A stretch of 53,238 nucleotides of DNA from positions 1-53,238 of the forward strand of contig CABMJK010000030.1 in assembly GCA_902386535.1 (NCBI GenBank). The letters run 5' to 3'. This DNA comes from Candidatus Burarchaeum australiense. GTDB taxonomy: Archaea; Micrarchaeota; Micrarchaeia; Burarchaeales; Burarchaeaceae. The position numbers were made by a program, and so were the translations under genes. A model generated the notes under the pieces. It searched no databases, was not told where the DNA came from, and worked only from the letters and a program-made list of their open reading frames with translations. Of this stretch, positions 1 to 53,238 are shown piece by piece. Numbering within the stretch: the stretch's first letter is position 1; the number at the start of each line of letters is the position of its first letter.

Positions 1-1
1 C

Positions 2-1027
2 ATATTCGCCTATGTGGCAGCCTGCACGACAATCGCCTTCGGCTTTGCCCAGTACTTCAGCGGCTTTTTGCCAGTCTCGCCCCAGCTGGCGGCGGTTTCA
101 GTGGTGCTGCTCCTGGGCTTCGTGAACTACTTCGGCATGAGGGCCGTCTACCTGTTCAATGATTTTGCGATATTCCTGAAGGTTGGGGGCCTCATCGCAC
201 TGGTAGTCCTGTTCTTCGCGGCCGCGGGCTTCGGAGGCTTTCACTTTGCCTTCGACTCCCCGAAAGGAACTGCGGGGATAGTATCGGCCTCGGTGCTGCT
301 GTTCTTTGCCTACATGGGCTTCCAAGTGCTTGCAAACGTGGCCGAGGAGGTGAAGGACGTCAGGAGGAACCTGCCGCGCGCAATCCTGATTTCGATAGGA
401 ATGACCGCGCTCATCTACATACTCATAGCGTTTGCATTCACTTCAGTCCTTTCCTACGAAAAGATAGTGGGCACCGTGGAGAGCGGAAAGGGCGCGCTCG
501 CCGTTGCCGCGGGAGAGATAGGCGGACCGGCGTTCCTGCTCGCCCTTGGCATAATAGCTATCTTCTCCACCGCGGACACTATAATGATTTGCCTGATGGG
601 CGGTAGCAGAATAATTTACGGCATGGCGGAAGACAAGGCCCTGCCGCGCCAGCTTCTTCACACCACCTCGAGCGGAGCGCCCGGCCTTGCAATCCTTGTG
701 ACCATCATTCCCATAATTCCGCTAATATTCATGGGCGACATCTCGCTGCTCGCCCGCGTCTCGGTTTCGGGAATGTTCATACTTTTCATATTCGACAACC
801 TTTCGGTGATTGCACTTAGGCTGAAGCAGCCGGGCCTTGCAAGGCCGTTCAGGATACCTTTCTCGATAGCGAACGTGCCCATGCTTCCGCTCATCGCGGC
901 GCTTGCTACCGTCGGGCTGCTGGCCTATGAACTCTATTATCACCCGCTCATGCTCGAGGGCTTTGTCGGGCTGGCACTGGTAGGCCTTGTGCTTAATGAG
1001 GCGGAGTATAGGCTGACGGGAGATTGA
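2..1027 (+). CDS. APC-superfamily amino acid permease, 5'-truncated by window edge
   Basis: The protein is an integral membrane amino acid/polyamine transporter of the APC superfamily. The visible 341 residues are strongly hydrophobic, with about nine membrane-spanning stretches. Family-like features include the conserved loop around AEEVKDVRRNLPRAI (a TM6-7 region motif of APC carriers) and SRIIYGMAEDKALP. The frame is open to the first bases of the window, so the GTG at 14 is internal and the real start lies outside. The last 25 bases before the convergent ZIP gene are noncoding. The substrate cannot be told from the sequence. Confidence 0.9.
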   Translation: MFAYVAACTTIAFGFAQYFSGFLPVSPQLAAVSVVLLLGFVNYFGMRAVYLFNDFAIFLKVGGLIALVVLFFAAAGFGGFHFAFDSPKGTAGIVSASVLLFFAYMGFQVLANVAEEVKDVRRNLPRAILISIGMTALIYILIAFAFTSVLSYEKIVGTVESGKGALAVAAGEIGGPAFLLALGIIAIFSTADTIMICLMGGSRIIYGMAEDKALPRQLLHTTSSGAPGLAILVTIIPIIPLIFMGDISLLARVSVSGMFILFIFDNLSVIALRLKQPGLARPFRIPFSIANVPMLPLIAALATVGLLAYELYYHPLMLEGFVGLALVGLVLNEAEYRLTGD

Positions 1028-1052
1028 CGGTGGGCGAAGCCTGTCGCAGGAG

Positions 1053-1805
1053 TTACTCTGCCAGCATGCCGAGTATCGCGGTAATTACAATTATGCCCAG
1101 CAGGAAGGCAGCCAGCTGCAAGGCGGACTTCCTTGGCTCGACCTCCTTGTGCAGCTCGGGCACTAGGTCGGCGCACGCCATGTAGATGAAGTTTCCTGCG
1201 GCGAACGGGATGAGGAAGGCCGTGAGCCCGGGCACGAATGAGGAAAGGTAGAAGGTGAGGAGGGCGCCCGCGATTGCGGTCAGTCCGGAGAGGAAGTTGA
1301 ACAGGAGGGCCTTCTGCTTCGTGAAGCCGCCATAGATCAGCAGGCTGAAATCCCCGACTTCCTGTGGAATCTCGTGCGCGATTATCGCGAGCGTAGTGGT
1401 TATTCCCACGCCCGTATTTGAAAGGAAGCTCGCGGCTATCACGGTGCCGTCTATGAAATTGTGCACGCCATCACCTATCAGGTTGAGGTAGGTGAAAGGC
1501 ATCTCGCCCCGGTCGCCCCTGTGGTGGTGCTTGTGGTGGTGGTGCCAATGGAGGAATTTCTCTATTATGAAGAAAAGAACTATGCCGGCGACGGTAATCT
1601 GCATGGTGTAGGCAATGCCGCTGGCCGCGATGCCCTCGGGAATGAGGTCAAAGAAGGCGGCCGCGAGCATGGTGCCTGCGGCGAAGCTCACGAACACCAG
1701 GAGCAGCGAGTGCAGCAGCTTGTCCTTGAGCGCGAGCGTGAGGATGCCCACGAAAGACATGAGGCTGACGATGAACGTGGCTATTAGAATCTGCTCGAGA
1801 ACCAT
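1053..1805 (-). CDS. ZIP-family divalent metal transporter
   Basis: This 250-residue membrane protein should import zinc or a related divalent cation into the cytoplasm. It has about eight TM segments. A histidine-rich cytoplasmic loop (HWHHHHKHHHRGD, about residues 86-98) follows TM3. The two signature helices carry HNFIDG (TM4) and HEIPQEVGDF (TM5), which form the metal site in ZIP proteins. Length fits the prokaryotic ZupT/GufA-like branch. The gene is divergent from the lipoprotein gene at 1896, and the 90-nt gap between them must hold both promoters. Confidence 0.93.
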   Translation of the reverse strand: MVLEQILIATFIVSLMSFVGILTLALKDKLLHSLLLVFVSFAAGTMLAAAFFDLIPEGIAASGIAYTMQITVAGIVLFFIIEKFLHWHHHHKHHHRGDRGEMPFTYLNLIGDGVHNFIDGTVIAASFLSNTGVGITTTLAIIAHEIPQEVGDFSLLIYGGFTKQKALLFNFLSGLTAIAGALLTFYLSSFVPGLTAFLIPFAAGNFIYMACADLVPELHKEVEPRKSALQLAAFLLGIIVITAILGMLAE

Positions 1806-1863
1806 GCTTCACGTTTGCAAATGCGGATTAATAAACCCGACGATTTGAGTTCGCAGCAGGGTA

Positions 1864-1876
1864 GACTTTTATAACT
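1864..1876 (+). promoter_or_regulatory. Archaeal TATA-box promoter of the 1896 lipoprotein gene
   Basis: The AT-rich box acttttataacta lies 20-30 nt before the GTG at 1896, the spacing expected for a leaderless or very short-leader archaeal transcript. Confidence 0.55.
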
Positions 1877-1895
1877 ACACCACCAATCCTACCTC

Positions 1896-4337
1896 GTGGG
1901 TGGTGTGACGGGCAGGATTATTTCGGTCTCAGCGGTTGCTGTTTTGCTAGTTATGTTTCTCTTTCTCTTCGGCTGCCTTGGCGGCGGTTCGGGAAACGGC
2001 ACGCAGCCAGGGCAAACGCCTGCTGGGCAGGGCGGGCCCCAGGCCTCGGGCGGAGGCAATGCGGGCCTGGGCACGGCCACTTACAACGAAACTCCGAAAG
2101 GCCTGGTTGTGAAGGATGCCGAGATGAAGAGTATTTATGAAGCTGCGCTGAAGCCCGAGCCGCCGGAAACGAGCCTTGACAAGATTCAGGAGGCATATGA
2201 TTCGCAGAAGATATCAAAGGAGGATTACATCGTGCTTTCCCTGCAGGCGAGTTTCGACCCGACCAGCGTACCGGCGGAATATGCCGGGGCCGCGGGGCCG
2301 GAGCTAGGGAGCTACCACGCTTCGCGCGATGTGATGCTGGCAGTGGCAAACTGGGATTCGCTTTCAGATGCTTCCAAAAATAAAATCAAAGGATGGATTT
2401 TCCTGACGCCAGAAGAAGTGCAGGCGGAATCAGACGGTGGGACTTCGGTTGAAACTCCGGCTGAGCCGAGTGCTGAAACATCTGTTGAACCAACCGTCGA
2501 AACTCCAGTTGAACAGCCATACGACGAAGGATATACTGAGCCGCCGGTTGAAGAGACTGCCGGGGCGCGGCATTTGCGGGTGTTATCTCTCGCAGGCCCG
2601 TATCCGCCCGGCCCCGGTCAGGTACTTTACACGTTGGACGCGATTCCGGGCAAGGCGGTTGTCAAGGGCTTTCTGCCGGCGGGTCATTCGCAGGCAGACA
2701 AAGATTTGCTGTATGCGAAAATGAAGCTGGTAAGGGCGGGCGTGGTCGATTCATGGGATAAGTTCAGGAACCTTCTCGGTGTCGAGCCTTCTGAAACCGT
2801 TTATCTTTATGTCCAAAAGGTGCCTTCAACGCTTTTCGGAACGATGGCGCTGACTCAGGAGAGCTCGGACCCGGTTTTGAGGTGCAGGGCAAAGCTCAAC
2901 GCGGAATACCTGCAAATAAGCGGCGAGAAATATGCCAAGGCAGGCGTTGCGCACGAACTCTTCCACTGCTTCCAGTACTACATCCCGCTGCGCAATTATA
3001 ATGACCCGAATGAGGCCTGGTTGATGGAGGCGACCGCAACCTGGTCCGAGCATTTTATCTACCCGACTTACAATAGCGAGCAGGAGTATCTACCGCTATT
3101 CTACCAGACGCGCAACAAGCCGCTCGTATTTCCGCTTCCGCGCCTGAAGAAGTACGCTGATTACAACTTCTTCCTTTATCTCCAGGAGTCCGGCAGCTCC
3201 GGCGAAGTCGCAAAAGTGCTTCTTGATGCGAAGACTGTGGGCGCAAAAGGCGCACTTAATGCATTGCCGGATTTCCAAAACGGGCATGCGGACTTCTCGT
3301 TCTGGAATTGGAATAAGGCGCCTTTCCAGTTTTATTCCGACGACCCGAAGTATCCTGATGTTAGCGTATCTGGTCCTGCGGTTAAGTACTATCAGCTAAC
3401 TGACGCCAGCAGCGGGACTACGGCGGTTTCATTGGATGCGGGCACGGCCACCTACCAAGTCTATGATGTAATGGTCGGTCCCGAGGTCAAGAAGCTGGAC
3501 TTCAAGTTCCAAGATATCAATGACGAAGTGCACCAGCGGCATGCGCTGCTCAGAATCGATGGCCAATGGATTGACGAGCAGTGGACGGGCCTGAAGGAAA
3601 GGCGCTTCTGCCTGGACAGGCCGGGCGAGAAGGTTGAAGCAGTTGTGTTGATTTACTCGAACGCCGACCTTAACGCGCCGTTCTTTTCGCAGTACGAGGT
3701 TGACACGAAGGGCGAGTGCCCGCTCGAGATAACCGGCACAACCACCATAGAAAATTCGATTTCGGCTCCCTTGCAAGGCGGCGAGTTCAGGGTGGAAAGC
3801 AAGTTTGTTTCAAGGGACGTTTTGCAGTACGACGAGACTGAGGATGCATACAAGCTGAAATCGCGGTCCGTGACGTGCAAGACTTCGAGCAATGCGCAGG
3901 GCTCGGGCATGGACACCTACTTGGGCGCGCCATACCTGGCGGGCCTGGAGGCCAAGGGCGATTGCTCGGGCGCTGCCACCATACAATACAATGATTTGGG
4001 CAGCGCGCCTGTGAAAATCGAGTTCTACCGCAAGGATAACGTGGTCTCGGTTGATCTCGACCCTTCGGTGCCTGAAGCGTACTCGCGCTGGATCCGCTGT
4101 TCAACGTTCCAGAAGATGAGCTGGGACTCGACGGCCTTGATAATAAAGCAGCTCGAGTACTCGGGCACGTGCGGGATTGCGGGCCTGCCGTCAAGGGTCG
4201 ACTGGAACAACCTGAACATCGATGAGGTGAAGAGCGGCAACAGGCTGCACAAGGAGGAGTCACAAAGCATGCCTGTCGAGGGCGGGACGGCTTCGATGAA
4301 GATCAGCATAGACTATATTCTCTCGGAACAGCCTTGA
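1896..4337 (+). CDS. Large lipoprotein with gluzincin-like HExxH metallopeptidase motif
   Basis: A predicted surface-anchored protein of 813 residues. It has a hydrophobic signal ending in a lipobox (LFGC, Cys27), then a Gly/Pro/Gln-rich linker and a Pro/Glu/Thr-rich tether at about 180-225. The central domain carries HELFH (353-357) followed by an acidic EATATWSE segment (Glu378). This HExxH plus downstream Glu layout is that of gluzincin zinc peptidases. The C-terminal 300 residues are beta-rich with several Cys and resemble no family I recognise. Start: GTG 1896 fits the TATA spacing, and GTG 1905 is an alternative. Peptidase activity is inferred from the motif only. Confidence 0.8.
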
Positions 4338-4351
4338 AAAGAGGAATTGGT

Positions 4352-5230
4352 ATGGAAAAACTGCCGAAAAATGATGAGGAATGGAAGAAAAAACTTACGC
4401 CCAAACAGTATAGCATTCTAAGAAAAAAAGGAACTGAAGTGCCGTTTACAGGAAAGCTCCTGTACAATAAGGAGAAGGGAATTTACACCTGCGCGGCCTG
4501 CGGATCCAAACTGTTCAGTTCCGATGCAAAGTACGATTCACGCTCTGGCTGGCCGAGTTTCTTTGAAAGCGCAGGAAAAAATTCCGTTGAGCTCCGGCCC
4601 GAACGCGGTTTCCTGGGCAAACGCATAGAGGTCATTTGCAAAAAATGCGGCAGCCACCTGGGCCACGTTTTCGACGACGGGCCGGCGCCCACGGGAAAGC
4701 GCTATTGCATAAATTCCGCTTCGCTTGAATTCAGGGGCGGCGAGGCCGGGGCAAAGACGGAGAAAGCGGGTTTCGCGGCCGGCTGCTTCTGGCACGTGCA
4801 GGCGGAGTTTGATAAACTCCCGGGCGTCGTCAAGACTACCGCGGGCTATGCCGGAGGCACGGTGAAAAACCCCGCCTACGAGCAGGTGCATGAAGGCGGG
4901 ACGGGCCATGCCGAGGCGGTGCTGGTCGAGTATGACCCGAAGAAAATAGCCTATGAGAAGCTGCTGGAAACCTTCTGGAAAATGCACGACCCGACGCAGT
5001 TCAACGGGCAGGGGCCCGATGTCGGAGAGCAATACCGTTCTGCAATATTCCACTACGGCGAGGAGCAGAAGAAGCTCGCTGAAAAGTCTTTGGCAGATCA
5101 GCAGAAAAAACATGCCAAGAAGATAATGACCCAGATAGTGCCTGCGGGGGACTTCTGGCCCGCCGAGGAATACCACCAGAAATACTTCGCAAAACAGGGG
5201 GGAGGAGGGCAGGAATCGTGCAGGATTTGA
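4352..5230 (+). CDS. msrBA: Bifunctional methionine sulfoxide reductase MsrB-MsrA fusion
   Basis: Reduces both epimers of methionine sulfoxide in oxidised proteins. The N-terminal MsrB domain has paired zinc cysteines (Cys47/50 and Cys96/99) and the catalytic Cys119 in [11 protein letters not shown]. The C-terminal MsrA domain has the GCFW active site (Cys145) and a C-terminal CRI cysteine that could act as resolver. The order is B then A, the reverse of the common bacterial A-B fusion. ATG 4352 is chosen because a GAGGAA Shine-Dalgarno lies 5-7 nt upstream. An in-frame TTG at 4334 would overlap the previous stop. A Rieske ferredoxin follows 39 nt later, so a redox-repair pairing is plausible. 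Confidence 0.95.
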
Positions 5231-5269
5231 GCGGAGAGCGGCGCCATTGAAGCGCGGGAGAGTGGTTGC

Positions 5270-5578
5270 ATGACCGAGTTCGTAAAAGTGGCCTCGACGG
5301 ATGACATCCCGAAAGGCGGCATGAAGGGCTTCGGCATGAATGGCAAGAAGTTCCTAGTCGCAAACGTGGGCGGAAAATTCTACGCCATGGAGTCTACGTG
5401 CACGCATGCAAAAGGACCGCTGGCGAACGGGACACTTTCCGGCAAGGAAGTGACCTGCCCGTGGCACGGCTCGAAGTTCGACGTGACGACTGGCAAGGTA
5501 ACCGGGGCACCTGCGCGCAAGGACGAGCTAACCTACGAAGTGAAGGTGCAGGGCAAGGACCTCCTTGTCAAGCTGTAG
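5270..5578 (+). CDS. Rieske-type [2Fe-2S] ferredoxin
   Basis: A soluble 102-residue electron carrier with the Rieske cluster ligands CTH (Cys44, His46) and CPWH (Cys63, His66) in the usual spacing. There is no TM anchor or catalytic oxygenase domain, so it belongs with small NirD/ferredoxin-component proteins rather than the bc1 Rieske subunit. It lies directly after msrBA and may supply or sense electrons in oxidative stress, but the partner is unknown. Confidence 0.92.
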   Translation: MTEFVKVASTDDIPKGGMKGFGMNGKKFLVANVGGKFYAMESTCTHAKGPLANGTLSGKEVTCPWHGSKFDVTTGKVTGAPARKDELTYEVKVQGKDLLVKL

Positions 5579-5630
5579 CGGGCTCCGAAGTACGATTAAG
5601 AATTTAAACCGAGCCGGCGAAGGCAATCAC

Positions 5631-6176
5631 ATGGGAGACCCGGCTGCAGAACTCGAGGGGGGCAGGAGGGAGAAGGACGCGTTCTACCTTGTCTCCCCGG
5701 AATCGCCGCTCGACGAGGAGGACAAGGTCGATTTCAAGGGCCTGAAGTATTTTCCCTACGACGAAAAATATCGGGTAAGGGCGCGGTTCGTCCCGTATGA
5801 AAATCCCGCGGAAATCGTAATGACCACGAGCAAGGGCCTCGGGCAGGTGTTCCTCGCGGTCGGCTATTTCGAGTTCGAGATGGAGGGGAAGAAGCTCACG
5901 CTGCAGGCATACCAGTCGCCGCATGGCCTCCATACGACGGGCTATTTCGTTCCCTTCCGGGACGCGACTTCGGGAAAGGAGAGCTATGACTATGGGCGCT
6001 ACCTTGAGGTACATGAGGGGGCGCGCGTGCGGGAAAACGAGTTCATTCTCGACTTCAACGTCTCCTATAACCCCTACTGCGCCTACAACGAAAAACACGC
6101 GTGCCCCTTCCCGCCGCCCGAGAATACGCTGGACGTGGAGATACGCGCGGGCGAGAAAAAGTACAGGGAAGCATAG
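5631..6176 (+). CDS. DUF1684-family protein
   Basis: A 181-residue soluble protein matching the DUF1684 pattern: an N-terminal R(E/D)KD segment, FKGLKYFPYDEKYRV, then GYFVPFRDATSG, YDYGRYLEV, and the C-terminal FNVSYNPYCAYNEKHACPFPPPEN block typical of the family. The biochemical function of the family is unknown. ATG 5631 is preceded by an AT-rich box (aatttaaacc, 5601-5610) at leaderless spacing, which suggests its own promoter rather than read-through from the Rieske gene. Confidence 0.88.
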   Translation: MGDPAAELEGGRREKDAFYLVSPESPLDEEDKVDFKGLKYFPYDEKYRVRARFVPYENPAEIVMTTSKGLGQVFLAVGYFEFEMEGKKLTLQAYQSPHGLHTTGYFVPFRDATSGKESYDYGRYLEVHEGARVRENEFILDFNVSYNPYCAYNEKHACPFPPPENTLDVEIRAGEKKYREA

Positions 6177-6224
6177 CTAATGGCTGCGCGGCCCAGGATA
6201 TTTTTTCCGGATTTTAGCACGCGC

Positions 6225-6878
6225 TCAGCCCGCCAGTGCAGGAAGCGCCTTCGCGACCAGATACACGGCGAAACCGAGGAAGATGAGCCCCACCACGAAC
6301 CTGCCGTACTTTCCCATCCATGCGCCCAGGGGCTCGAGCAGTTTCGCCGATTTTTGCGGCGCGACAAGGTAGACTCCAAGCGGGAGCAGTATGGGCGAGA
6401 GCAGGAAGAACTCCGTGACCGCGAGCGGCAGCAATTTGGTTGCGAAAGAGCCCGCAGTTTCCGCTATGGTCCTGACGGCCGTGATGTTCAGAAGCGCGGC
6501 ATCGAAATTGGTTAATGTGCCCAGCAGCCCCACGGCGACCAGTTTCTTGGCTGAAAGCTGGCCTCTCGCTCCAAGCCTGTCGCCCGCGCTTTCCTTCATC
6601 AGCAGGACCTTCAACCCGAAAGCGCCCAGCAGGAGGCCGAGCGCCAAGTCGAAGATTGCGACCGGCTGCGAAATCTCCTGGGCAACTATGTCGTCTCCCG
6701 AAGCGAACGCCACGCCTATGGCGAAGAGAATGATGGCTGCGAGAACTGAGCCCAAAAGGAAGGCGAGAACGGAATTGGCCGCCTTCTTCGAAAGCATCGC
6801 TATGCAAACGCCCAGGATTACCGGCGACATTGCAGAGGCTATGGCAAGCGGGAGAATTTCGATGAGCAGAGAGACCAT
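6225..6878 (-). CDS. GAP/LysE-superfamily six-TM membrane protein
   Basis: A 217-residue integral membrane protein with six hydrophobic segments. The beginning (LPLAIASAMSPVILGVCIAML) and the Pro-containing helices resemble the GAP family (SfLAP, lipid/glycopeptidolipid export) in the LysE exporter superfamily. The exported compound cannot be predicted. It lies downstream of the AI-2E-family gene on the same strand, 36 nt apart, so co-transcription is likely. Confidence 0.7.
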   Translation of the reverse strand: MVSLLIEILPLAIASAMSPVILGVCIAMLSKKAANSVLAFLLGSVLAAIILFAIGVAFASGDDIVAQEISQPVAIFDLALGLLLGAFGLKVLLMKESAGDRLGARGQLSAKKLVAVGLLGTLTNFDAALLNITAVRTIAETAGSFATKLLPLAVTEFFLLSPILLPLGVYLVAPQKSAKLLEPLGAWMGKYGRFVVGLIFLGFAVYLVAKALPALAG

Positions 6879-6914
6879 GGTGGCACAACCGGTGGGAGGC
6901 TACTCGCGGGCGCG

Positions 6915-7952
6915 CTAGGCATACTCTTCCTTGAACATCTGCATCGTCAGCAGGGTATAGCTCAGGAGCAGGGGGCCTATCAGCACGCCCATTATCCCGA
7001 AGTACTGCAGGCCAATGATTATGCCGAGTATGGAAATCAGCGGGTGCAGCTGCCCTATGCGGTTCTGAATCACGGGCCTGAGGTTCTCGATGCCGAAAAC
7101 GATGAGGCCGATGACGCTTATGCCCATGGCGGCGTCATAGTTCTTCTGCATGATTTCGGCGAGCACGATGGGCACCCAGACGAAGGGCACGCCGGTGAAC
7201 GGTATGCAGGCCAGTACCGCCGCTATTATGCCGAAGAAGACCGCGGCGGGAACGCCGTAATACATGAAGACCAGCATCAGGGGCACGGCCTGTACGATGG
7301 CCATGAGGCCCGTGCATATGAGCACGGAATAGGTGACCTTCTTGAACTCGCTGGCCAGCTTTTCAGTGTTCTTCCTGTTGAACGGAATCAGCGAGCGGCC
7401 GAATTTCCCGAGCGAGCCCTCAGATACCAACAGATAGTAGAGCGTGAAAATCAGGATGAGCAGGTCCAGCATCAGCTTGCCGACATTCTGTATTACGGAC
7501 AAGACCAGGGATTTCAGGGCGTTCAGGGCCGCGGAGAGCACACCGATAAGCGCCTCGTTCACGGCTGCGCTCACGTTGGTGTCCGGGAACATTTTCTGAA
7601 GCGTTGACAGGTGGCCGTCCACCATGGTCACGTACGGCTGGAAGGTGGTGTTGTTGATCAGGTGAAGCGTCTCGTTGGCGAGCATGGCGAACAGGATGAC
7701 GCAGGGTATTCCGATTACGACCGCGCCGATGAGCATGGCGGTTATGCCGGCCGAAGTCTTTCCGAGCCCTCGCGAGCGGAGAGAGACGTAGAGCGGCTTC
7801 AAAATCACGTATGCGAAGATCGCAAGGAAGAAGGTGCTCGTGAAGGCCCAGAGCGAAGCAAGGGTTATGTAGGCCAGGAAAAGGACGACGATGCCTGCGA
7901 TGGCCAGCCTTACCTGCTTTTCTCTTGCAGTCTCGGGAGGTTCCCTTTCCAT
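6915..7952 (-). CDS. AI-2E/PerM-family transporter
   Basis: A 345-residue protein with the typical AI-2E exporter layout: two N-terminal TM helices, a long soluble region, then a C-terminal TM cluster containing the conserved blocks VPFVWVPIVLAEIMQ, GLIVFGIENLRPVIQNRIG and HPLISILGIIIGLQYFG. Family members have been linked to export of signalling molecules or sodium/proton antiport, and the role in archaea is undefined. Length is normal and it looks intact. Confidence 0.88.
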   Translation of the reverse strand: MEREPPETAREKQVRLAIAGIVVLFLAYITLASLWAFTSTFFLAIFAYVILKPLYVSLRSRGLGKTSAGITAMLIGAVVIGIPCVILFAMLANETLHLINNTTFQPYVTMVDGHLSTLQKMFPDTNVSAAVNEALIGVLSAALNALKSLVLSVIQNVGKLMLDLLILIFTLYYLLVSEGSLGKFGRSLIPFNRKNTEKLASEFKKVTYSVLICTGLMAIVQAVPLMLVFMYYGVPAAVFFGIIAAVLACIPFTGVPFVWVPIVLAEIMQKNYDAAMGISVIGLIVFGIENLRPVIQNRIGQLHPLISILGIIIGLQYFGIMGVLIGPLLLSYTLLTMQMFKEEYA

Positions 7953-8003
7953 GGGGCGATTTCGGCTGCCGGGTTAAAAACCTTTCCCGCAATCCGGGCG
8001 GAA

Positions 8004-10421
8004 TCAGCTGATGCCGAGCTTCCTGAAGGCATAGACCTTGATCGGGTCCATGAGCAAGAGGGATGCTGAAGTGACTGCAAGTATGGTCGCCACTATGGAG
8101 GCGGGAAGCGGCACTACCAGGAAGCCGTAGATGCCCATCAGCGTGAACACGACTACTGCGAACGTGAGGATGGTCAATACGAAAATGTGGGGGCGTGAAC
8201 TCCAGAAATGCCCCCGCTCCCGGAGGGTGATTATGCCCAGCTGGCCCATGTAGACTATGGCCAGCAGCACGAGCGTGCGCAGGTGGTCGAGGTCAAGATG
8301 GAAGTAGTTCATGCCGAGGAAAAGCAGGGTAAGAACTACGATGCAGAACAGGATGCCCAGCAGCGCCGACGCCAGCGTGATGTTCCGTATGTTCCAGCTG
8401 TTCGGATTCTTCGTGCCGCGGGCATTGTCAATGGCAAGGGACATGGTCATGAAGTCGTTCACGAAGACGAGGAACACGAGGCCGGATATGGAAATTATGA
8501 CATCTTGGAACAGGAAGAAGCCGATTGTGAGGACCAGCAGGAATTGTATGGCAAGGACGATTTTTTTCAGAGTCCACGTGAGCATGCGCTGGTAGGTCTT
8601 GCGGCTCGTCCTGACCGCCTCGAGAATCACCTTTGTCCCGGGCTCGGTGAGCACCATGCTGGCTGCTGCCTTGGCGACATCGGTGGCGCTGCTGACCGCT
8701 ATGCCGAGCTCCGCCTGCTTGAGCGCCGGCGCGTCGTTCACCCCGTCCCCGGTCATGCCGACCGTGTAGCCCCGGGACTGGAGGTGCTTGACGACCCAGT
8801 ACTTGTCCTCGGGGTAGATTTCGGCAATGCCGTCGCAGCCCGCGAGCGCCTTCGCCTGCTCGTTTTCCGGCAGGGCCTTGAGCTCCGAGATGCGAACTAT
8901 CCGGCTGCCGATGCCCGACTGCACCGCCATCTCGCGCGCCACGGCCAGGTTGTCGCCCGTGAGCATTATGGGCCTTATGCCGGCTTCCCTGAGCGCGGCG
9001 ATGGTCTCGGCGGAATCAGGCCTGAGAGGGTCTGCGAGCGCCAGCAGGCCGACGAGCGATAGCTCTTCGAAGTTCCCGCTGTCGGATTTGGCGACCGCGA
9101 GCACGCGGCAGCCCCTGAGCGAGAGGCGCTCGACCTCGGCATCCACCTTGTCCTTCTGCGCCTTGCTCACGCCCGTGCAGAGAGAGAGAATCATCTGCGG
9201 CGCGCCCTTTGTCACCCTGAATTTCTTGCCCTTGAAACTCACGATGGCCTCGGTCCTCTTCGTGGCCGGCTCGAAGGGCGTGAAGGAGACCTGGGAGTAG
9301 CCTGCGAGGCTTGCGCCGTTCGCCCGCGCATAAGCCAGGACCACGGCATCAATGGCATCCTTGCTTTCGGCAGAGGATGCGAGCGAGGCGATGGTTAAGA
9401 GTTCTGCCTTTTCAAAATCATCAAGAGAGATGGCCTCGGCAATCTCGAGCTCGTTCTTCGTTATCGTGCCGGTCTTGTCCAGGCACAGCACCTCGAGCGA
9501 GGCGGCGTTCTCGATGGACTCGAGCTTTGTCACGAGGATGCCCCGCCGCGAGAGCTCGGTGGCGCCGGTTGCCTGCGAGATCGTGAACATCACCGGCAGC
9601 GCGGCTGGCACGCCTCCGCCGATGAAAAGCACGGCGAAGGTCATTATGACGAGCGCGGGAATGTGGTTCAGGAGAGAATAGGCAAACACCATCAGGAAGG
9701 CGGCCGTGCCAAGGTAAATCATGTACTTGGAGATCGTGAACATTATTTCCTCCTGCTTCGATTTCGCCTTCGCGATGTTGACCAGTTCCACCGTTTTTCC
9801 GAAATAGGTGCGCATGGCCGTGTTCACGACCACGCATTTCGCCTCGCCCCGCTTCACTATGGAGCCCGTGAAAAGCACGCCGCCCTCGCGGAGCTCAACG
9901 GGGAGGGATTCGCCAGTCAGCGCGGACTGGTCGGCAGATATGCTACCATGCAGAATCTTCGCATCTGCAGGCACGACATCGCCCAGGCCCACGGTTATGA
10001 TGTCGCCCGGCACGAGCTCGCGCGCCACCCTTGCCGTCCAGTTCCCGTCCCGCAGGACCCTCGCGTTTATCGTGAGCTTGCGCTTCAGGAGCTGGAGGGC
10101 CTTCTGCGAGTCGTGTTCCTCGTAGAAGGAGATGCTTGTGTTGACGAGCAGAAGGAGGGCAATCACGAGCGCATCGAAAGTCTGCCCCACCAGATAAGAC
10201 AGGAGGGCCGCCACCTCGAGAAGCCAGGGTATGGGGCCCCAGAAGCGCAAAAGGAATTCGAGCAGCGGGTTGGTTTTTTTCTCCACGACCTCGTTGAAGC
10301 CGAACTCCTTCACCCTGCGCGAGGCCTCCTCTTCCGAAAGCCCGCCCTCGCCCGCATCCAGCCAGCTAAGCGCGCTCCTGATGTCGGCTTCCTTGAATTG
10401 CGCAGTTGTCCTGGTTTCCAT
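8004..10421 (-). CDS. Plasma-membrane proton-efflux P-type ATPase (P3A)
   Basis: Pumps protons out at the expense of ATP. The 805 residues show an N-terminal cation-ATPase domain, TM1-2, an actuator domain with TGESLP, TM3-4 (PAALPVMFT), a phosphorylation domain with DKTGTITKNE (phosphorylated Asp315), the hinge TGDGVNDAPALK, and a C-terminal TM bundle with DNARGT-type P3A features. The lack of heavy-metal CPC motifs and the short length favour P3A over P1B or P2. With the decarboxylase/antiporter operon nearby, it suggests active pH or proton-motive-force management. Confidence 0.93.
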   Translation of the reverse strand: METRTTAQFKEADIRSALSWLDAGEGGLSEEEASRRVKEFGFNEVVEKKTNPLLEFLLRFWGPIPWLLEVAALLSYLVGQTFDALVIALLLLVNTSISFYEEHDSQKALQLLKRKLTINARVLRDGNWTARVARELVPGDIITVGLGDVVPADAKILHGSISADQSALTGESLPVELREGGVLFTGSIVKRGEAKCVVVNTAMRTYFGKTVELVNIAKAKSKQEEIMFTISKYMIYLGTAAFLMVFAYSLLNHIPALVIMTFAVLFIGGGVPAALPVMFTISQATGATELSRRGILVTKLESIENAASLEVLCLDKTGTITKNELEIAEAISLDDFEKAELLTIASLASSAESKDAIDAVVLAYARANGASLAGYSQVSFTPFEPATKRTEAIVSFKGKKFRVTKGAPQMILSLCTGVSKAQKDKVDAEVERLSLRGCRVLAVAKSDSGNFEELSLVGLLALADPLRPDSAETIAALREAGIRPIMLTGDNLAVAREMAVQSGIGSRIVRISELKALPENEQAKALAGCDGIAEIYPEDKYWVVKHLQSRGYTVGMTGDGVNDAPALKQAELGIAVSSATDVAKAAASMVLTEPGTKVILEAVRTSRKTYQRMLTWTLKKIVLAIQFLLVLTIGFFLFQDVIISISGLVFLVFVNDFMTMSLAIDNARGTKNPNSWNIRNITLASALLGILFCIVVLTLLFLGMNYFHLDLDHLRTLVLLAIVYMGQLGIITLRERGHFWSSRPHIFVLTILTFAVVVFTLMGIYGFLVVPLPASIVATILAVTSASLLLMDPIKVYAFRKLGIS

Positions 10422-10575
10422 GGATAGCGGAGGGGCATCGGGGAAGGACTAAATAAAGATTACGCGGGGCAGGGCCGCGGGCCAGACTGGCCGGCAGCAT
10501 GGTCCTGGCTGGCATTACGGCTTTTGAAATAAAAGGAAAAATAGCCTGAAAAGCCTCACATGACCCTGAAAACGC

Positions 10576-10857
10576 CTATGCCTCGGGCATTATCGGATTG
10601 CGCTCCTCGCTTACCAGGTCCATGTAGGCCTGAAGCTTCACGAAGTACGCGCAGTACTTGAACAGCCAGTCGTGCAGCATCCTGTTGCGCTTGCCGGTCA
10701 CAAGGATGTAAAGCCACTGTATCAGCCACGCGAACGTGGCGATTATGCCAAGCACGCTGAGCACGATTACGGATGGTATTGCCCACAGCCAGCGGACGAT
10801 CAGCTCCAGCCTGCCCGCATGCTCGTCGTATTCCACCGCATAGTTTACGCCTTTCAT
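10576..10857 (-). CDS. DUF4389-like small membrane protein
   Basis: A 93-residue protein with one long hydrophobic region (about residues 24-55) followed by a basic KRNRMLHDWLFKYCAYFVKLQAYMDLVSEERNP segment broadly like DUF4389 proteins. Function is unknown. An AT-rich box (gtttaaatat on the minus strand, near 10895) sits about 35 nt ahead of the ATG. The 154 nt between this gene and the proton ATPase hold no other ORF that I can support. Confidence 0.65.
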   Translation of the reverse strand: MKGVNYAVEYDEHAGRLELIVRWLWAIPSVIVLSVLGIIATFAWLIQWLYILVTGKRNRMLHDWLFKYCAYFVKLQAYMDLVSEERNPIMPEA

Positions 10858-11015
10858 GGAGATGCACCCTGGACAGCAATCCGTGGGGCGATATTTAAAC
10901 CCAGCGCATCGGGATCCGACCGGGAATCCGTGCGGCCCGGCTTCCGGAGAAAGGGAAAAATTAAAAATAAGGAAAGGGGGACCCGGGTCCCCCGTCCGCG
11001 CCTCAGATCCGGAGC

Positions 11016-11468
11016 TCAGCCCTTGGCGCGCCTGCCGCCCTTCTCAGGCATGTAGTAGAGGTACCCGCCAACCGCAATCATTATCACGGAGATTACGACC
11101 ATGGCCAGGGATATGTTCAGCAGGAACACAACGGTTTCAATGAACGTCCTGGAGCTCTCGGACATCACCTTCACGCTGTTGAGCAGCTCCGTGATTTTCG
11201 AGGTGTATTCCGGGACTCTCGAGACGTCAATCGCGCCGCCAACTACCGGAAGCTGGGCAATCGAAGTGGAAAGCTCGTTCAGCGACGAGACCATCGCCTG
11301 TATATTTGCGTAGGAGGCCGAGTGCGTAGTAGCGTACGCGGACTCGGAATACTGTTTCAGCAGGTATATCTCGTTCTGCGAGGGGCCCAGCTGCAGGTTT
11401 ATGTACCCGAACAGGAGCAGGCTCGCCAGGAAGAAGCCTATCAAGAAACCCGAAACGAATTTCGTCAT
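11016..11468 (-). CDS. Unrecognised two-TM protein with helical extracytoplasmic domain
   Basis: A 150-residue protein with an N-terminal TM (about 6-25) and a C-terminal TM (about 112-138) bracketing a Ser/Thr-rich helical segment, ending in a basic tail (RRAKG). I recognise no family. A TATA-like box (caatataaacc, near 11500-11510 on the minus strand) and a GGTGGT ribosome site precede the ATG, so it looks like a separately transcribed gene. Confidence 0.7.
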   Translation of the reverse strand: MTKFVSGFLIGFFLASLLLFGYINLQLGPSQNEIYLLKQYSESAYATTHSASYANIQAMVSSLNELSTSIAQLPVVGGAIDVSRVPEYTSKITELLNSVKVMSESSRTFIETVVFLLNISLAMVVISVIMIAVGGYLYYMPEKGGRRAKG

Positions 11469-11697
11469 AAAACCACCATTTCGTGATTATGCTGGCGGGT
11501 TTATATTGCTAACGTCTCACCCGAACGCCAAATCACCGCCCCTCAGTTGCGCTGAATTTTGCCCCTGCTTACCGCCATCAATGCAACTACCCCGATTCCG
11601 CCGAGAATTGCGGAGAACGCGAAGCCGCTGGCCTCGGCTAGCGTTTTTAACGTAACGCCCTCCGCTTAGCAATGCACACTGGCGGCAAATCCCACGG

Positions 11698-11841
11698 CTA
11701 TTTCTTCGCTTTTGCAGGGAATTCGCTGAAGAAGAACAGGAAGAAAACGAAAAACACGTAGTAGAGCGGCTCATTGAGGGCGTAGCCGAGGAGACCGAGA
11801 AGGCCGACCAGGCCCCAGTACCAGTTTGTTTTTATTTGCAC
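11698..11841 (-). CDS. 47-residue small membrane protein (DUF3796-like)
   Basis: A short GTG-started frame encodes an aromatic, hydrophobic protein with WYWGLVGLLGLLGYALNEP, a Phe-rich TM and a basic end (PAKAKK). The LGLLG-Y-x-N repeat style resembles small DUF3796-type membrane proteins. A TATA box (cgatatatac on the minus strand, about 11860-11870) lies 20-30 nt before the GTG, which fits a leaderless transcript. Function is unknown. Confidence 0.65.
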   Translation of the reverse strand: MQIKTNWYWGLVGLLGLLGYALNEPLYYVFFVFFLFFFSEFPAKAKK

Positions 11842-11878
11842 GTCCCGGTATCTTTGCCGGAGTATATATCGCTTTCGC

Positions 11879-13777
11879 TCAGCAGGCTTCCTCTATCTTC
11901 TTCCTCAGGATTTCCAGGAAGCCTTTCCACAGCACGTCATAGTTCTGGAAGTTGGAAATGAACGGGTTCAGCATGCACACCCGCAGCACGCGGACGCGGC
12001 CCACCCTGTTCCACTCCTTTTCCGGAATTCCAAGCCGCTTCACGAATTCCTTCGGAGCATCGCCATAGTCCTCCCTGCTCAGCTCGGTGTTCGAGGTAAT
12101 CCAGTCGTTCCTGTAGACAGGACCGCTCACGTAGGACGATTCGGAGTAAACGCGGGAGTTGAGGTCGTTCATCTTCTCCAGGTTCGTGTTCCCCTTCTCG
12201 TTGAATGCCATGCAGATTATGTTGAAGTCCGGAGTCTGCACCAGCGGCTGCACCAGGAATTCCCTTCCCTTGGCCTTCAGGCTTTCCGTGGCTTCCAGCG
12301 AGCGGGTGAACATCTGCGCCGCTTCTATGCTCCTGCCGATTATTTCGCCATAGCCCGTTATGTTGAGCGGGATTACGCGGTGGCTTGCCCAGACTGCGGC
12401 CGCCGTAGCGCCCGCCTTTGAGCCCTCCATGATGTACGAGCCGAGAAGGACTGGTTAACTCTTGCCCGACTCGAAAACATAGGCCGCGAAATACGATATG
12501 AGGTCCAGGATGCGGCGGTCCTTGATTGCAATGCCGCCGGCGGCATACGGGATGTAGCCCATCTTGTGCGGGTCTATGGTTATTGAATCGGCTGCGGGAA
12601 TTGCCTTGTAGGATTCGTAGATTTCCTTTGAAGGATAGCTGTGGTTCCCCACGAAGACCTTGTCGGAGAACAGGCGCCTTTTCAACGCGCCATATTCCAT
12701 GAAGCGGCTTTTCTCGTCAAGGAAGAGGGCCCGGGAATACCCGCCGTAGGCCGCGTCCACGTGGAAGTAGAAGGAGACGCCTTTTTTCTGGTATTCATCG
12801 CGCAGCCTCGCGATTTCCGCGATGCGGTCTATCGCGCCTTCCTCGGTCGTGCCCACGACGCCCACCACCGCGATGATCGGGATTTTCTTTGCAACGTGGT
12901 CGTCGATAGTCCTTTTCAGGACGCCCATGTCCATGCGGAAGCGCCCGTCCACCTGCACCTCGACGAAATTCCTGTTCCCTATTCCCAGCACGTCCGCCGC
13001 CTTGACCCAGGAGTAGTGCTTGGACTGCGGAACGAGGACCACGCCGAGCTTCCCCTCGCCCACGCCGGTTCCCCGCACGGTCTCGCTGCGGACCGCGTCG
13101 AAGCATCCCGCCTTCTTCACCTTTTCGATCAGGTCCAGCGCCTTTTGCGTCGGCATGTTGAGCAGCTGCCAGTCGGTCATGCCCTTCACCAGGGACGGCT
13201 TGACCTTCTTCACTGCGAGCGGGAAGGACTTGAGGTTCCGCGCCATCCAGAGCCCTTCGTAGTTGGCAATAGTACCGTCGGTTGTGATGTGCCCCCAGGA
13301 ATCCTTCGGGTCGAACCCGAGCATGGTCGCGAGGTCCTTTCCCACCTCGATTTCCATTGGCGTGGTCGCAGTTGATGCTTCGTATGCAACGTTGTTCGGA
13401 TTATAGAGCATCGCAGCCATGTAGGCAAGGTTAGCCACCATTAGCGTGTCGGAATTCATGTGGCCGAGATAGCGCGCCGAGAACCAGGGCATGGAAGTCG
13501 CCTTGAGCTTTGCGGAAAGTTGCGAAAGAACCTCGTAAGTCCTGTGCAGCGTTTCCTGATAATTCCCACGGCGCATTTCCTGCACGGAGGCGATTTCGGC
13601 GTCTTCGGGGTGGAAGTCCCGGCGCCAGTGCATGTGTTCGTCCATCAGGAAATTCAGTGTGTTCTTGAAATAATCGCGGTTTTCGGATTTCGGGCCGAGG
13701 AAAAGGGCCTTGACTTCGACGTCTTTCGCGTTGGCGCTCGTAGCCGTTTTGTTTTGTTTTCCTTTTTTCCCTTTCAT
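11879..13777 (-). pseudogene. tdcA: Tyrosine/aromatic-L-amino-acid decarboxylase (PLP), interrupted by one in-frame TAA
   Basis: The full frame is about 632 codons, the usual length of bacterial tyrosine decarboxylases. Converts tyrosine (or a related amino acid) to the amine plus CO2. PLP is bound by the Lys in DPHKMGY (Lys405), and HVDAAYGGY precedes it. The first part runs to residue 440 (AYVFESGKS), then a TAA at 12457-12455. The same frame continues without shift as PVLLGSYIMEGSKAGATAAAVW, the known continuation of the family, to the end at 11879. The stop replaces a single residue. Both halves are otherwise intact, so this is a very recent nonsense mutation, a sequencing error, or read-through. 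It lies 4 nt behind its antiporter. Confidence 0.85.
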
Positions 13778-13781
13778 CCGA

Positions 13782-15230
13782 TCACCCGCTCAATGCCCGT
13801 GCTTTTTTCCCTGGCTTGCCCTCAACCTTTCCCTCAATCTTCCACTCCGGCTTCCTGAAGTGGTAAATGATTAGCGGGACGGCGACCACGGCCACGGTTC
13901 CAAGCAGCATGAACGCGCGGTAATTGTTGCCCTCCGAAATCTGGCTCGGCGGCATGAGTGCCAGGGTGAAGAGGAAAATCATGGAAAGGAAGCCGAAGCC
14001 CGCGACCAGCCACATTCCCAGTTTGCCGCCAGGGATGGAAAACGGCCTTGGCACGTCCGGCTGCGAATACCTCAGCCGGATTGCCGCGGCGTACATCAGG
14101 AGATACATCGCTATGTAGACCGCGGTCGTCAATGCGAAGAGCATCCAGAAGGAGCTGTTAACGCCCCCCGGAAGGAGGACGTAGACCGCGCCCCAGAAGG
14201 TTATCATCAGCGCCTGGAGCATGAGCATGTTGGTCGGAATGCCGTTCTCGTTCTTCTTCTGGAGAATCGGGGGCAGGGTGCCTTCGCGCGCAGTGGCGAA
14301 AAGCCCGCGCACGGGCCCGAGAATCCACGTGGACACCTGGCCCATCGCGCCGATGACTATGAGGAGCGCGAAAACCTTCACGAGCCATGAAAGCCCCATG
14401 CTCTGGAAGATTACCTGGAAGGTCTGCATTATTCCCGCAAGAAGGTTGAGGTTCCCCACCGGCACGAGCATTGCGACGACCAGCGCGCCCAGGACCCCGA
14501 CTATCGTGGTCGCGGCGCCCACTATGAGGATGCCGAGGGGGTAGTTTCTCTGCACGTTCCTTATCTCGTTCGCATGCGTTGCAGTCATCTCAATCCCGAT
14601 GAACACGAAGACGAAGGTGACGAGCAGAACGAGGTTCGACATCGAGGAGAAATCGGGTATGAGGTCGGCCATGGTCGGACTCAGGGTAAGCTGAACCGGG
14701 TTTCCGGAAGTGATGTACCACAACCCGCCCAGGATGAGCACGGCCGCCGGAATGAAAGTTCCGATAATGACGGAAATGGAGCTTATCTTTGAATACATCT
14801 TCAGTCCCTTGAAATTCAGGAACGTGAAGCCCCACCAGACCAGGACTATGATCAGGAACTCGAACAGCTTGTTGCTGGCCAGCACTGGGTCAATCAGGTA
14901 CGCGAGTGTCGCGGCAATGAACGTGAGGATGCTGATGAAACCTATGGTCATCTGGAACCATTGCAGCCAGATGGCAGTAAAGCCCCATTTTTGGCCGAAA
15001 GCGTTCTTCACCCAGGCGTAAACGCCGCCTTCCTCGGGCCAGCCGGTTGCGAGTTCCGCGGACACGAGGGATGCGGGAATCAGGTAGATTACTACGGCCA
15101 TTATGCAGAAGGCGATTGACTCCCAGCCGACCACGCCCTGCGTGGGAAATGTCCTGATGCTCATGAGGGCCGCGCAAGTCAGCAGGACAAACGCAAGGAG
15201 ACTGAGCTTGAACCCGCCTTCAGATGCCAT
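13782..15230 (-). CDS. APC-family amino acid/amine antiporter (tyrosine-tyramine or glutamate-GABA type)
   Basis: A 482-residue carrier with about 12 TMs and a basic C-terminal tail. It should swap external amino acid for the amine made by the decarboxylase encoded immediately downstream (4 nt apart). Such paired operons consume cytoplasmic protons and build membrane potential. Family-like segments include AELATGWPEEGGVYAWVK and GIEMTATHANEIRNVQRNYP, which match the glutamate/GABA and tyrosine/tyramine exchanger branch. ATG 15230 is preceded by a GGGGGTGG ribosome site. Tyrosine specificity is inferred from the partner decarboxylase. Confidence 0.88.
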   Translation of the reverse strand: MASEGGFKLSLLAFVLLTCAALMSIRTFPTQGVVGWESIAFCIMAVVIYLIPASLVSAELATGWPEEGGVYAWVKNAFGQKWGFTAIWLQWFQMTIGFISILTFIAATLAYLIDPVLASNKLFEFLIIVLVWWGFTFLNFKGLKMYSKISSISVIIGTFIPAAVLILGGLWYITSGNPVQLTLSPTMADLIPDFSSMSNLVLLVTFVFVFIGIEMTATHANEIRNVQRNYPLGILIVGAATTIVGVLGALVVAMLVPVGNLNLLAGIMQTFQVIFQSMGLSWLVKVFALLIVIGAMGQVSTWILGPVRGLFATAREGTLPPILQKKNENGIPTNMLMLQALMITFWGAVYVLLPGGVNSSFWMLFALTTAVYIAMYLLMYAAAIRLRYSQPDVPRPFSIPGGKLGMWLVAGFGFLSMIFLFTLALMPPSQISEGNNYRAFMLLGTVAVVAVPLIIYHFRKPEWKIEGKVEGKPGKKARALSG

Positions 15231-15259
15231 CACGCCACCCCCATTGAAACCCGCAGCCG

Positions 15260-15278
15260 CCGGTTTTGCATAAACCGG
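15260..15278. promoter_or_regulatory. Inverted repeat upstream of the antiporter-decarboxylase operon
   Basis: CCGGTTT-tgcat-AAACCGG: perfect 7-bp arms with a 5-nt spacer, 30-48 nt ahead of the antiporter start. The size and place fit an operator for a dimeric regulator. The regulator is not identified. Confidence 0.5.
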
Positions 15279-15348
15279 TTTTCCATCGATATTTTCATTG
15301 ATACATTGGCCGGGTTTTTATTACTAACGGGTGGTTCGGAAGACCCGT

Positions 15349-15364
15349 CATTTCCGCGGAAATG
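15349..15364. repeat. Dispersed palindrome, copy 1 (CATTTCCGCGGAAATG)
   Basis: A perfect 16-bp palindrome directly behind the stop codon of the OmdA-like gene and about 120 bp ahead of the antiporter. It shares the left flank TCGGAAGAC with copy 2 at 15996. It belongs to the TTTCC-NN-GGAAA family described in the findings. Confidence 0.75.
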
Positions 15365-15940
15365 CTACTGGACACCCCCGAAGGCGAATTGCTTGTTTTC
15401 CTTTGTCTTTTTGACGAAGTTTCGCAGGCTTTTTTGGAAAGCCGAAACCCCCTGCCGCCTCCTGTCTTCAATATACGCGATGCGGATTCGCTTGTAAATG
15501 TCGGGAAACTTTTGGAAATTCTCCCAAACTTGCTTGTCGTGCTTCAATGCAGTTAGGATGTCCGGAGAAATCTTCAACTTCTGCTCCTTTGTTAGCAGGT
15601 CGCGGTTCTTGAAAGCCGCCAGCCCCGCGGGCGTCATCTTGCCGAGCTTGATGAGCCGCCGCATGCGCTCGATGTTTGGCTGCGACCATTTGCCCGTGCT
15701 TTTTCTTACTGAGAACCTCTGCGCGTATTTTTCCGAATCAATGCGCTTGATGGTGCTGTCGATCCAGCCGAAGCAAAGCGCCTCTTCCACGGCATGGGCA
15801 TAGGGAATGCGCGGCTTGCCGGTATGCTTTCTCAGGTAGACGAGCCAAATCTCCTTCTCCTTGCCGTGGTTTTTTGCGAGCCACTCGCGCCAGGCGTTCC
15901 TGTCGGCCACGTAAAGCGTTTTTCCCAATTTCATCATCAT
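15365..15940 (-). CDS. YdeI/OmpD-associated (OmdA) family protein
   Basis: A 191-residue soluble protein with the YdeI/OmdA pattern: W-LAKNHGKEKEIWLVYLRKHTGKPRIPY, VEEALCFGWIDSTIKRID, and the C-terminal RIRIAYIEDRRRQG helix region. The family is linked in bacteria to antimicrobial-peptide resistance and stress, but the mechanism is not established. Three ATGs lie in a row (15940, 15937, 15934), and a TATA-like box (ccattaaaat on the minus strand) 15-25 nt before them suggests a leaderless mRNA. Confidence 0.85.
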   Translation of the reverse strand: MMMKLGKTLYVADRNAWREWLAKNHGKEKEIWLVYLRKHTGKPRIPYAHAVEEALCFGWIDSTIKRIDSEKYAQRFSVRKSTGKWSQPNIERMRRLIKLGKMTPAGLAAFKNRDLLTKEQKLKISPDILTALKHDKQVWENFQKFPDIYKRIRIAYIEDRRRQGVSAFQKSLRNFVKKTKENKQFAFGGVQ

Positions 15941-15995
15941 GCTCTCGAGATTGGAATTTTAATGGTTTCTAGCACCGGTGCTCGGAAGACGGTTA

Positions 15996-16007
15996 TTTCC
16001 GCGGAAA
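15996..16007. repeat. Dispersed palindrome, copy 2 (TTTCCGCGGAAA)
   Basis: A 12-bp palindrome in the divergent gap between the OmdA-like gene (starts 15940, leftward) and the small gene at 16073. Flank CTCGGAAGACGGTTA matches copy 1 closely. Confidence 0.75.
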
Positions 16008-16040
16008 AAGGAATGTTTTCGGAGTTTAAGACTACCTACG

Positions 16041-16050
16041 CCTTTATACT
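16041..16050 (+). promoter_or_regulatory. TATA box for the 16073 gene
   Basis: cctttatact lies 23-32 nt before the ATG, consistent with a leaderless archaeal transcript. Confidence 0.5.
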
Positions 16051-16072
16051 ATCCGCAGCCCATAGCATAACT

Positions 16073-16300
16073 ATGAGCGTGGAAGAAAAGAAAGGGGCCA
16101 TCGACGCATGGAGCAAGCACGTTGCGGGAACTGCCCAAAAACACAAGTTCGCGAGCTTCAGTTCCGTTGCCGAAGAGGCTTTCTGCGAAACGTTCAAAAG
16201 GGGCATCCTGGCCGATAAGAATCTCACAAAGGAAGAAAAACGCGAAATTCTCGAAAGCATGAAAAGCCAGCCAGTCATCAACGCCAGTGCCGCCTACTGA
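16073..16300 (+). CDS. Unrecognised 75-residue charged helical protein
   Basis: A small Lys/Glu-rich soluble protein with no TM and one Cys. Predicted to be mostly helical (for example EEAFCETFKRGILADKNLTK and EEKREILESMK). I recognise no family. ATG 16073 is supported by the TATA spacing. It stands alone, with the next gene on the strand 105 nt away. Confidence 0.6.
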   Translation: MSVEEKKGAIDAWSKHVAGTAQKHKFASFSSVAEEAFCETFKRGILADKNLTKEEKREILESMKSQPVINASAAY

Positions 16301-16404
16301 TTTTTAATGCGCCCGCAGGCCGGGTCAAACATCTGAACAAATTACGGCAACAACTGCTTATTAAGCCCCGCACAGCCGTTTAATGATTGACACGGAGGGA
16401 TTGC

Positions 16405-16800
16405 ATGAAAACCAAAACGCTCAAGGAAGTAGTTGAATTCGACTCGAGCCCGCATGAAGTGTACGAGGCGCTGATGGATTCCGAAAAGCATTCCCGGTTC
16501 ACGGGCGGAAAGGCGAAGATAAGCCGCGAGGTTGGCGGAAAATTCAGCGCCTACGACGGCTACGCGGAAGGGTAGAACCTGGAGCTCGTGCCGGACAGGA
16601 AAATCGTGCAAAGCTGGCGCGCTAGCGACTGGCCGAAAGGGCTCTATTCAAAAGTAACTTTTGCACTTGCGGAAAGACCCGGGGGCAAAACGAAACTGAC
16701 CTTCACCCATGCAGGAGTTCCTGCCGAGCAATACGCGGACATCAGGCAGGGCTGGAAAGATTTCTACTGGGAACCGATGAAGTCGGTTCTCAAGCTCTGA
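16405..16800 (+). pseudogene. SRPBCC/AHSA1-family protein interrupted by one in-frame TAG
   Basis: A START-fold (Bet v 1-like) lipid-binding family member of about 131 codons, normal for AHSA1-type proteins. The N-terminal part (VEFDSSPHEVYEALMDSEKH ... KFSAYDGYAEG) ends at a TAG (16573-16575, codon 57). The frame continues directly with NLELVPDRKIVQSWRASDWPKG and GWKDFYWEPMKSVL, both conserved in the family. Relatives often have Lys here, so AAG to TAG is a one-base change. GGAGGGA 5 nt upstream supports ATG 16405. It may be a fresh pseudogene, a sequence error, or read-through. Confidence 0.82.
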
Positions 16801-16820
16801 AGTTAAGGTGAGGACGCCGA

Positions 16821-16838
16821 TCAATTCCGTGGAATTGA
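16821..16838. repeat. Dispersed palindrome, divergent copy (TCAATTCCgtGGAATTGA)
   Basis: Eight-bp arms around GT, between the 3' ends of two convergent genes. It keeps the TTCC-NN-GGAA core and a GGACGCCGATCA left flank like other copies, but could also act as a terminator hairpin for both genes. Confidence 0.6.
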
Positions 16839-16848
16839 CTTTGGGAGT

Positions 16849-17247
16849 TTATTCCGTAGGCTTGCCGTCATATTCCTCAGGCATTGCCTCGGCCTCTTTT
16901 TTGGTGTGGCGCACCACCTTGTCCTGGTGCTCCGGCGGCGAGTAAATCGTGTACAATTTCAGGTCTGCCGTTTTAGAAGTGTTGACCACGTTATGCTTGG
17001 CGCCTGCCGGGACTATGACGCCATGGCCATCCTTGACGGGATGCCCGATGCCATCTATGATTACCTTTCCTTCTCCCGCATCGAACCGGAAGAACTGGTC
17101 GCGGTCGGGGTGCGTTTCCATGCCTATCTCCTCTCCGGGCCTAAGGCACATGAGAACGAGCTGGCTGTTCTTTCCCGTGTAGAGCACGCGGCGGAAATCG
17201 GTGTTTTTCTTGGTCTCATTTTCAAGATCAATCGAGTATCCTTTCAT
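16849..17247 (-). CDS. Single-domain cupin protein
   Basis: A 132-residue beta-barrel protein with the cupin metal motifs: motif 1 around GEEIGMETHPDRDQFFRFDAGEG (the usual second His is replaced by Asp) and motif 2 around VPAGAKHNVVNTS. Relatives are small metal-binding sugar, phosphoisomerase-like or stress proteins, and the substrate is unknown. ATG 17247 is preferred because GAGGGG lies about 6 nt upstream. An in-frame ATG at 17265 lacks a ribosome site. Confidence 0.88.
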   Translation of the reverse strand: MKGYSIDLENETKKNTDFRRVLYTGKNSQLVLMCLRPGEEIGMETHPDRDQFFRFDAGEGKVIIDGIGHPVKDGHGVIVPAGAKHNVVNTSKTADLKLYTIYSPPEHQDKVVRHTKKEAEAMPEEYDGKPTE

Positions 17248-17387
17248 GTTTATCGCCCCTCGCATCCGATATCTGGCAAAGCACTATAAATAGATTTACA
17301 AGGCCCTTTCCAAGGAAGCGAGGCGCCATCTCCGGGGCGATGTTTTAATCAATATGTGCAGCATCCATTAATGACGGCGTGGGAAAA

Positions 17388-17900
17388 ATGGAACAATCAA
17401 ACTATGAGAACTATCCGCTTTGGATTGTGCTCATCTCAAACTTTTTTTCGCTTGCAGTTTACCTTCTGGGCACGTTTGTGATGTATCAGCTGGGGCTTGC
17501 ATGGCTTGTCGCCTATCTGGCATACGTCGCGTGTCTGGAGTTCAGGCTGTTGAAAGGAAGCTGCGTTAATTGTTATTATTACGGGAGAACGTGCGCGTTC
17601 GGCAAGGGAAGGCTGAGTTGCCTGCTTTTTAAGAAAGGAGACGCCAGGAAGTTCGCTTGCAGGCAGATCACGTGGAAGGACATCCTCCCGGATTTTCTGG
17701 TTTCGCTAGTCCCGATGGCAGCGGGCGTCATCCTTTTGGTGCACGAGTTCAGCTGGCTCGTTTTGGGCGCGATTTTGCTGCTCGCAGTGCTTAGTTTCGC
17801 GGGCAGCGCGTTCGTTCGCGGTTCATTGGCGTGCAAGTACTGCAAACAAAGGGAGCTTGGATGCCCGGCAGAACGATTATTTGGAAAGACGAAGAAATGA
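17388..17900 (+). CDS. Cysteine-rich four-TM membrane protein
   Basis: A 170-residue protein with two TM pairs (about 10-50 and 107-145). The loop between them has CVNCYYYGRTCAFGKGRLSC. The C-terminal end carries CKYCKQRELGCPAERLF. The two Cys clusters suggest metal or disulfide chemistry on the same membrane face. Similar uncharacterised proteins occur in archaea, but I know no function. GTG 17379 is an alternative start. The 228 nt to the next gene hold only a palindrome copy and a TATA box. Confidence 0.75.
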   Translation: MEQSNYENYPLWIVLISNFFSLAVYLLGTFVMYQLGLAWLVAYLAYVACLEFRLLKGSCVNCYYYGRTCAFGKGRLSCLLFKKGDARKFACRQITWKDILPDFLVSLVPMAAGVILLVHEFSWLVLGAILLLAVLSFAGSAFVRGSLACKYCKQRELGCPAERLFGKTKK

Positions 17901-18048
17901 GCAGTTCCAGGATAACTTGCTGTTATCATAAAAACACGGTCTTGATGCAGAAGTGTGATAACTCCGTCGTGCATTTTAGGGGGCACGAGGAAGACGGCCT
18001 GGCTGAAACTGGTCTGCCTGAGCTACATGATTTTTGGAGAGACAGGTC

Positions 18049-18063
18049 ATTTCCTAGGGAAAT
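18049..18063. repeat. Dispersed palindrome, copy 3 (ATTTCCtagGGAAAT)
   Basis: Six-bp arms with a 3-nt spacer, 66-80 nt before the VIT-like gene. The left flank GAGACAGGTC resembles the flanks of copies 1 and 2. Confidence 0.65.
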
Positions 18064-18100
18064 TAGGTGTCTAAACGTGCTCTGCGGGTAGGAAGTATCT

Positions 18101-18110
18101 AATAATTTAT
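18101..18110 (+). promoter_or_regulatory. TATA box for the VIT-like gene
   Basis: aataatttat lies 19-28 nt before ATG 18129, leaderless spacing. Confidence 0.5.
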
Positions 18111-18128
18111 CGCAGCATCAAGCCAGCT

Positions 18129-18593
18129 ATGCAAGATTTGAGCAGGTTCAGCTTCGGCGCAACATCGGCAGTTACTTCCAGCCTTGCACTAATGATAGGA
18201 CTGAACCAGCTTGACGTTTCGCGCATGGGATTGATAGGCGCGCTATTAGTCATAGGGCTTGCTGACAATCTGGCGGATGCCCTCGGAATTCACGTATATT
18301 CTGAATCGAAATCCAAGGCGCATACAAAGCTCAATACAGCCACCAACTATCTGACGCGCCTCGGGATTACGCTGCTTTTAGTCGTGTTTGTGATATTCCT
18401 GCCTCTCACCTATGCCATACTGGCGTCTATAATCGTAGGGATGCTGGTAATCGCAGTGCTGAGCTTCTTCATAGCGAAAGAACACGGCTTGAACGCTCCG
18501 CGCGCGGTGGTGGAACACCTGGCAGTTGCTGCACTCGTGCTGGTGGTGAGCCAGCTAGTGGGCTCGGCCATACACGCGCTATTCCACGGCTGA
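18129..18593 (+). CDS. VIT1/CCC1-like integral membrane protein
   Basis: A 154-residue protein with about four TM helices. The start FSFGATSAVTSSLALMIGL and the segment GLADNLADALGIHVYSESKSK match the first half of the VIT/CCC1 iron/manganese transporter family. It is shorter than full VIT proteins (about 230) and lacks an obvious cytosolic metal-binding domain. It is the last chromosomal gene before the island; its stop lies 111 nt from the left 13-bp repeat. Confidence 0.7.
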   Translation: MQDLSRFSFGATSAVTSSLALMIGLNQLDVSRMGLIGALLVIGLADNLADALGIHVYSESKSKAHTKLNTATNYLTRLGITLLLVVFVIFLPLTYAILASIIVGMLVIAVLSFFIAKEHGLNAPRAVVEHLAVAALVLVVSQLVGSAIHALFHG

Positions 18594-18635
18594 TAGTCTG
18601 AGCGATTTCGTTATTTGTCTAAGTTTTGCTGTCAA

Positions 18636-18654
18636 ATTGGAGCTTCGCTCCAAT
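18636..18654 (+). terminator. Hairpin behind the VIT-like gene
   Basis: ATTGGAGC-ttc-GCTCCAAT: 8-bp perfect stem and 3-nt loop, 43 nt after the stop codon. A second hairpin follows directly at 18657-18682 (CCGCAA/TTGCGG plus AGT/ACT). The pair may end transcription or mark the island edge. Confidence 0.5.
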
Positions 18655-18704
18655 ACCCGCAAAGTCCTTCGAACTATTGCGGTCGCTCAGGCAGAGTACT
18701 TTTA

Positions 18705-18717
18705 GTCAGACCGTCCG
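18705..18717 (+). repeat. Left candidate attachment site (attL)
   Basis: GTCAGACCGTCCG, identical to 38670-38682 and in the same orientation. It sits inside an 8-bp inverted repeat (GCTCAGGC at 18685-18692, GCCTGAGC at 18736-18743), arms that could bind the recombinase. It does not overlap a tRNA gene. Confidence 0.6.
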
Positions 18718-18776
18718 CTTGGACTGAATTCGCAAGCCTGAGCAGCGCATGAATTTGCAGAGGCACACACAGCGCG

Positions 18777-18788
18777 TTTCCTAGGAAA
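18777..18788. repeat. Dispersed palindrome, copy 4 (TTTCCTAGGAAA)
   Basis: Perfect 12-bp palindrome, 1 nt behind the stop codon of the GHKL ATPase gene, just as copy 1 follows the OmdA-like stop. Confidence 0.75.
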
Positions 18789-18789
18789 T

Positions 18790-20745
18790 CTACTCTTCCC
18801 CGTTATCTTCTTCCGTGGCAATTTTCTCAAAAATCTCAATATATTGACAGTGACTTAATTTTGCGCGCTCGATAAGATCATCCCACGTAGTAAAGATTAC
18901 CCACCCTTTGTCGCCGTATGCCTCTTTAATCGAATTCGCCTCTGAACTCAACTCGGCTGCTATGAGATGACTTTGGATCCGACCGTATTTGATTCCATCT
19001 GGATCGCTGATTTCTTTAAATCTTTTTTCTACGTAGACGCGATACTTGTCTGCCTGCGAGAAATCGCCTACTTTTGCGACGTATTTGCCTCGTTTTATTT
19101 CTACTATATGCAAGGTTCCGCCTATGCCAACACAAATAAAGTCTGCACGGTCGTCATCGCCTTCGGTGCCTTTAGATTCAAGACCAAACTCCTCTTTTAT
19201 CCATGTTGCGACCCGTGCTTCGGGTTTATTTAAGATCCAAGTTGGATTCAAAAGAAACGGAAAGGTTTCTAGGTGTTTCGAGATCACTCCCCGTTCCTTT
19301 GCATCTTCACGATGCATTTTTTCTAGCGCGTTAATTGCGGCTAGATTGCTCTTTAATATTTGAAGAAGACCTACCGCCGTGCGTATGTGCATTTTGGATA
19401 AAAGCTCATCCAACTTTCCAAGGTCTTCATCGTTAGTGTCCTTAATTTTTTCTATAATCCGTTTAAGCGTTTCATTTTCTAGAGCGGAAAGAAACCAAGA
19501 GAGAAGGTCTTCAAATTCTTTGGTTTCCATTTCTATAGCTTTGAATTTGTGAACAAAGTCTATCGCCACTTTTTTGTACGCTGGAGAGAGCCCTTCAATT
19601 CTCGACTTAAAGGAAGGCCTGATTTCCATTACTTCTTTTTCCCTGGCTTCTGACCTCAAGTGAGCCCATTCTGCCAAGTATTTCTTTACTGTTTCCTGTC
19701 CCCACTTTTGAAATGCATGACCGCTTGGGCTCTCCCATGCAATTGCATCACGGGGGGTTGCTATTTGATCTGGTCCACCAGCCTCGTCCAGCCATTCTGC
19801 CCTGACCATTCCAACCAGGTATCGAAGGCCATGTTGGCCATAAACGCCACCACTGATGTCGAAAAAAGTCGCTTCCTGAGATATCTTTCCGCGGGTATAT
19901 ATGAGTATTCCAGATAACTCTCCTTCGTTTTGTCTTCGTGGATGTTCAGTGAAACCAATCCAGTATTTCACCGGTCCACAACCAGAAACATCAGTTTCGC
20001 CCCATTCTTTTTCTGGCCAACGGTACTGTAATTTGAACGCTTCTTCTTTGAGATCTTCGCCATTTACCACGACTCTAAACTTCGAGCCTATAACGAGAAA
20101 GCGTTGCGTCATGCTTTGTTGGAATCTCTCGGAGCTTTGGGCTTTTTTGTTGTGAAGGTGTTGGAGTATTACCGTAGTGCCTTGCGTTGTTCTTGCGCCT
20201 GCCGGAGCCTTGCTAATCGGCCCAGCGTAAATTACTGTGACTGGTGCTTGATTTCTCCCAGCTTTTTTCAGTTCTTCCCAAGACAGAGCAAACCAAAGGA
20301 GTACTTGTTCGTTTAAGGCAGGATCGGCTTTTTCATATACCGTTTGAATTTCTACGGTGTCAGCTATCCCAAAACCAGCCAATTTGCCTATTCCTTTTCT
20401 TCCTTGGAGCAAACGTCCTCCCGGAGACCTGTCGGTCTTGTCTTCTTCCCTTCGGTCGCGCCCAACATCTAGGTAACTGTCTCTAACCAGTTCCCAATTC
20501 ATTCCCCGTCCATTATCGCTTACTTTTATCGTGTGAGATTCGTTTGTCGGATCCCAAGCTTGGTCGAGGGGTAAATCAACGTTAACTTCCGTGGCGTCGG
20601 CATCCCATGAATTGGAAACTAGCTCGGCTATTGCTGGCACTGGGCGTCCAGAGTACATTTGAACTCCAAGGTGCTTGACTATATTTCCCGCAAAGGTAAG
20701 TTTAAGCTCTTCGGGCTTGCGGCCAGGCAGAAGGAATTCGTTCAT
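18790..20745 (-). CDS. GHKL (Hsp90/MutL/MORC-like) ATPase with C-terminal PD-(D/E)XK domain
   Basis: A 651-residue predicted defence effector. The N-terminal Bergerat fold shows the N-box (ELVSNSWDADAT, about 41-52), G1 (DNGRGM) and G2 (GRKGIGKLAGFG). A long helical middle follows. The C-terminus has the PD-(D/E)XK order, Asp535 in RADFICVG and Glu549-Ile-Lys551 in HIVEIKRG, followed by a QADKYRVYVEKRF helix. The LETFPFLLNPTWI lead-in resembles Shedu/DUF4263 nucleases. ATG 20745 abuts the stop of vsr-dcm, so it is translated as the last gene of the operon. GHKL ATPases of the MutL/MORC group are known partners of restriction-modification genes. DNA cleavage is inferred. Confidence 0.82.
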   Translation of the reverse strand: MNEFLLPGRKPEELKLTFAGNIVKHLGVQMYSGRPVPAIAELVSNSWDADATEVNVDLPLDQAWDPTNESHTIKVSDNGRGMNWELVRDSYLDVGRDRREEDKTDRSPGGRLLQGRKGIGKLAGFGIADTVEIQTVYEKADPALNEQVLLWFALSWEELKKAGRNQAPVTVIYAGPISKAPAGARTTQGTTVILQHLHNKKAQSSERFQQSMTQRFLVIGSKFRVVVNGEDLKEEAFKLQYRWPEKEWGETDVSGCGPVKYWIGFTEHPRRQNEGELSGILIYTRGKISQEATFFDISGGVYGQHGLRYLVGMVRAEWLDEAGGPDQIATPRDAIAWESPSGHAFQKWGQETVKKYLAEWAHLRSEAREKEVMEIRPSFKSRIEGLSPAYKKVAIDFVHKFKAIEMETKEFEDLLSWFLSALENETLKRIIEKIKDTNDEDLGKLDELLSKMHIRTAVGLLQILKSNLAAINALEKMHREDAKERGVISKHLETFPFLLNPTWILNKPEARVATWIKEEFGLESKGTEGDDDRADFICVGIGGTLHIVEIKRGKYVAKVGDFSQADKYRVYVEKRFKEISDPDGIKYGRIQSHLIAAELSSEANSIKEAYGDKGWVIFTTWDDLIERAKLSHCQYIEIFEKIATEEDNGEE

Positions 20746-22260
20746 TTAAACACCTTTCAATTTAAGCGCGTGTAAGGCTTGGCTTGCTACGATTTTTGCA
20801 AAATTTGGCGGTAACGCATTTCCGACCAAATCGCAGGCAACATCCATGTAGTCCGTCTCAAGCTTATAATTCAATGGGAAGGTTTGTATTAATGCGGCTT
20901 CTCTAACCGATATTGTGCGCGCCGCGCGCGGATGCCCAAAACGACCCATGCAGGGGGTAGTGCAACCACTCGTTATGGTTGGTGGAGTTTGATCCCATGA
21001 CAGTCTACCATAAACGTTTTGAAACCCTTTGTCACTGCTTGCATGACACTCTGGCCTAAGGCGTTTTGGTAATGAACTGCGATCAGCACCTGCCTTCAAG
21101 GCACGCAGTCTAGCCAAACTTATTTTTGAAAGATTTCGTATTACGTGCCACTTAAACCGCCTTGGTCCGCCCTTTCGTCTAGCTTCCATAAACGTTATGG
21201 GTGGTTTTTTCATTTTTTTTATGACGTCGCGAACGGTAAGCCACGGCTTAAGCCCATTCTTCCGTTTGTAACCATGCGTTGGTTTAGGAATCTGAATTTC
21301 AAAGCCGCGACCTGCCAAAAGAACGAACCTTCGTCTAGACTGAGGCACGCCATAATCGGCGAGTTGCAGCACGGCCTTGTTTACCTGGTACCCTGCGGTG
21401 GATATTCGCCGTATGAACTCGTTTAAAATAGATTTTCCGCGCGTGTCCAGCCCGGGAACGTTTTCCATCATCACCATTTTTGGCTTTATTTCCTCTACTA
21501 ATCTAGCCATTTCCAAAACTAAATCGTTGCGAGGATCATCTCGCTCGTATTTTGCGGTTAGCGAGGAGAACCCTTGACAAGGCGGGCAACCTGCAAGTAA
21601 ATCGATTTGGCTCGTTCCTGCAGCTTCGATGAGTTCCTTTCCGCTAGTGGTTCTTACGTCTTTGATTAACAGCTTCGTGTTTTTGTGGTTTGCCGCGTAA
21701 GTTTTTGCTATTCGCGGGCTGACTTCCACCCCTGCGACTACCTCAAAACCGGCTTTTTCCAAACCAAGCGAAAGGCCTCCCGCTCCGCAAAAAAGGTCTA
21801 TGGCCTTTGGTTTTGAATCGCCGTTGGCTGCGACCGCTTTGCGTATCTCGTCGGCAGTTTTGATCGGGTTGCCTAAGATCGCGTCATCCCAAAAACGCAA
21901 GACCGTCCAGCCCAGTTTCGCGAGGCATCTAGTCGTTCGCTTGTCTCTCTGCTTGTTTTTGGCAAGCTTGTTTTCCCAAAACTTGCGATTTCGCGAAAAT
22001 TGGTCTCTCGTCCGGCCATGCCAAAAAGAGCTGTCGCAAAAAATCAATATTCTGGTTTCGTTTAAGAGGAAATCTGGACGCCCCGGAAGTTTTGGTTGTC
22101 TCTCAAAATTAAATCCCGAGTTTTTAAGAATTTTTTCCATTGCTACTTCCAACTTCGTATTAGTGCTTCTGACCTTTTTCATTCTATCAGATGTTTCTTT
22201 CGAGGGTTTTTTGTATTCGTTTTCCCCTCTAGCTTGGAAGCGTTTGTTTGAAGTCTTCAT
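20746..22260 (-). CDS. Fusion of Vsr-type endonuclease and C5-cytosine DNA methyltransferase
   Basis: A 504-residue protein. Residues about 25-135 form a Vsr (very short patch repair) endonuclease-like domain: VRSTNTKLEVAMEKIL, GRPDFLL with the catalytic Asp, FWHG, and LGWTVLRFWDD. Residues about 150-500 form a Dcm-type methyltransferase: DLFCGAGGLSLGLEKAGF (SAM site), GCPPCQGFSS (catalytic Cys228), MMENVPG, QSRRRF, and GNALPP near the end. Vsr nicks T:G mismatches that arise from 5-methylcytosine deamination; in bacteria vsr and dcm are usually separate genes. ATG 22260 overlaps the end of res by 32 nt. The N-terminal domain could instead be the restriction nuclease. Confidence 0.9.
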   Translation of the reverse strand: MKTSNKRFQARGENEYKKPSKETSDRMKKVRSTNTKLEVAMEKILKNSGFNFERQPKLPGRPDFLLNETRILIFCDSSFWHGRTRDQFSRNRKFWENKLAKNKQRDKRTTRCLAKLGWTVLRFWDDAILGNPIKTADEIRKAVAANGDSKPKAIDLFCGAGGLSLGLEKAGFEVVAGVEVSPRIAKTYAANHKNTKLLIKDVRTTSGKELIEAAGTSQIDLLAGCPPCQGFSSLTAKYERDDPRNDLVLEMARLVEEIKPKMVMMENVPGLDTRGKSILNEFIRRISTAGYQVNKAVLQLADYGVPQSRRRFVLLAGRGFEIQIPKPTHGYKRKNGLKPWLTVRDVIKKMKKPPITFMEARRKGGPRRFKWHVIRNLSKISLARLRALKAGADRSSLPKRLRPECHASSDKGFQNVYGRLSWDQTPPTITSGCTTPCMGRFGHPRAARTISVREAALIQTFPLNYKLETDYMDVACDLVGNALPPNFAKIVASQALHALKLKGV

Positions 22261-24913
22261 ACGAATCAACTTTGCAATAGTCCAGCCCGCCGACTTCCTT
22301 GAAGTGCTTTAGCGCGCAGTCTATTTTATCCTGCTCGTCTTCCGGAACAGACTTTCGTGTGCCGCGAATGTCGGAATAGCCGAATTTCGTTTCGCGCACT
22401 AGATAGAGTTTGTTTTCGAGCTTTCCAGCAACCCTGCGACGCTGGTAGATAATCGCCCAATCGGGGCGGTAGTTGCCGGTGGGCGTGCCAACGTAATAAT
22501 CTTGTGGCAGTTTGCAGAAAACGTTCACTTGTTCGTCTTGCGTCATGTCCTGGGCGAAAGTTCGTTCCGATGGATTGTCACAGAGGACCTTGTCATAAAC
22601 TGATCGGTTGGAGTCGATAACGTTGTTCTTGTAAGACGACACTTCCGACTCGAAAATCTCGTCGGGGTAGGTTTCCTTCGTCTTTCTGTAAGCTGCGGTC
22701 TTGATTTCCATCTTGATTTTCTTTTCCCGGATTATGGCCGACGCCCTTGAAACGAATTCCTCGGGATTATTGAAAATGTCCTTCAGCTTTCCGGATTCAA
22801 GCAGAATCTTAGCTATGGTCTTTCTTGTCAAGCCCGTGTCGTTGGCTATCCTAGAAACGACATCGGGAATTGCGTACTGAATTTCGATTTGCTTTACGGG
22901 TTCGCTTTCCTTTTCCAGTGTTTCAATCCCTTCCTTCTTGAACTCGATCTTGGCGCGCCTCACGTCGATTATCGGCTTTTTGACGAACAGATTTTCCTCC
23001 AGCGCCTTTCTACAGTCTTCAACCAGCTTGTTTGTGTGAATCTCGGACTGGAACTCGGTTTTGACCTTCAATTTTTCCCAGATTTCCCTGAACTCGCCCT
23101 TGAAGACATCGGAGCGCAGCTTGGAGGTTATCTTGTCGCGTCGGTTTTCTATGGGTGGCGCGCGCAGTATCCCGTCCTCGGCGTAGTCCGTTTGCAGCGT
23201 CCGCGCAAAGTCTTCATAACTTTCGTTCGCGATGACTGTCAACACGTTTTCGGAAGTGTTTTCGAATCGTGTGCCGTCTTGCGTAACGGGAATTCTTAAG
23301 CCTCGACCTAGAGTCTGCCTTTTTGTTATTTCCGAGCGGGTGACGCGCAATGTACAGATATTGAACACGTTTGGGTTGTCCCAGCCCTCGCCGAGCGCCG
23401 AATGAGTGAAAATGAACGCAGTCGAGGAATCGAAAGAGAGGAGTTTTTCCTTGTCGCGTAGAATCTCGTCTATTTTCTCCTTGTCCTGGGCGATGCTCTT
23501 GAATGTCTTGCGTGCCGAGAAATACGCCCCGCGAACTTCTTCTGGTTGCTTGTGCTTCCAATCAGCGTGGTCTCTCTTGAGTTTGTCGAAAATTTCGTCG
23601 AAAGTTCGTCTGACGAAGAGGTATTTTTCAGAATCGATTTTTGATATTTCTTCAGCTCCACTCTCCTTGGTCTGATCGAGTTCCTGATAGTCGCTTACTT
23701 CATCTACGAAAAATAGCGAAAGCACTTTAATGCCATGATTCTTGAACTTCTCCTGCTTTTCAAAATGTGTTTTGATCGCGTTTTCTATTTGCTCCTTTGC
23801 CACCTGAAGGTACGTATCGCCTTGCGATTCATTGAGTTTGATCCGGACGCCACCAGTCAGTTCCAAATACTCGTTATTTTCGATTCCGCTTATGTTCGTC
23901 ACGATGGCGTCGCCATATGCAGCGTTCTTAGTTTTCTCCCGCAAACTGTCTCCTTTCGACAAGAGAACCGTCTTTTCCACGACGCCCTTGGCCGTTCTGA
24001 CGTTCATCATGACCCTGGCCTTGATTTTCGGCTTTAGGACGACGCCGACGAGCTTGGCGAACGGCAGGCTCGCCTCATGTTTGACCGTTGCACCTATTAC
24101 ATCAATTTTCTTGACCAAGCCCAAGTCGTGCGCTTCAACTGGACCAAGAGAATAAACGAGGTTGCTTTTGTCTAGGTCGCGGTGCGTCGCAGAGTAGCGC
24201 AGGATGAATAGCGGGTTTAGGTTGTTTATCGCACTTGCAGACAATTCGGAGCCCATTTTATGTGGCTCGTCGAGAATCAAGACCGGGTTAGTTTGCGCGA
24301 GCATCTCCATGCCGCTATCCGCGATCAAAACATCGTCGCGGCCTTTTTCGTACAACGTGTTTACATCTGCCTTGTTGAAGGACTGAATCGTAATGACCAT
24401 TATTTCCAAGTCGTTGCTTCGGCAAAAGGCGCTCAAATCAGTCATGTGGTCTGAGGAAAAGACTCGGAAATTGTATGGAAGCCTATCGTAAATCTTTTGA
24501 AAATGCGGTTTGGTGAGCCGGAGGTTAGCTAGAATTCCCTCGCGAATAGCAACCGAGGGGACGACCACGATGAATTTCTTCAATCCATACCGCTTGTTCA
24601 TTTCCAAAATCGTGCGCAGGAAAATGTAGGTTTTTCCGGTTCCGGTTTCCATTTCCACACTAAAGTTCGGGCGTTCGTAAAGGTCCTCTCCCCTGAGGTT
24701 GGAAACTTTCGTACTAGGAAGATTGTTTGCAGTTTGAACTCGTGCCAAGTTTTTGTTGAGGCTTTCAAGCGAAACGATTTTAGGGTTTGAGTTGATGCTG
24801 AACTGAAGCTGGTCTTTCACTTCGGCCAGCGCTCCGTCGAAAACACTCACCACCGAGTCAATGGCCTTTAGTTGAAAATCCAAGTCGGAAATGAACTTTA
24901 TACTTACTGGCAT
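22229..24913 (-). CDS. res: Type III restriction enzyme Res subunit (SF2 helicase-nuclease)
   Basis: The restriction and translocation subunit of a Type III system, 894 residues. Walker A is METGTGKTYI (about 88-97). The DExH box appears as LDEPHKMGS (DEPH, 215-218). Helicase motif VI-like RQTLGRGLRIP follows, and the C-terminal nuclease region has PDWAIIYQ and RETKFGYSDIRG (PD-ETK order). Length fits Res. ATG 24913 is chosen over TTG 24928 and GTG 24922 because MPVSIKFISDLDFQLKAI matches family starts. It follows mod by 11 nt and overlaps vsr-dcm at its end. Confidence 0.93.
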   Translation of the reverse strand: MPVSIKFISDLDFQLKAIDSVVSVFDGALAEVKDQLQFSINSNPKIVSLESLNKNLARVQTANNLPSTKVSNLRGEDLYERPNFSVEMETGTGKTYIFLRTILEMNKRYGLKKFIVVVPSVAIREGILANLRLTKPHFQKIYDRLPYNFRVFSSDHMTDLSAFCRSNDLEIMVITIQSFNKADVNTLYEKGRDDVLIADSGMEMLAQTNPVLILDEPHKMGSELSASAINNLNPLFILRYSATHRDLDKSNLVYSLGPVEAHDLGLVKKIDVIGATVKHEASLPFAKLVGVVLKPKIKARVMMNVRTAKGVVEKTVLLSKGDSLREKTKNAAYGDAIVTNISGIENNEYLELTGGVRIKLNESQGDTYLQVAKEQIENAIKTHFEKQEKFKNHGIKVLSLFFVDEVSDYQELDQTKESGAEEISKIDSEKYLFVRRTFDEIFDKLKRDHADWKHKQPEEVRGAYFSARKTFKSIAQDKEKIDEILRDKEKLLSFDSSTAFIFTHSALGEGWDNPNVFNICTLRVTRSEITKRQTLGRGLRIPVTQDGTRFENTSENVLTVIANESYEDFARTLQTDYAEDGILRAPPIENRRDKITSKLRSDVFKGEFREIWEKLKVKTEFQSEIHTNKLVEDCRKALEENLFVKKPIIDVRRAKIEFKKEGIETLEKESEPVKQIEIQYAIPDVVSRIANDTGLTRKTIAKILLESGKLKDIFNNPEEFVSRASAIIREKKIKMEIKTAAYRKTKETYPDEIFESEVSSYKNNVIDSNRSVYDKVLCDNPSERTFAQDMTQDEQVNVFCKLPQDYYVGTPTGNYRPDWAIIYQRRRVAGKLENKLYLVRETKFGYSDIRGTRKSVPEDEQDKIDCALKHFKEVGGLDYCKVDSYEDFKQTLPS

Positions 24914-24924
24914 CCAAAACACCC

Positions 24925-26790
24925 TCAAACGGTTTCCACCCTGAGCTTTCGGGCCAAATTTACTTTTTGAGTGTCTGTAAGGGACGAGTCAAGCACGACC
25001 AGCTTGTCGTCTTTCGCCAAGCCAAGCTTTTTGACGGCTTCGTCGTCTATTTTGTCGTCGAAACACATCCAAAGCGCGTGCTCGCCGTCCGAGATCTTGT
25101 AAAATTCGTTCTTTCCCTGCTTGATTTTTTGAATTTCCGAATCTAGCTTGAAACCCTCGCGCAGCATCAGCTCAAAAATTAATGCCTCGGCTTCCGCTTT
25201 GCTAGCGCCCTTAGCGCTCTCCTCTATGTGCTTGACCAGCGTGTTTGGATCTTTTGCCTCCTCGGAATCCCAAACGAAACAATTCGATTTCGAAAGCTTC
25301 AGGACTTTGAAACCAAGATCTAAGTTTTCTTTGCCTTCTAGCTTCTTTTGTTTTTGTTCTTCCTTGATTTGTTTGATTACTCTCCGAAGTCGTTCTTTGC
25401 CAATGTCTGCAATAGTTTTGTAGTCCGCTTTGCGTGCTTCTGAATCTTCTGGCGTCGGCTCGGGCAACTGGACTAAAATAAATTTACGATGACTGGAGGC
25501 TTCTACGTTATATTCGAAAATAGCTTCAGCGGTAGTTCCAGAACCCGCAAAGAAGTCTAAAACCAGTGAGTCTTTGTCAGTTGAAAATTTGATTAGATGC
25601 TTGATTAATTCCACTGGCTTTGGGTATTCTAAAAGTCGCCTGTCAAAAATTTCTTGTAAGCGTATGACGCCTTGACGTCCGTCAACATCTGAATAAATGG
25701 TTCTAGGTCTAGCCCCACGTTCTATTTTTTTGCCGTCGGGGTCAACATTTAGATATTGCTTCGTGTATACCTTCCATTCGCCGTTGGAGTTAACAAATTC
25801 AATATACTCCTGCTCTACCCCCCATTTTACTTTGTTTCGACCCCAGCGCCATGTTGACTTACCGTCATTCGGTAACGTTATCTGAGAACCGTCTGGGGCC
25901 GTTATTGAAAACCTTAGTTTTTCGGAATACCTAAGCGATGTTTGTGCAAGCAGCATTCTCCGGTAAGGACCGCGTTCCTGAACGTATTTGTCTTTGTTAC
26001 TGTACAGTTTTAGGTTGTCTTCGTTATACTCAATATCTTGAATATCGGCGCTTTGCTTGTCTTTTGCATAGACCAGCACATACTCATGATCTATTACGAT
26101 ATAGCCCGTATCATTTGCCCCACCACTGCGCTTTTTCCACACAATCTGTGCGATAAAATTTTCTTCCCCGAAAATCTCGTTCATTATGAGGCGAAGATCG
26201 TGTACTTCATTGTCGTCAATGCTGACGAAAATGACGCCGTCTTCGCTTAGCAGGTTGCGCGCAAGGAAAAGGCGCGGGTACATCATGGAAAGCCAGTTCG
26301 AGTGATAGCGCCCGCTGGTTTCGGGGTTGGTGGTCGCTTTTTCGCCATTTCCGTTGCTCTGACCAGTATAGCGCAAGTAGCTCCTGAGACTGTCTGTGAA
26401 GTCGTCCCTGTAAACGAAGTCCTTCCCTGTGTTGTAGGGCGGATCAATGTAAATCATCTTGACGTTCCCTTCATATGCTTTTTGAAGGATTTTCAGGACT
26501 TCGAGATTTTCGCCTTCGATAAAAACGTTTTTCGTTTCGTCGAAATTCACGGATTCCTTTCTGGACGGAACAAGCGTAGCCTTCGAACGCTTATCGCGCG
26601 TGCGAATTGATTGAATCCGTCCAGCCCACGAGAAGGAATAGCGTTCGCCAGACGTTTCTACGAAATCGCCTAGGGCCTCGCGGAGCTTGTTAAAGTCGAT
26701 CTTGCCTTCAGTGAAAATGTCCGGTATTAACTGCTTCAACGCTTTTTTTCGTTCTTCGATCAAGTCAATAGATTCTTTGTCTATCTTCAT
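24925..26790 (-). CDS. mod: Type III DNA-methyltransferase Mod subunit
   Basis: Methylates adenine at an asymmetric site to protect self DNA and gives target recognition to Res. The 621 residues carry the beta-class order: catalytic DPPYNTGKDF (116-125) before the SAM-binding FFAGSGTTAEA (413-423), with a long recognition region between them (about 200-380). The N-terminal part (IEGENLEVLKILQKAYEGNV) is typical of Mod. It is the first gene of the four-gene defence operon and is divergent from orc1 across 184 nt, which hold TATA-like boxes and palindrome copy 5. Confidence 0.94.
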   Translation of the reverse strand: MKIDKESIDLIEERKKALKQLIPDIFTEGKIDFNKLREALGDFVETSGERYSFSWAGRIQSIRTRDKRSKATLVPSRKESVNFDETKNVFIEGENLEVLKILQKAYEGNVKMIYIDPPYNTGKDFVYRDDFTDSLRSYLRYTGQSNGNGEKATTNPETSGRYHSNWLSMMYPRLFLARNLLSEDGVIFVSIDDNEVHDLRLIMNEIFGEENFIAQIVWKKRSGGANDTGYIVIDHEYVLVYAKDKQSADIQDIEYNEDNLKLYSNKDKYVQERGPYRRMLLAQTSLRYSEKLRFSITAPDGSQITLPNDGKSTWRWGRNKVKWGVEQEYIEFVNSNGEWKVYTKQYLNVDPDGKKIERGARPRTIYSDVDGRQGVIRLQEIFDRRLLEYPKPVELIKHLIKFSTDKDSLVLDFFAGSGTTAEAIFEYNVEASSHRKFILVQLPEPTPEDSEARKADYKTIADIGKERLRRVIKQIKEEQKQKKLEGKENLDLGFKVLKLSKSNCFVWDSEEAKDPNTLVKHIEESAKGASKAEAEALIFELMLREGFKLDSEIQKIKQGKNEFYKISDGEHALWMCFDDKIDDEAVKKLGLAKDDKLVVLDSSLTDTQKVNLARKLRVETV

Positions 26791-26899
26791 GTTTTTCGCC
26801 CCAACCCGTCGGTAGTTCCATCCAGCGTAAGTATAATGCGGTTCTCATTATAACGATTTAGCCCCTGAATATTTAATAATTATTACGAACACACAGCTC

Positions 26900-26913
26900 A
26901 TTTCCGCAGAAAT
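26900..26913. repeat. Dispersed palindrome, copy 5 (ATTTCcgcaGAAAT)
   Basis: A weaker copy with 5-bp arms in the divergent promoter region between mod and orc1. Flank ACACAGCTC resembles the ACACAGCGC before copy 4. Confidence 0.55.
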
Positions 26914-26930
26914 AAGTGGTTTTGGGACGT

Positions 26931-26940
26931 TAATATTATA
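26931..26940 (+). promoter_or_regulatory. TATA box for orc1
   Basis: taatattata. A start site about 25 nt downstream falls near 26960, so the GTG at 26951 would be too early. GTG 26975 with GGTGGG ahead of it fits better. Confidence 0.5.
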
Positions 26941-26974
26941 ACTACTCGCTGTGCAATATCTTTTGGTGGGAGTG

Positions 26975-28102
26975 GTGGGCAGGCTATTCGCAGGCATGCA
27001 ACGCGAGGACTTGGGAATCGTCACGCGAGAAGAGGTTCTAATGCCAGAGTACTTTCCCGCAGGGTTGCAGCACCGCGAGACTGAAATGCAAGCAATCGCC
27101 GAGGCCGTCAAGCCGTTGATCGAAGGACGGCAACCGGACAATTTGTTCATTCACGGCGACAGCGGAACCGGCAAGACGACGTGCGTGAAACGCGTTCTCG
27201 AGGAAATGAACAAGTACACGTCCAAAGTCAAAACCGTTTACGTCAATTGCTGGGAGTACTCCACGCGAATTGCGGTTTATTCCCTCATCGTGAACGCGTT
27301 GAAGGAAATCCTGCCGCGCAGGGGCTTGGCGACTGACGAGGTGTTCGACCGCATTACGGACGTGATGGAAAAGGACGGAATGCGGGTTCTCGTGGTTTTG
27401 GACGAGATGGACGGCTTGTTCTTCCACAACGAGGAAAAACTGCTTTACGAGCTGGCCCGCGCTGGGAAAGGAAAGCCGTTTTTCGGAATAATCGGGATTT
27501 CCAACGACCCGTACCTGCTCGTTGACAAGGATGTGCGGATCAAGAGTTCGCTCCGCCTTACCGATTTCGCGTTCAAGCACTACGACCAAGCGCAGATGGC
27601 CGCGATCCTGTCAGAGCGTGCCAAGGCAGGGCTCATGCCCGGAAGTTGGGGCAAGGACGTGATAGACGCGTGCGCCGAAAAGGCGGTCGCAAGGAAAAGC
27701 AACGTGCGCGTAGGACTCGAGCTCCTGTGGAAGGCCGCGAAGCACGCGGACAAAGCCGACAAGAAGAAGATAACGGTCGAGGACGTCGAGGCTGTGGATG
27801 GCAAGACGTTGTACGACGCCAAAACTAAAAAACCGCTCGTGGAGTGCAGTTTCGAAATCAGGTCGAAAAGCCTCGCGGAAGAGGAGAAGCTGATCCTCGA
27901 AATACTGAAAGGCGGGGAAAAACAGTCGTCCGAGCTGTACCCCGCTTTTTGCAAGAAGCTGATGCGCACGAAAAGGCAGATACGGAATTACCTCAAGGCG
28001 TTGGAAGCGAAGAAGCTGATAGTCGTCGAAGAAGTCAAGGGCAGCAGCCCTATGTTGAACACTAAGAAAATACGGCTCAGCTGGCAAGAGGTGAAAAAAT
28101 GA
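26975..28102 (+). CDS. Orc1/Cdc6-type replication initiator ATPase
   Basis: Binds origin DNA and loads the replicative helicase in archaea. About 375 residues: AAA+ domain with Walker A GDSGTGKT (about 61-68), Walker B VLVVLDEMD (Asp143-Glu144) and a sensor region GIIGISNDPYL. A C-terminal winged helix (EEKLILEILKGG ... KRQIRNYLKALEAKKLI) follows. It has no frameshift and keeps its key ATPase residues, so it is likely functional. Its place inside the island suggests an element-specific initiator rather than the chromosomal one. The start is uncertain: 26951, 26966, 26975 and 26996 are all in frame. It overlaps the next gene by ATGA. Confidence 0.93.
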   Translation: MGRLFAGMQREDLGIVTREEVLMPEYFPAGLQHRETEMQAIAEAVKPLIEGRQPDNLFIHGDSGTGKTTCVKRVLEEMNKYTSKVKTVYVNCWEYSTRIAVYSLIVNALKEILPRRGLATDEVFDRITDVMEKDGMRVLVVLDEMDGLFFHNEEKLLYELARAGKGKPFFGIIGISNDPYLLVDKDVRIKSSLRLTDFAFKHYDQAQMAAILSERAKAGLMPGSWGKDVIDACAEKAVARKSNVRVGLELLWKAAKHADKADKKKITVEDVEAVDGKTLYDAKTKKPLVECSFEIRSKSLAEEEKLILEILKGGEKQSSELYPAFCKKLMRTKRQIRNYLKALEAKKLIVVEEVKGSSPMLNTKKIRLSWQEVKK

Positions 28103-28278
28103 AGGGAGACTCGCTGATTTCGAAAAACACGGTGCGCGTATTCCTCAAACAACATGAGAAAAGAATCGCGTCTGGCATGTTTTCCGCGCTCGACCAGGAA
28201 GTGCGGGCTATGCTCTTGAAGGCGGTCAAGCGGGCGAACGTGAACCGGCGCTCCACGGTAATGCCGCAGGACCTCTGA
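28099..28278 (+). CDS. 59-residue histone-fold-like protein
   Basis: A small basic protein started in an ATGA overlap with orc1, so the two are translationally coupled. The second half (VRAMLLKAVKRANVNRRSTVMPQDL) has the alpha2-loop-alpha3 signature of histone-fold proteins, where RA-x-N-x-R-x-TV-x-P-x-DL marks the DNA-contact loop. The first half (VRVFLKQHEKRIASGMFSAL) fits alpha1. I infer a DNA-bending or origin-architecture role for the element. It is too short to be a classical archaeal histone with two termini. Confidence 0.72.
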   Translation: MKGDSLISKNTVRVFLKQHEKRIASGMFSALDQEVRAMLLKAVKRANVNRRSTVMPQDL

Positions 28279-28281
28279 TTC

Positions 28282-28400
28282 TGCGCTTAATTTGCGCTTA
28301 ATTCCACCGGGCGTTTTCGCGTCCGTTACTGCGTTTGCTACTAGCGTTTTTTGCTCTTATTCTGCGCTTTAACGCGCGTTCCAGCAAGCAATTGCGCTTA
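28282..28400 (+). repeat. Iteron-like TGCGCTTA direct repeats behind orc1
   Basis: TGCGCTTA occurs at 28282-28289, 28293-28300 and 28393-28400, and TGCGCTTTA at 28362-28370, all in the same orientation within 119 bp. The stretch separates orc1/histone-fold from the convergent virB4 gene. It could be an origin or initiator-binding cluster, or part of a T-rich bidirectional terminator. Confidence 0.5.
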
Positions 28401-28418
28401 TTGCGAGGCTTTCGCTTT

Positions 28419-31400
28419 CTACGAATATTTGCTTGCCATTTCGGCTATTGTTTGCGCTATCTCCGCTCTCGTTATCGTCTTGGCGAACTTTGCGTATTTG
28501 TATTTCAACAAACGGTCGGTGACCAAAATCACGACAGCATCGTACTCGCTTTTCTCGGTGTCGATTTTCTTGGTGAAGTCGTCAAGCTTGGAGAGCAGGT
28601 TCTCCCCGGTTTCGACCTCAAAGCAGATTCTCTTTTTTCCGATGTGCGCTACCACGTCCGCCTCCCGGGACGCATTCACTTCCACGCGGATTTTTCGTTG
28701 TTTGAAAGCGTCGGCGATTATCCAGCAAAACAATGCGTGTTCTGGGCTTTCGCTTCCTTGAGTCTTGACAAGATAGTACGCCGAGCCTTCCCTGCCGGTT
28801 AGCTTGTCTTTGTGCAAAACGTAGCCCTCCTTGCGCAGGGCGTCGGCTTGCTTTTCGGTCACTTCGCTTAACGCGTAAAATCCTTTTGCCAAATCGATTT
28901 TAACGCCTTCTTCCGCGTAATGCTTTTCCGTTTCCTCGATCTTTTTCTTGGCTTCGTTGGGATCCGTCGTGATGAGCGCGTGAATCTTGGGCGGCGCCAT
29001 CGTGAAGAACCGGTAATGCCCTTCCTCGGTAATCAAGAGCCCGTGCCCCTTGCTGGCCCTCAGCAAGTAATCTTTCTCGCTGTCGTTCAGCTTCAAGGCG
29101 TTTGAAACGAGTTCGAGATTGCTCGGATTCTGCCTCAAAAGCAGCTTGGTCGAAGTCAGGTTCAAAATGCTCTTGCCGCCCTCGCTCCTAAGCAAGTCCT
29201 CGATTTCCTGCGTAATGAAGCCTATCGAGGCGTTGTACTTGCGCGACGTCTTGATGAACTCCAAAATGTACTGTTCGGCTTCCTTGCTTTTCAAGAGCGA
29301 CCAGCCTTCGTCAATCAAAACGACTTTCGGCTTTTTGTCGCGCTTTATCTCCCTCGAAATCAAGTCCAGGACTACGAACATCATCAATTGTTTTACCGGG
29401 CCCGGCAGCTTGCTCAAGTCGAAAGTCGCGAACTCGCTTTTCAAGTTGATTTTCGTTTGCTTGTCGAGAAAGCCGAAGAACCCGCTCTTGCTGTACATTC
29501 GCACGCGATTAAGCAATACTTCGGCGCTTCTGTCTTCGAAAGACGCTTTGCCACGGTCAGCGGATTCTCGCAGCATTTCCTGCAAAACCAGCTTGAAATC
29601 GCTGAACGTCGGCGGTTCCCTCGACCAAGTGGCGGGCTTGTCGAAAACGATGCCTTTCTTCTTGTAGACGTCGAGCAAAGCCTCGTTCAAAACTCCTTTC
29701 TGGCTTTCAGTCAAGCCGCCTGCTATGATGTCGAAAACCGAAATCAAGGACAGCATTTTGCTTCCGAAGTCCTCGCCGCCCAAGTCGAACACGTTTATTA
29801 TCGAGTCGGAGCCCTTGGAAAGCTCGACTACCTCGCCGTTCAAGTTCTTGGCCAATTCGCCGTACTCGGCGTTCGGATCCAAGATGTAAACGCGCGCTTC
29901 CTCGTTGAGCAAGTGCTGAATCGTCAAGTACTTCGCGGTGTAGCTCTTGCCCGAACCCGAAATCCCGAGAACGAAAAAGTGCTTGTTGCTCATCGAATCG
30001 AAATCGACGAACAGCGGGTTTTGGGTTTCCTCCTCGTGCGCGAACATTATTCCCGTTCTCTTGGTGCTAGCCGGGGAAATGAAAGGAAAAGTCGCGCTCA
30101 ACGGACTGGTCAAAAACTCTCTTTGCGAAGCCAAGGCGTCAACGCCGAGCGGCAGGCTCGATTTTATGCCTTCGGCCATGCGGTAATTCGCCGCTTTGGG
30201 AATCATCAACATCGCGTTCAAGTTGGCGTTGCACTTTTCCGTGAGCAAATCCAGCTTTTCCAAATTCGCTTCCTTGTTGTCCACGTAAAGCGAAACCCGG
30301 AACAATTTTTCCTCGCCTTTGTAAAGCTGCTCGTAGGTCCGCATGGTGTCCGCTCTTTTGATTTCCAACGCGGGGTTCGGCGTTCCTTTCGCGGTGCTCA
30401 TCATCAAGTCCGCGGTCTGTCGAATGATTTGGTTGTGAAGCAAAACCAGGGTTTGCGCTATCGTGGACGGGTGAATGTGCAGCGAAATATCGTAGCCCTC
30501 GTTATTGCCTAGAAACGACTCCAGCCAGCCGTCCTCGACTTTGCGCGGGTAGCCGCCCACTTTCACGATTCTGTGCCACGTTTCGTTTACCTTCGCTTCT
30601 TGAGGCCGAACGTCGAAGGAAGGCGTCATCATGAACTTGAACAGCTCTTTAGCCGGATCCTCGCTCTCGACTTTCTTTCTCGCCAGGAACGGAAACGTTT
30701 TCTGAATGAAATTCGGCTTTGGTTTCGGCTTCTTCTGCTCTTCCTGAACCGCGCCGTTCTCGCCTTCGTACTCCGAGTAAGACAAAAGCAGAGAAACCAG
30801 TTGCTTGCTGTCGAGCCGCTTTGATTCCAAGCCGCAATTCCCCAATTTTTCCTCGATGATTTCCACTTGCTGGTCAAGCCGCTTGAGCTCGGCATCTTCC
30901 TGCTTGAAAATCGCTCCCACAATCTTTCTGCCAAGCTGTTTTTTCTGCGCATGCGTTACGACCAGGTAGTAATTCCTTTCCTTCACGCCCTTGCTTTCGA
31001 CGAAGCCTTCCTCGAAAATCCTGAAGTCGGTGTAAAGCGAGCTGAATTCCTTGCTCGAGTTCTGGAATTTCTTTTCCTGCGCGTCGAAATAATCCGCCAG
31101 GCTCACGTCCGAAGTGCGGATAAGCACTTGCACCGGGTTGACGAGCTGGTTCAGGAAATCCCGGTAGTTCAAGACGAGCGATTTCTTGCGTTCCTCGCTC
31201 AAAAGCTCGAAGTTGACGGGCTCGACTTTCAAAACCGCGCGCAGCTCGCCATTATCCAAGTAAATCGCGTCGTTTTTCACTGCTTTAACGCCTATGAAGC
31301 CTTGCGCGCTCAAGTCGTAAGGCGTGGCTTTCCTCACGTTCCGGTAAAACGCTATCAAATCCAGCACTTTGTCCTCTATGTTCAGGAAGGCGAAGGCCAG

Positions 31401-31574
31401 GCCGGAGCAAACCGCTAAAGAAGGAAGAATCAAGCGGAAATCGCCTTTGATCGGCAGGTTGTAGAGTAGCAAAGCCCCGATTCCGAAGAGTATCGCGTAG
31501 CCTAGCTGCTTCAAGTCGAGGTTGAGCAGGATTTTCTCCTTGTACTTGATTTCGTCCGGAATATCGTATCCCAT
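28419..31574 (-). CDS. VirB4-type conjugation ATPase with N-terminal VirB3-like TMs and C-terminal nuclease-like domain
   Basis: A 1051-residue energy protein for a type IV secretion-like apparatus. The N-terminus has two TM helices in a VirB3/PrgI-like arrangement (about 23-64). The middle contains the VirB4 ATPase with Walker A GISGSGKS (about 537-544) and Walker B KVVLIDEGWSLL. It also has the SNKHFFVLG lead-in and ILNLTSTKLLLRQNP. The last about 110 residues are unusual for VirB4: Asp973 (EADVVAHIG), then Glu986-Val-Glu988 in ICFEVETGE gives a D...ExE order like a PD-(D/E)XK fold. The gene lies 4 nt behind the VirB6-like gene. Confidence 0.88.
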   Translation of the reverse strand: MGYDIPDEIKYKEKILLNLDLKQLGYAILFGIGALLLYNLPIKGDFRLILPSLAVCSGLAFAFLNIEDKVLDLIAFYRNVRKATPYDLSAQGFIGVKAVKNDAIYLDNGELRAVLKVEPVNFELLSEERKKSLVLNYRDFLNQLVNPVQVLIRTSDVSLADYFDAQEKKFQNSSKEFSSLYTDFRIFEEGFVESKGVKERNYYLVVTHAQKKQLGRKIVGAIFKQEDAELKRLDQQVEIIEEKLGNCGLESKRLDSKQLVSLLLSYSEYEGENGAVQEEQKKPKPKPNFIQKTFPFLARKKVESEDPAKELFKFMMTPSFDVRPQEAKVNETWHRIVKVGGYPRKVEDGWLESFLGNNEGYDISLHIHPSTIAQTLVLLHNQIIRQTADLMMSTAKGTPNPALEIKRADTMRTYEQLYKGEEKLFRVSLYVDNKEANLEKLDLLTEKCNANLNAMLMIPKAANYRMAEGIKSSLPLGVDALASQREFLTSPLSATFPFISPASTKRTGIMFAHEEETQNPLFVDFDSMSNKHFFVLGISGSGKSYTAKYLTIQHLLNEEARVYILDPNAEYGELAKNLNGEVVELSKGSDSIINVFDLGGEDFGSKMLSLISVFDIIAGGLTESQKGVLNEALLDVYKKKGIVFDKPATWSREPPTFSDFKLVLQEMLRESADRGKASFEDRSAEVLLNRVRMYSKSGFFGFLDKQTKINLKSEFATFDLSKLPGPVKQLMMFVVLDLISREIKRDKKPKVVLIDEGWSLLKSKEAEQYILEFIKTSRKYNASIGFITQEIEDLLRSEGGKSILNLTSTKLLLRQNPSNLELVSNALKLNDSEKDYLLRASKGHGLLITEEGHYRFFTMAPPKIHALITTDPNEAKKKIEETEKHYAEEGVKIDLAKGFYALSEVTEKQADALRKEGYVLHKDKLTGREGSAYYLVKTQGSESPEHALFCWIIADAFKQRKIRVEVNASREADVVAHIGKKRICFEVETGENLLSKLDDFTKKIDTEKSEYDAVVILVTDRLLKYKYAKFAKTITRAEIAQTIAEMASKYS

Positions 31575-31578
31575 GTCA

Positions 31579-32532
31579 TCACAGCATTTTGAACAAGGCG
31601 GGCAAAGCCAGCCATTTCAGCGAACCGAGAGAATCGAAAGTCTGGTTTACCACGGCCATGATCGCCATTAGGAACAAAGCTATGTTCAGCAAGCCGACGA
31701 GCGCGAAACCCAAGACTATTGCCATGGCCCTGACGAACGGTTCCGCTAGGTTCGAGTCGCCGACGTTGAGCAAGGTCGCCAAGCCGTACAGGAACAGCGC
31801 GTCGACCGTGCTCATGAAAACGATTATCACTATCGCCTTGAGGAACGCCCGGCCCCACGCCTTGCTGAACGGCATGAAATACAGGAAAATCGCTATTGGA
31901 AACATCAAGAGCAGGAAGGGAATCAGCAGGTAGCGAATCAACAGCGTCATGAAAGTCAGCATGGCGGCGAAGAGAACGCCTAGCAGGATTACGAGCGCGA
32001 AGATTATCGAAGCGAAAGAAATGTTCGTGTTGAAAATGTCTTTGGTGGACTCGCTCAGGAAAGAAGCGGTCAGGTAGTGGTTGAGCGAAAGCAACGCGTC
32101 GAAAATGTAGAAGGAAAAAGTCAGCACCACGATCATGAAAAACACGTCTTTCAGCCAAGTTTTCGCCTTGATCCGGCCTTCCACGTCCGAAGCTTGCACG
32201 ACGTAGTACAAGCCCACGCCCATGAGCGCGAGCGAGTAAAGCGTTTCGAGTATCGCCATCACGTTGTTGTAAGGCCCGCAAAACCAGTTCGGGTCCGGCG
32301 AAGCGGAAATGAAGCTTAAAGCCGAGTTTAGGAATTGCTGGCTCGAGTAAATCAAGCCCGACGCGATCATGGTAAAAATCGACTCGGCTATGCAACCGGG
32401 CAGGTTGTTCAAAACCGCCAGGATATCGCTTTGGCCCGAGCAAGCGCTAGTAGGCAACTGGACGTCAATGGACGCGCTTGCCGTAGGCAAAAGCAGCAGG
32501 AAGGCCAGGATTGCGATTGTTTTCCAATTCAC
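31579..32532 (-). CDS. VirB6/TrbL-like polytopic membrane protein
   Basis: A 317-residue protein with a signal-like N-terminus (LLLLPTASASIDV) and about seven TM helices, with two Cys near the N-terminus of the mature part. The position directly before VirB4 and the topology fit the inner-membrane channel VirB6/TrbL of conjugation systems. No sequence motif proves it. GTG 32532 is chosen because it forms a GTGA overlap with the stop of the upstream gene; earlier in-frame starts would extend into the preceding gene. Confidence 0.72.
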   Translation of the reverse strand: MNWKTIAILAFLLLLPTASASIDVQLPTSACSGQSDILAVLNNLPGCIAESIFTMIASGLIYSSQQFLNSALSFISASPDPNWFCGPYNNVMAILETLYSLALMGVGLYYVVQASDVEGRIKAKTWLKDVFFMIVVLTFSFYIFDALLSLNHYLTASFLSESTKDIFNTNISFASIIFALVILLGVLFAAMLTFMTLLIRYLLIPFLLLMFPIAIFLYFMPFSKAWGRAFLKAIVIIVFMSTVDALFLYGLATLLNVGDSNLAEPFVRAMAIVLGFALVGLLNIALFLMAIMAVVNQTFDSLGSLKWLALPALFKML

Positions 32533-34175
32533 GTCATCATCCTCTTGGCTAGCGTGTAAAGCAAGTACGCGACCAGCAGAACCACGAACCAGTACCACAG
32601 CGTTTCGAAGAAGCCGGGCTCTCGCGGCGGGAGAATCAAAATCGCTTTCGCGCTCTTCGTTTGAAAGTCGGTCAAGAACTCGGCGTACACGATATCGGTA
32701 ACCGGCGAGTAAGCGAAGTTCGCAAAAGCTTCCCCGAACTCGTCGGTTTCAACTGTTTGGTTTTGGCCCGCGTAAGAAAACATCAGCTTCTTGCCCGTCA
32801 GACTTTCGTTGGTTTCGTTGTCGTAAAACGTTGCCTTGACTTCAATCGTTTCGTTCGTCGAATTCAGCAATTCGAGCTTGATTACCGGAGTTTGGTTAAG
32901 CTCACCGCAAAAATCGCCGTAATTCCAGGACTCGAAGTGCGAGTGCACTTCCAGCGAGCAATTGACTTTATCCGCGCTCACTTGATAGTGCGTTTTGTCG
33001 CCGTAAAACTCGATTGGAAGAACCGTCAAGTCGATGTGAAATATTTGCGTCAAAACGTAGTGCAAAAACGGCTCAGTGGCTTTCAAGTATTCGTCGAATC
33101 CCGCGCCGTTCATTAGCTGGTTTTGCCTGCTCAAAACAACTACGTTGTACGCGTGCAGCTGGTCGTCGTTCACGAGCGCTTCAGGCGTCAAGGCGTTGTA
33201 CGGCGCGAGGTCGTGCGCGAGCTTGTACTGCCTGCTTTGAATCTTCAACCACGCGTTGCCGAAATTCAATTTGAAGTTGTTGAAATCCTCGTTCGAAACC
33301 AGGAAAAACCAGCCGTCTATCAAACCGTTCTTGAAAGAGTCGATCATCGAGTTTTGAAAGTGCGTGAAGCCGTAGTAGTACGCGGTCTTGGCGTCGGTCA
33401 AGCGCACGCTGTTTTTCCGGCTTTCCGTACTCGAGTAATCGCACGTCGTCACGCAAATGACGAACTTGCCGCTGCCCGAGCAATGCGTCACCCACTTGTA
33501 ATGGTGAATCAAGTACTCGGAGTTGGCGGAAAGAACGGAAGAAAATAGGCTGCTCGAATTGTGAACGAGCGAGTCAATCGCAAAACTCGTTTTCTTTCCG
33601 TTGCCTAGAAACGCGCCGTTGCGGTAGCTTTGCAGCGAGTAATCGTAACCGCAAACGTCGTATTCCGTCTTGCAGTCGCCGCTAAACGTTTCTTGAGGAA
33701 CGACAAAGGAAAACGCGTACTGCGAGTACAGCTCGCCGGTGTCGTTCACGAAAAGCTGTTTGGAAGAAGCGTCGAACACGGACGGCGTCAAGGAAATCAT
33801 CTTAACCCACGCGTCGCGAATGCTGCCGTTGTTAACCACTGTTGCAGCGTCGGGCGGGTATTTCGTGAAAGCCAAGCCGTAATTCCAGTTTCGAGCGTCG
33901 TCGAAGTTCGCGAACCCGTTGTCGCGCACGAGGTTATCCGCAATCAAGTTTTTCTTTTCCTCGGCGCTCAAGTTAGCCAAGTCGCAAACGCTTTTGTCGA
34001 CCAGATTCAAGCTCTTGCAGTTGTCTATCAGCGAGTCCGGCGGCCTGGCTGGCTGCGCGTAATTGCTTGCCCAAGTGAAATCGTGGTACGGGTAAGCCGG
34101 GCAAGAAGGCAAGGCGTTCGCTATTGGAACCAGAATCAACGCCAATGCGAAAATTTCAAATCTCATGTTTTTCAC
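32529..34175 (-). CDS. Large secreted, C-terminally anchored surface protein of the transfer operon
   Basis: A 548-residue protein with a signal peptide (MRFEIFALALILVPIANA), a long extracytoplasmic region with many Asn-X-Ser/Thr sequons and paired Cys, an Ig-like bacterial-type repeat near the C-terminus (IEVKATFYDNETNESLTGKK), and one TM helix before a basic end (WYWFVVLLVAYLLYTLAKR). I recognise no named family. Placed between the pilins and VirB6, it is likely an adhesin or outer channel part. GTG 34175 overlaps the previous stop as GTGA. Confidence 0.72.
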   Translation of the reverse strand: MKNMRFEIFALALILVPIANALPSCPAYPYHDFTWASNYAQPARPPDSLIDNCKSLNLVDKSVCDLANLSAEEKKNLIADNLVRDNGFANFDDARNWNYGLAFTKYPPDAATVVNNGSIRDAWVKMISLTPSVFDASSKQLFVNDTGELYSQYAFSFVVPQETFSGDCKTEYDVCGYDYSLQSYRNGAFLGNGKKTSFAIDSLVHNSSSLFSSVLSANSEYLIHHYKWVTHCSGSGKFVICVTTCDYSSTESRKNSVRLTDAKTAYYYGFTHFQNSMIDSFKNGLIDGWFFLVSNEDFNNFKLNFGNAWLKIQSRQYKLAHDLAPYNALTPEALVNDDQLHAYNVVVLSRQNQLMNGAGFDEYLKATEPFLHYVLTQIFHIDLTVLPIEFYGDKTHYQVSADKVNCSLEVHSHFESWNYGDFCGELNQTPVIKLELLNSTNETIEVKATFYDNETNESLTGKKLMFSYAGQNQTVETDEFGEAFANFAYSPVTDIVYAEFLTDFQTKSAKAILILPPREPGFFETLWYWFVVLLVAYLLYTLAKRMMT

Positions 34176-34396
34176 CTGCAGTAACTCCCTCCGCTTAGCA
34201 AAGTCGCCACGATGGGCGCGAGGAAAATCACGGATAGTCCGACGAAAACGCCGATGACTATCTCCTTCCACTCGGCCCTTTGCGCGGGGTTTCGGCTGGT
34301 CATGAGCACGAAGCCAGCGTAGGCGGTGACGATAACGCCGAAGAACACGGCGATTGCCCTTATCGTGTCCGCCATTCCCGTCAAGTCCATCTTCAC
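34172..34396 (-). CDS. VirB2/TrbC-like pilin subunit 1
   Basis: A 74-residue protein with two TM helices separated by a short charged loop (TSRNPAQRAEWKE) and an AP in TM2 (LAPIVATLL), the pattern of VirB2-type conjugative pilins. It lacks the N-terminal signal of its neighbour. GTG 34396 overlaps the stop of pilin 2 as GTGA; ATG 34390 is an alternative. Confidence 0.7.
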   Translation of the reverse strand: MKMDLTGMADTIRAIAVFFGVIVTAYAGFVLMTSRNPAQRAEWKEIVIGVFVGLSVIFLAPIVATLLSGGSYCR

Positions 34397-34713
34397 CACC
34401 CGCACACGTCCGTAGCTCCCACCAGGCTCTTGACGAGCAGCGGCGCGATCCAGATTATGATCAAGCCGATTATCACGCCTCCAAGCAATTGCTTGCTCGA
34501 GTTCCTCTCGGCTATGTCGTTGCTGCTCGCCAGCACGAAACCGGCGTATGCCGCTATCAGCACGCCCGCTATCGTGCCCAAAACCTGCAAGATTCCGTAC
34601 AGCCTGCAAATCGGCTGGTCTACTGGAATCTCCAGTCCCTGCGCTCTCGCCAACCCCGCCAATGCGATGAGCATTAGCGGGGCTAGGAGCGCGATTTTCC
34701 TAGCCCCTGTCAT
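34393..34713 (-). CDS. VirB2/TrbC-like pilin subunit 2 with signal peptide
   Basis: A 106-residue protein with an N-terminal signal (KIALLAPLMLIALAGLARAQG) then two TM helices with GFVLASSNDIAERNSSKQLLGG between them and APLLVKSL in TM2. It shares the loop/TM2 pattern with pilin 1, so the two are likely paralogues. Two Cys (PICRLYG and DVCGW) could form a disulfide. ATG 34713 has GGAGGTGAT 8 nt upstream and overlaps the methyltransferase gene by 14 nt. Confidence 0.72.
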   Translation of the reverse strand: MTGARKIALLAPLMLIALAGLARAQGLEIPVDQPICRLYGILQVLGTIAGVLIAAYAGFVLASSNDIAERNSSKQLLGGVIIGLIIIWIAPLLVKSLVGATDVCGW

Positions 34714-35551
34714 TTCCATCACCTCCCCGATTCACGATTTCAAGCTCTCCGCTCTCGTCGAAACCGGCCTTTCTTCTGATGAGCGGCAGGTAAGCCGGGT
34801 TGATCTCGTAGCCAATGCAAGATCTCTCCAGATTGCGCGCCACCTCCAGCGTGGTGCCGCTCCCAAGAAAAGGGTCCAAGACGGTTTCGCCCTTGAAAGC
34901 GTAGAGCCTAATCAAACCTTCCGGCAATTCTTCCGGGAACATGGCTGGATGCGTAAGCTCGGAGTACTGGTTTCGCGTTTCCGGATGGAATTCCCAAACG
35001 TCGGAATTCCAGCGGCGTTTCGCCTCTTCCACGTCGACTTTCGCCCTGCGCTTTTGCTCCTCGCTCGCTTTCTTGTAATCGAACTTGCCCTTTCGGAAAA
35101 CCAGGATGTGCTCGAAAATGTTGTTCGGGAAATAGTACATCGGGTACGGGTGCTGCATGAACACGCCGAACCGCTTTCCGGCCCCGCTCCCGCCCCTTGC
35201 CCCTACGCCCGAAGGCTTGCGCCAGATTATGTCTTCCCGGTAATCGAACCCAGCGCGCTTGAGCATGATGACGAAGTGCGCGGGAATCGGGTACTTCTCG
35301 CCCTCGCTGATGACGTCGCCGACGTTAATGCAGCAATACCGCCCTTTTTCCAAAACGCGGTAGCACTCGTTGAAAACCAGCTGCATCTCCATCAAGTAAT
35401 CGTAAAACTCGTTGATCGAACCGATGTTCTCCCGACCGTAGTCCTTGACGTTGAAATACGGCGGGCTCGTCACGACCAATTGAACCGAATCGCTCGCGAC
35501 CTCCCGCATGTCCCGGGAATCGCCGATTACGACCAAGTACTTTGATTTCAT
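34700..35551 (-). CDS. Beta-class N4-cytosine/N6-adenine DNA methyltransferase (orphan)
   Basis: A 283-residue methyltransferase with the catalytic motif TSPPYFNVKDY (about 28-38) ahead of the SAM site DPFLGSGTTLEVA (about 240-252), and a recognition region between. The TSPPY form is common in N4-cytosine enzymes; N6-adenine cannot be excluded. No cognate nuclease adjoins it. It opens the transfer operon and overlaps pilin 2, so its expression is tied to the transfer genes. It may mark element DNA against host restriction. Confidence 0.92.
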   Translation of the reverse strand: MKSKYLVVIGDSRDMREVASDSVQLVVTSPPYFNVKDYGRENIGSINEFYDYLMEMQLVFNECYRVLEKGRYCCINVGDVISEGEKYPIPAHFVIMLKRAGFDYREDIIWRKPSGVGARGGSGAGKRFGVFMQHPYPMYYFPNNIFEHILVFRKGKFDYKKASEEQKRRAKVDVEEAKRRWNSDVWEFHPETRNQYSELTHPAMFPEELPEGLIRLYAFKGETVLDPFLGSGTTLEVARNLERSCIGYEINPAYLPLIRRKAGFDESGELEIVNRGGDGNDRG

Positions 35552-35632
35552 GCAAAGCGTTGGCGCGCTAGGGTCTCATTTCGGTTCGTGTAGAATTTGG
35601 CATTTTTATGCAGGGGGCGGACATTCCAAAGC

Positions 35633-35642
35633 GATTTATTAC
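35633..35642 (+). promoter_or_regulatory. TATA box for the 35663 gene
   Basis: gatttattac lies 21-30 nt before GTG 35663, leaderless spacing, between divergent genes. Confidence 0.5.
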
Positions 35643-35662
35643 TTTGGCACAATAATTGGAGT

Positions 35663-36727
35663 GTGTGGCCGCCTAAAATCAAACTCGTCGGCGCAGTCAG
35701 CGTATTAGTTCTCGCCTTAGCCACTCTGATGTATCTGTCGAATAATCAGCAGTACATGCTTCTGATTTCAGTCTTGGCGAGCGTCGTTCAAATCGTTTTG
35801 TTTGTGCTTTGGTATTTCGAAGAAAATCCCGTTCCCCAAAAGACGATTGAACAGGTAGAAGCCATCTACGAGTATGCCAAAGAAGAAAAAAGTCGGAACA
35901 CGAAAAAGGAAGAATTCATCAAACGGCTTCTGAGGGAGGGCGTCATCGAGGAGGATGAGCTACAGAAAGCGCTGGAAAAACTCCAAAACGACGAGATACT
36001 TCTCGTGCACACCTACGGAGAAGGAACCCCCGACAATCTGAAAAAAGAAATGGGCAATGCGAGCCCCGCCATCTCGATACTGAAAAAGCTAGGATTCGTG
36101 CGCGTTTTCAGGCAGCACAACCTTTTTCTGATTCCCGTTAGCGACCTGCCCAAAACCTTGCGAACCGCGCGCGGCTTGGAGGTTTTTCTTTCCTCGGAAA
36201 TCGAAAAAATCTGGAAGGATCTGCAGCAAAAAACGCAGAAAAATTACCCGGCGGCAAGCTACAAAATAATGGAAAAGTGGAGGTCTGGAGAAGGATTTAA
36301 GGTCAGCTACGTGATATCCAAAAATCCGAAATATGACATCGTTGCCGGATTCAAGAACCGGCATTCGTTCACGCCCGAATTCGTCGCGGTCATACTCAGA
36401 AAAATATCCATCGCACAAACACTGCCGCCGATAAGGAACACGGTGAAGGTCAAGGAATTGCTCAAGAAAACGAGCATCGAGATATTTGTTTCGGATTTCC
36501 CAGCAGCGTTGAAAGAAAAAATAATTGCCGAAGAATGCTCGTTCAAGACTGCGCTCGGCATTTCGACCATTCTTGGTCTTAGAGATGTCGCGCCGGAAAA
36601 AATTGCCGTTCAGCTCAGTAGCTTGGATCCAAGCGTCACAAATGTCGCTGAGCTAGCCGACTCGTTGATATCGCAGGCGAAAGAATTCGCGGACTTGTTG
36701 CAAAACCTAGGAGTAAGCGAATTTTAG
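35663..36727 (+). CDS. Unrecognised membrane-anchored protein in the element
   Basis: A 354-residue protein with two N-terminal TM helices (about 7-24 and 31-46) and a long cytoplasmic, Lys/Glu-rich helical region. Residues about 70-110 (EEFIKRLLREGVIEEDELQKALEKLQNDEILLVH) look like a winged-helix module. The rest is unrecognised. It is the only rightward gene between the methyltransferase operon and the regulator pair. The start GTG 35663 follows the TATA spacing; an in-frame ATG at 35597 precedes the promoter. Confidence 0.7.
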   Translation: MWPPKIKLVGAVSVLVLALATLMYLSNNQQYMLLISVLASVVQIVLFVLWYFEENPVPQKTIEQVEAIYEYAKEEKSRNTKKEEFIKRLLREGVIEEDELQKALEKLQNDEILLVHTYGEGTPDNLKKEMGNASPAISILKKLGFVRVFRQHNLFLIPVSDLPKTLRTARGLEVFLSSEIEKIWKDLQQKTQKNYPAASYKIMEKWRSGEGFKVSYVISKNPKYDIVAGFKNRHSFTPEFVAVILRKISIAQTLPPIRNTVKVKELLKKTSIEIFVSDFPAALKEKIIAEECSFKTALGISTILGLRDVAPEKIAVQLSSLDPSVTNVAELADSLISQAKEFADLLQNLGVSEF

Positions 36728-36921
36728 GGCAGTGGCTTGAACAATACGATTTTGCCCGTTAGAGGTACGGCGTCTAGATAAAGGGTTATCGACTGGGTTT
36801 TAGGGTTGTAGAAAGCGACGCCGACTTCACGCCAGCGGTCGTTTTCCGTCGGCGCTTTCGCTATGAAATCCGGTCCCTTCTTTCTGCCTTCGATCAGCAA
36901 CAGGTTCGAGTACTTCGTCAT
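36724..36921 (-). CDS. 65-residue small protein paired with winged-helix gene
   Basis: A small, probably beta-rich protein (YSNLLLIEGRKKGPDFIAKAPTEN ... KTQSITLYLDAVPLTGKIVLFKPLP) of a kind common in plasmids and viruses. Function is unknown. ATG 36921 overlaps the stop of the upstream winged-helix gene as ATGA. Its end overlaps the convergent 35663 gene by 4 nt. Confidence 0.6.
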   Translation of the reverse strand: MTKYSNLLLIEGRKKGPDFIAKAPTENDRWREVGVAFYNPKTQSITLYLDAVPLTGKIVLFKPLP

Positions 36922-37118
36922 TTTTCTCGCCTCACGACAACGCGGAGCCCCGTCTGCTCCTTGCGTATTTTCTTCGATTCCTGGATTCGGATTATCAAGT
37001 CCAGGTACTTCTTGATCGTGCGGTGGTCGAGACAGGTTATGCACGTCAACTGGTGCACGCTAATGCCTTCTTCGGGAATCAATTCAAGCATTTTCAGCAT
37101 CAAGTCGTTGGAAACCAT
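36918..37118 (-). CDS. Winged-helix DNA-binding protein, candidate element regulator
   Basis: A 66-residue protein with helix-turn-helix features: MLKMLELIPEEGISVHQLTC (helix 1-2), LDHRTIKKYLDLIIRI (recognition helix) and a basic wing (RKEQTGLRVVVRREK). ATG 37118 is chosen (MVSNDLML). It lies directly downstream of three TTCCTAGGAA palindromes (37186-37235), which makes it the obvious candidate to bind them and repress its own promoter. Confidence 0.72.
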   Translation of the reverse strand: MVSNDLMLKMLELIPEEGISVHQLTCITCLDHRTIKKYLDLIIRIQESKKIRKEQTGLRVVVRREK

Positions 37119-37185
37119 TCGCGAACACCGCAACGGCTAAACTCCTGCACGGAAACGAATATTGGCTTAGCCGCTGACTGGTCGC

Positions 37186-37235
37186 TTCCTAGGAAATTTT
37201 TCCGCACGAATGGTTTCCTAGGAACTTCCTAGGAA
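37186..37235. promoter_or_regulatory. Three TTCCTAGGAA palindromes upstream of the winged-helix gene
   Basis: Cores at 37186-37195, 37215-37224 and 37226-37235, two of them almost touching. They lie 68-118 nt upstream of the winged-helix start and 30 nt beyond the integrase stop. They share the core of copies 3, 4 and 6. Confidence 0.7.
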
Positions 37236-37264
37236 AGAAAGAGGAGCGAACGCCCAAAGCTGGT

Positions 37265-38419
37265 TCAAGCCGAACCCGCGAGGAGCTTTTTCGTTATCGC
37301 CTGCTTCAACTCCTCGTCTTGCAGTATGGCGTCGAAGAGCTTGACGGCGTCCTTCTTTTTCGCCTCTGCTTCCATCGCGTCTTTCAAGAAGAACGCGATT
37401 CCGCACTGCGCGCAAAAACGCGCGGTCGATGAATTTTCGCAGTGGCAGTTCGAACACATTACGGGGTTGAGCGTAGTTTTGCCGTTCGAATTCAAGGTTT
37501 CGACCAAGCCGCGTTTCTCAAGCATCTTGCGATCCAAATCAGCGCCGCTCAAGTGAACGTAAGTAGCCGGCATTCGCGAGCTCCCGCTCCAACCGAAAAT
37601 GATTTTCAACTCTTGTTCCGTAAACTCCTTCGCTAAGTGAGTAGCTCGGGAATGCCGGAACAAATGCGGGTAAATCCGTTTTTGCGATCCGCTTCTGCGC
37701 TTCGCCGCCTTCAAAATGTTCGCCAAAGTAGCGTGATTACCCAAGCGGTTGAATTTGCCACGCAACTCCGGAAATAAAGGCGCGTTCGGGTTCTTGCCTT
37801 GCGGGTGGTTGTTCAACCACGTTTTCAAATCCGGCACGCAGTCGATCAAGCGGACGCGCCTCATGCCGGTTTTGCCGTCCAGCATTACGACGACGCCGAA
37901 CTCGTCGAAAGCCAAATCCTTCAAGTTCAAGCCTATCAATTCCCCGGCTCGGGCTCCACTTTCGTACAACAACATTATCAAAGCCCGGTCCCGCGGGTTG
38001 AGGCTTGAATCGGCCAGTTTCTTGACTTCCTCTTGCGTGAGAATGTCTTCCGGCAACTTGCGTTTCTGGAAGCCGTGCGTTTTCAGCCAAGCCACTTGCT
38101 CAGGGTAAACGCCGTTGCTCAGCCACTTGTAGAACGACTTTACGCTGATTTTCAAGCTCGGGCTTTTGTAATCCTTCCACCGCTCGAAAAAGTCGATTAA
38201 ATCGCTCTTGGACAGGTTCCTGAACGGCTTGCCGTTGAAGTGGCGCGCTAGCTTGGTCAAGCAAAACAAGTACATGTAGCGCGTTCCCTCGCTCGCGCCT
38301 TGAGCGGCCTTCTCATGGTCGAAGTCTTCCAACAGCTTCCGGTTTTCCGGGCCAACGCCCGGCCAATTGCGTTCGTTTTCGAAAAAGCGCTTTGGCGAGC
38401 GCCCGTCGCTTACCCTCAT
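37265..38419 (-). CDS. Tyrosine recombinase (integrase) with C-terminal zinc ribbon
   Basis: A 384-residue site-specific recombinase. An N-terminal SAM-like core-binding domain (about 25-105) is followed by a catalytic domain with Arg157 (YESGARAGELIGL), HLFRHSRATH (His252-x-x-Arg255) and nucleophile Tyr287 (PATYVHLSG). After it comes a four-Cys zinc ribbon (Cys322/325 and Cys336/339, MCSNC...CAQCG) and an acidic tail. All catalytic residues are present. Its start lies 250 nt inside the right 13-bp repeat. The promoter area carries palindrome copy 6. It probably catalyses integration and excision at that repeat. Confidence 0.93.
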   Translation of the reverse strand: MRVSDGRSPKRFFENERNWPGVGPENRKLLEDFDHEKAAQGASEGTRYMYLFCLTKLARHFNGKPFRNLSKSDLIDFFERWKDYKSPSLKISVKSFYKWLSNGVYPEQVAWLKTHGFQKRKLPEDILTQEEVKKLADSSLNPRDRALIMLLYESGARAGELIGLNLKDLAFDEFGVVVMLDGKTGMRRVRLIDCVPDLKTWLNNHPQGKNPNAPLFPELRGKFNRLGNHATLANILKAAKRRSGSQKRIYPHLFRHSRATHLAKEFTEQELKIIFGWSGSSRMPATYVHLSGADLDRKMLEKRGLVETLNSNGKTTLNPVMCSNCHCENSSTARFCAQCGIAFFLKDAMEAEAKKKDAVKLFDAILQDEELKQAITKKLLAGSA

Positions 38420-38561
38420 TCGATCACCCTCGCTGGCCTGTCCTGCTCGAGGGGTTTAATATAGCTTGCTGCTCTATCTGACGAATTCGCGTGTGAGCGT
38501 CAGTCAACTATCACTCGCATGGTTTTGTAGGGTGAAAACTAGCGCCAGAACCGCGTTTTTT

Positions 38562-38590
38562 CCTATGTTTTTCCTAGGAAATTCCATAGG
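38562..38590. promoter_or_regulatory. Nested palindrome ahead of the integrase (copy 6)
   Basis: TTTCCTAGGAAA (38570-38581) sits inside the outer arms CCTATG (38562-38567) and CATAGG (38585-38590). It lies about 150 nt before the integrase start. Confidence 0.65.
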
Positions 38591-38639
38591 TTAGGCAATC
38601 AACGGGATTTTTCGCGTGATTTCTCGTCAATCGCCTAAC
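38590..38639. repeat. GTTAGGC...GCCTAAC inverted repeat near attR
   Basis: Seven-bp arms (38590-38596 and 38633-38639) with a 36-nt centre, 31 nt from the right 13-bp repeat. May be recombinase arm sites. The rest of the gene-free stretch 38420-38669 shows nothing else I can name. Confidence 0.45.
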
Positions 38640-38669
38640 GTTTTTTGTTGGTCTATGATGTTAATTCGC

Positions 38670-38682
38670 GTCAGACCGTCCG
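38670..38682 (+). repeat. Right candidate attachment site (attR)
   Basis: GTCAGACCGTCCG, identical to 18705-18717. It is followed by a small hairpin (GAGTTC-ttgc-GAACTC, near 38695-38710) and then the next chromosomal gene. Confidence 0.6.
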
Positions 38683-38772
38683 TCTATCTTCATCGAGTTC
38701 TTGCGAACTCTCGGGGATCACCTTTATCATCACGGATAGGATGGGAGCGCCGCACAAATATAAACTTTTAAA

Positions 38773-39987
38773 TCAGCCGACCTGCCTGAGCAGGGAAGCG
38801 CGGTCTATCGGCAGGTCCATGCCGAGTATCTTGTGGATGTAGATGAAGATGTCGACCGCCAAGCCCTTGTCTATCTTGCTCTTCGTGATTATGTCGCGGA
38901 TGCTGTCCTCCTTGCCGATGAGCTCGTAGATTAGCATACCGTCCCGCCCGTATTTGACGTAGATGGCCAGCCCGTCCTCCCCGTATTTCGCCTTCACGTC
39001 CTTCGGCTTCAGGGGCTTCATGAGGGCCGCGCTCCTCTTGCCCAGGAAGGCGAGCACGTCGTCTATCTTGCTGAAGGAGTTGCCCGTGTCCCGGGCTATT
39101 TCCACGACGTCGTGGCCTCCGAGAATCATGGCATAGATTTTCGCCCCGTAGGAGGGGAAGCGGAGAGCGAGCTCGGCTTTCAGCGTGAGGGAGCTTATGA
39201 ACGTGAGCTTCTGCGCCACGGGCAGGTCGATGGGCACGGCATCGGGCGAGAGCCTCTCCTCGAACTCCTTCTTCTCCTCGTGCAGGGGCTCGAACTTGGG
39301 CTTCTTCTCCCGCTCCCGGACGCGCTCCTCCTCGCCGGGCTTCTCGAGCCTGATGATGCCCTCCTTGTCCATGAACTCAAGAATCTCGACCAGCTTCACC
39401 TCGCCTATGCCCGTCTCGCTGAGGATTTCCTCTGCGGTCTTCTCGCCGTCTATCAGGTTGTAAACCGTCAGGCCGATCTTTCCGAATTTCTTGTAAATGG
39501 TGCGCTCGAGCGGGCTGAGGGAAGCGGGCATGGGCTCTGGAGGAAGCGCGGAGGGAGGCTGGATGGCGGCTGTTGCCGACGGCATTCCGGGCCTGGCAGA
39601 CGGCATCTGGCCCGGCGGCTGGGGCGGCGCGCGCGGCGAGGGATAGGGCTGGCCCCTCTGCAGTTCGCGCTCGCGAGTCTCCATCTCGCGCGCTATCTCG
39701 CGCTCGGCCTCGGCCTCGCGCTGCAGGCCGGCGGACTGGGCGGCGGAGCCGGCGTGCTCGATTGTTATGAGGCCGCGCGAGTCCATGAACTCGAGGAGCT
39801 CGATGAGCCGGTTCTCGTTCATGCTGAGCTCGGAGAGCAGGTCGCGCGCCTTGCTTCCGCTCGAAATCGATGAGTAGACCCGCACGCCCTCGTTGCCGAA
39901 CTGCTTGTAGATCATGCTCTCGTTTCTGAATTTGTCCAGCGGCCCCGCTTCGTTCTTCTTCAGGACCGCCTCCAGGTCTTCTGCCAT
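38773..39987 (-). CDS. Protein with four winged-helix-like repeats
   Basis: A 404-residue cytoplasmic protein built from repeats of about 55 residues that end with a pattern like ILEFMDKEGIIRLEKPG. Copies start at IYKQFGNEGVRVY (about 26), IYKKFGKIGLTVY (about 165), FPSYGAKIYAMI (about 285) and YGRDGMLIYELI (about 350). Each fits a winged-helix fold with a conserved hydrophobic/Gly frame. Between copies 1 and 2 lies a Pro/Arg-rich linker (SPRAPPQPPGQMP). I know no named family. The gene at 40134 carries one more copy, so they form a pair. Confidence 0.72.
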   Translation of the reverse strand: MAEDLEAVLKKNEAGPLDKFRNESMIYKQFGNEGVRVYSSISSGSKARDLLSELSMNENRLIELLEFMDSRGLITIEHAGSAAQSAGLQREAEAEREIAREMETRERELQRGQPYPSPRAPPQPPGQMPSARPGMPSATAAIQPPSALPPEPMPASLSPLERTIYKKFGKIGLTVYNLIDGEKTAEEILSETGIGEVKLVEILEFMDKEGIIRLEKPGEEERVREREKKPKFEPLHEEKKEFEERLSPDAVPIDLPVAQKLTFISSLTLKAELALRFPSYGAKIYAMILGGHDVVEIARDTGNSFSKIDDVLAFLGKRSAALMKPLKPKDVKAKYGEDGLAIYVKYGRDGMLIYELIGKEDSIRDIITKSKIDKGLAVDIFIYIHKILGMDLPIDRASLLRQVG

Positions 39988-40133
39988 GAAACGACACCTA
40001 AGCCATATTCTCTTTCAGGTCTGCGCCAGCATCTCTTTCAGCGCCTACTTCTTCGCCTTCCCCTCGCACCCTTTTTCCACGCCAGCTTCTCTGCGTTCTT
40101 TTTCCGCGCCCCGTTTCTCCGAATCCGCCCGCC

Positions 40134-40415
40134 CTACTTCTTCTCGCCCTTCTTCTGCTCGAGCTCGGCCTCGAAAACGGTCTTGGTGGTTATCAGGCCC
40201 CTGTCCTCGAGGAAGCCCAGGATTTCGAGGAACTTGGCCTCGTCCAGGCCGGCATCGGACCTGAGTTCCTCGGCGTTCTTCAGGCCGTCTATCTTCACGT
40301 AAACGCGCAGTGCGTCCGCACCGAATTTCTCTGCCAGGGCCTGCTCCGCCTTGAGCCGCTCTATGGCGTGCAACTCCTTCCTGGTCGCTATTATTCCAAG
40401 TAGTTCTTCGCTCAT
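40134..40415 (-). CDS. Single winged-helix-repeat protein
   Basis: A 93-residue protein with one copy of the same module (AEKFGADALRVYVKIDG ... FLEILGFLEDRGLITTKT) and a Lys-rich tail. A TATA box (gatataaaaagg on the minus strand, near 40445-40455) precedes it. The 146 nt to the next gene are rich in Lys/Glu-like codons in another frame, but I see no separate gene there. Confidence 0.65.
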   Translation of the reverse strand: MSEELLGIIATRKELHAIERLKAEQALAEKFGADALRVYVKIDGLKNAEELRSDAGLDEAKFLEILGFLEDRGLITTKTVFEAELEQKKGEKK

Positions 40416-40522
40416 ACACTCCCCGCCGAACTGTTTCGCAAACCTTTTTATATCAGGGGTTTAAATTACTATCTTGCCAGGGCGAGAGAAAAACTTGGGC
40501 TTTACTTCGTTCTGGAGATGTT

Positions 40523-42199
40523 ATGTCGCGGCAAAAATCGTTGACCGGAATTACGGCGTTCGCGCTGCTTTGCGCGGCGCTCATGCTGCTGGCAGGCTGC
40601 GCCAAGCCCGTGGAACAACCGCCTTCGGGCGGAAACACGACCCCGGCGCCGGGCAACGAGAGCGGAGGAACTATTCCCTCCATCGAGCCGGGCTGCTGGG
40701 TGCTGAAGGACGCGGACCGGGACCGGTGCTTTGCCGCCGAGGCGGCGCGGCAGGGGGCGGTCACGGAGTGCTACCTGGTGCAGGACAATGCGACCAAGGA
40801 GGCCTGCATCTACCCGTTTGCCCTGAACAACACGGACTTGTGCGGGGATTTGAGCGGCACGCTGAGGGATGACTGCTACCTCCACGCGGCGGGCGCCACG
40901 GCGAACAGGACTATGTGCGACCAGATTGCCGACCCGGCCAAGGCCGTGCAGTGCACCGACTCCTTCAGGGTGCCCTGCGATGACGCGAGCCCGGTGGGAT
41001 ACAACATCACGATGTGCGAGGCCGAGAATGCCCGGGACGTCTCTAAGTGCCTGGACGGCAGCAACTTCGCGGACGCGTGCGCCTTTGATTATTCCCTGGA
41101 GTTCAAGGATAAGGACGCCTGCCAGGTCATCAACGACGAGGCCATGAAGTATGCCTGCCTCGCCATATACGCGAACGATTCTTCCTACTGCGCGAGCCCC
41201 CAGAACTACGAAAAGCGGGACCTTTGCAGAATCATAGTTGCGGAGCAGCTCGGCGATGTTGACGTATGCGCGGGCGTGTCCCTGGGCTCGGAGGCTCAAT
41301 ACATATACGCGACCCAGGGAACGGTCAGCTATCTGGTGCAGTGCTATGCCGATGTGGGCATAAAGCTGAAGAATTACAGCGTGTGCGCCATACCCGCTAG
41401 CGGCCTGGACAGGGACCACTGCTACGACCTGGTGGCACGGGGCGCGGTGCTTCCGGATGCCTGCGGCAAGATTTACTTCTCGTCGGGCGGGGGGCTGAAC
41501 AGCATATCGGACATGCATGACAGCTGCTACCGCGACGTGGCGAAGATGCTCGGAGACCCGTCAGTCTGCAATTCCATGGTGGCCTCGGGCAGGGAGAGGT
41601 TCTGCTACTGGCCAATAATCACGAGGAAACCGAGCATTGGCGGAACCTACAACTTCACGCTTGACCAGTGCAGCAAGATAGTGAACCCGGAGTGGAAATG
41701 GCTGTGCGTGTCGGAAGTCGCGCAGAGGGACGGCGACCTGGCAATCTGCGACATCATACCTTCCGTGGGCCAACCTGCATCCACGAGGGAATTCTGCCTG
41801 CAGCACGTGGGAAAGGTAGGCAGCGCCACCTACTGCGAAAGCTTCCAGAACGGCACGGGAAAGGACGGCTGCTACCGCGACCTGGCGAAGATGCTCGGAG
41901 ACCCGTCGATTTGCAATTCCATCGTGGACAACGCGACGAGGAACACGTATTGCTACTGGGAAATAATACTGGGCGTGACCGCGACCGGGGCATACAAATA
42001 CGAATTCACGCTCGACCAGTGCCTGGCCATAAGCGATGAAAACGTGAAATGGACGTGCATCATAGACCTCGCGGACAGGACCAGGAACAAGACTATTTGC
42101 GACTCCATCCCGGCCAATGCCACGAGCACGGTGACGACCGGAAGCTATGTTACTTCGATGCCAGCCAGGACGAAGTGCCTGCAGAATGTGGGCGGCTGA
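40523..42199 (+). CDS. Cysteine-repeat lipoprotein
   Basis: A surface lipoprotein of 558 residues with lipobox LLAGC (Cys26), a Pro/Gly/Asn linker, then about ten to twelve repeats of roughly 40 residues, each with paired Cys in a C-x(n)-C pattern such as DSCYRDVAKMLGDPSVCNS and DGCYRDLAKMLGDPSICNS (two nearly identical copies, about 335 and 450). Asn-X-Ser/Thr sequons are frequent. This kind of Cys-repeat lipoprotein is seen in several DPANN archaea, but its function is unknown. A structural or ligand-binding role on the surface is inferred. Confidence 0.8.
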   Translation: MSRQKSLTGITAFALLCAALMLLAGCAKPVEQPPSGGNTTPAPGNESGGTIPSIEPGCWVLKDADRDRCFAAEAARQGAVTECYLVQDNATKEACIYPFALNNTDLCGDLSGTLRDDCYLHAAGATANRTMCDQIADPAKAVQCTDSFRVPCDDASPVGYNITMCEAENARDVSKCLDGSNFADACAFDYSLEFKDKDACQVINDEAMKYACLAIYANDSSYCASPQNYEKRDLCRIIVAEQLGDVDVCAGVSLGSEAQYIYATQGTVSYLVQCYADVGIKLKNYSVCAIPASGLDRDHCYDLVARGAVLPDACGKIYFSSGGGLNSISDMHDSCYRDVAKMLGDPSVCNSMVASGRERFCYWPIITRKPSIGGTYNFTLDQCSKIVNPEWKWLCVSEVAQRDGDLAICDIIPSVGQPASTREFCLQHVGKVGSATYCESFQNGTGKDGCYRDLAKMLGDPSICNSIVDNATRNTYCYWEIILGVTATGAYKYEFTLDQCLAISDENVKWTCIIDLADRTRNKTICDSIPANATSTVTTGSYVTSMPARTKCLQNVGG

Positions 42200-42327
42200 A
42201 ACGCACGATTCATGACTGCGCGGCTTCTAGGCTCGCCAATGAGAAAACAAAACTAATTAGTCAGCTTGCCCCGTTCTTTCTGCCTCTTTCTTTCCTTTGC
42301 CGCGCCATTGACTGCGGCCGGCCTTCC

Positions 42328-43170
42328 CTAGGTGCCGTCGCCTTGGGCTTCCTTCTTCTCCTCATCGCCCTTCTCGGCCTCAACCGGGGCGGACTGCTTG
42401 GCCTCGGCAACGCTTTCGGAATCCGTTTCCTCGCCCTTCTTTTTGGCGCTGGCGCGCGGCTTCCTCTTTGCCTTTTCCTTCGCTTCCTCGGCCGATGCGC
42501 CTTCTGCCGCAGGCGCCTTAGCCACCACTGCCGGGGCTGGGGCCGCGGGAGCAGGAACCGCCTCGGCCTGCTGCTCGAGCGGGACGTCGAACTCCTCGAG
42601 CGTGTGCCCGAATTCGGCATCGCTCGCCACCGCGCCCTTGGCCTTCATGACCTCGCGGGCGAGCAGGAAGAATATCAGTGCAAGGGCCTTCTTGCCCTTG
42701 TTGTTGCACGGAACCACGAGGTCTATGAACTTCGTGGTGTTGTCGGTGTCGCACAGGGCGATTACCGGCGCGCCTATCGAGGTCGCCTCCCTTATGGCCT
42801 GCCACTCGTTCTTCGGGTCGCACACCACCAGGAGCGAGGGCTCGCAGAAGTTGGGCCTCGCAGGGTTGGTCATGCTGCCCGGTATGAAGCGTTCCTGCAC
42901 GATGCTGCAGCCGGTTATCTGCGCGAACTTGGCCGCCGCCATGCCCGCGTACGTCCTTGAAGCCACGACGTAGACCTTGGGCGGGTCGTATTGTGCGATG
43001 AACCTGGCTGCAAGCCTTATGCGCTCGTCAACCTGCTTGAGGTCGAGGACGTAGAGCTTGTCCTGCCGCTCCTTGTAAATGTACTTCTTCATGTCAGGAG
43101 TCTTCATCTTCGTCCCGATGTGTATGCCGGATTCCAGGTATTTTTCCTGCGGCAAGAGCATGTCAGCCAT
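42328..43170 (-). CDS. rpsB: Small ribosomal subunit protein uS2 with acidic/Ala-rich tail
   Basis: 280 residues; the first about 205 match archaeal uS2 (LESGIHIGTKMKTPDMKKYI, AQITGCSIVQERFIPGSMTNP, PSLLVVCDPKNEWQAIREA). About 75 more residues form a low-complexity tail of Ala, Lys, Glu and Ser that is absent from typical uS2. It is the last protein gene of the cluster in transcription direction. Its tRNA-Pro neighbour lies upstream. Confidence 0.95.
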   Translation of the reverse strand: MADMLLPQEKYLESGIHIGTKMKTPDMKKYIYKERQDKLYVLDLKQVDERIRLAARFIAQYDPPKVYVVASRTYAGMAAAKFAQITGCSIVQERFIPGSMTNPARPNFCEPSLLVVCDPKNEWQAIREATSIGAPVIALCDTDNTTKFIDLVVPCNNKGKKALALIFFLLAREVMKAKGAVASDAEFGHTLEEFDVPLEQQAEAVPAPAAPAPAVVAKAPAAEGASAEEAKEKAKRKPRASAKKKGEETDSESVAEAKQSAPVEAEKGDEEKKEAQGDGT

Positions 43171-43238
43171 TCATATCACCAAAATCTCCATTTCAAGATC
43201 GTTTTCTTTTCAACGCCATACGCTTACTTTTTTGCGAG

Positions 43239-43408
43239 TGGGGCCGCCGAGATTGTCAGCTTTGCTGGCAAATTTCACGCTTTCCCTACAAGGGAAAGGT
43301 GCCCCTTTCTGCCTCACGGCAGAAAGAGGGTGGACGCCAGTCCAAAGCATTTGAACTCGGGTCGCCGGCACCCCAAGCCGGAAGCATACCAGGCTAGCAC
43401 ACGGCCCC
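43239..43408 (-). tRNA. tRNA-Pro(GGG) with a T-loop intron
   Basis: Acceptor GGGGCCG pairs with CGGCCCC, discriminator A; anticodon stem CCGGC/GCCGG with loop TTGGGGT gives anticodon GGG. T stem CCGAG/CTCGG. The exons are 43408-43350 and 43252-43239 (73 nt joined; CCA not encoded). The T-loop is split by a 97-nt intron. Removing it restores the canonical loop TTCAAAT. The D stem is weak. Confidence 0.88.
43253..43349 (-). other. 97-nt intron in tRNA-Pro T-loop (position 59/60)
   Basis: A bulge-helix-bulge is visible: bulge AAT on both strands, cut AA^T, with TCA/TGA (plus a T.C mismatch) between them and an outer stem GCTTTG/CAAAGC, then CTGGC/GCCAG. Inside are two more hairpins (CTTTCTGCC/GGCAGAAAG and CTTTCCCT/AGGGAAAG). 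No ORF. Confidence 0.85.
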
Positions 43409-43506
43409 GGCCAGTTTATTTTTGTTCCGCCATCAGCCTCCACAAACATTTCCCTTCATCGTTCCCCTATTATTCTTGATCATTTCCCGATCCGCATCAT
43501 GCGCCA

Positions 43507-43701
43507 TCAGAACCGCATATACTTCGTGACCTCGCCGACGAGGTCTATGTGGCTCAGGAACATGCGCCTGCAGCAATACCGCTTTATGCCCATCTTGTCC
43601 AGCGTGGCGCCGGGCTTGTTCTTCTTCAGAAGTTCCACGTACTCCTCGTACCTGTCCCCTATGACCGAGCCGCACGTGAAACACCTTACTGGGAACAACA
43701 T
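43507..43701 (-). CDS. rpoN: RNA polymerase subunit RpoN (Rpb10)
   Basis: 64 residues, the standard Rpb10 length. MLFPVRCFTCGSVIGD (zinc-binding CxxC with a conserved FPVRCFTCG) and the second CCRRMF pair are the family signature. GGTGAG lies 5 nt before ATG 43701. The subunit stabilises the Rpb3/Rpb11 platform. Confidence 0.96.
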   Translation of the reverse strand: MLFPVRCFTCGSVIGDRYEEYVELLKKNKPGATLDKMGIKRYCCRRMFLSHIDLVGEVTKYMRF

Positions 43702-43765
43702 ACCACTCACCCCGCACTGCGGAATTGCTGTCGATACCGCCAGCAACCACCTGCGCCGATGCCAT

Positions 43766-44239
43766 CTACCTGTACGATTTCTGGAACCTCGCGCGGGCCT
43801 TCGGACCCTTGTACTTCTTGGGCTCCACGCGCCTCACGTCCTCGACCAACATGCTCCTGTCGTGCTCGAGCATGCGGCCCTTCAGCTCCTCGCTGCCCGT
43901 GAACTGCACGAGGCCGCGCGCTATCGCAATCCTTGCCGCCTCGGCCTGGCCCATCTGCCCGCCTCCATGAACGTCAACGTTTATGTCAAGGCCCGTCGCG
44001 AGATCGCCCGCCATGAGCAGGGGTTCGCGCATTATCTGGCGCGCATAGGGGTGGCTTATAACTTCCAGCAGCTGGCTGTTTACGCGCACCACGCCCTTGC
44101 CCTTCTTCACGCTCGCCCGGGCTATGCTCTCCTTCCTCTTGCCGCGCACCACGACCACGAGCACTTTTTTCCTCGCTGCCTTTGGCGCCGCCGGCTCCTT
44201 CTTTTCCCCGGGTGCTTTTTTCATTGTTGCCTTTGCCAT
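43766..44239 (-). CDS. rps9: Small ribosomal subunit protein uS9
   Basis: 157 residues with the uS9 C-terminus KKYKGPKARARFQKSYR that reaches the P-site and the GKRKESIARA start of the fold. A short Ala/Lys-rich N-terminal extension precedes it. ATG 44239 (MAKATMKK) has GAGG 9 nt upstream, and an earlier ATG (44254) overlaps the uL13 stop. Confidence 0.95.
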   Translation of the reverse strand: MAKATMKKAPGEKKEPAAPKAARKKVLVVVVRGKRKESIARASVKKGKGVVRVNSQLLEVISHPYARQIMREPLLMAGDLATGLDINVDVHGGGQMGQAEAARIAIARGLVQFTGSEELKGRMLEHDRSMLVEDVRRVEPKKYKGPKARARFQKSYR

Positions 44240-44250
44240 ATTATCAAACC

Positions 44251-44676
44251 TCATCCGTCATAGCCGAGCCGGCTGCACAGGTCGGCGACCGTGATGTAAC
44301 GGGAGTGCAATGCGTCCTTTTTCTTGAACCCGAGCTTCTCCTTCTTCGTGAGCGACAGCGTGGGCGGAACGCCCATGTAGACCTTGAGCTTCTTGAACGC
44401 AATCATGCCGCGCGGGCTCTTGAAGGGAAGCATGCCCCGGATTATCCTCTTGACGAGCAGGTCGGGCCTGCGCGAAAGGTAGGGCGAGTGCGTCGGGTTT
44501 GCCTTGTCCTTCTGGTTGCGCCGGTTCTTGTATTTCTCGATTGTCTTGCTCGGCTCCCCGGAGAGAACGCCCTTTTCCGCGTTCACCACATTGACGGTCT
44601 CGCCGTTGAGCAGGAGCTTTGCCACATCGGTCGCAAGCCTTCCCACAATCGCGTCTTCCGCGTCCACAATCATCAT
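44251..44676 (-). CDS. rpl13: Large ribosomal subunit protein uL13
   Basis: 141 residues with IVDAEDAIVGRLATDVAKLLL at the start and RRPDLLVKRIIRGMLPFKSPRG in the middle, as in archaeal uL13. ATG 44676 or 44673 is taken; a GTG at 44715 would overlap uL18e, although an overlap of this kind is not excluded. Confidence 0.94.
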   Translation of the reverse strand: MMIVDAEDAIVGRLATDVAKLLLNGETVNVVNAEKGVLSGEPSKTIEKYKNRRNQKDKANPTHSPYLSRRPDLLVKRIIRGMLPFKSPRGMIAFKKLKVYMGVPPTLSLTKKEKLGFKKKDALHSRYITVADLCSRLGYDG

Positions 44677-44714
44677 CAAATCAACCCAGTTTTTCGCATT
44701 CAATTTCACAATCA

Positions 44715-45077
44715 CTATACGATTATCGCTACGTTCGTGCCCTTCGGGTTTGCCGCGAGCAGGTCAGGAATCGAGACCGGTTTTGCGCCCGCCTTCACCA
44801 GCGCCGCACGCGCCGAGGAAGTGAAGCGCCAGGCTGCCACGGTCCGCGCATAGGCAGTCTTGCTGGAGCCGAGCACCACGCCCGGCACTATGGCCGCGGT
44901 GGCGTCCTTCGGCACTATCTTGCCCAGCTTCGTGACGTTCACCTCGGCCAGCGCGATGTGGGGCCTTGAGAGAAGCCTTGCCACCTCTGCCCACAGGGGC
45001 GCATTGCCCTTCTTCGATGCCTTCTCCAGGCGCACGATGAGCGCGGCGAGATTTTCGTCGGTTGTTCCTCTTTTCAT
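44715..45077 (-). CDS. rpl18e: Large ribosomal subunit protein eL18 (L18e)
   Basis: 120 residues of the archaeal/eukaryotic L18e family: LWAEVARLLSRPHIALAEVNVTKL, then KIVPKDATAAIVPGVVLGSS. It is the first gene of its stretch behind tRNA-Leu, with uL13 directly following. Confidence 0.94.
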   Translation of the reverse strand: MKRGTTDENLAALIVRLEKASKKGNAPLWAEVARLLSRPHIALAEVNVTKLGKIVPKDATAAIVPGVVLGSSKTAYARTVAAWRFTSSARAALVKAGAKPVSIPDLLAANPKGTNVAIIV

Positions 45078-45121
45078 AATATCACACGAGATTTCTTCTG
45101 ATTTTCATTTTTTCATCCTAA

Positions 45122-45208
45122 TGCGGGGGATGGGATTTGAACCCACGCAGCCACTAAAGGCACAGGAGCCTCAGTCCTGCTCATTTGACCTGGCTCTGAC
45201 ACCCCCGC
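45122..45208 (-). tRNA. tRNA-Leu(GAG)
   Basis: An 87-nt class II tRNA with acceptor GCGGGGG/CCCCCGC, discriminator A, anticodon stem CAGGA/TCCTG with loop CTGAGGC (anticodon GAG), long variable arm TGCCTTTAGTGGCTGC, and T-loop TTCAAAT. No intron and no encoded CCA. It lies between rpoD and eL18. Confidence 0.95.
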
Positions 45209-45286
45209 AATAAGAACCTACGGTTCTTATTATCTCCCTTTACAAGTGCCAAGTTGCTACGTGTCTCTCTTGTCCATCCACCTCGT

Positions 45287-45868
45287 CTATTTCTTCCCGA
45301 GCTGTTCGAGGAATTCCTCGCACTTGCCCTGCAAAATTTCACCCGTCTTCAGCATGACTTCGGCCGCACTCATCTGGCCGAAAGATTCGACAGTGAAATG
45401 GAATTCCTTTGCCTTGTCATCATAGCCATAGGAGGTGAGGCACGCCTGGAATTTGGCGTGTTCCCTTCCGCGGCCGAGCCTGGCACGGGCCTCGAGCCTG
45501 AGGCGCTGGTCCTTCACGAGCTCGATTATCGGTATTTTCTTCGACACGCACGAGACGCCGCGTTCGGTGCTCGTCAGGTCCTTGGAGTAGACCACGCCAG
45601 GCCCCTCGGCCGAGAGCTTGAAAAGCACGTCCTCGCCTTCCCTGTAGCCGTCGGGAGTCTTTATCGGCATGAGCCCGAGCCTGTTCGCGATGTACTCGTC
45701 AAAGAAAGCAGAATTGTTCTCGTACATTGTTATGGCGTCTATGGCCAGCACCGGGACCTGCCCCATGCTCAGGCGCCTTATCGCGTTGGCAAATGCAGTG
45801 CCAGCATCCTTTAGGGTGAACGAAAGGTTCATGCCGCCATTGTCGCTTTTCACGTGTTCGAGTTTCAT
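45287..45868 (-). CDS. rpoD: RNA polymerase subunit RpoD (Rpb3/alpha-like)
   Basis: 193 residues with AFANAIRRLSMGQVPVLAID (the alpha-type dimerisation motif) and NRLGLMPIK. The form is short and lacks the ferredoxin-like Fe-S insert found in some archaeal RpoD proteins. Assembles with RpoL, RpoN and RpoP. Confidence 0.95.
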   Translation of the reverse strand: MKLEHVKSDNGGMNLSFTLKDAGTAFANAIRRLSMGQVPVLAIDAITMYENNSAFFDEYIANRLGLMPIKTPDGYREGEDVLFKLSAEGPGVVYSKDLTSTERGVSCVSKKIPIIELVKDQRLRLEARARLGRGREHAKFQACLTSYGYDDKAKEFHFTVESFGQMSAAEVMLKTGEILQGKCEEFLEQLGKK

Positions 45869-45877
45869 GGGAACGCC

Positions 45878-46396
45878 TCAGACGCGCCTGCCCCTTCTGC
45901 CGCCGGGCCTCTTGGTAGTATCTGTCGGTATCGGAGTAACGTCCTCTATCTTGCCTATGCGCAGGCCCGAACGGGCCAGGGCACGGACCATGGCCTGGGC
46001 TCCCGCGCTCGGAGTGCGGTCCAGGTGACCTCCCGGCGCGCGGATGCGCACGTGAATCGCGGTCAGGCCCCTCATCTTCGCCTGGTCGGCCGCCTTGAAT
46101 GCAGCCTGCATGGCCGCATAAGGCGAGCCCTCTTCCCTGTCGCTCTTCACGATCATGCCGCCGCTCGCCTTGGCGATGGTTTCGGCGCCGCTCATGTCGG
46201 TTATGGTTATCAGCGTGTCGTTCTTGGACGAGAAAATGTGGGCAATGCCCCACTGCAGTTCCTTTGGCGGAACGCGCACTATCGGCGCTGCTGGCGGTGC
46301 GGCAGGAGGAGGCGAAGGGGGCTGCGATGGCGCGCCGCCCTTGGGCTCGTCCTTTCCGCTCTCGTCAGTTTTCAAATCTTTCTTTTCATCGGCCAT
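45878..46396 (-). CDS. rps11: Small ribosomal subunit protein uS11 with Pro-rich N-terminal extension
   Basis: 172 residues. The core ([24 protein letters not shown] ... [15 protein letters not shown] ... [16 protein letters not shown]) is archaeal uS11. A 45-residue N-terminal Lys/Glu then Pro/Ala-rich segment ([16 protein letters not shown]) is extra. The basic C-terminus ([10 protein letters not shown]) is normal. Confidence 0.95.
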
Positions 46397-46442
46397 TCAA
46401 ATCAACTCAATGCATGGATCAATATTTGCGTTCATCTTGTGC

Positions 46443-47021
46443 CTATGCTCCCGGAGATGGGACCACGCCCGGGCTTGCGGGTGCGAGCTGCGCGGCGGTC
46501 GAACCGTGCCTCTTCGCCTCCTTTGCTTTCGGCTCTGGCACGGTAAGGTCGATGGGCCTGTAATAGGCGATGCCCTTCTCCTCGGCCATGGGCACCACGT
46601 AACCGGGGGCCGAAGTTTTCTGGCCGTTGATGGCTATGAAACCATGGACTATGAGCTGCCTTGCCTGCTTCACGGATTTTGCCAGGCCGAGCTTCACCAC
46701 GCGCGTCTGAAGCCTTCGCTCCAGAATGTCGCGCATGCTGAGGGAAAGCAGGCCGTCGAGGGTCGCGCCTTCCTTGGTATAGCCGAGCCGGACCGTGCTT
46801 TTTACGAGGTTCTGCGACTCGAGCTTTCCCTGCTCGCCCAACGAAAGCATCCTGCGCGCCTCGTGCCTTATTTTCCTGAGCACTTTCTTCGCGCCCCAGA
46901 GCTCGCGCATGTTCTTGAGCCCGTACTCGCCCTTGAGCGCCTGCTCCTCGGTTATGCGCTCGGTATTCCAGATGCGCTTGGGCACGTCGTATTTCCGCTT
47001 CAGGCGTCTTGGGTCTCCCAT
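46443..47021 (-). CDS. rps4: Small ribosomal subunit protein uS4
   Basis: 192 residues: MGDPRRLKRKYDVPKRIWN is the archaeal uS4 N-terminus. The S4 RNA-binding domain includes RRLQTRVVKLGLAKSVKQARQLIVHGFIAINGQ. A C-terminal tail of about 25 residues is low-complexity. Confidence 0.95.
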   Translation of the reverse strand: MGDPRRLKRKYDVPKRIWNTERITEEQALKGEYGLKNMRELWGAKKVLRKIRHEARRMLSLGEQGKLESQNLVKSTVRLGYTKEGATLDGLLSLSMRDILERRLQTRVVKLGLAKSVKQARQLIVHGFIAINGQKTSAPGYVVPMAEEKGIAYYRPIDLTVPEPKAKEAKRHGSTAAQLAPASPGVVPSPGA

Positions 47022-47056
47022 TCATAATCACATCTAGTCAATCACGTTGCATTTAC

Positions 47057-47896
47057 CTACTTCTTCTCCTCCTTCTTTGCCTCGGGCTTGGCGCCAGCGG
47101 CTGGCTTTGAGCCCATGGTCGGCTTCCCGCCCTTGGCCTCGGCGGCTGGCGCGGTTGCGGCCTTCTCGGCCTCGCCCGGCATCTTTCCGCCCTTTGGCTT
47201 GGCCTCGGCGGCGACTGCGGCTTCCTTGGCGGCCATGAGCGTCTTCCTCATGACTCCGACCGTCATGCCGCTTCTTCCACTCGTCCTCGAGTGCTGGCCC
47301 CGCACCTTTTGGCCGTATAAGTGCCTGTATCCGCGCCAGGTGTTCATGCCCTTGTCGCGTTCTATGTCCTGCCTCATGGAAAATTGGACGTCGGTGCTGA
47401 TCACGTGCCTGTCCTCCCCGGTCTCGGGGTCCTTCTGCCTGTTCAGCAAGTAGTGGGGCACGCCGTATCTTTCCGGGTGCGAAAGAATCTCCTCGACCTT
47501 CTTCATCTGTTCGTCGTTAAGCAGACCTATGACTGTGTCATTCGCAAGCTTCATTTCCTCTATTGCCTTCTCCGCGAGCACGGTGCCGAGCCTGTCGCCG
47601 ATGCCCTTCACGCGCATGACGGCCCTTCGCAAAGGTACGTCTCCGCGCATGTCCTTGCCCGCCAGGCGAACGACGCCGCGAAAGTCTTTTCCGTAATCCT
47701 TGGTCGGCATTATGGGCTTCTGCTCCTGGGGCCTTTTAGACTCGTGCTTGGAATCATGCCTGGGCTGCTGGCCGCCCGCCTCGCCGCCCTTGCCCTGCGG
47801 TTGCTGCCCCGGCTTCGCCTGGGCTGCGCCTGCGTCGGCCTTCCCGTGCTCTTTGTGTGGCGCATTGTGCGCCTTGGATTCTCCTTCGTCCTTCAT
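47057..47896 (-). CDS. rps13: Small ribosomal subunit protein uS13 with long N- and C-terminal extensions
   Basis: 279 residues, nearly twice the usual size (about 150). The core, about residues 68-215, carries FRGVVRLAGKDMRGDVPLRRA, VKGIGDRLG (helix-hairpin-helix) and RGQHSRTSGRSG near its end. The first about 65 residues are His/Gln/Lys-rich and the last 60 are Ala/Lys/Gly-rich, both low complexity and probably disordered. Confidence 0.94.
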   Translation of the reverse strand: MKDEGESKAHNAPHKEHGKADAGAAQAKPGQQPQGKGGEAGGQQPRHDSKHESKRPQEQKPIMPTKDYGKDFRGVVRLAGKDMRGDVPLRRAVMRVKGIGDRLGTVLAEKAIEEMKLANDTVIGLLNDEQMKKVEEILSHPERYGVPHYLLNRQKDPETGEDRHVISTDVQFSMRQDIERDKGMNTWRGYRHLYGQKVRGQHSRTSGRSGMTVGVMRKTLMAAKEAAVAAEAKPKGGKMPGEAEKAATAPAAEAKGGKPTMGSKPAAGAKPEAKKEEKK

Positions 47897-47944
47897 ATCA
47901 AAACCTCATGAAGCATGTCGTGAAATAATGCGCCGGGGATGGGA

Positions 47945-47978
47945 ATCTCACGCCCCTTTCTTCCGAAAGAAAGGGGGT
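47945..47978 (-). other. 34-nt intron in tRNA-Ser T-loop (position 59/60)
   Basis: Central helix TTCA/TGAG with bulges AAA (cut AA^A) and ATT (cut AT^T), then a perfect 10-bp outer hairpin CCCCTTTCTT-tcgg-AAGAAAGGGG. Same site as in tRNA-Pro. Confidence 0.85.
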
Positions 47979-48010
47979 TTTGAACCCATAAGCCCTTGCG
48001 GGCACATGCT

Positions 48011-48062
48011 ATCCGGCACAACATCTAACGTCGTTCAATGAAACTTTTCTGAAAAAGTTTCT
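48011..48062 (-). other. 52-nt canonical 37/38 intron of tRNA-Ser
   Basis: Central helix CTGG/CCGG with bulges AAA and ATA, cuts after the second base of each, which restores loop CTGGAAA. A 9-bp hairpin GAAACTTTT-tcag-AAAAGTTTC lies inside. Confidence 0.85.
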
Positions 48063-48293
48063 TTCCAGGCATGCGCGATACCAGGTTCCGCCACCCCGGC
48101 AGGGTACATTATTGCACGAGTTAAGTATATAAGGCTTTTCGAGGCCCTTTGCAAGATATTTACGACGTGCGCTCGTGCCGCTCCGGGGCCCACGGCAAGC
48201 GAGAGGGCTGAAAACTGCGCCTCATCAGCCATAAGGCGCAAAAGCGTTTTAAATGTGAAAAGGCATATTGAAGAACTATTCTCGGGTGGTCAA

Positions 48294-49319
48294 ATGGGTT
48301 CAAGTGTACGCAGTCGGGGCAGTCAGGATCGCATTTCGGTTGAGAGCTTGGGCGATGGCGGAAACAGGCTCAATGGCCCCGCGTTCAATCACCGTCTAAT
48401 GGAGGTTCAACGGATATTTACGGACAGATACCCGGCCAGGCTCGTAAGGAGTACAAATGGAATTGGCGATGAGCTTCTGAAACCGGCCAGGAAGAGGGAC
48501 TACAGAACTGACTGCCTTGTGGCCGTTCGCAAGGGCGAAACGATGGGCGCGTTATACTATACTATTTTACTGCCCGGAAATGGCGAGAACTTCACTCGCG
48601 CAATCATGCACGTGGAAAACCTCGCACTGAAAAAGAACGTGGAAGGCGAAGGGGTGGCAAGGCTCCTGGTTGACGAGGGATTCGGACGCGCCAGGGAGTA
48701 TGCTGACAAGAATAGGACCAGTCTGCAATTATGCATAGGCGAATTGCCGCTGGAATGGCTGACAAAAAGCACAGAGAACGAGGGAAGGGCGGCGGCCATG
48801 ACGGCATTGTTTGATCCCGCCGTGCCGACAATTTTGCAGAAGGATGGCGGCAAGCGGCAGATAATATATCATGCAAGGGCTAGTGCCGATGGCCCCATGC
48901 CCCTGATTCCGGTCATCACCTTCTTCAATGGCTCTGAAATCGTAAGCATGAGTTCCGAGGTCCGAAACGAGACGCATCTTAGAGTGCTAGATGAAATAGC
49001 CAGAACTGATTGGACGAATATGCCGCTGGTTCCACTCATTGGGAGAGGATATGCAGAACTGGATGCGGGGAATGGATTGCAGGCGCCCCTGCAAGTGGTC
49101 ATAAGAAGTGTTTTCCGACGCAGTTCTGAAAAAGACGTCGACCAGGTGCTTGGGATCCAAGAGGGGAGCCATAATTCTATCAGGTCGTCCAATCCAGTCA
49201 CCAGCACTACAGGGATACCCTTATGCCCTATCGACCTGCTGCCGATTAATGACATAGTTGAGACAGGACCACGTGAACAGCACTCGGGAAGAGAAGCCAG
49301 TAAAAACGGACGTGCGTGA
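48294..49319 (+). CDS. GNAT-like acetyltransferase domain protein
   Basis: A 341-residue protein. The N-terminal half has a GNAT-style fold: MGALYYTILLPG, then IMHVENLALKKNVEGEGVARLLVDEGFGRAREYA, where the ENLALKKNVEGEGVARLL stretch takes the place of the acetyl-CoA loop. The C-terminal half is unrecognised. It is the only rightward gene among the translation cluster, between tRNA-Ser and cbf5. ATG 48294 has GGTGGT 3 nt upstream and a TATA-like box (gttttaaat) 40 nt before; a GTG at 48255 is the alternative. Confidence 0.65.
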   Translation: MGSSVRSRGSQDRISVESLGDGGNRLNGPAFNHRLMEVQRIFTDRYPARLVRSTNGIGDELLKPARKRDYRTDCLVAVRKGETMGALYYTILLPGNGENFTRAIMHVENLALKKNVEGEGVARLLVDEGFGRAREYADKNRTSLQLCIGELPLEWLTKSTENEGRAAAMTALFDPAVPTILQKDGGKRQIIYHARASADGPMPLIPVITFFNGSEIVSMSSEVRNETHLRVLDEIARTDWTNMPLVPLIGRGYAELDAGNGLQAPLQVVIRSVFRRSSEKDVDQVLGIQEGSHNSIRSSNPVTSTTGIPLCPIDLLPINDIVETGPREQHSGREASKNGRA

Positions 49320-49326
49320 AACCGGC

Positions 49327-50310
49327 TCAAACCACGTTTTCAATCTTCTCGTGCTTCTTCCACAGCCTCGGATAGGTGCCGGCCCGCATGACGACGCGCA
49401 CGGTTTTCGCGGCAAGGCCCTTGGTGCCCGCCTTCATTTCCGATTCGGTCATCAGCGCCGTGGCAATGGCAACCAGCTCGCCCTTGAGCGACATCAGCAT
49501 TATCGTGTCGCCCTTCCCCATGCCCTTCTCGAATTTCGCCACGCCGGGAAGCGCGAGCTGGGCGCCGGCGCAAACAGCCTCGATGGCGCCGTCGACGATG
49601 AACATGCGCCGGAAGCGCAGGGCCGACTCTACCGGATAAACGTATTTGCGGAGCAGGGAGTCATCGCCCCGCTCCTTCCAGAGCCACAGCGCGTCGCTCA
49701 GCTCCTGCAGCGTGCAGCACTGCTTCTCGGTGAAGCCCGCAGCGCGCGTGCGCCGGAGCTCAAGCATGTTCGCGCCGCTTCCCGCGCGCTTGCCTATGTC
49801 GTGGCAGAGCTTGCGCACGTAGGTGCCGGCCTCGCACGAGACGCGGAAAAGCGCGTCGCGGCCTTCGAGTTCCAGCAGCTCGAGCGCATAGATGCTCCTC
49901 TCTCGCTCGACACGCTTGACAGCGGAGCGCACGGGCGGCAGCTGCTTTATCCGGCCCACGTATTCCGAGAAAAGCCTGAGCACGAGGCCGCTGTCCACGT
50001 CCGCATGGAAGCGCATGATGCCGATGTATTCCTTGTCGCTCTTGAGCATGAAGGTGAGGGCCTTGGTCGCGTCGTCGAGGGCGACCGGCAGCACGCCGCT
50101 CACCTGCGGGTCGAGCGTGCCCGAGTGGCCGCTCTTCGCGGCTCCGGTCATGCGCTGCACCCAGGCGCCCACCTCGTGGCTGCTCGGGCCGCACGGCTTG
50201 TCGATGGGAATTATGCCGAGCCTTAGGTGCTGCTCGATGGTGCGCTTCGCCGGCTCGATGCCATAGTTAGGGTCCGTCTCGACCGCCATGCGCTCAATTA
50301 GTTCGGCCAT
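49327..50310 (-). CDS. cbf5: tRNA/rRNA pseudouridine synthase Cbf5 (TruB/dyskerin family)
   Basis: Catalytic subunit of archaeal H/ACA RNPs that isomerises uridine in rRNA and tRNA. 327 residues: GIIPIDKPCGPSSHEVGAWV, the active Asp in SGHSGTLDPQVSGVLP (Asp67), then a C-terminal PUA domain (FIVDGAIEAVCAGAQLALPGV ... KGDTIMLMSLKGELVAIATAL). Lies directly after cmk (1 nt apart). Confidence 0.95.
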   Translation of the reverse strand: MAELIERMAVETDPNYGIEPAKRTIEQHLRLGIIPIDKPCGPSSHEVGAWVQRMTGAAKSGHSGTLDPQVSGVLPVALDDATKALTFMLKSDKEYIGIMRFHADVDSGLVLRLFSEYVGRIKQLPPVRSAVKRVERERSIYALELLELEGRDALFRVSCEAGTYVRKLCHDIGKRAGSGANMLELRRTRAAGFTEKQCCTLQELSDALWLWKERGDDSLLRKYVYPVESALRFRRMFIVDGAIEAVCAGAQLALPGVAKFEKGMGKGDTIMLMSLKGELVAIATALMTESEMKAGTKGLAAKTVRVVMRAGTYPRLWKKHEKIENVV

Positions 50311-50898
50311 CTAGACCGCCTTCTTTTTCTTTTTGGAGCCGTCGAATTTTGCAGCGTCGGCCGCTGGCAGCTGGGCGCCGGGAGTTTTGGCGCGAAGCGC
50401 CTTCTCGATTTGCGAAGCCAGCTCTTTGGGAGAGTATTTGCTGGAATCAAGCTCAAGGTCGAAGTTCGCATGGTTGTTGATGTCGATGCCGTAATATTTC
50501 CTGTAGCGCGCCCTGTTGTCCGCATCCCGGGCGCGCACGTGCACGAGGGCCTCCTGCTCGTTCATGCCGTCGCGCTTCGCGATGCGGCTCGCCCGCACCT
50601 TCTCGTCGGCATTTATCCACACGCGCAAATCGGCGTTCTTCACCATCCAGGGCCCGAGCCAGGTGGTGACTATGCAGTTGCCCTTCGCCGCCGCTTCCAC
50701 GACGCGCGCGTCGAAATCCAGATCCATCTGCCTGTCCTGTCCGGCCTTCTTCTGCACGTCCATGAGGCTCACGCCTTCGTTCTTCGCATAGTCCTTGAAC
50801 GTGAGGCTCACGAGGCGCAGCTTCAGTTTTTTTGCGAGCGCTTCGCCCGCGGAATTTTTCCCGGAGCCGGTCAGGCCGGCTATGCAAATTATGGTCAT
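50311..50898 (-). CDS. cmk: Archaeal cytidylate kinase
   Basis: A 195-residue P-loop kinase for CMP/dCMP: IICIAGLTGSGKNSAGEALA at the start, and the (D/N)-x-R-x-RYRKYYGIDINN lid region near the end. The Cbf5-Cmk-DUF106-Adk-SecY order is conserved in archaea. ATG 50898 is chosen; earlier in-frame ATGs reach into DUF106 coding. Confidence 0.93.
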   Translation of the reverse strand: MTIICIAGLTGSGKNSAGEALAKKLKLRLVSLTFKDYAKNEGVSLMDVQKKAGQDRQMDLDFDARVVEAAAKGNCIVTTWLGPWMVKNADLRVWINADEKVRASRIAKRDGMNEQEALVHVRARDADNRARYRKYYGIDINNHANFDLELDSSKYSPKELASQIEKALRAKTPGAQLPAADAAKFDGSKKKKKAV

Positions 50899-50902
50899 GC
50901 AA

Positions 50903-51478
50903 TCACGCTTGTTTTGGCTGTGCGTCCGTTTCAGTAGGCGCGGCTTGCCCTGGCGCGGAATCCGACGAGGCCGGGGCACTCGCGGCAGCCTTCTCCTTTG
51001 CCTTGTTTGCCGTCCTCTTCTGCATCTGGCCGACGATTCCCTGCGCGAGCAGGCTCGAGAACAGGAAGGCAAGCCAGAACCATCCCACGGCGCCGAACTC
51101 GGCGCGCCAGTTCGGGAAGCGCTCGAAGTGCTGGATGAAAATCGGCAGCTGGAATGGCAGGGTTATGATGAAATCGGGGTAAAGCCATTTCGCGATTGCC
51201 GGCAGGATCAGGAGAAAGGGCAGGAGGAATATCAGGGGCTTGAACTGGAGTATCATGGACTCCTTGAGCAGCGCCGGGATGCGGCCGCTGTCGGAGTTCG
51301 CGCGGTCCATGTCCTTCTCATTGCCGTTCTTTATCGCATCCTGCTGCTTCTTGGTTATCTCCTGCATCTCCTTCTGTATCTGCTGCACGCGCTCGCGGTT
51401 CCCGAAGCGCTTGGTTATGGCGATTGAAATCAGCGCATAGGCCAGGCCTATCGCCGAAATGACGTAGAAAGCTTCCAT
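50903..51478 (-). CDS. DUF106/EMC3-family membrane insertase (Oxa1/YidC superfamily)
   Basis: 191 residues with three TMs and a charged cytoplasmic helix pair (KRFGNRERVQQIQKEMQEITKKQQDAIKNGN). This is the archaeal Oxa1-like insertase, which acts near SecY. A C-terminal Ala/Pro/Thr-rich tail follows. ATG 51478 is chosen (MEAFYVISAIGLAYA). Confidence 0.92.
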   Translation of the reverse strand: MEAFYVISAIGLAYALISIAITKRFGNRERVQQIQKEMQEITKKQQDAIKNGNEKDMDRANSDSGRIPALLKESMILQFKPLIFLLPFLLILPAIAKWLYPDFIITLPFQLPIFIQHFERFPNWRAEFGAVGWFWLAFLFSSLLAQGIVGQMQKRTANKAKEKAAASAPASSDSAPGQAAPTETDAQPKQA

Positions 51479-51488
51479 TTTTTCACCG

Positions 51489-52049
51489 CTAGGCCTTGAA
51501 AGAACCGAGAAGCGCCTCGAGGCGCTCGACCGCCACATCCAGCTTCCCGTTCGCGTTGTCGATTATCAGCACGGGCGCGCCGCTCAGGACCGAATAGGCC
51601 GCGAGCATCGCCTCGTTGATCCTGATGTGCTCGGCCAGTTCCTCCCTGACCTGCGCGTCGCGGACGCGCGCGGTGTCGCTCTTGCGCCGTCCCAATATGT
51701 CTTCAAGCGGCGCGTTCACGAGCACGAGCGCGTCGACGCGGAGCTTGGCGAGAAGCGAATTGGGCAGGCCCGGGTAATAGCCCTGCGGGGTGTTTATCGA
51801 GCAGTGCGTGTCGAGTATGACCTTGCCGCCCATCTTCGAGAGCTTGTCGCCCACGGCGGCCTGTATGGTGCGCTGGTTCGCCACGCTCAATTTCCTCAGC
51901 TCGTCGCGCGAGCTGACCAGCTTCTTTTCCTTCGCGATATCGACCATCAGGTCGCCGTAGTTGACTACGGTCCATTCCTTGCGGTCCTTGCTGGCCTCGC
52001 CTAGAACGGTGGACTTGCCTGCGCCCGGAGTTCCCATTACTATGATCAT
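51489..52049 (-). CDS. adkA: Archaeal adenylate kinase
   Basis: 186 residues, archaeal AdkA-type: MIIVMGTPGAGKSTVLGEA (P-loop), VVNYGDLMVDIAKEK, VILDTHCSINTPQGYYPGLP. ATG 52049 has GGGGGGATGA 2-8 nt upstream. Maintains AMP/ADP/ATP balance. Confidence 0.94.
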   Translation of the reverse strand: MIIVMGTPGAGKSTVLGEASKDRKEWTVVNYGDLMVDIAKEKKLVSSRDELRKLSVANQRTIQAAVGDKLSKMGGKVILDTHCSINTPQGYYPGLPNSLLAKLRVDALVLVNAPLEDILGRRKSDTARVRDAQVREELAEHIRINEAMLAAYSVLSGAPVLIIDNANGKLDVAVERLEALLGSFKA

Positions 52050-52111
52050 ACTCATCCCCCCACGAAACTTTTTGGCCATTTGCCGCTCGAATGCCTGCTT
52101 GAACGCGCCGC

Positions 52112-53238
52112 TCACTCCATGAACTTCCTCAGGTCAGGATAGATGTCGAACATGTGCTGCGCGCTCAGGTCCTCGTACATCTTGTGCAGAATGCCGACGG
52201 TAAGCAATATGCCAGTGCCCGTGCCCAGCGCGCCCGTAAGGTCGGCGAAGCTGGCCAGCAGGCCGACGAAAATGCTGCCCAGCACGGTGATGGTCGGTAT
52301 GTATTTCTCAAGCACCTTCTCGACCACGCGCGGGTCGCGCCTGAAGCCGGGCACCTGCATGCCCGAGCGGTTGAGCTGTTCCGCGACCTCGCGCGGCCCC
52401 ATGCCCGTGGTCTCAATCCAGAACTTTCCGAAAATCACGCAGAGGATTGTGAGCGAAATGACGTAGACGATGGCATGCACCCATTGCGGTATGCCGAGTA
52501 TCGGGGTGGCCGTCGAAAGCAGTTCAAGGTACGCCGTGTAGCCTCCTGCGCTCAGCGGGCTGAAAGGGAGCGGCGTTATCAGGTAGAGCAGGCCGTCGGC
52601 TATGCGCGGGCCGTAGGGCGTGTTCTGGACGTTGATGATGTAGGGCAGATAGTCCGTGCCGCCGATGACCAGCGTCTTCTCGTAGGCTATGCGGGCCCAG
52701 ACCTGCAGGTTGAGGAGTAGCGCCGAGGCCAGGATAACGGGGATGTTGGACACGTACATCAGCTTGATGGGGAACCTGCCCATGAAGCCGCGCGCCCGCT
52801 CGAACGACAGGGGTATCTCGACTTTCATGCCCTCCACGAAAATGACGACGAGGAAAACCACGATTGTGAATGCCAGGGGCAGCAGGGCGAGCAGGGCCTG
52901 AGGGATGGCGTCAGCGGCGCCGGCCTGCAGTTTTCCCAGCGCCCCCATCTGGGAGTCGAAGAGCAGCAGCACGGTTCCCTGGACTATGGAAAGCGAAACT
53001 CCGGCTGCGATGAACAGGCTGATGCCCGAGCCTATGCCGTACTTCGAAACTATTTCATCCAGGTAAAGCAGGATTATCGAGCCCATGGCGAGCTGTAAGA
53101 TTACGAAGACGAGGGTGTACATCACGCTGCCGAAAAGCGGCGTGGCGCCGGCGGCCGTGCCGATGAGCGGAATGCCGCCCACGCTCACGAAGACCGCGGC
53201 CTCGAAGAAGCTCAGGATTATGGCCAGAAGCTTCTGCG
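52112..53238 (-). CDS. secY: Preprotein translocase subunit SecY, N-terminus outside window
   Basis: At least 375 residues of the protein-conducting channel. The visible part begins in an early TM (QKLLAIILSFFEAAVFV) and includes SKYGIGSGISLFIAAGV, FERARGFMGRFPIKLMYVSNIPVILASALLLNLQVW and TTGMGPREVAEQLNRSGMQVPGFRRDPR, all SecY-typical. The frame is open to the window end, so the GTG at 53188 is not the start. Confidence 0.95.
   Translation of the reverse strand, partial: QKLLAIILSFFEAAVFVSVGGIPLIGTAAGATPLFGSVMYTLVFVILQLAMGSIILLYLDEIVSKYGIGSGISLFIAAGVSLSIVQGTVLLLFDSQMGALGKLQAGAADAIPQALLALLPLAFTIVVFLVVIFVEGMKVEIPLSFERARGFMGRFPIKLMYVSNIPVILASALLLNLQVWARIAYEKTLVIGGTDYLPYIINVQNTPYGPRIADGLLYLITPLPFSPLSAGGYTAYLELLSTATPILGIPQWVHAIVYVISLTILCVIFGKFWIETTGMGPREVAEQLNRSGMQVPGFRRDPRVVEKVLEKYIPTITVLGSIFVGLLASFADLTGALGTGTGILLTVGILHKMYEDLSAQHMFDIYPDLRKFME

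Follow-up and report, generated by a model that had tools for sequence, protein, structure and literature searches.

In the 53,238-nt stretch of Candidatus Burarchaeum australiense DNA analyzed here (the window), a class II tRNA-Ser(GGA) with two interruptions can be read on the minus strand between 48100 and 47931. We are highly confident that this is a functional, single-copy gene with two introns of the bulge-helix-bulge (BHB) type that are spliced by proteins, and that its T-loop intron is part of a genome-wide set of copied introns at position 59/60. The sequences to be removed span 48062-48011 (52 nt, at 37/38) and 47978-47945 (34 nt, at 59/60), the latter interrupting the T-loop, a loop where interruptions are rare. 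Once both are taken out, a complete conserved tRNA is restored, as is expected of archaeal BHB introns: the product is 84 nt long (GCCGGGGTGGCGGAACCTGGTATCGCGCATGCCTGGAAAGCATGTGCCCGCAAGGGCTTATGGGTTCAAATCCCATCCCCGGCG), its spliced junctions read CTGGAAAGCATG and GGGTTCAAATCCCAT, its anticodon loop is CTGGAAA, its T-loop is TTCAAAT, and ARAGORN recognizes it as Ser(gga). An earlier note on this DNA had put forward a two-intron tRNA-Ser(GGA) with these same loops; that reading is correct, with the coordinates, intron lengths and insertion sites exact to the base. The CCA end is not encoded in exon 3. The order TruB/Cbf5, tRNA-Ser(GGA), rpsM recurs in several relatives (Table 1).

Table 1. Features of the tRNA-Ser(GGA) locus in the window and of the dispersed elements discussed in the text. 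Plain numbers are window positions; G000 is the assembly containing the window, G001 that of Candidatus Burarchaeum sp. E19.
Feature	Position	Strand	Remarks
Exon 1, 38 nt, tRNA positions 1-37	48063..48100	-	38/38 identical in Burarchaeum sp. E19
Anticodon GGA	48064-48066	-	inside exon 1
Intron 1, 52 nt, at 37/38	48011..48062	-	two internal hairpins; 48/52 identical in Burarchaeum sp. E19, recognizable in G002
Exon 2, 32 nt, tRNA positions 38-59	47979..48010	-	anticodon 3' stem, long variable arm, T stem, TTCAAA
Intron 2, 34 nt, T-loop 59/60	47945..47978	-	hairpin CCCCUUUCUU-UCGG-AAGAAAGGGG
Exon 3, 14 nt	47931..47944	-	T60, T-stem 3' strand, acceptor 3' strand, discriminator G
Motif 1 central helix, 5' strand CTGG	48065..48068	-	5' bulge AAA 48062-48064; pairs with 48013-48016 in the minimum-energy precursor fold
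Motif 1 central helix, 3' strand CCGG	48013..48016	-	3' bulge ATA 48010-48012
Motif 2 central helix, 5' strand TTCA (54-57)	47981..47984	-	5' bulge AAA 47978-47980; pairs with TGAG
Motif 2 central helix, 3' strand TGAG	47947..47950	-	3' bulge ATT 47944-47946
TATA-box-like TTATATA (by sequence reading)	48126..48132	-	26-32 nt before the 5' end of the mature tRNA
rpsM (ribosomal protein S13), next downstream gene	47057..47896	-	Pfam PF00416, 103.5 bits
TruB/Cbf5 family pseudouridine synthase, upstream	49327..50310	-	Pfam TruB_N, TruB_C_2, PUA, DKCLD
354-aa ORF between the tRNA and TruB/Cbf5 genes	48255..49319	+	antisense to both; no match in Pfam
GGGGGCACG motif copies	G000:C5:53, C15:416, C23:747, C24:39061, C32:20801 and 26912, C39:61801, C47:198, C64:14964		
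Palindrome AACCGTAGGTT	45214-45226 (at tRNA-Leu(GAG)); G000:C14:4290, C39:12705, C50:17432, C51:4472, C58:36518		
Mirror-tract element	L020:1219-1449 (G001), L021:245-464 (G002), L134, L136, L231-L338		mostly tRNA introns
Apparent D-loop introns	L246 around 1500 (G000:C32:27243), L240 around 1500 (G001)		

The earlier note also expected that finders allowing a single intron would pass over this gene, and indeed both ARAGORN and Rfam overlook it in unspliced form. ARAGORN returned no match for the unspliced gene or after removal of intron 1 alone, and a wrong tRNA-Pro after removal of intron 2 alone; Rfam recorded no tRNA at the locus even at E <= 10; and in the whole window tRNA-Leu(GAG) alone was detected by the two programs. 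Of the available tools, tRNAscan-SE 2.0 includes a routine for multi-intron tRNAs (PMC8450103). Scoring of the spliced molecule, which the note had suggested as a check, bears out its reading: against a profile from five naturally intron-free orthologues, the spliced form scores 66.1 bits, well above the unspliced one, which yields fragments of 28.7 and 26.0 bits. With intron 1 alone removed the same profile gives 62.7 bits, and by itself it is no proof of intron 2 because the bases after GGGTTCAAAA resemble a T-stem strand by chance.

At the sequence level, both junctions present a 4-bp central helix and two 3-nt bulges, with the cut falling after the second bulge base. Accordingly, the helix, the bulges and the cut positions of the BHB motifs claimed earlier for both junctions stand, whereas motif 1 has to be described as relaxed rather than as a full strict BHB, because its intron-side helix is the junction of two hairpins and not continuous. 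The CTGG:CCGG helix of motif 1 is present in the computed fold, and in the relative G002 its 3' strand is CTGG, with all four pairs retained through wobble. At motif 2, a fold lacking TTCA:TGAG is preferred by 1.6 kcal/mol (-23.0 vs -21.4); here the comparison of sequences supports the predicted helix through covariation across genes, and not through energy, with the pair appearing as TTCG/CGAA and TCCA/TGGA in other genes. The choice of a cut that restores TTCAAAT, and not TTCAATT, matches the T-loop seen in almost every intron-free orthologue.

The genome encodes both a splicing endonuclease and the RtcB ligase. The one endonuclease gene (386 aa, on contig C42) is a full-length match to the ARMAN-2 epsilon-type enzyme 4fz2 (464 bits), and its aligned residues are identical at the catalytic triad Y236, H251 and K282 as well as at R275, Y160 and K161, positions reported as catalytic or RNA-contacting (PMC12397907). 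Reviews credit endonucleases of the epsilon type with a broad specificity that includes relaxed motifs (PMC6379350). We infer the following path to the mature molecule: the precursor would be transcribed from its own promoter; the epsilon-type endonuclease would cut both introns at the bulges of the splice motifs; and RtcB would ligate the exons into a class II tRNA of 84 nt that decodes UCC and UCU.

The assembly (Candidatus Burarchaeum, Micrarchaeota) comprises 1,196,731 b in 68 contigs, with 57.1% GC, 91% completeness and 5.4% contamination. The published genome of Ca. Burarchaeum australiense LFW-281_7, for which 1.20 Mbp, 57.6% GC, 5.4% redundancy and 18 tRNAs are given (PMC8561730), is probably a version of the same assembly. 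An initial, looser tRNA scan gave 31 candidates, among them one obvious false tRNA (on contig C17).

Could the locus instead be a decaying pseudogene that has kept its inserts, with UCC and UCU decoded by another serine tRNA? What speaks for this is that standard finders see no tRNA there. Several lines of evidence are set against it, and we consider it very improbable. The exons, and thereby the predicted mature tRNA, match those of Candidatus Burarchaeum sp. E19 at 84/84 positions, as against just 70% identity between the S13 proteins of the two. The promoter region is likewise conserved, with 66/70 identical positions in the 70 nt upstream. Nine further tRNA genes in this assembly show the same architecture. 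Finally, a second, intact tRNA-Ser(GGA), which the earlier note had named as grounds for abandoning its reading, was not found in a scan of all 1,196,731 assembled bases (gaps remain in this 91% complete assembly of 68 contigs). The other reading that would deny the second intron its status, namely that the anticodon intron alone is spliced and the T-loop insert is retained as an extended T-arm, draws on the stable hairpin formed by that insert and on the absence of the motif 2 splice helix from the minimum-energy fold. To our mind it is just as hard to credit. In the orthologues the insert ranges from absent to more than 100 nt, and lies at 56/57 or 59/60, with the exon bases restoring TTCRAAT in most of them; the intron-side bases vary with the exon such that four pairs are preserved; and it is established that a retained insert of this kind would cost the tRNA its contacts between the D-loop and T-loop.

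Thus, we favor the reading of a functional gene with two spliced introns, the history of which can be followed in its relatives. Orthologues were located through synteny with rpsM, giving 58 distinct copies: 13 have a T-loop intron at 56/57, 21 at 59/60 and 19 lack it, whereas in the remaining 5 (L043-L046 and L052, classed as other) neither site fits cleanly; reading of the sequences placed L053 with the 56/57 copies and L059 with those that have no T-loop intron. On a tree of the neighboring proteins from the 58 loci, parsimony demands at least 16 state changes and at least 10 changes of presence or absence, counts that are approximate because the tree is from a quick search and the state calls are partly manual. 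Across the Micrarchaeia, on our reading, T-loop introns at this locus have been repeatedly gained, lost or replaced around a conserved mature tRNA, with individual changes assigned as gains only provisionally. The two Burarchaeum species provide the closest comparison: the T-loop intron of E19 is 95 nt long and at 56/57, as against 34 nt at 59/60 here, and the sequences differ. One account, which concerns the history only and is compatible with a functional two-intron gene, is that a single intron of both species shrank and slid from 56/57 to 59/60, with neither loss nor new gain. At the start of both introns stands a hairpin strand of CCC plus pyrimidines (CCCCCTTTCTTT and CCCTTCTTTCTTT), and the 56/57 form is common to E19 and G002; against this, the splice helix differs (GGGT:GCTC vs TTCA:TGAG) as does the length, the remainder cannot be aligned, and polypyrimidine hairpins are common among the introns of this genome. 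On balance, we regard such sliding as possible but doubtful.

The T-loop intron of tRNA-Ser(GGA) is not an isolated case in its genome. A strict scan of the whole assembly, which considered the T-stem, splice helix, acceptor and anticodon stems, recovered 59/60 introns in ten tRNA genes: Ser(GGA), Ser(GCU), Ser(CGA), Leu(UAA), Leu(UAG), Lys(CUU), Lys(UUU), Glu(CUC), one with anticodon CAU and one on contig C7 (loop ATGGCAT). The reversed and the Markov-shuffled genome each gave 0 by the same scan. A 37/38 intron is also present in seven of the ten, and none reaches the Rfam cut-off in a genome-wide search. The splice helix follows the exon, with the combinations TTCA/TGAA, TTCA/TGAG, TTCG/CGAA, TTCG/TGAA and TCCA/TGGA. 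Further, Ser(GCU) and Leu(UAA) have T-loop introns that agree at 46/48 positions, as against 46/82 for the exons, and one of the two differences re-establishes pairing with the Leu exon. The presence of almost the same intron in two unrelated tRNA genes within a genome points to intron copying. There are also two intron families, each of which is found both at 37/38 and at 59/60: one with a CTTTTCTT...AAGAAAAG hairpin, the other with GGGGGCACG...CG(N)CCCCC. For the two introns of tRNA-Ser(GGA) itself, no close copies were found elsewhere in the assembly; hence, copying holds for the intron class and not for these particular members. As to the mechanism, we propose that the 59/60 introns spread among tRNA genes through DNA-level copying.

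The dispersed intron motif GGGGGCACG...CG(N)CCCCC, with a conserved CA bulge, occurs in 9 copies, 7 of them in mapped tRNA genes and 2 in tRNA-like sequence. Separately, the palindrome AACCGTAGGTT precedes many tRNA genes by a few bases, often with AAGGGAG before it, and is also seen within the 37/38 intron of the tRNA at C14:56385.

More novel than the two-intron gene is an element borne mostly by tRNA introns, which combines a hairpin with a mirror tract. A pattern search found 122 copies of its pyrimidine:purine hairpin in ten genomes of the order, as against 0-2 per genome for the pattern read backwards; 85 of the 122 are inside tRNA genes by the strict finder, and more by eye. In the 85 informative copies, i.e., those in which the purine strand of the stem is asymmetric, a second purine tract downstream begins with the A-run of a mirror image in 77 and with that of a direct copy in 0, the remaining 8 fitting neither. 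Compared with within-genome shuffles, the mirror tract attains p <= 5e-5 in three genomes, and a basal stem of at least 3 pairs is present in 99/113 copies vs 64 expected; given the dependence among copies and a search pattern that restricted the stem types, the p-values are guides. The resulting succession of a pyrimidine tract, its complementary purine tract and a mirror-image purine tract (77/85) corresponds to a class II intrastrand triplex motif in its layout; according to PMC4666352, RNA does not support triplexes of the purine motif. In this one-strand order, and in being dispersed in copies, the element resembles BoxC/PIT/TMECO (PMC4666352); in contrast to that G/C-rich, bacterial element, the present one is A-rich, archaeal, mostly located in tRNA introns and equipped with a covarying basal stem. 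It does not correspond to a known Rfam family, the 12 loci searched matching tRNA, partial RNase P and chance hits only. A pseudoknot latch between the hairpin loop and the sequence after the mirror tract was considered and dropped, with at least 3 pairs in 16 copies vs 15.5 shuffled copies (p = 0.49).

The element also turns up in other settings. In genome G004, some copies are apparently outside tRNA genes (L252, L296, L297, L299, L304), lying between tRNA genes or near the starts or ends of other genes. One copy in G006 (L305) is within a region matching archaeal 16S rRNA and, for that reason, is probably an rRNA intron. By eye, members of the family appear as D-loop introns in a tRNA that begins with GGGCTCGTAGTCGAATGG and is taken as tRNA-Val. 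At the Ser(GGA) locus, the element is present in the T-loop intron of the sister Burarchaeum, and the second purine tract is absent from both introns of the gene in the window. As a tentative proposal, to which we give somewhat less than even credence, tRNA introns in this order of Micrarchaeota might arise and move as copies of the hairpin with its mirror tract: copies landing in rRNA or in any tRNA loop that permits a splice motif (D-loop, 37/38, 56/57, 59/60) would be removable, and, at the RNA or DNA level, the mirror tract might dock as a third strand, aiding copying or stability. The T-loop intron of the present tRNA-Ser(GGA) would then be a stripped or replaced version of the element.

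Viewed against known systems, the Ser(GGA) case belongs to a known type, because its sites, multi-intron tRNAs and intron copying have all been described before. Introns at 56/57 and 59/60, like tRNAs with more than one intron, are on record (PMC4090602), an example being the tRNA-Pro(UGG) of Pyrobaculum islandicum with introns at 37/38, 25/26 and 56/57 (PMC4090602). Intron copying among tRNAs is known from the Thermoproteales, though its mechanism is not (PMC4090602, PMC4033280). The likeness to that group extends to canonical and non-canonical introns within one tRNA, BHB-type motifs, the two T-loop sites and similar introns in different tRNAs (Fujishima 2010, cited in PMC4090602). However, the Thermoproteales are Crenarchaeota with a two-subunit endonuclease, whereas the present organism belongs to the Micrarchaeota, encodes an enzyme of the epsilon type and carries intron families with sequences of their own. 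The earlier note went astray in holding that two introns in one tRNA, with one of them in the T-loop, are mainly known from Thermoproteota. Multiple introns, also at 56/57 and 59/60, are listed in reviews for ARMAN-1/2, Nanoarchaeum, Methanopyrus, Korarchaeum and other archaea (PMC4033280, PMC4090602); introns in the T-arm are seen in Caldiarchaeum (PMC3293823); and about 39 of the 58 distinct Micrarchaeia orthologues recovered here have a T-loop intron. ARMAN-1 and ARMAN-2 (Candidatus Micrarchaeum) are also close in kind, sharing the broad lineage, the epsilon2 endonuclease type, the ARMAN-specific loop residues and multi-intron tRNAs (PMC4033280, PMC6379350, PMC12397907), although they are of a different order than Burarchaeum. 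In the open-licence papers searched we found no account, for the ARMAN lineage, of lineage-wide T-loop introns, of intron copying or of the Ser(GGA) gene. Caldiarchaeum subterraneum similarly has multi-intron tRNAs, with introns in the D-, V- and T-arms (PMC3293823), but its lineage is distant, and the three multi-intron tRNAs listed for it do not include tRNA-Ser(GGA).

What the present analysis adds to these cases is the scale of the phenomenon in the Micrarchaeia, together with a set of orthologues that can be compared at one locus. On the practical side, both the number of tRNAs and the estimated completeness of such genomes may come out too low, because at least ten genes with T-loop introns, including the sole tRNA-Ser(GGA), fall below the cut-off of the standard model. 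In evolutionary terms, the way in which archaeal tRNA introns are gained and moved has been stated to be unknown (PMC4090602). The TruB/Cbf5, tRNA-Ser(GGA), rpsM locus offers a natural series of states (no T-loop intron, 56/57, 59/60) against a conserved tRNA body, and such a series of orthologues at a single place makes both processes directly testable. The tRNA-Ser(GGA) gene is thus one case of a wider spread of introns in this group of Micrarchaeota.
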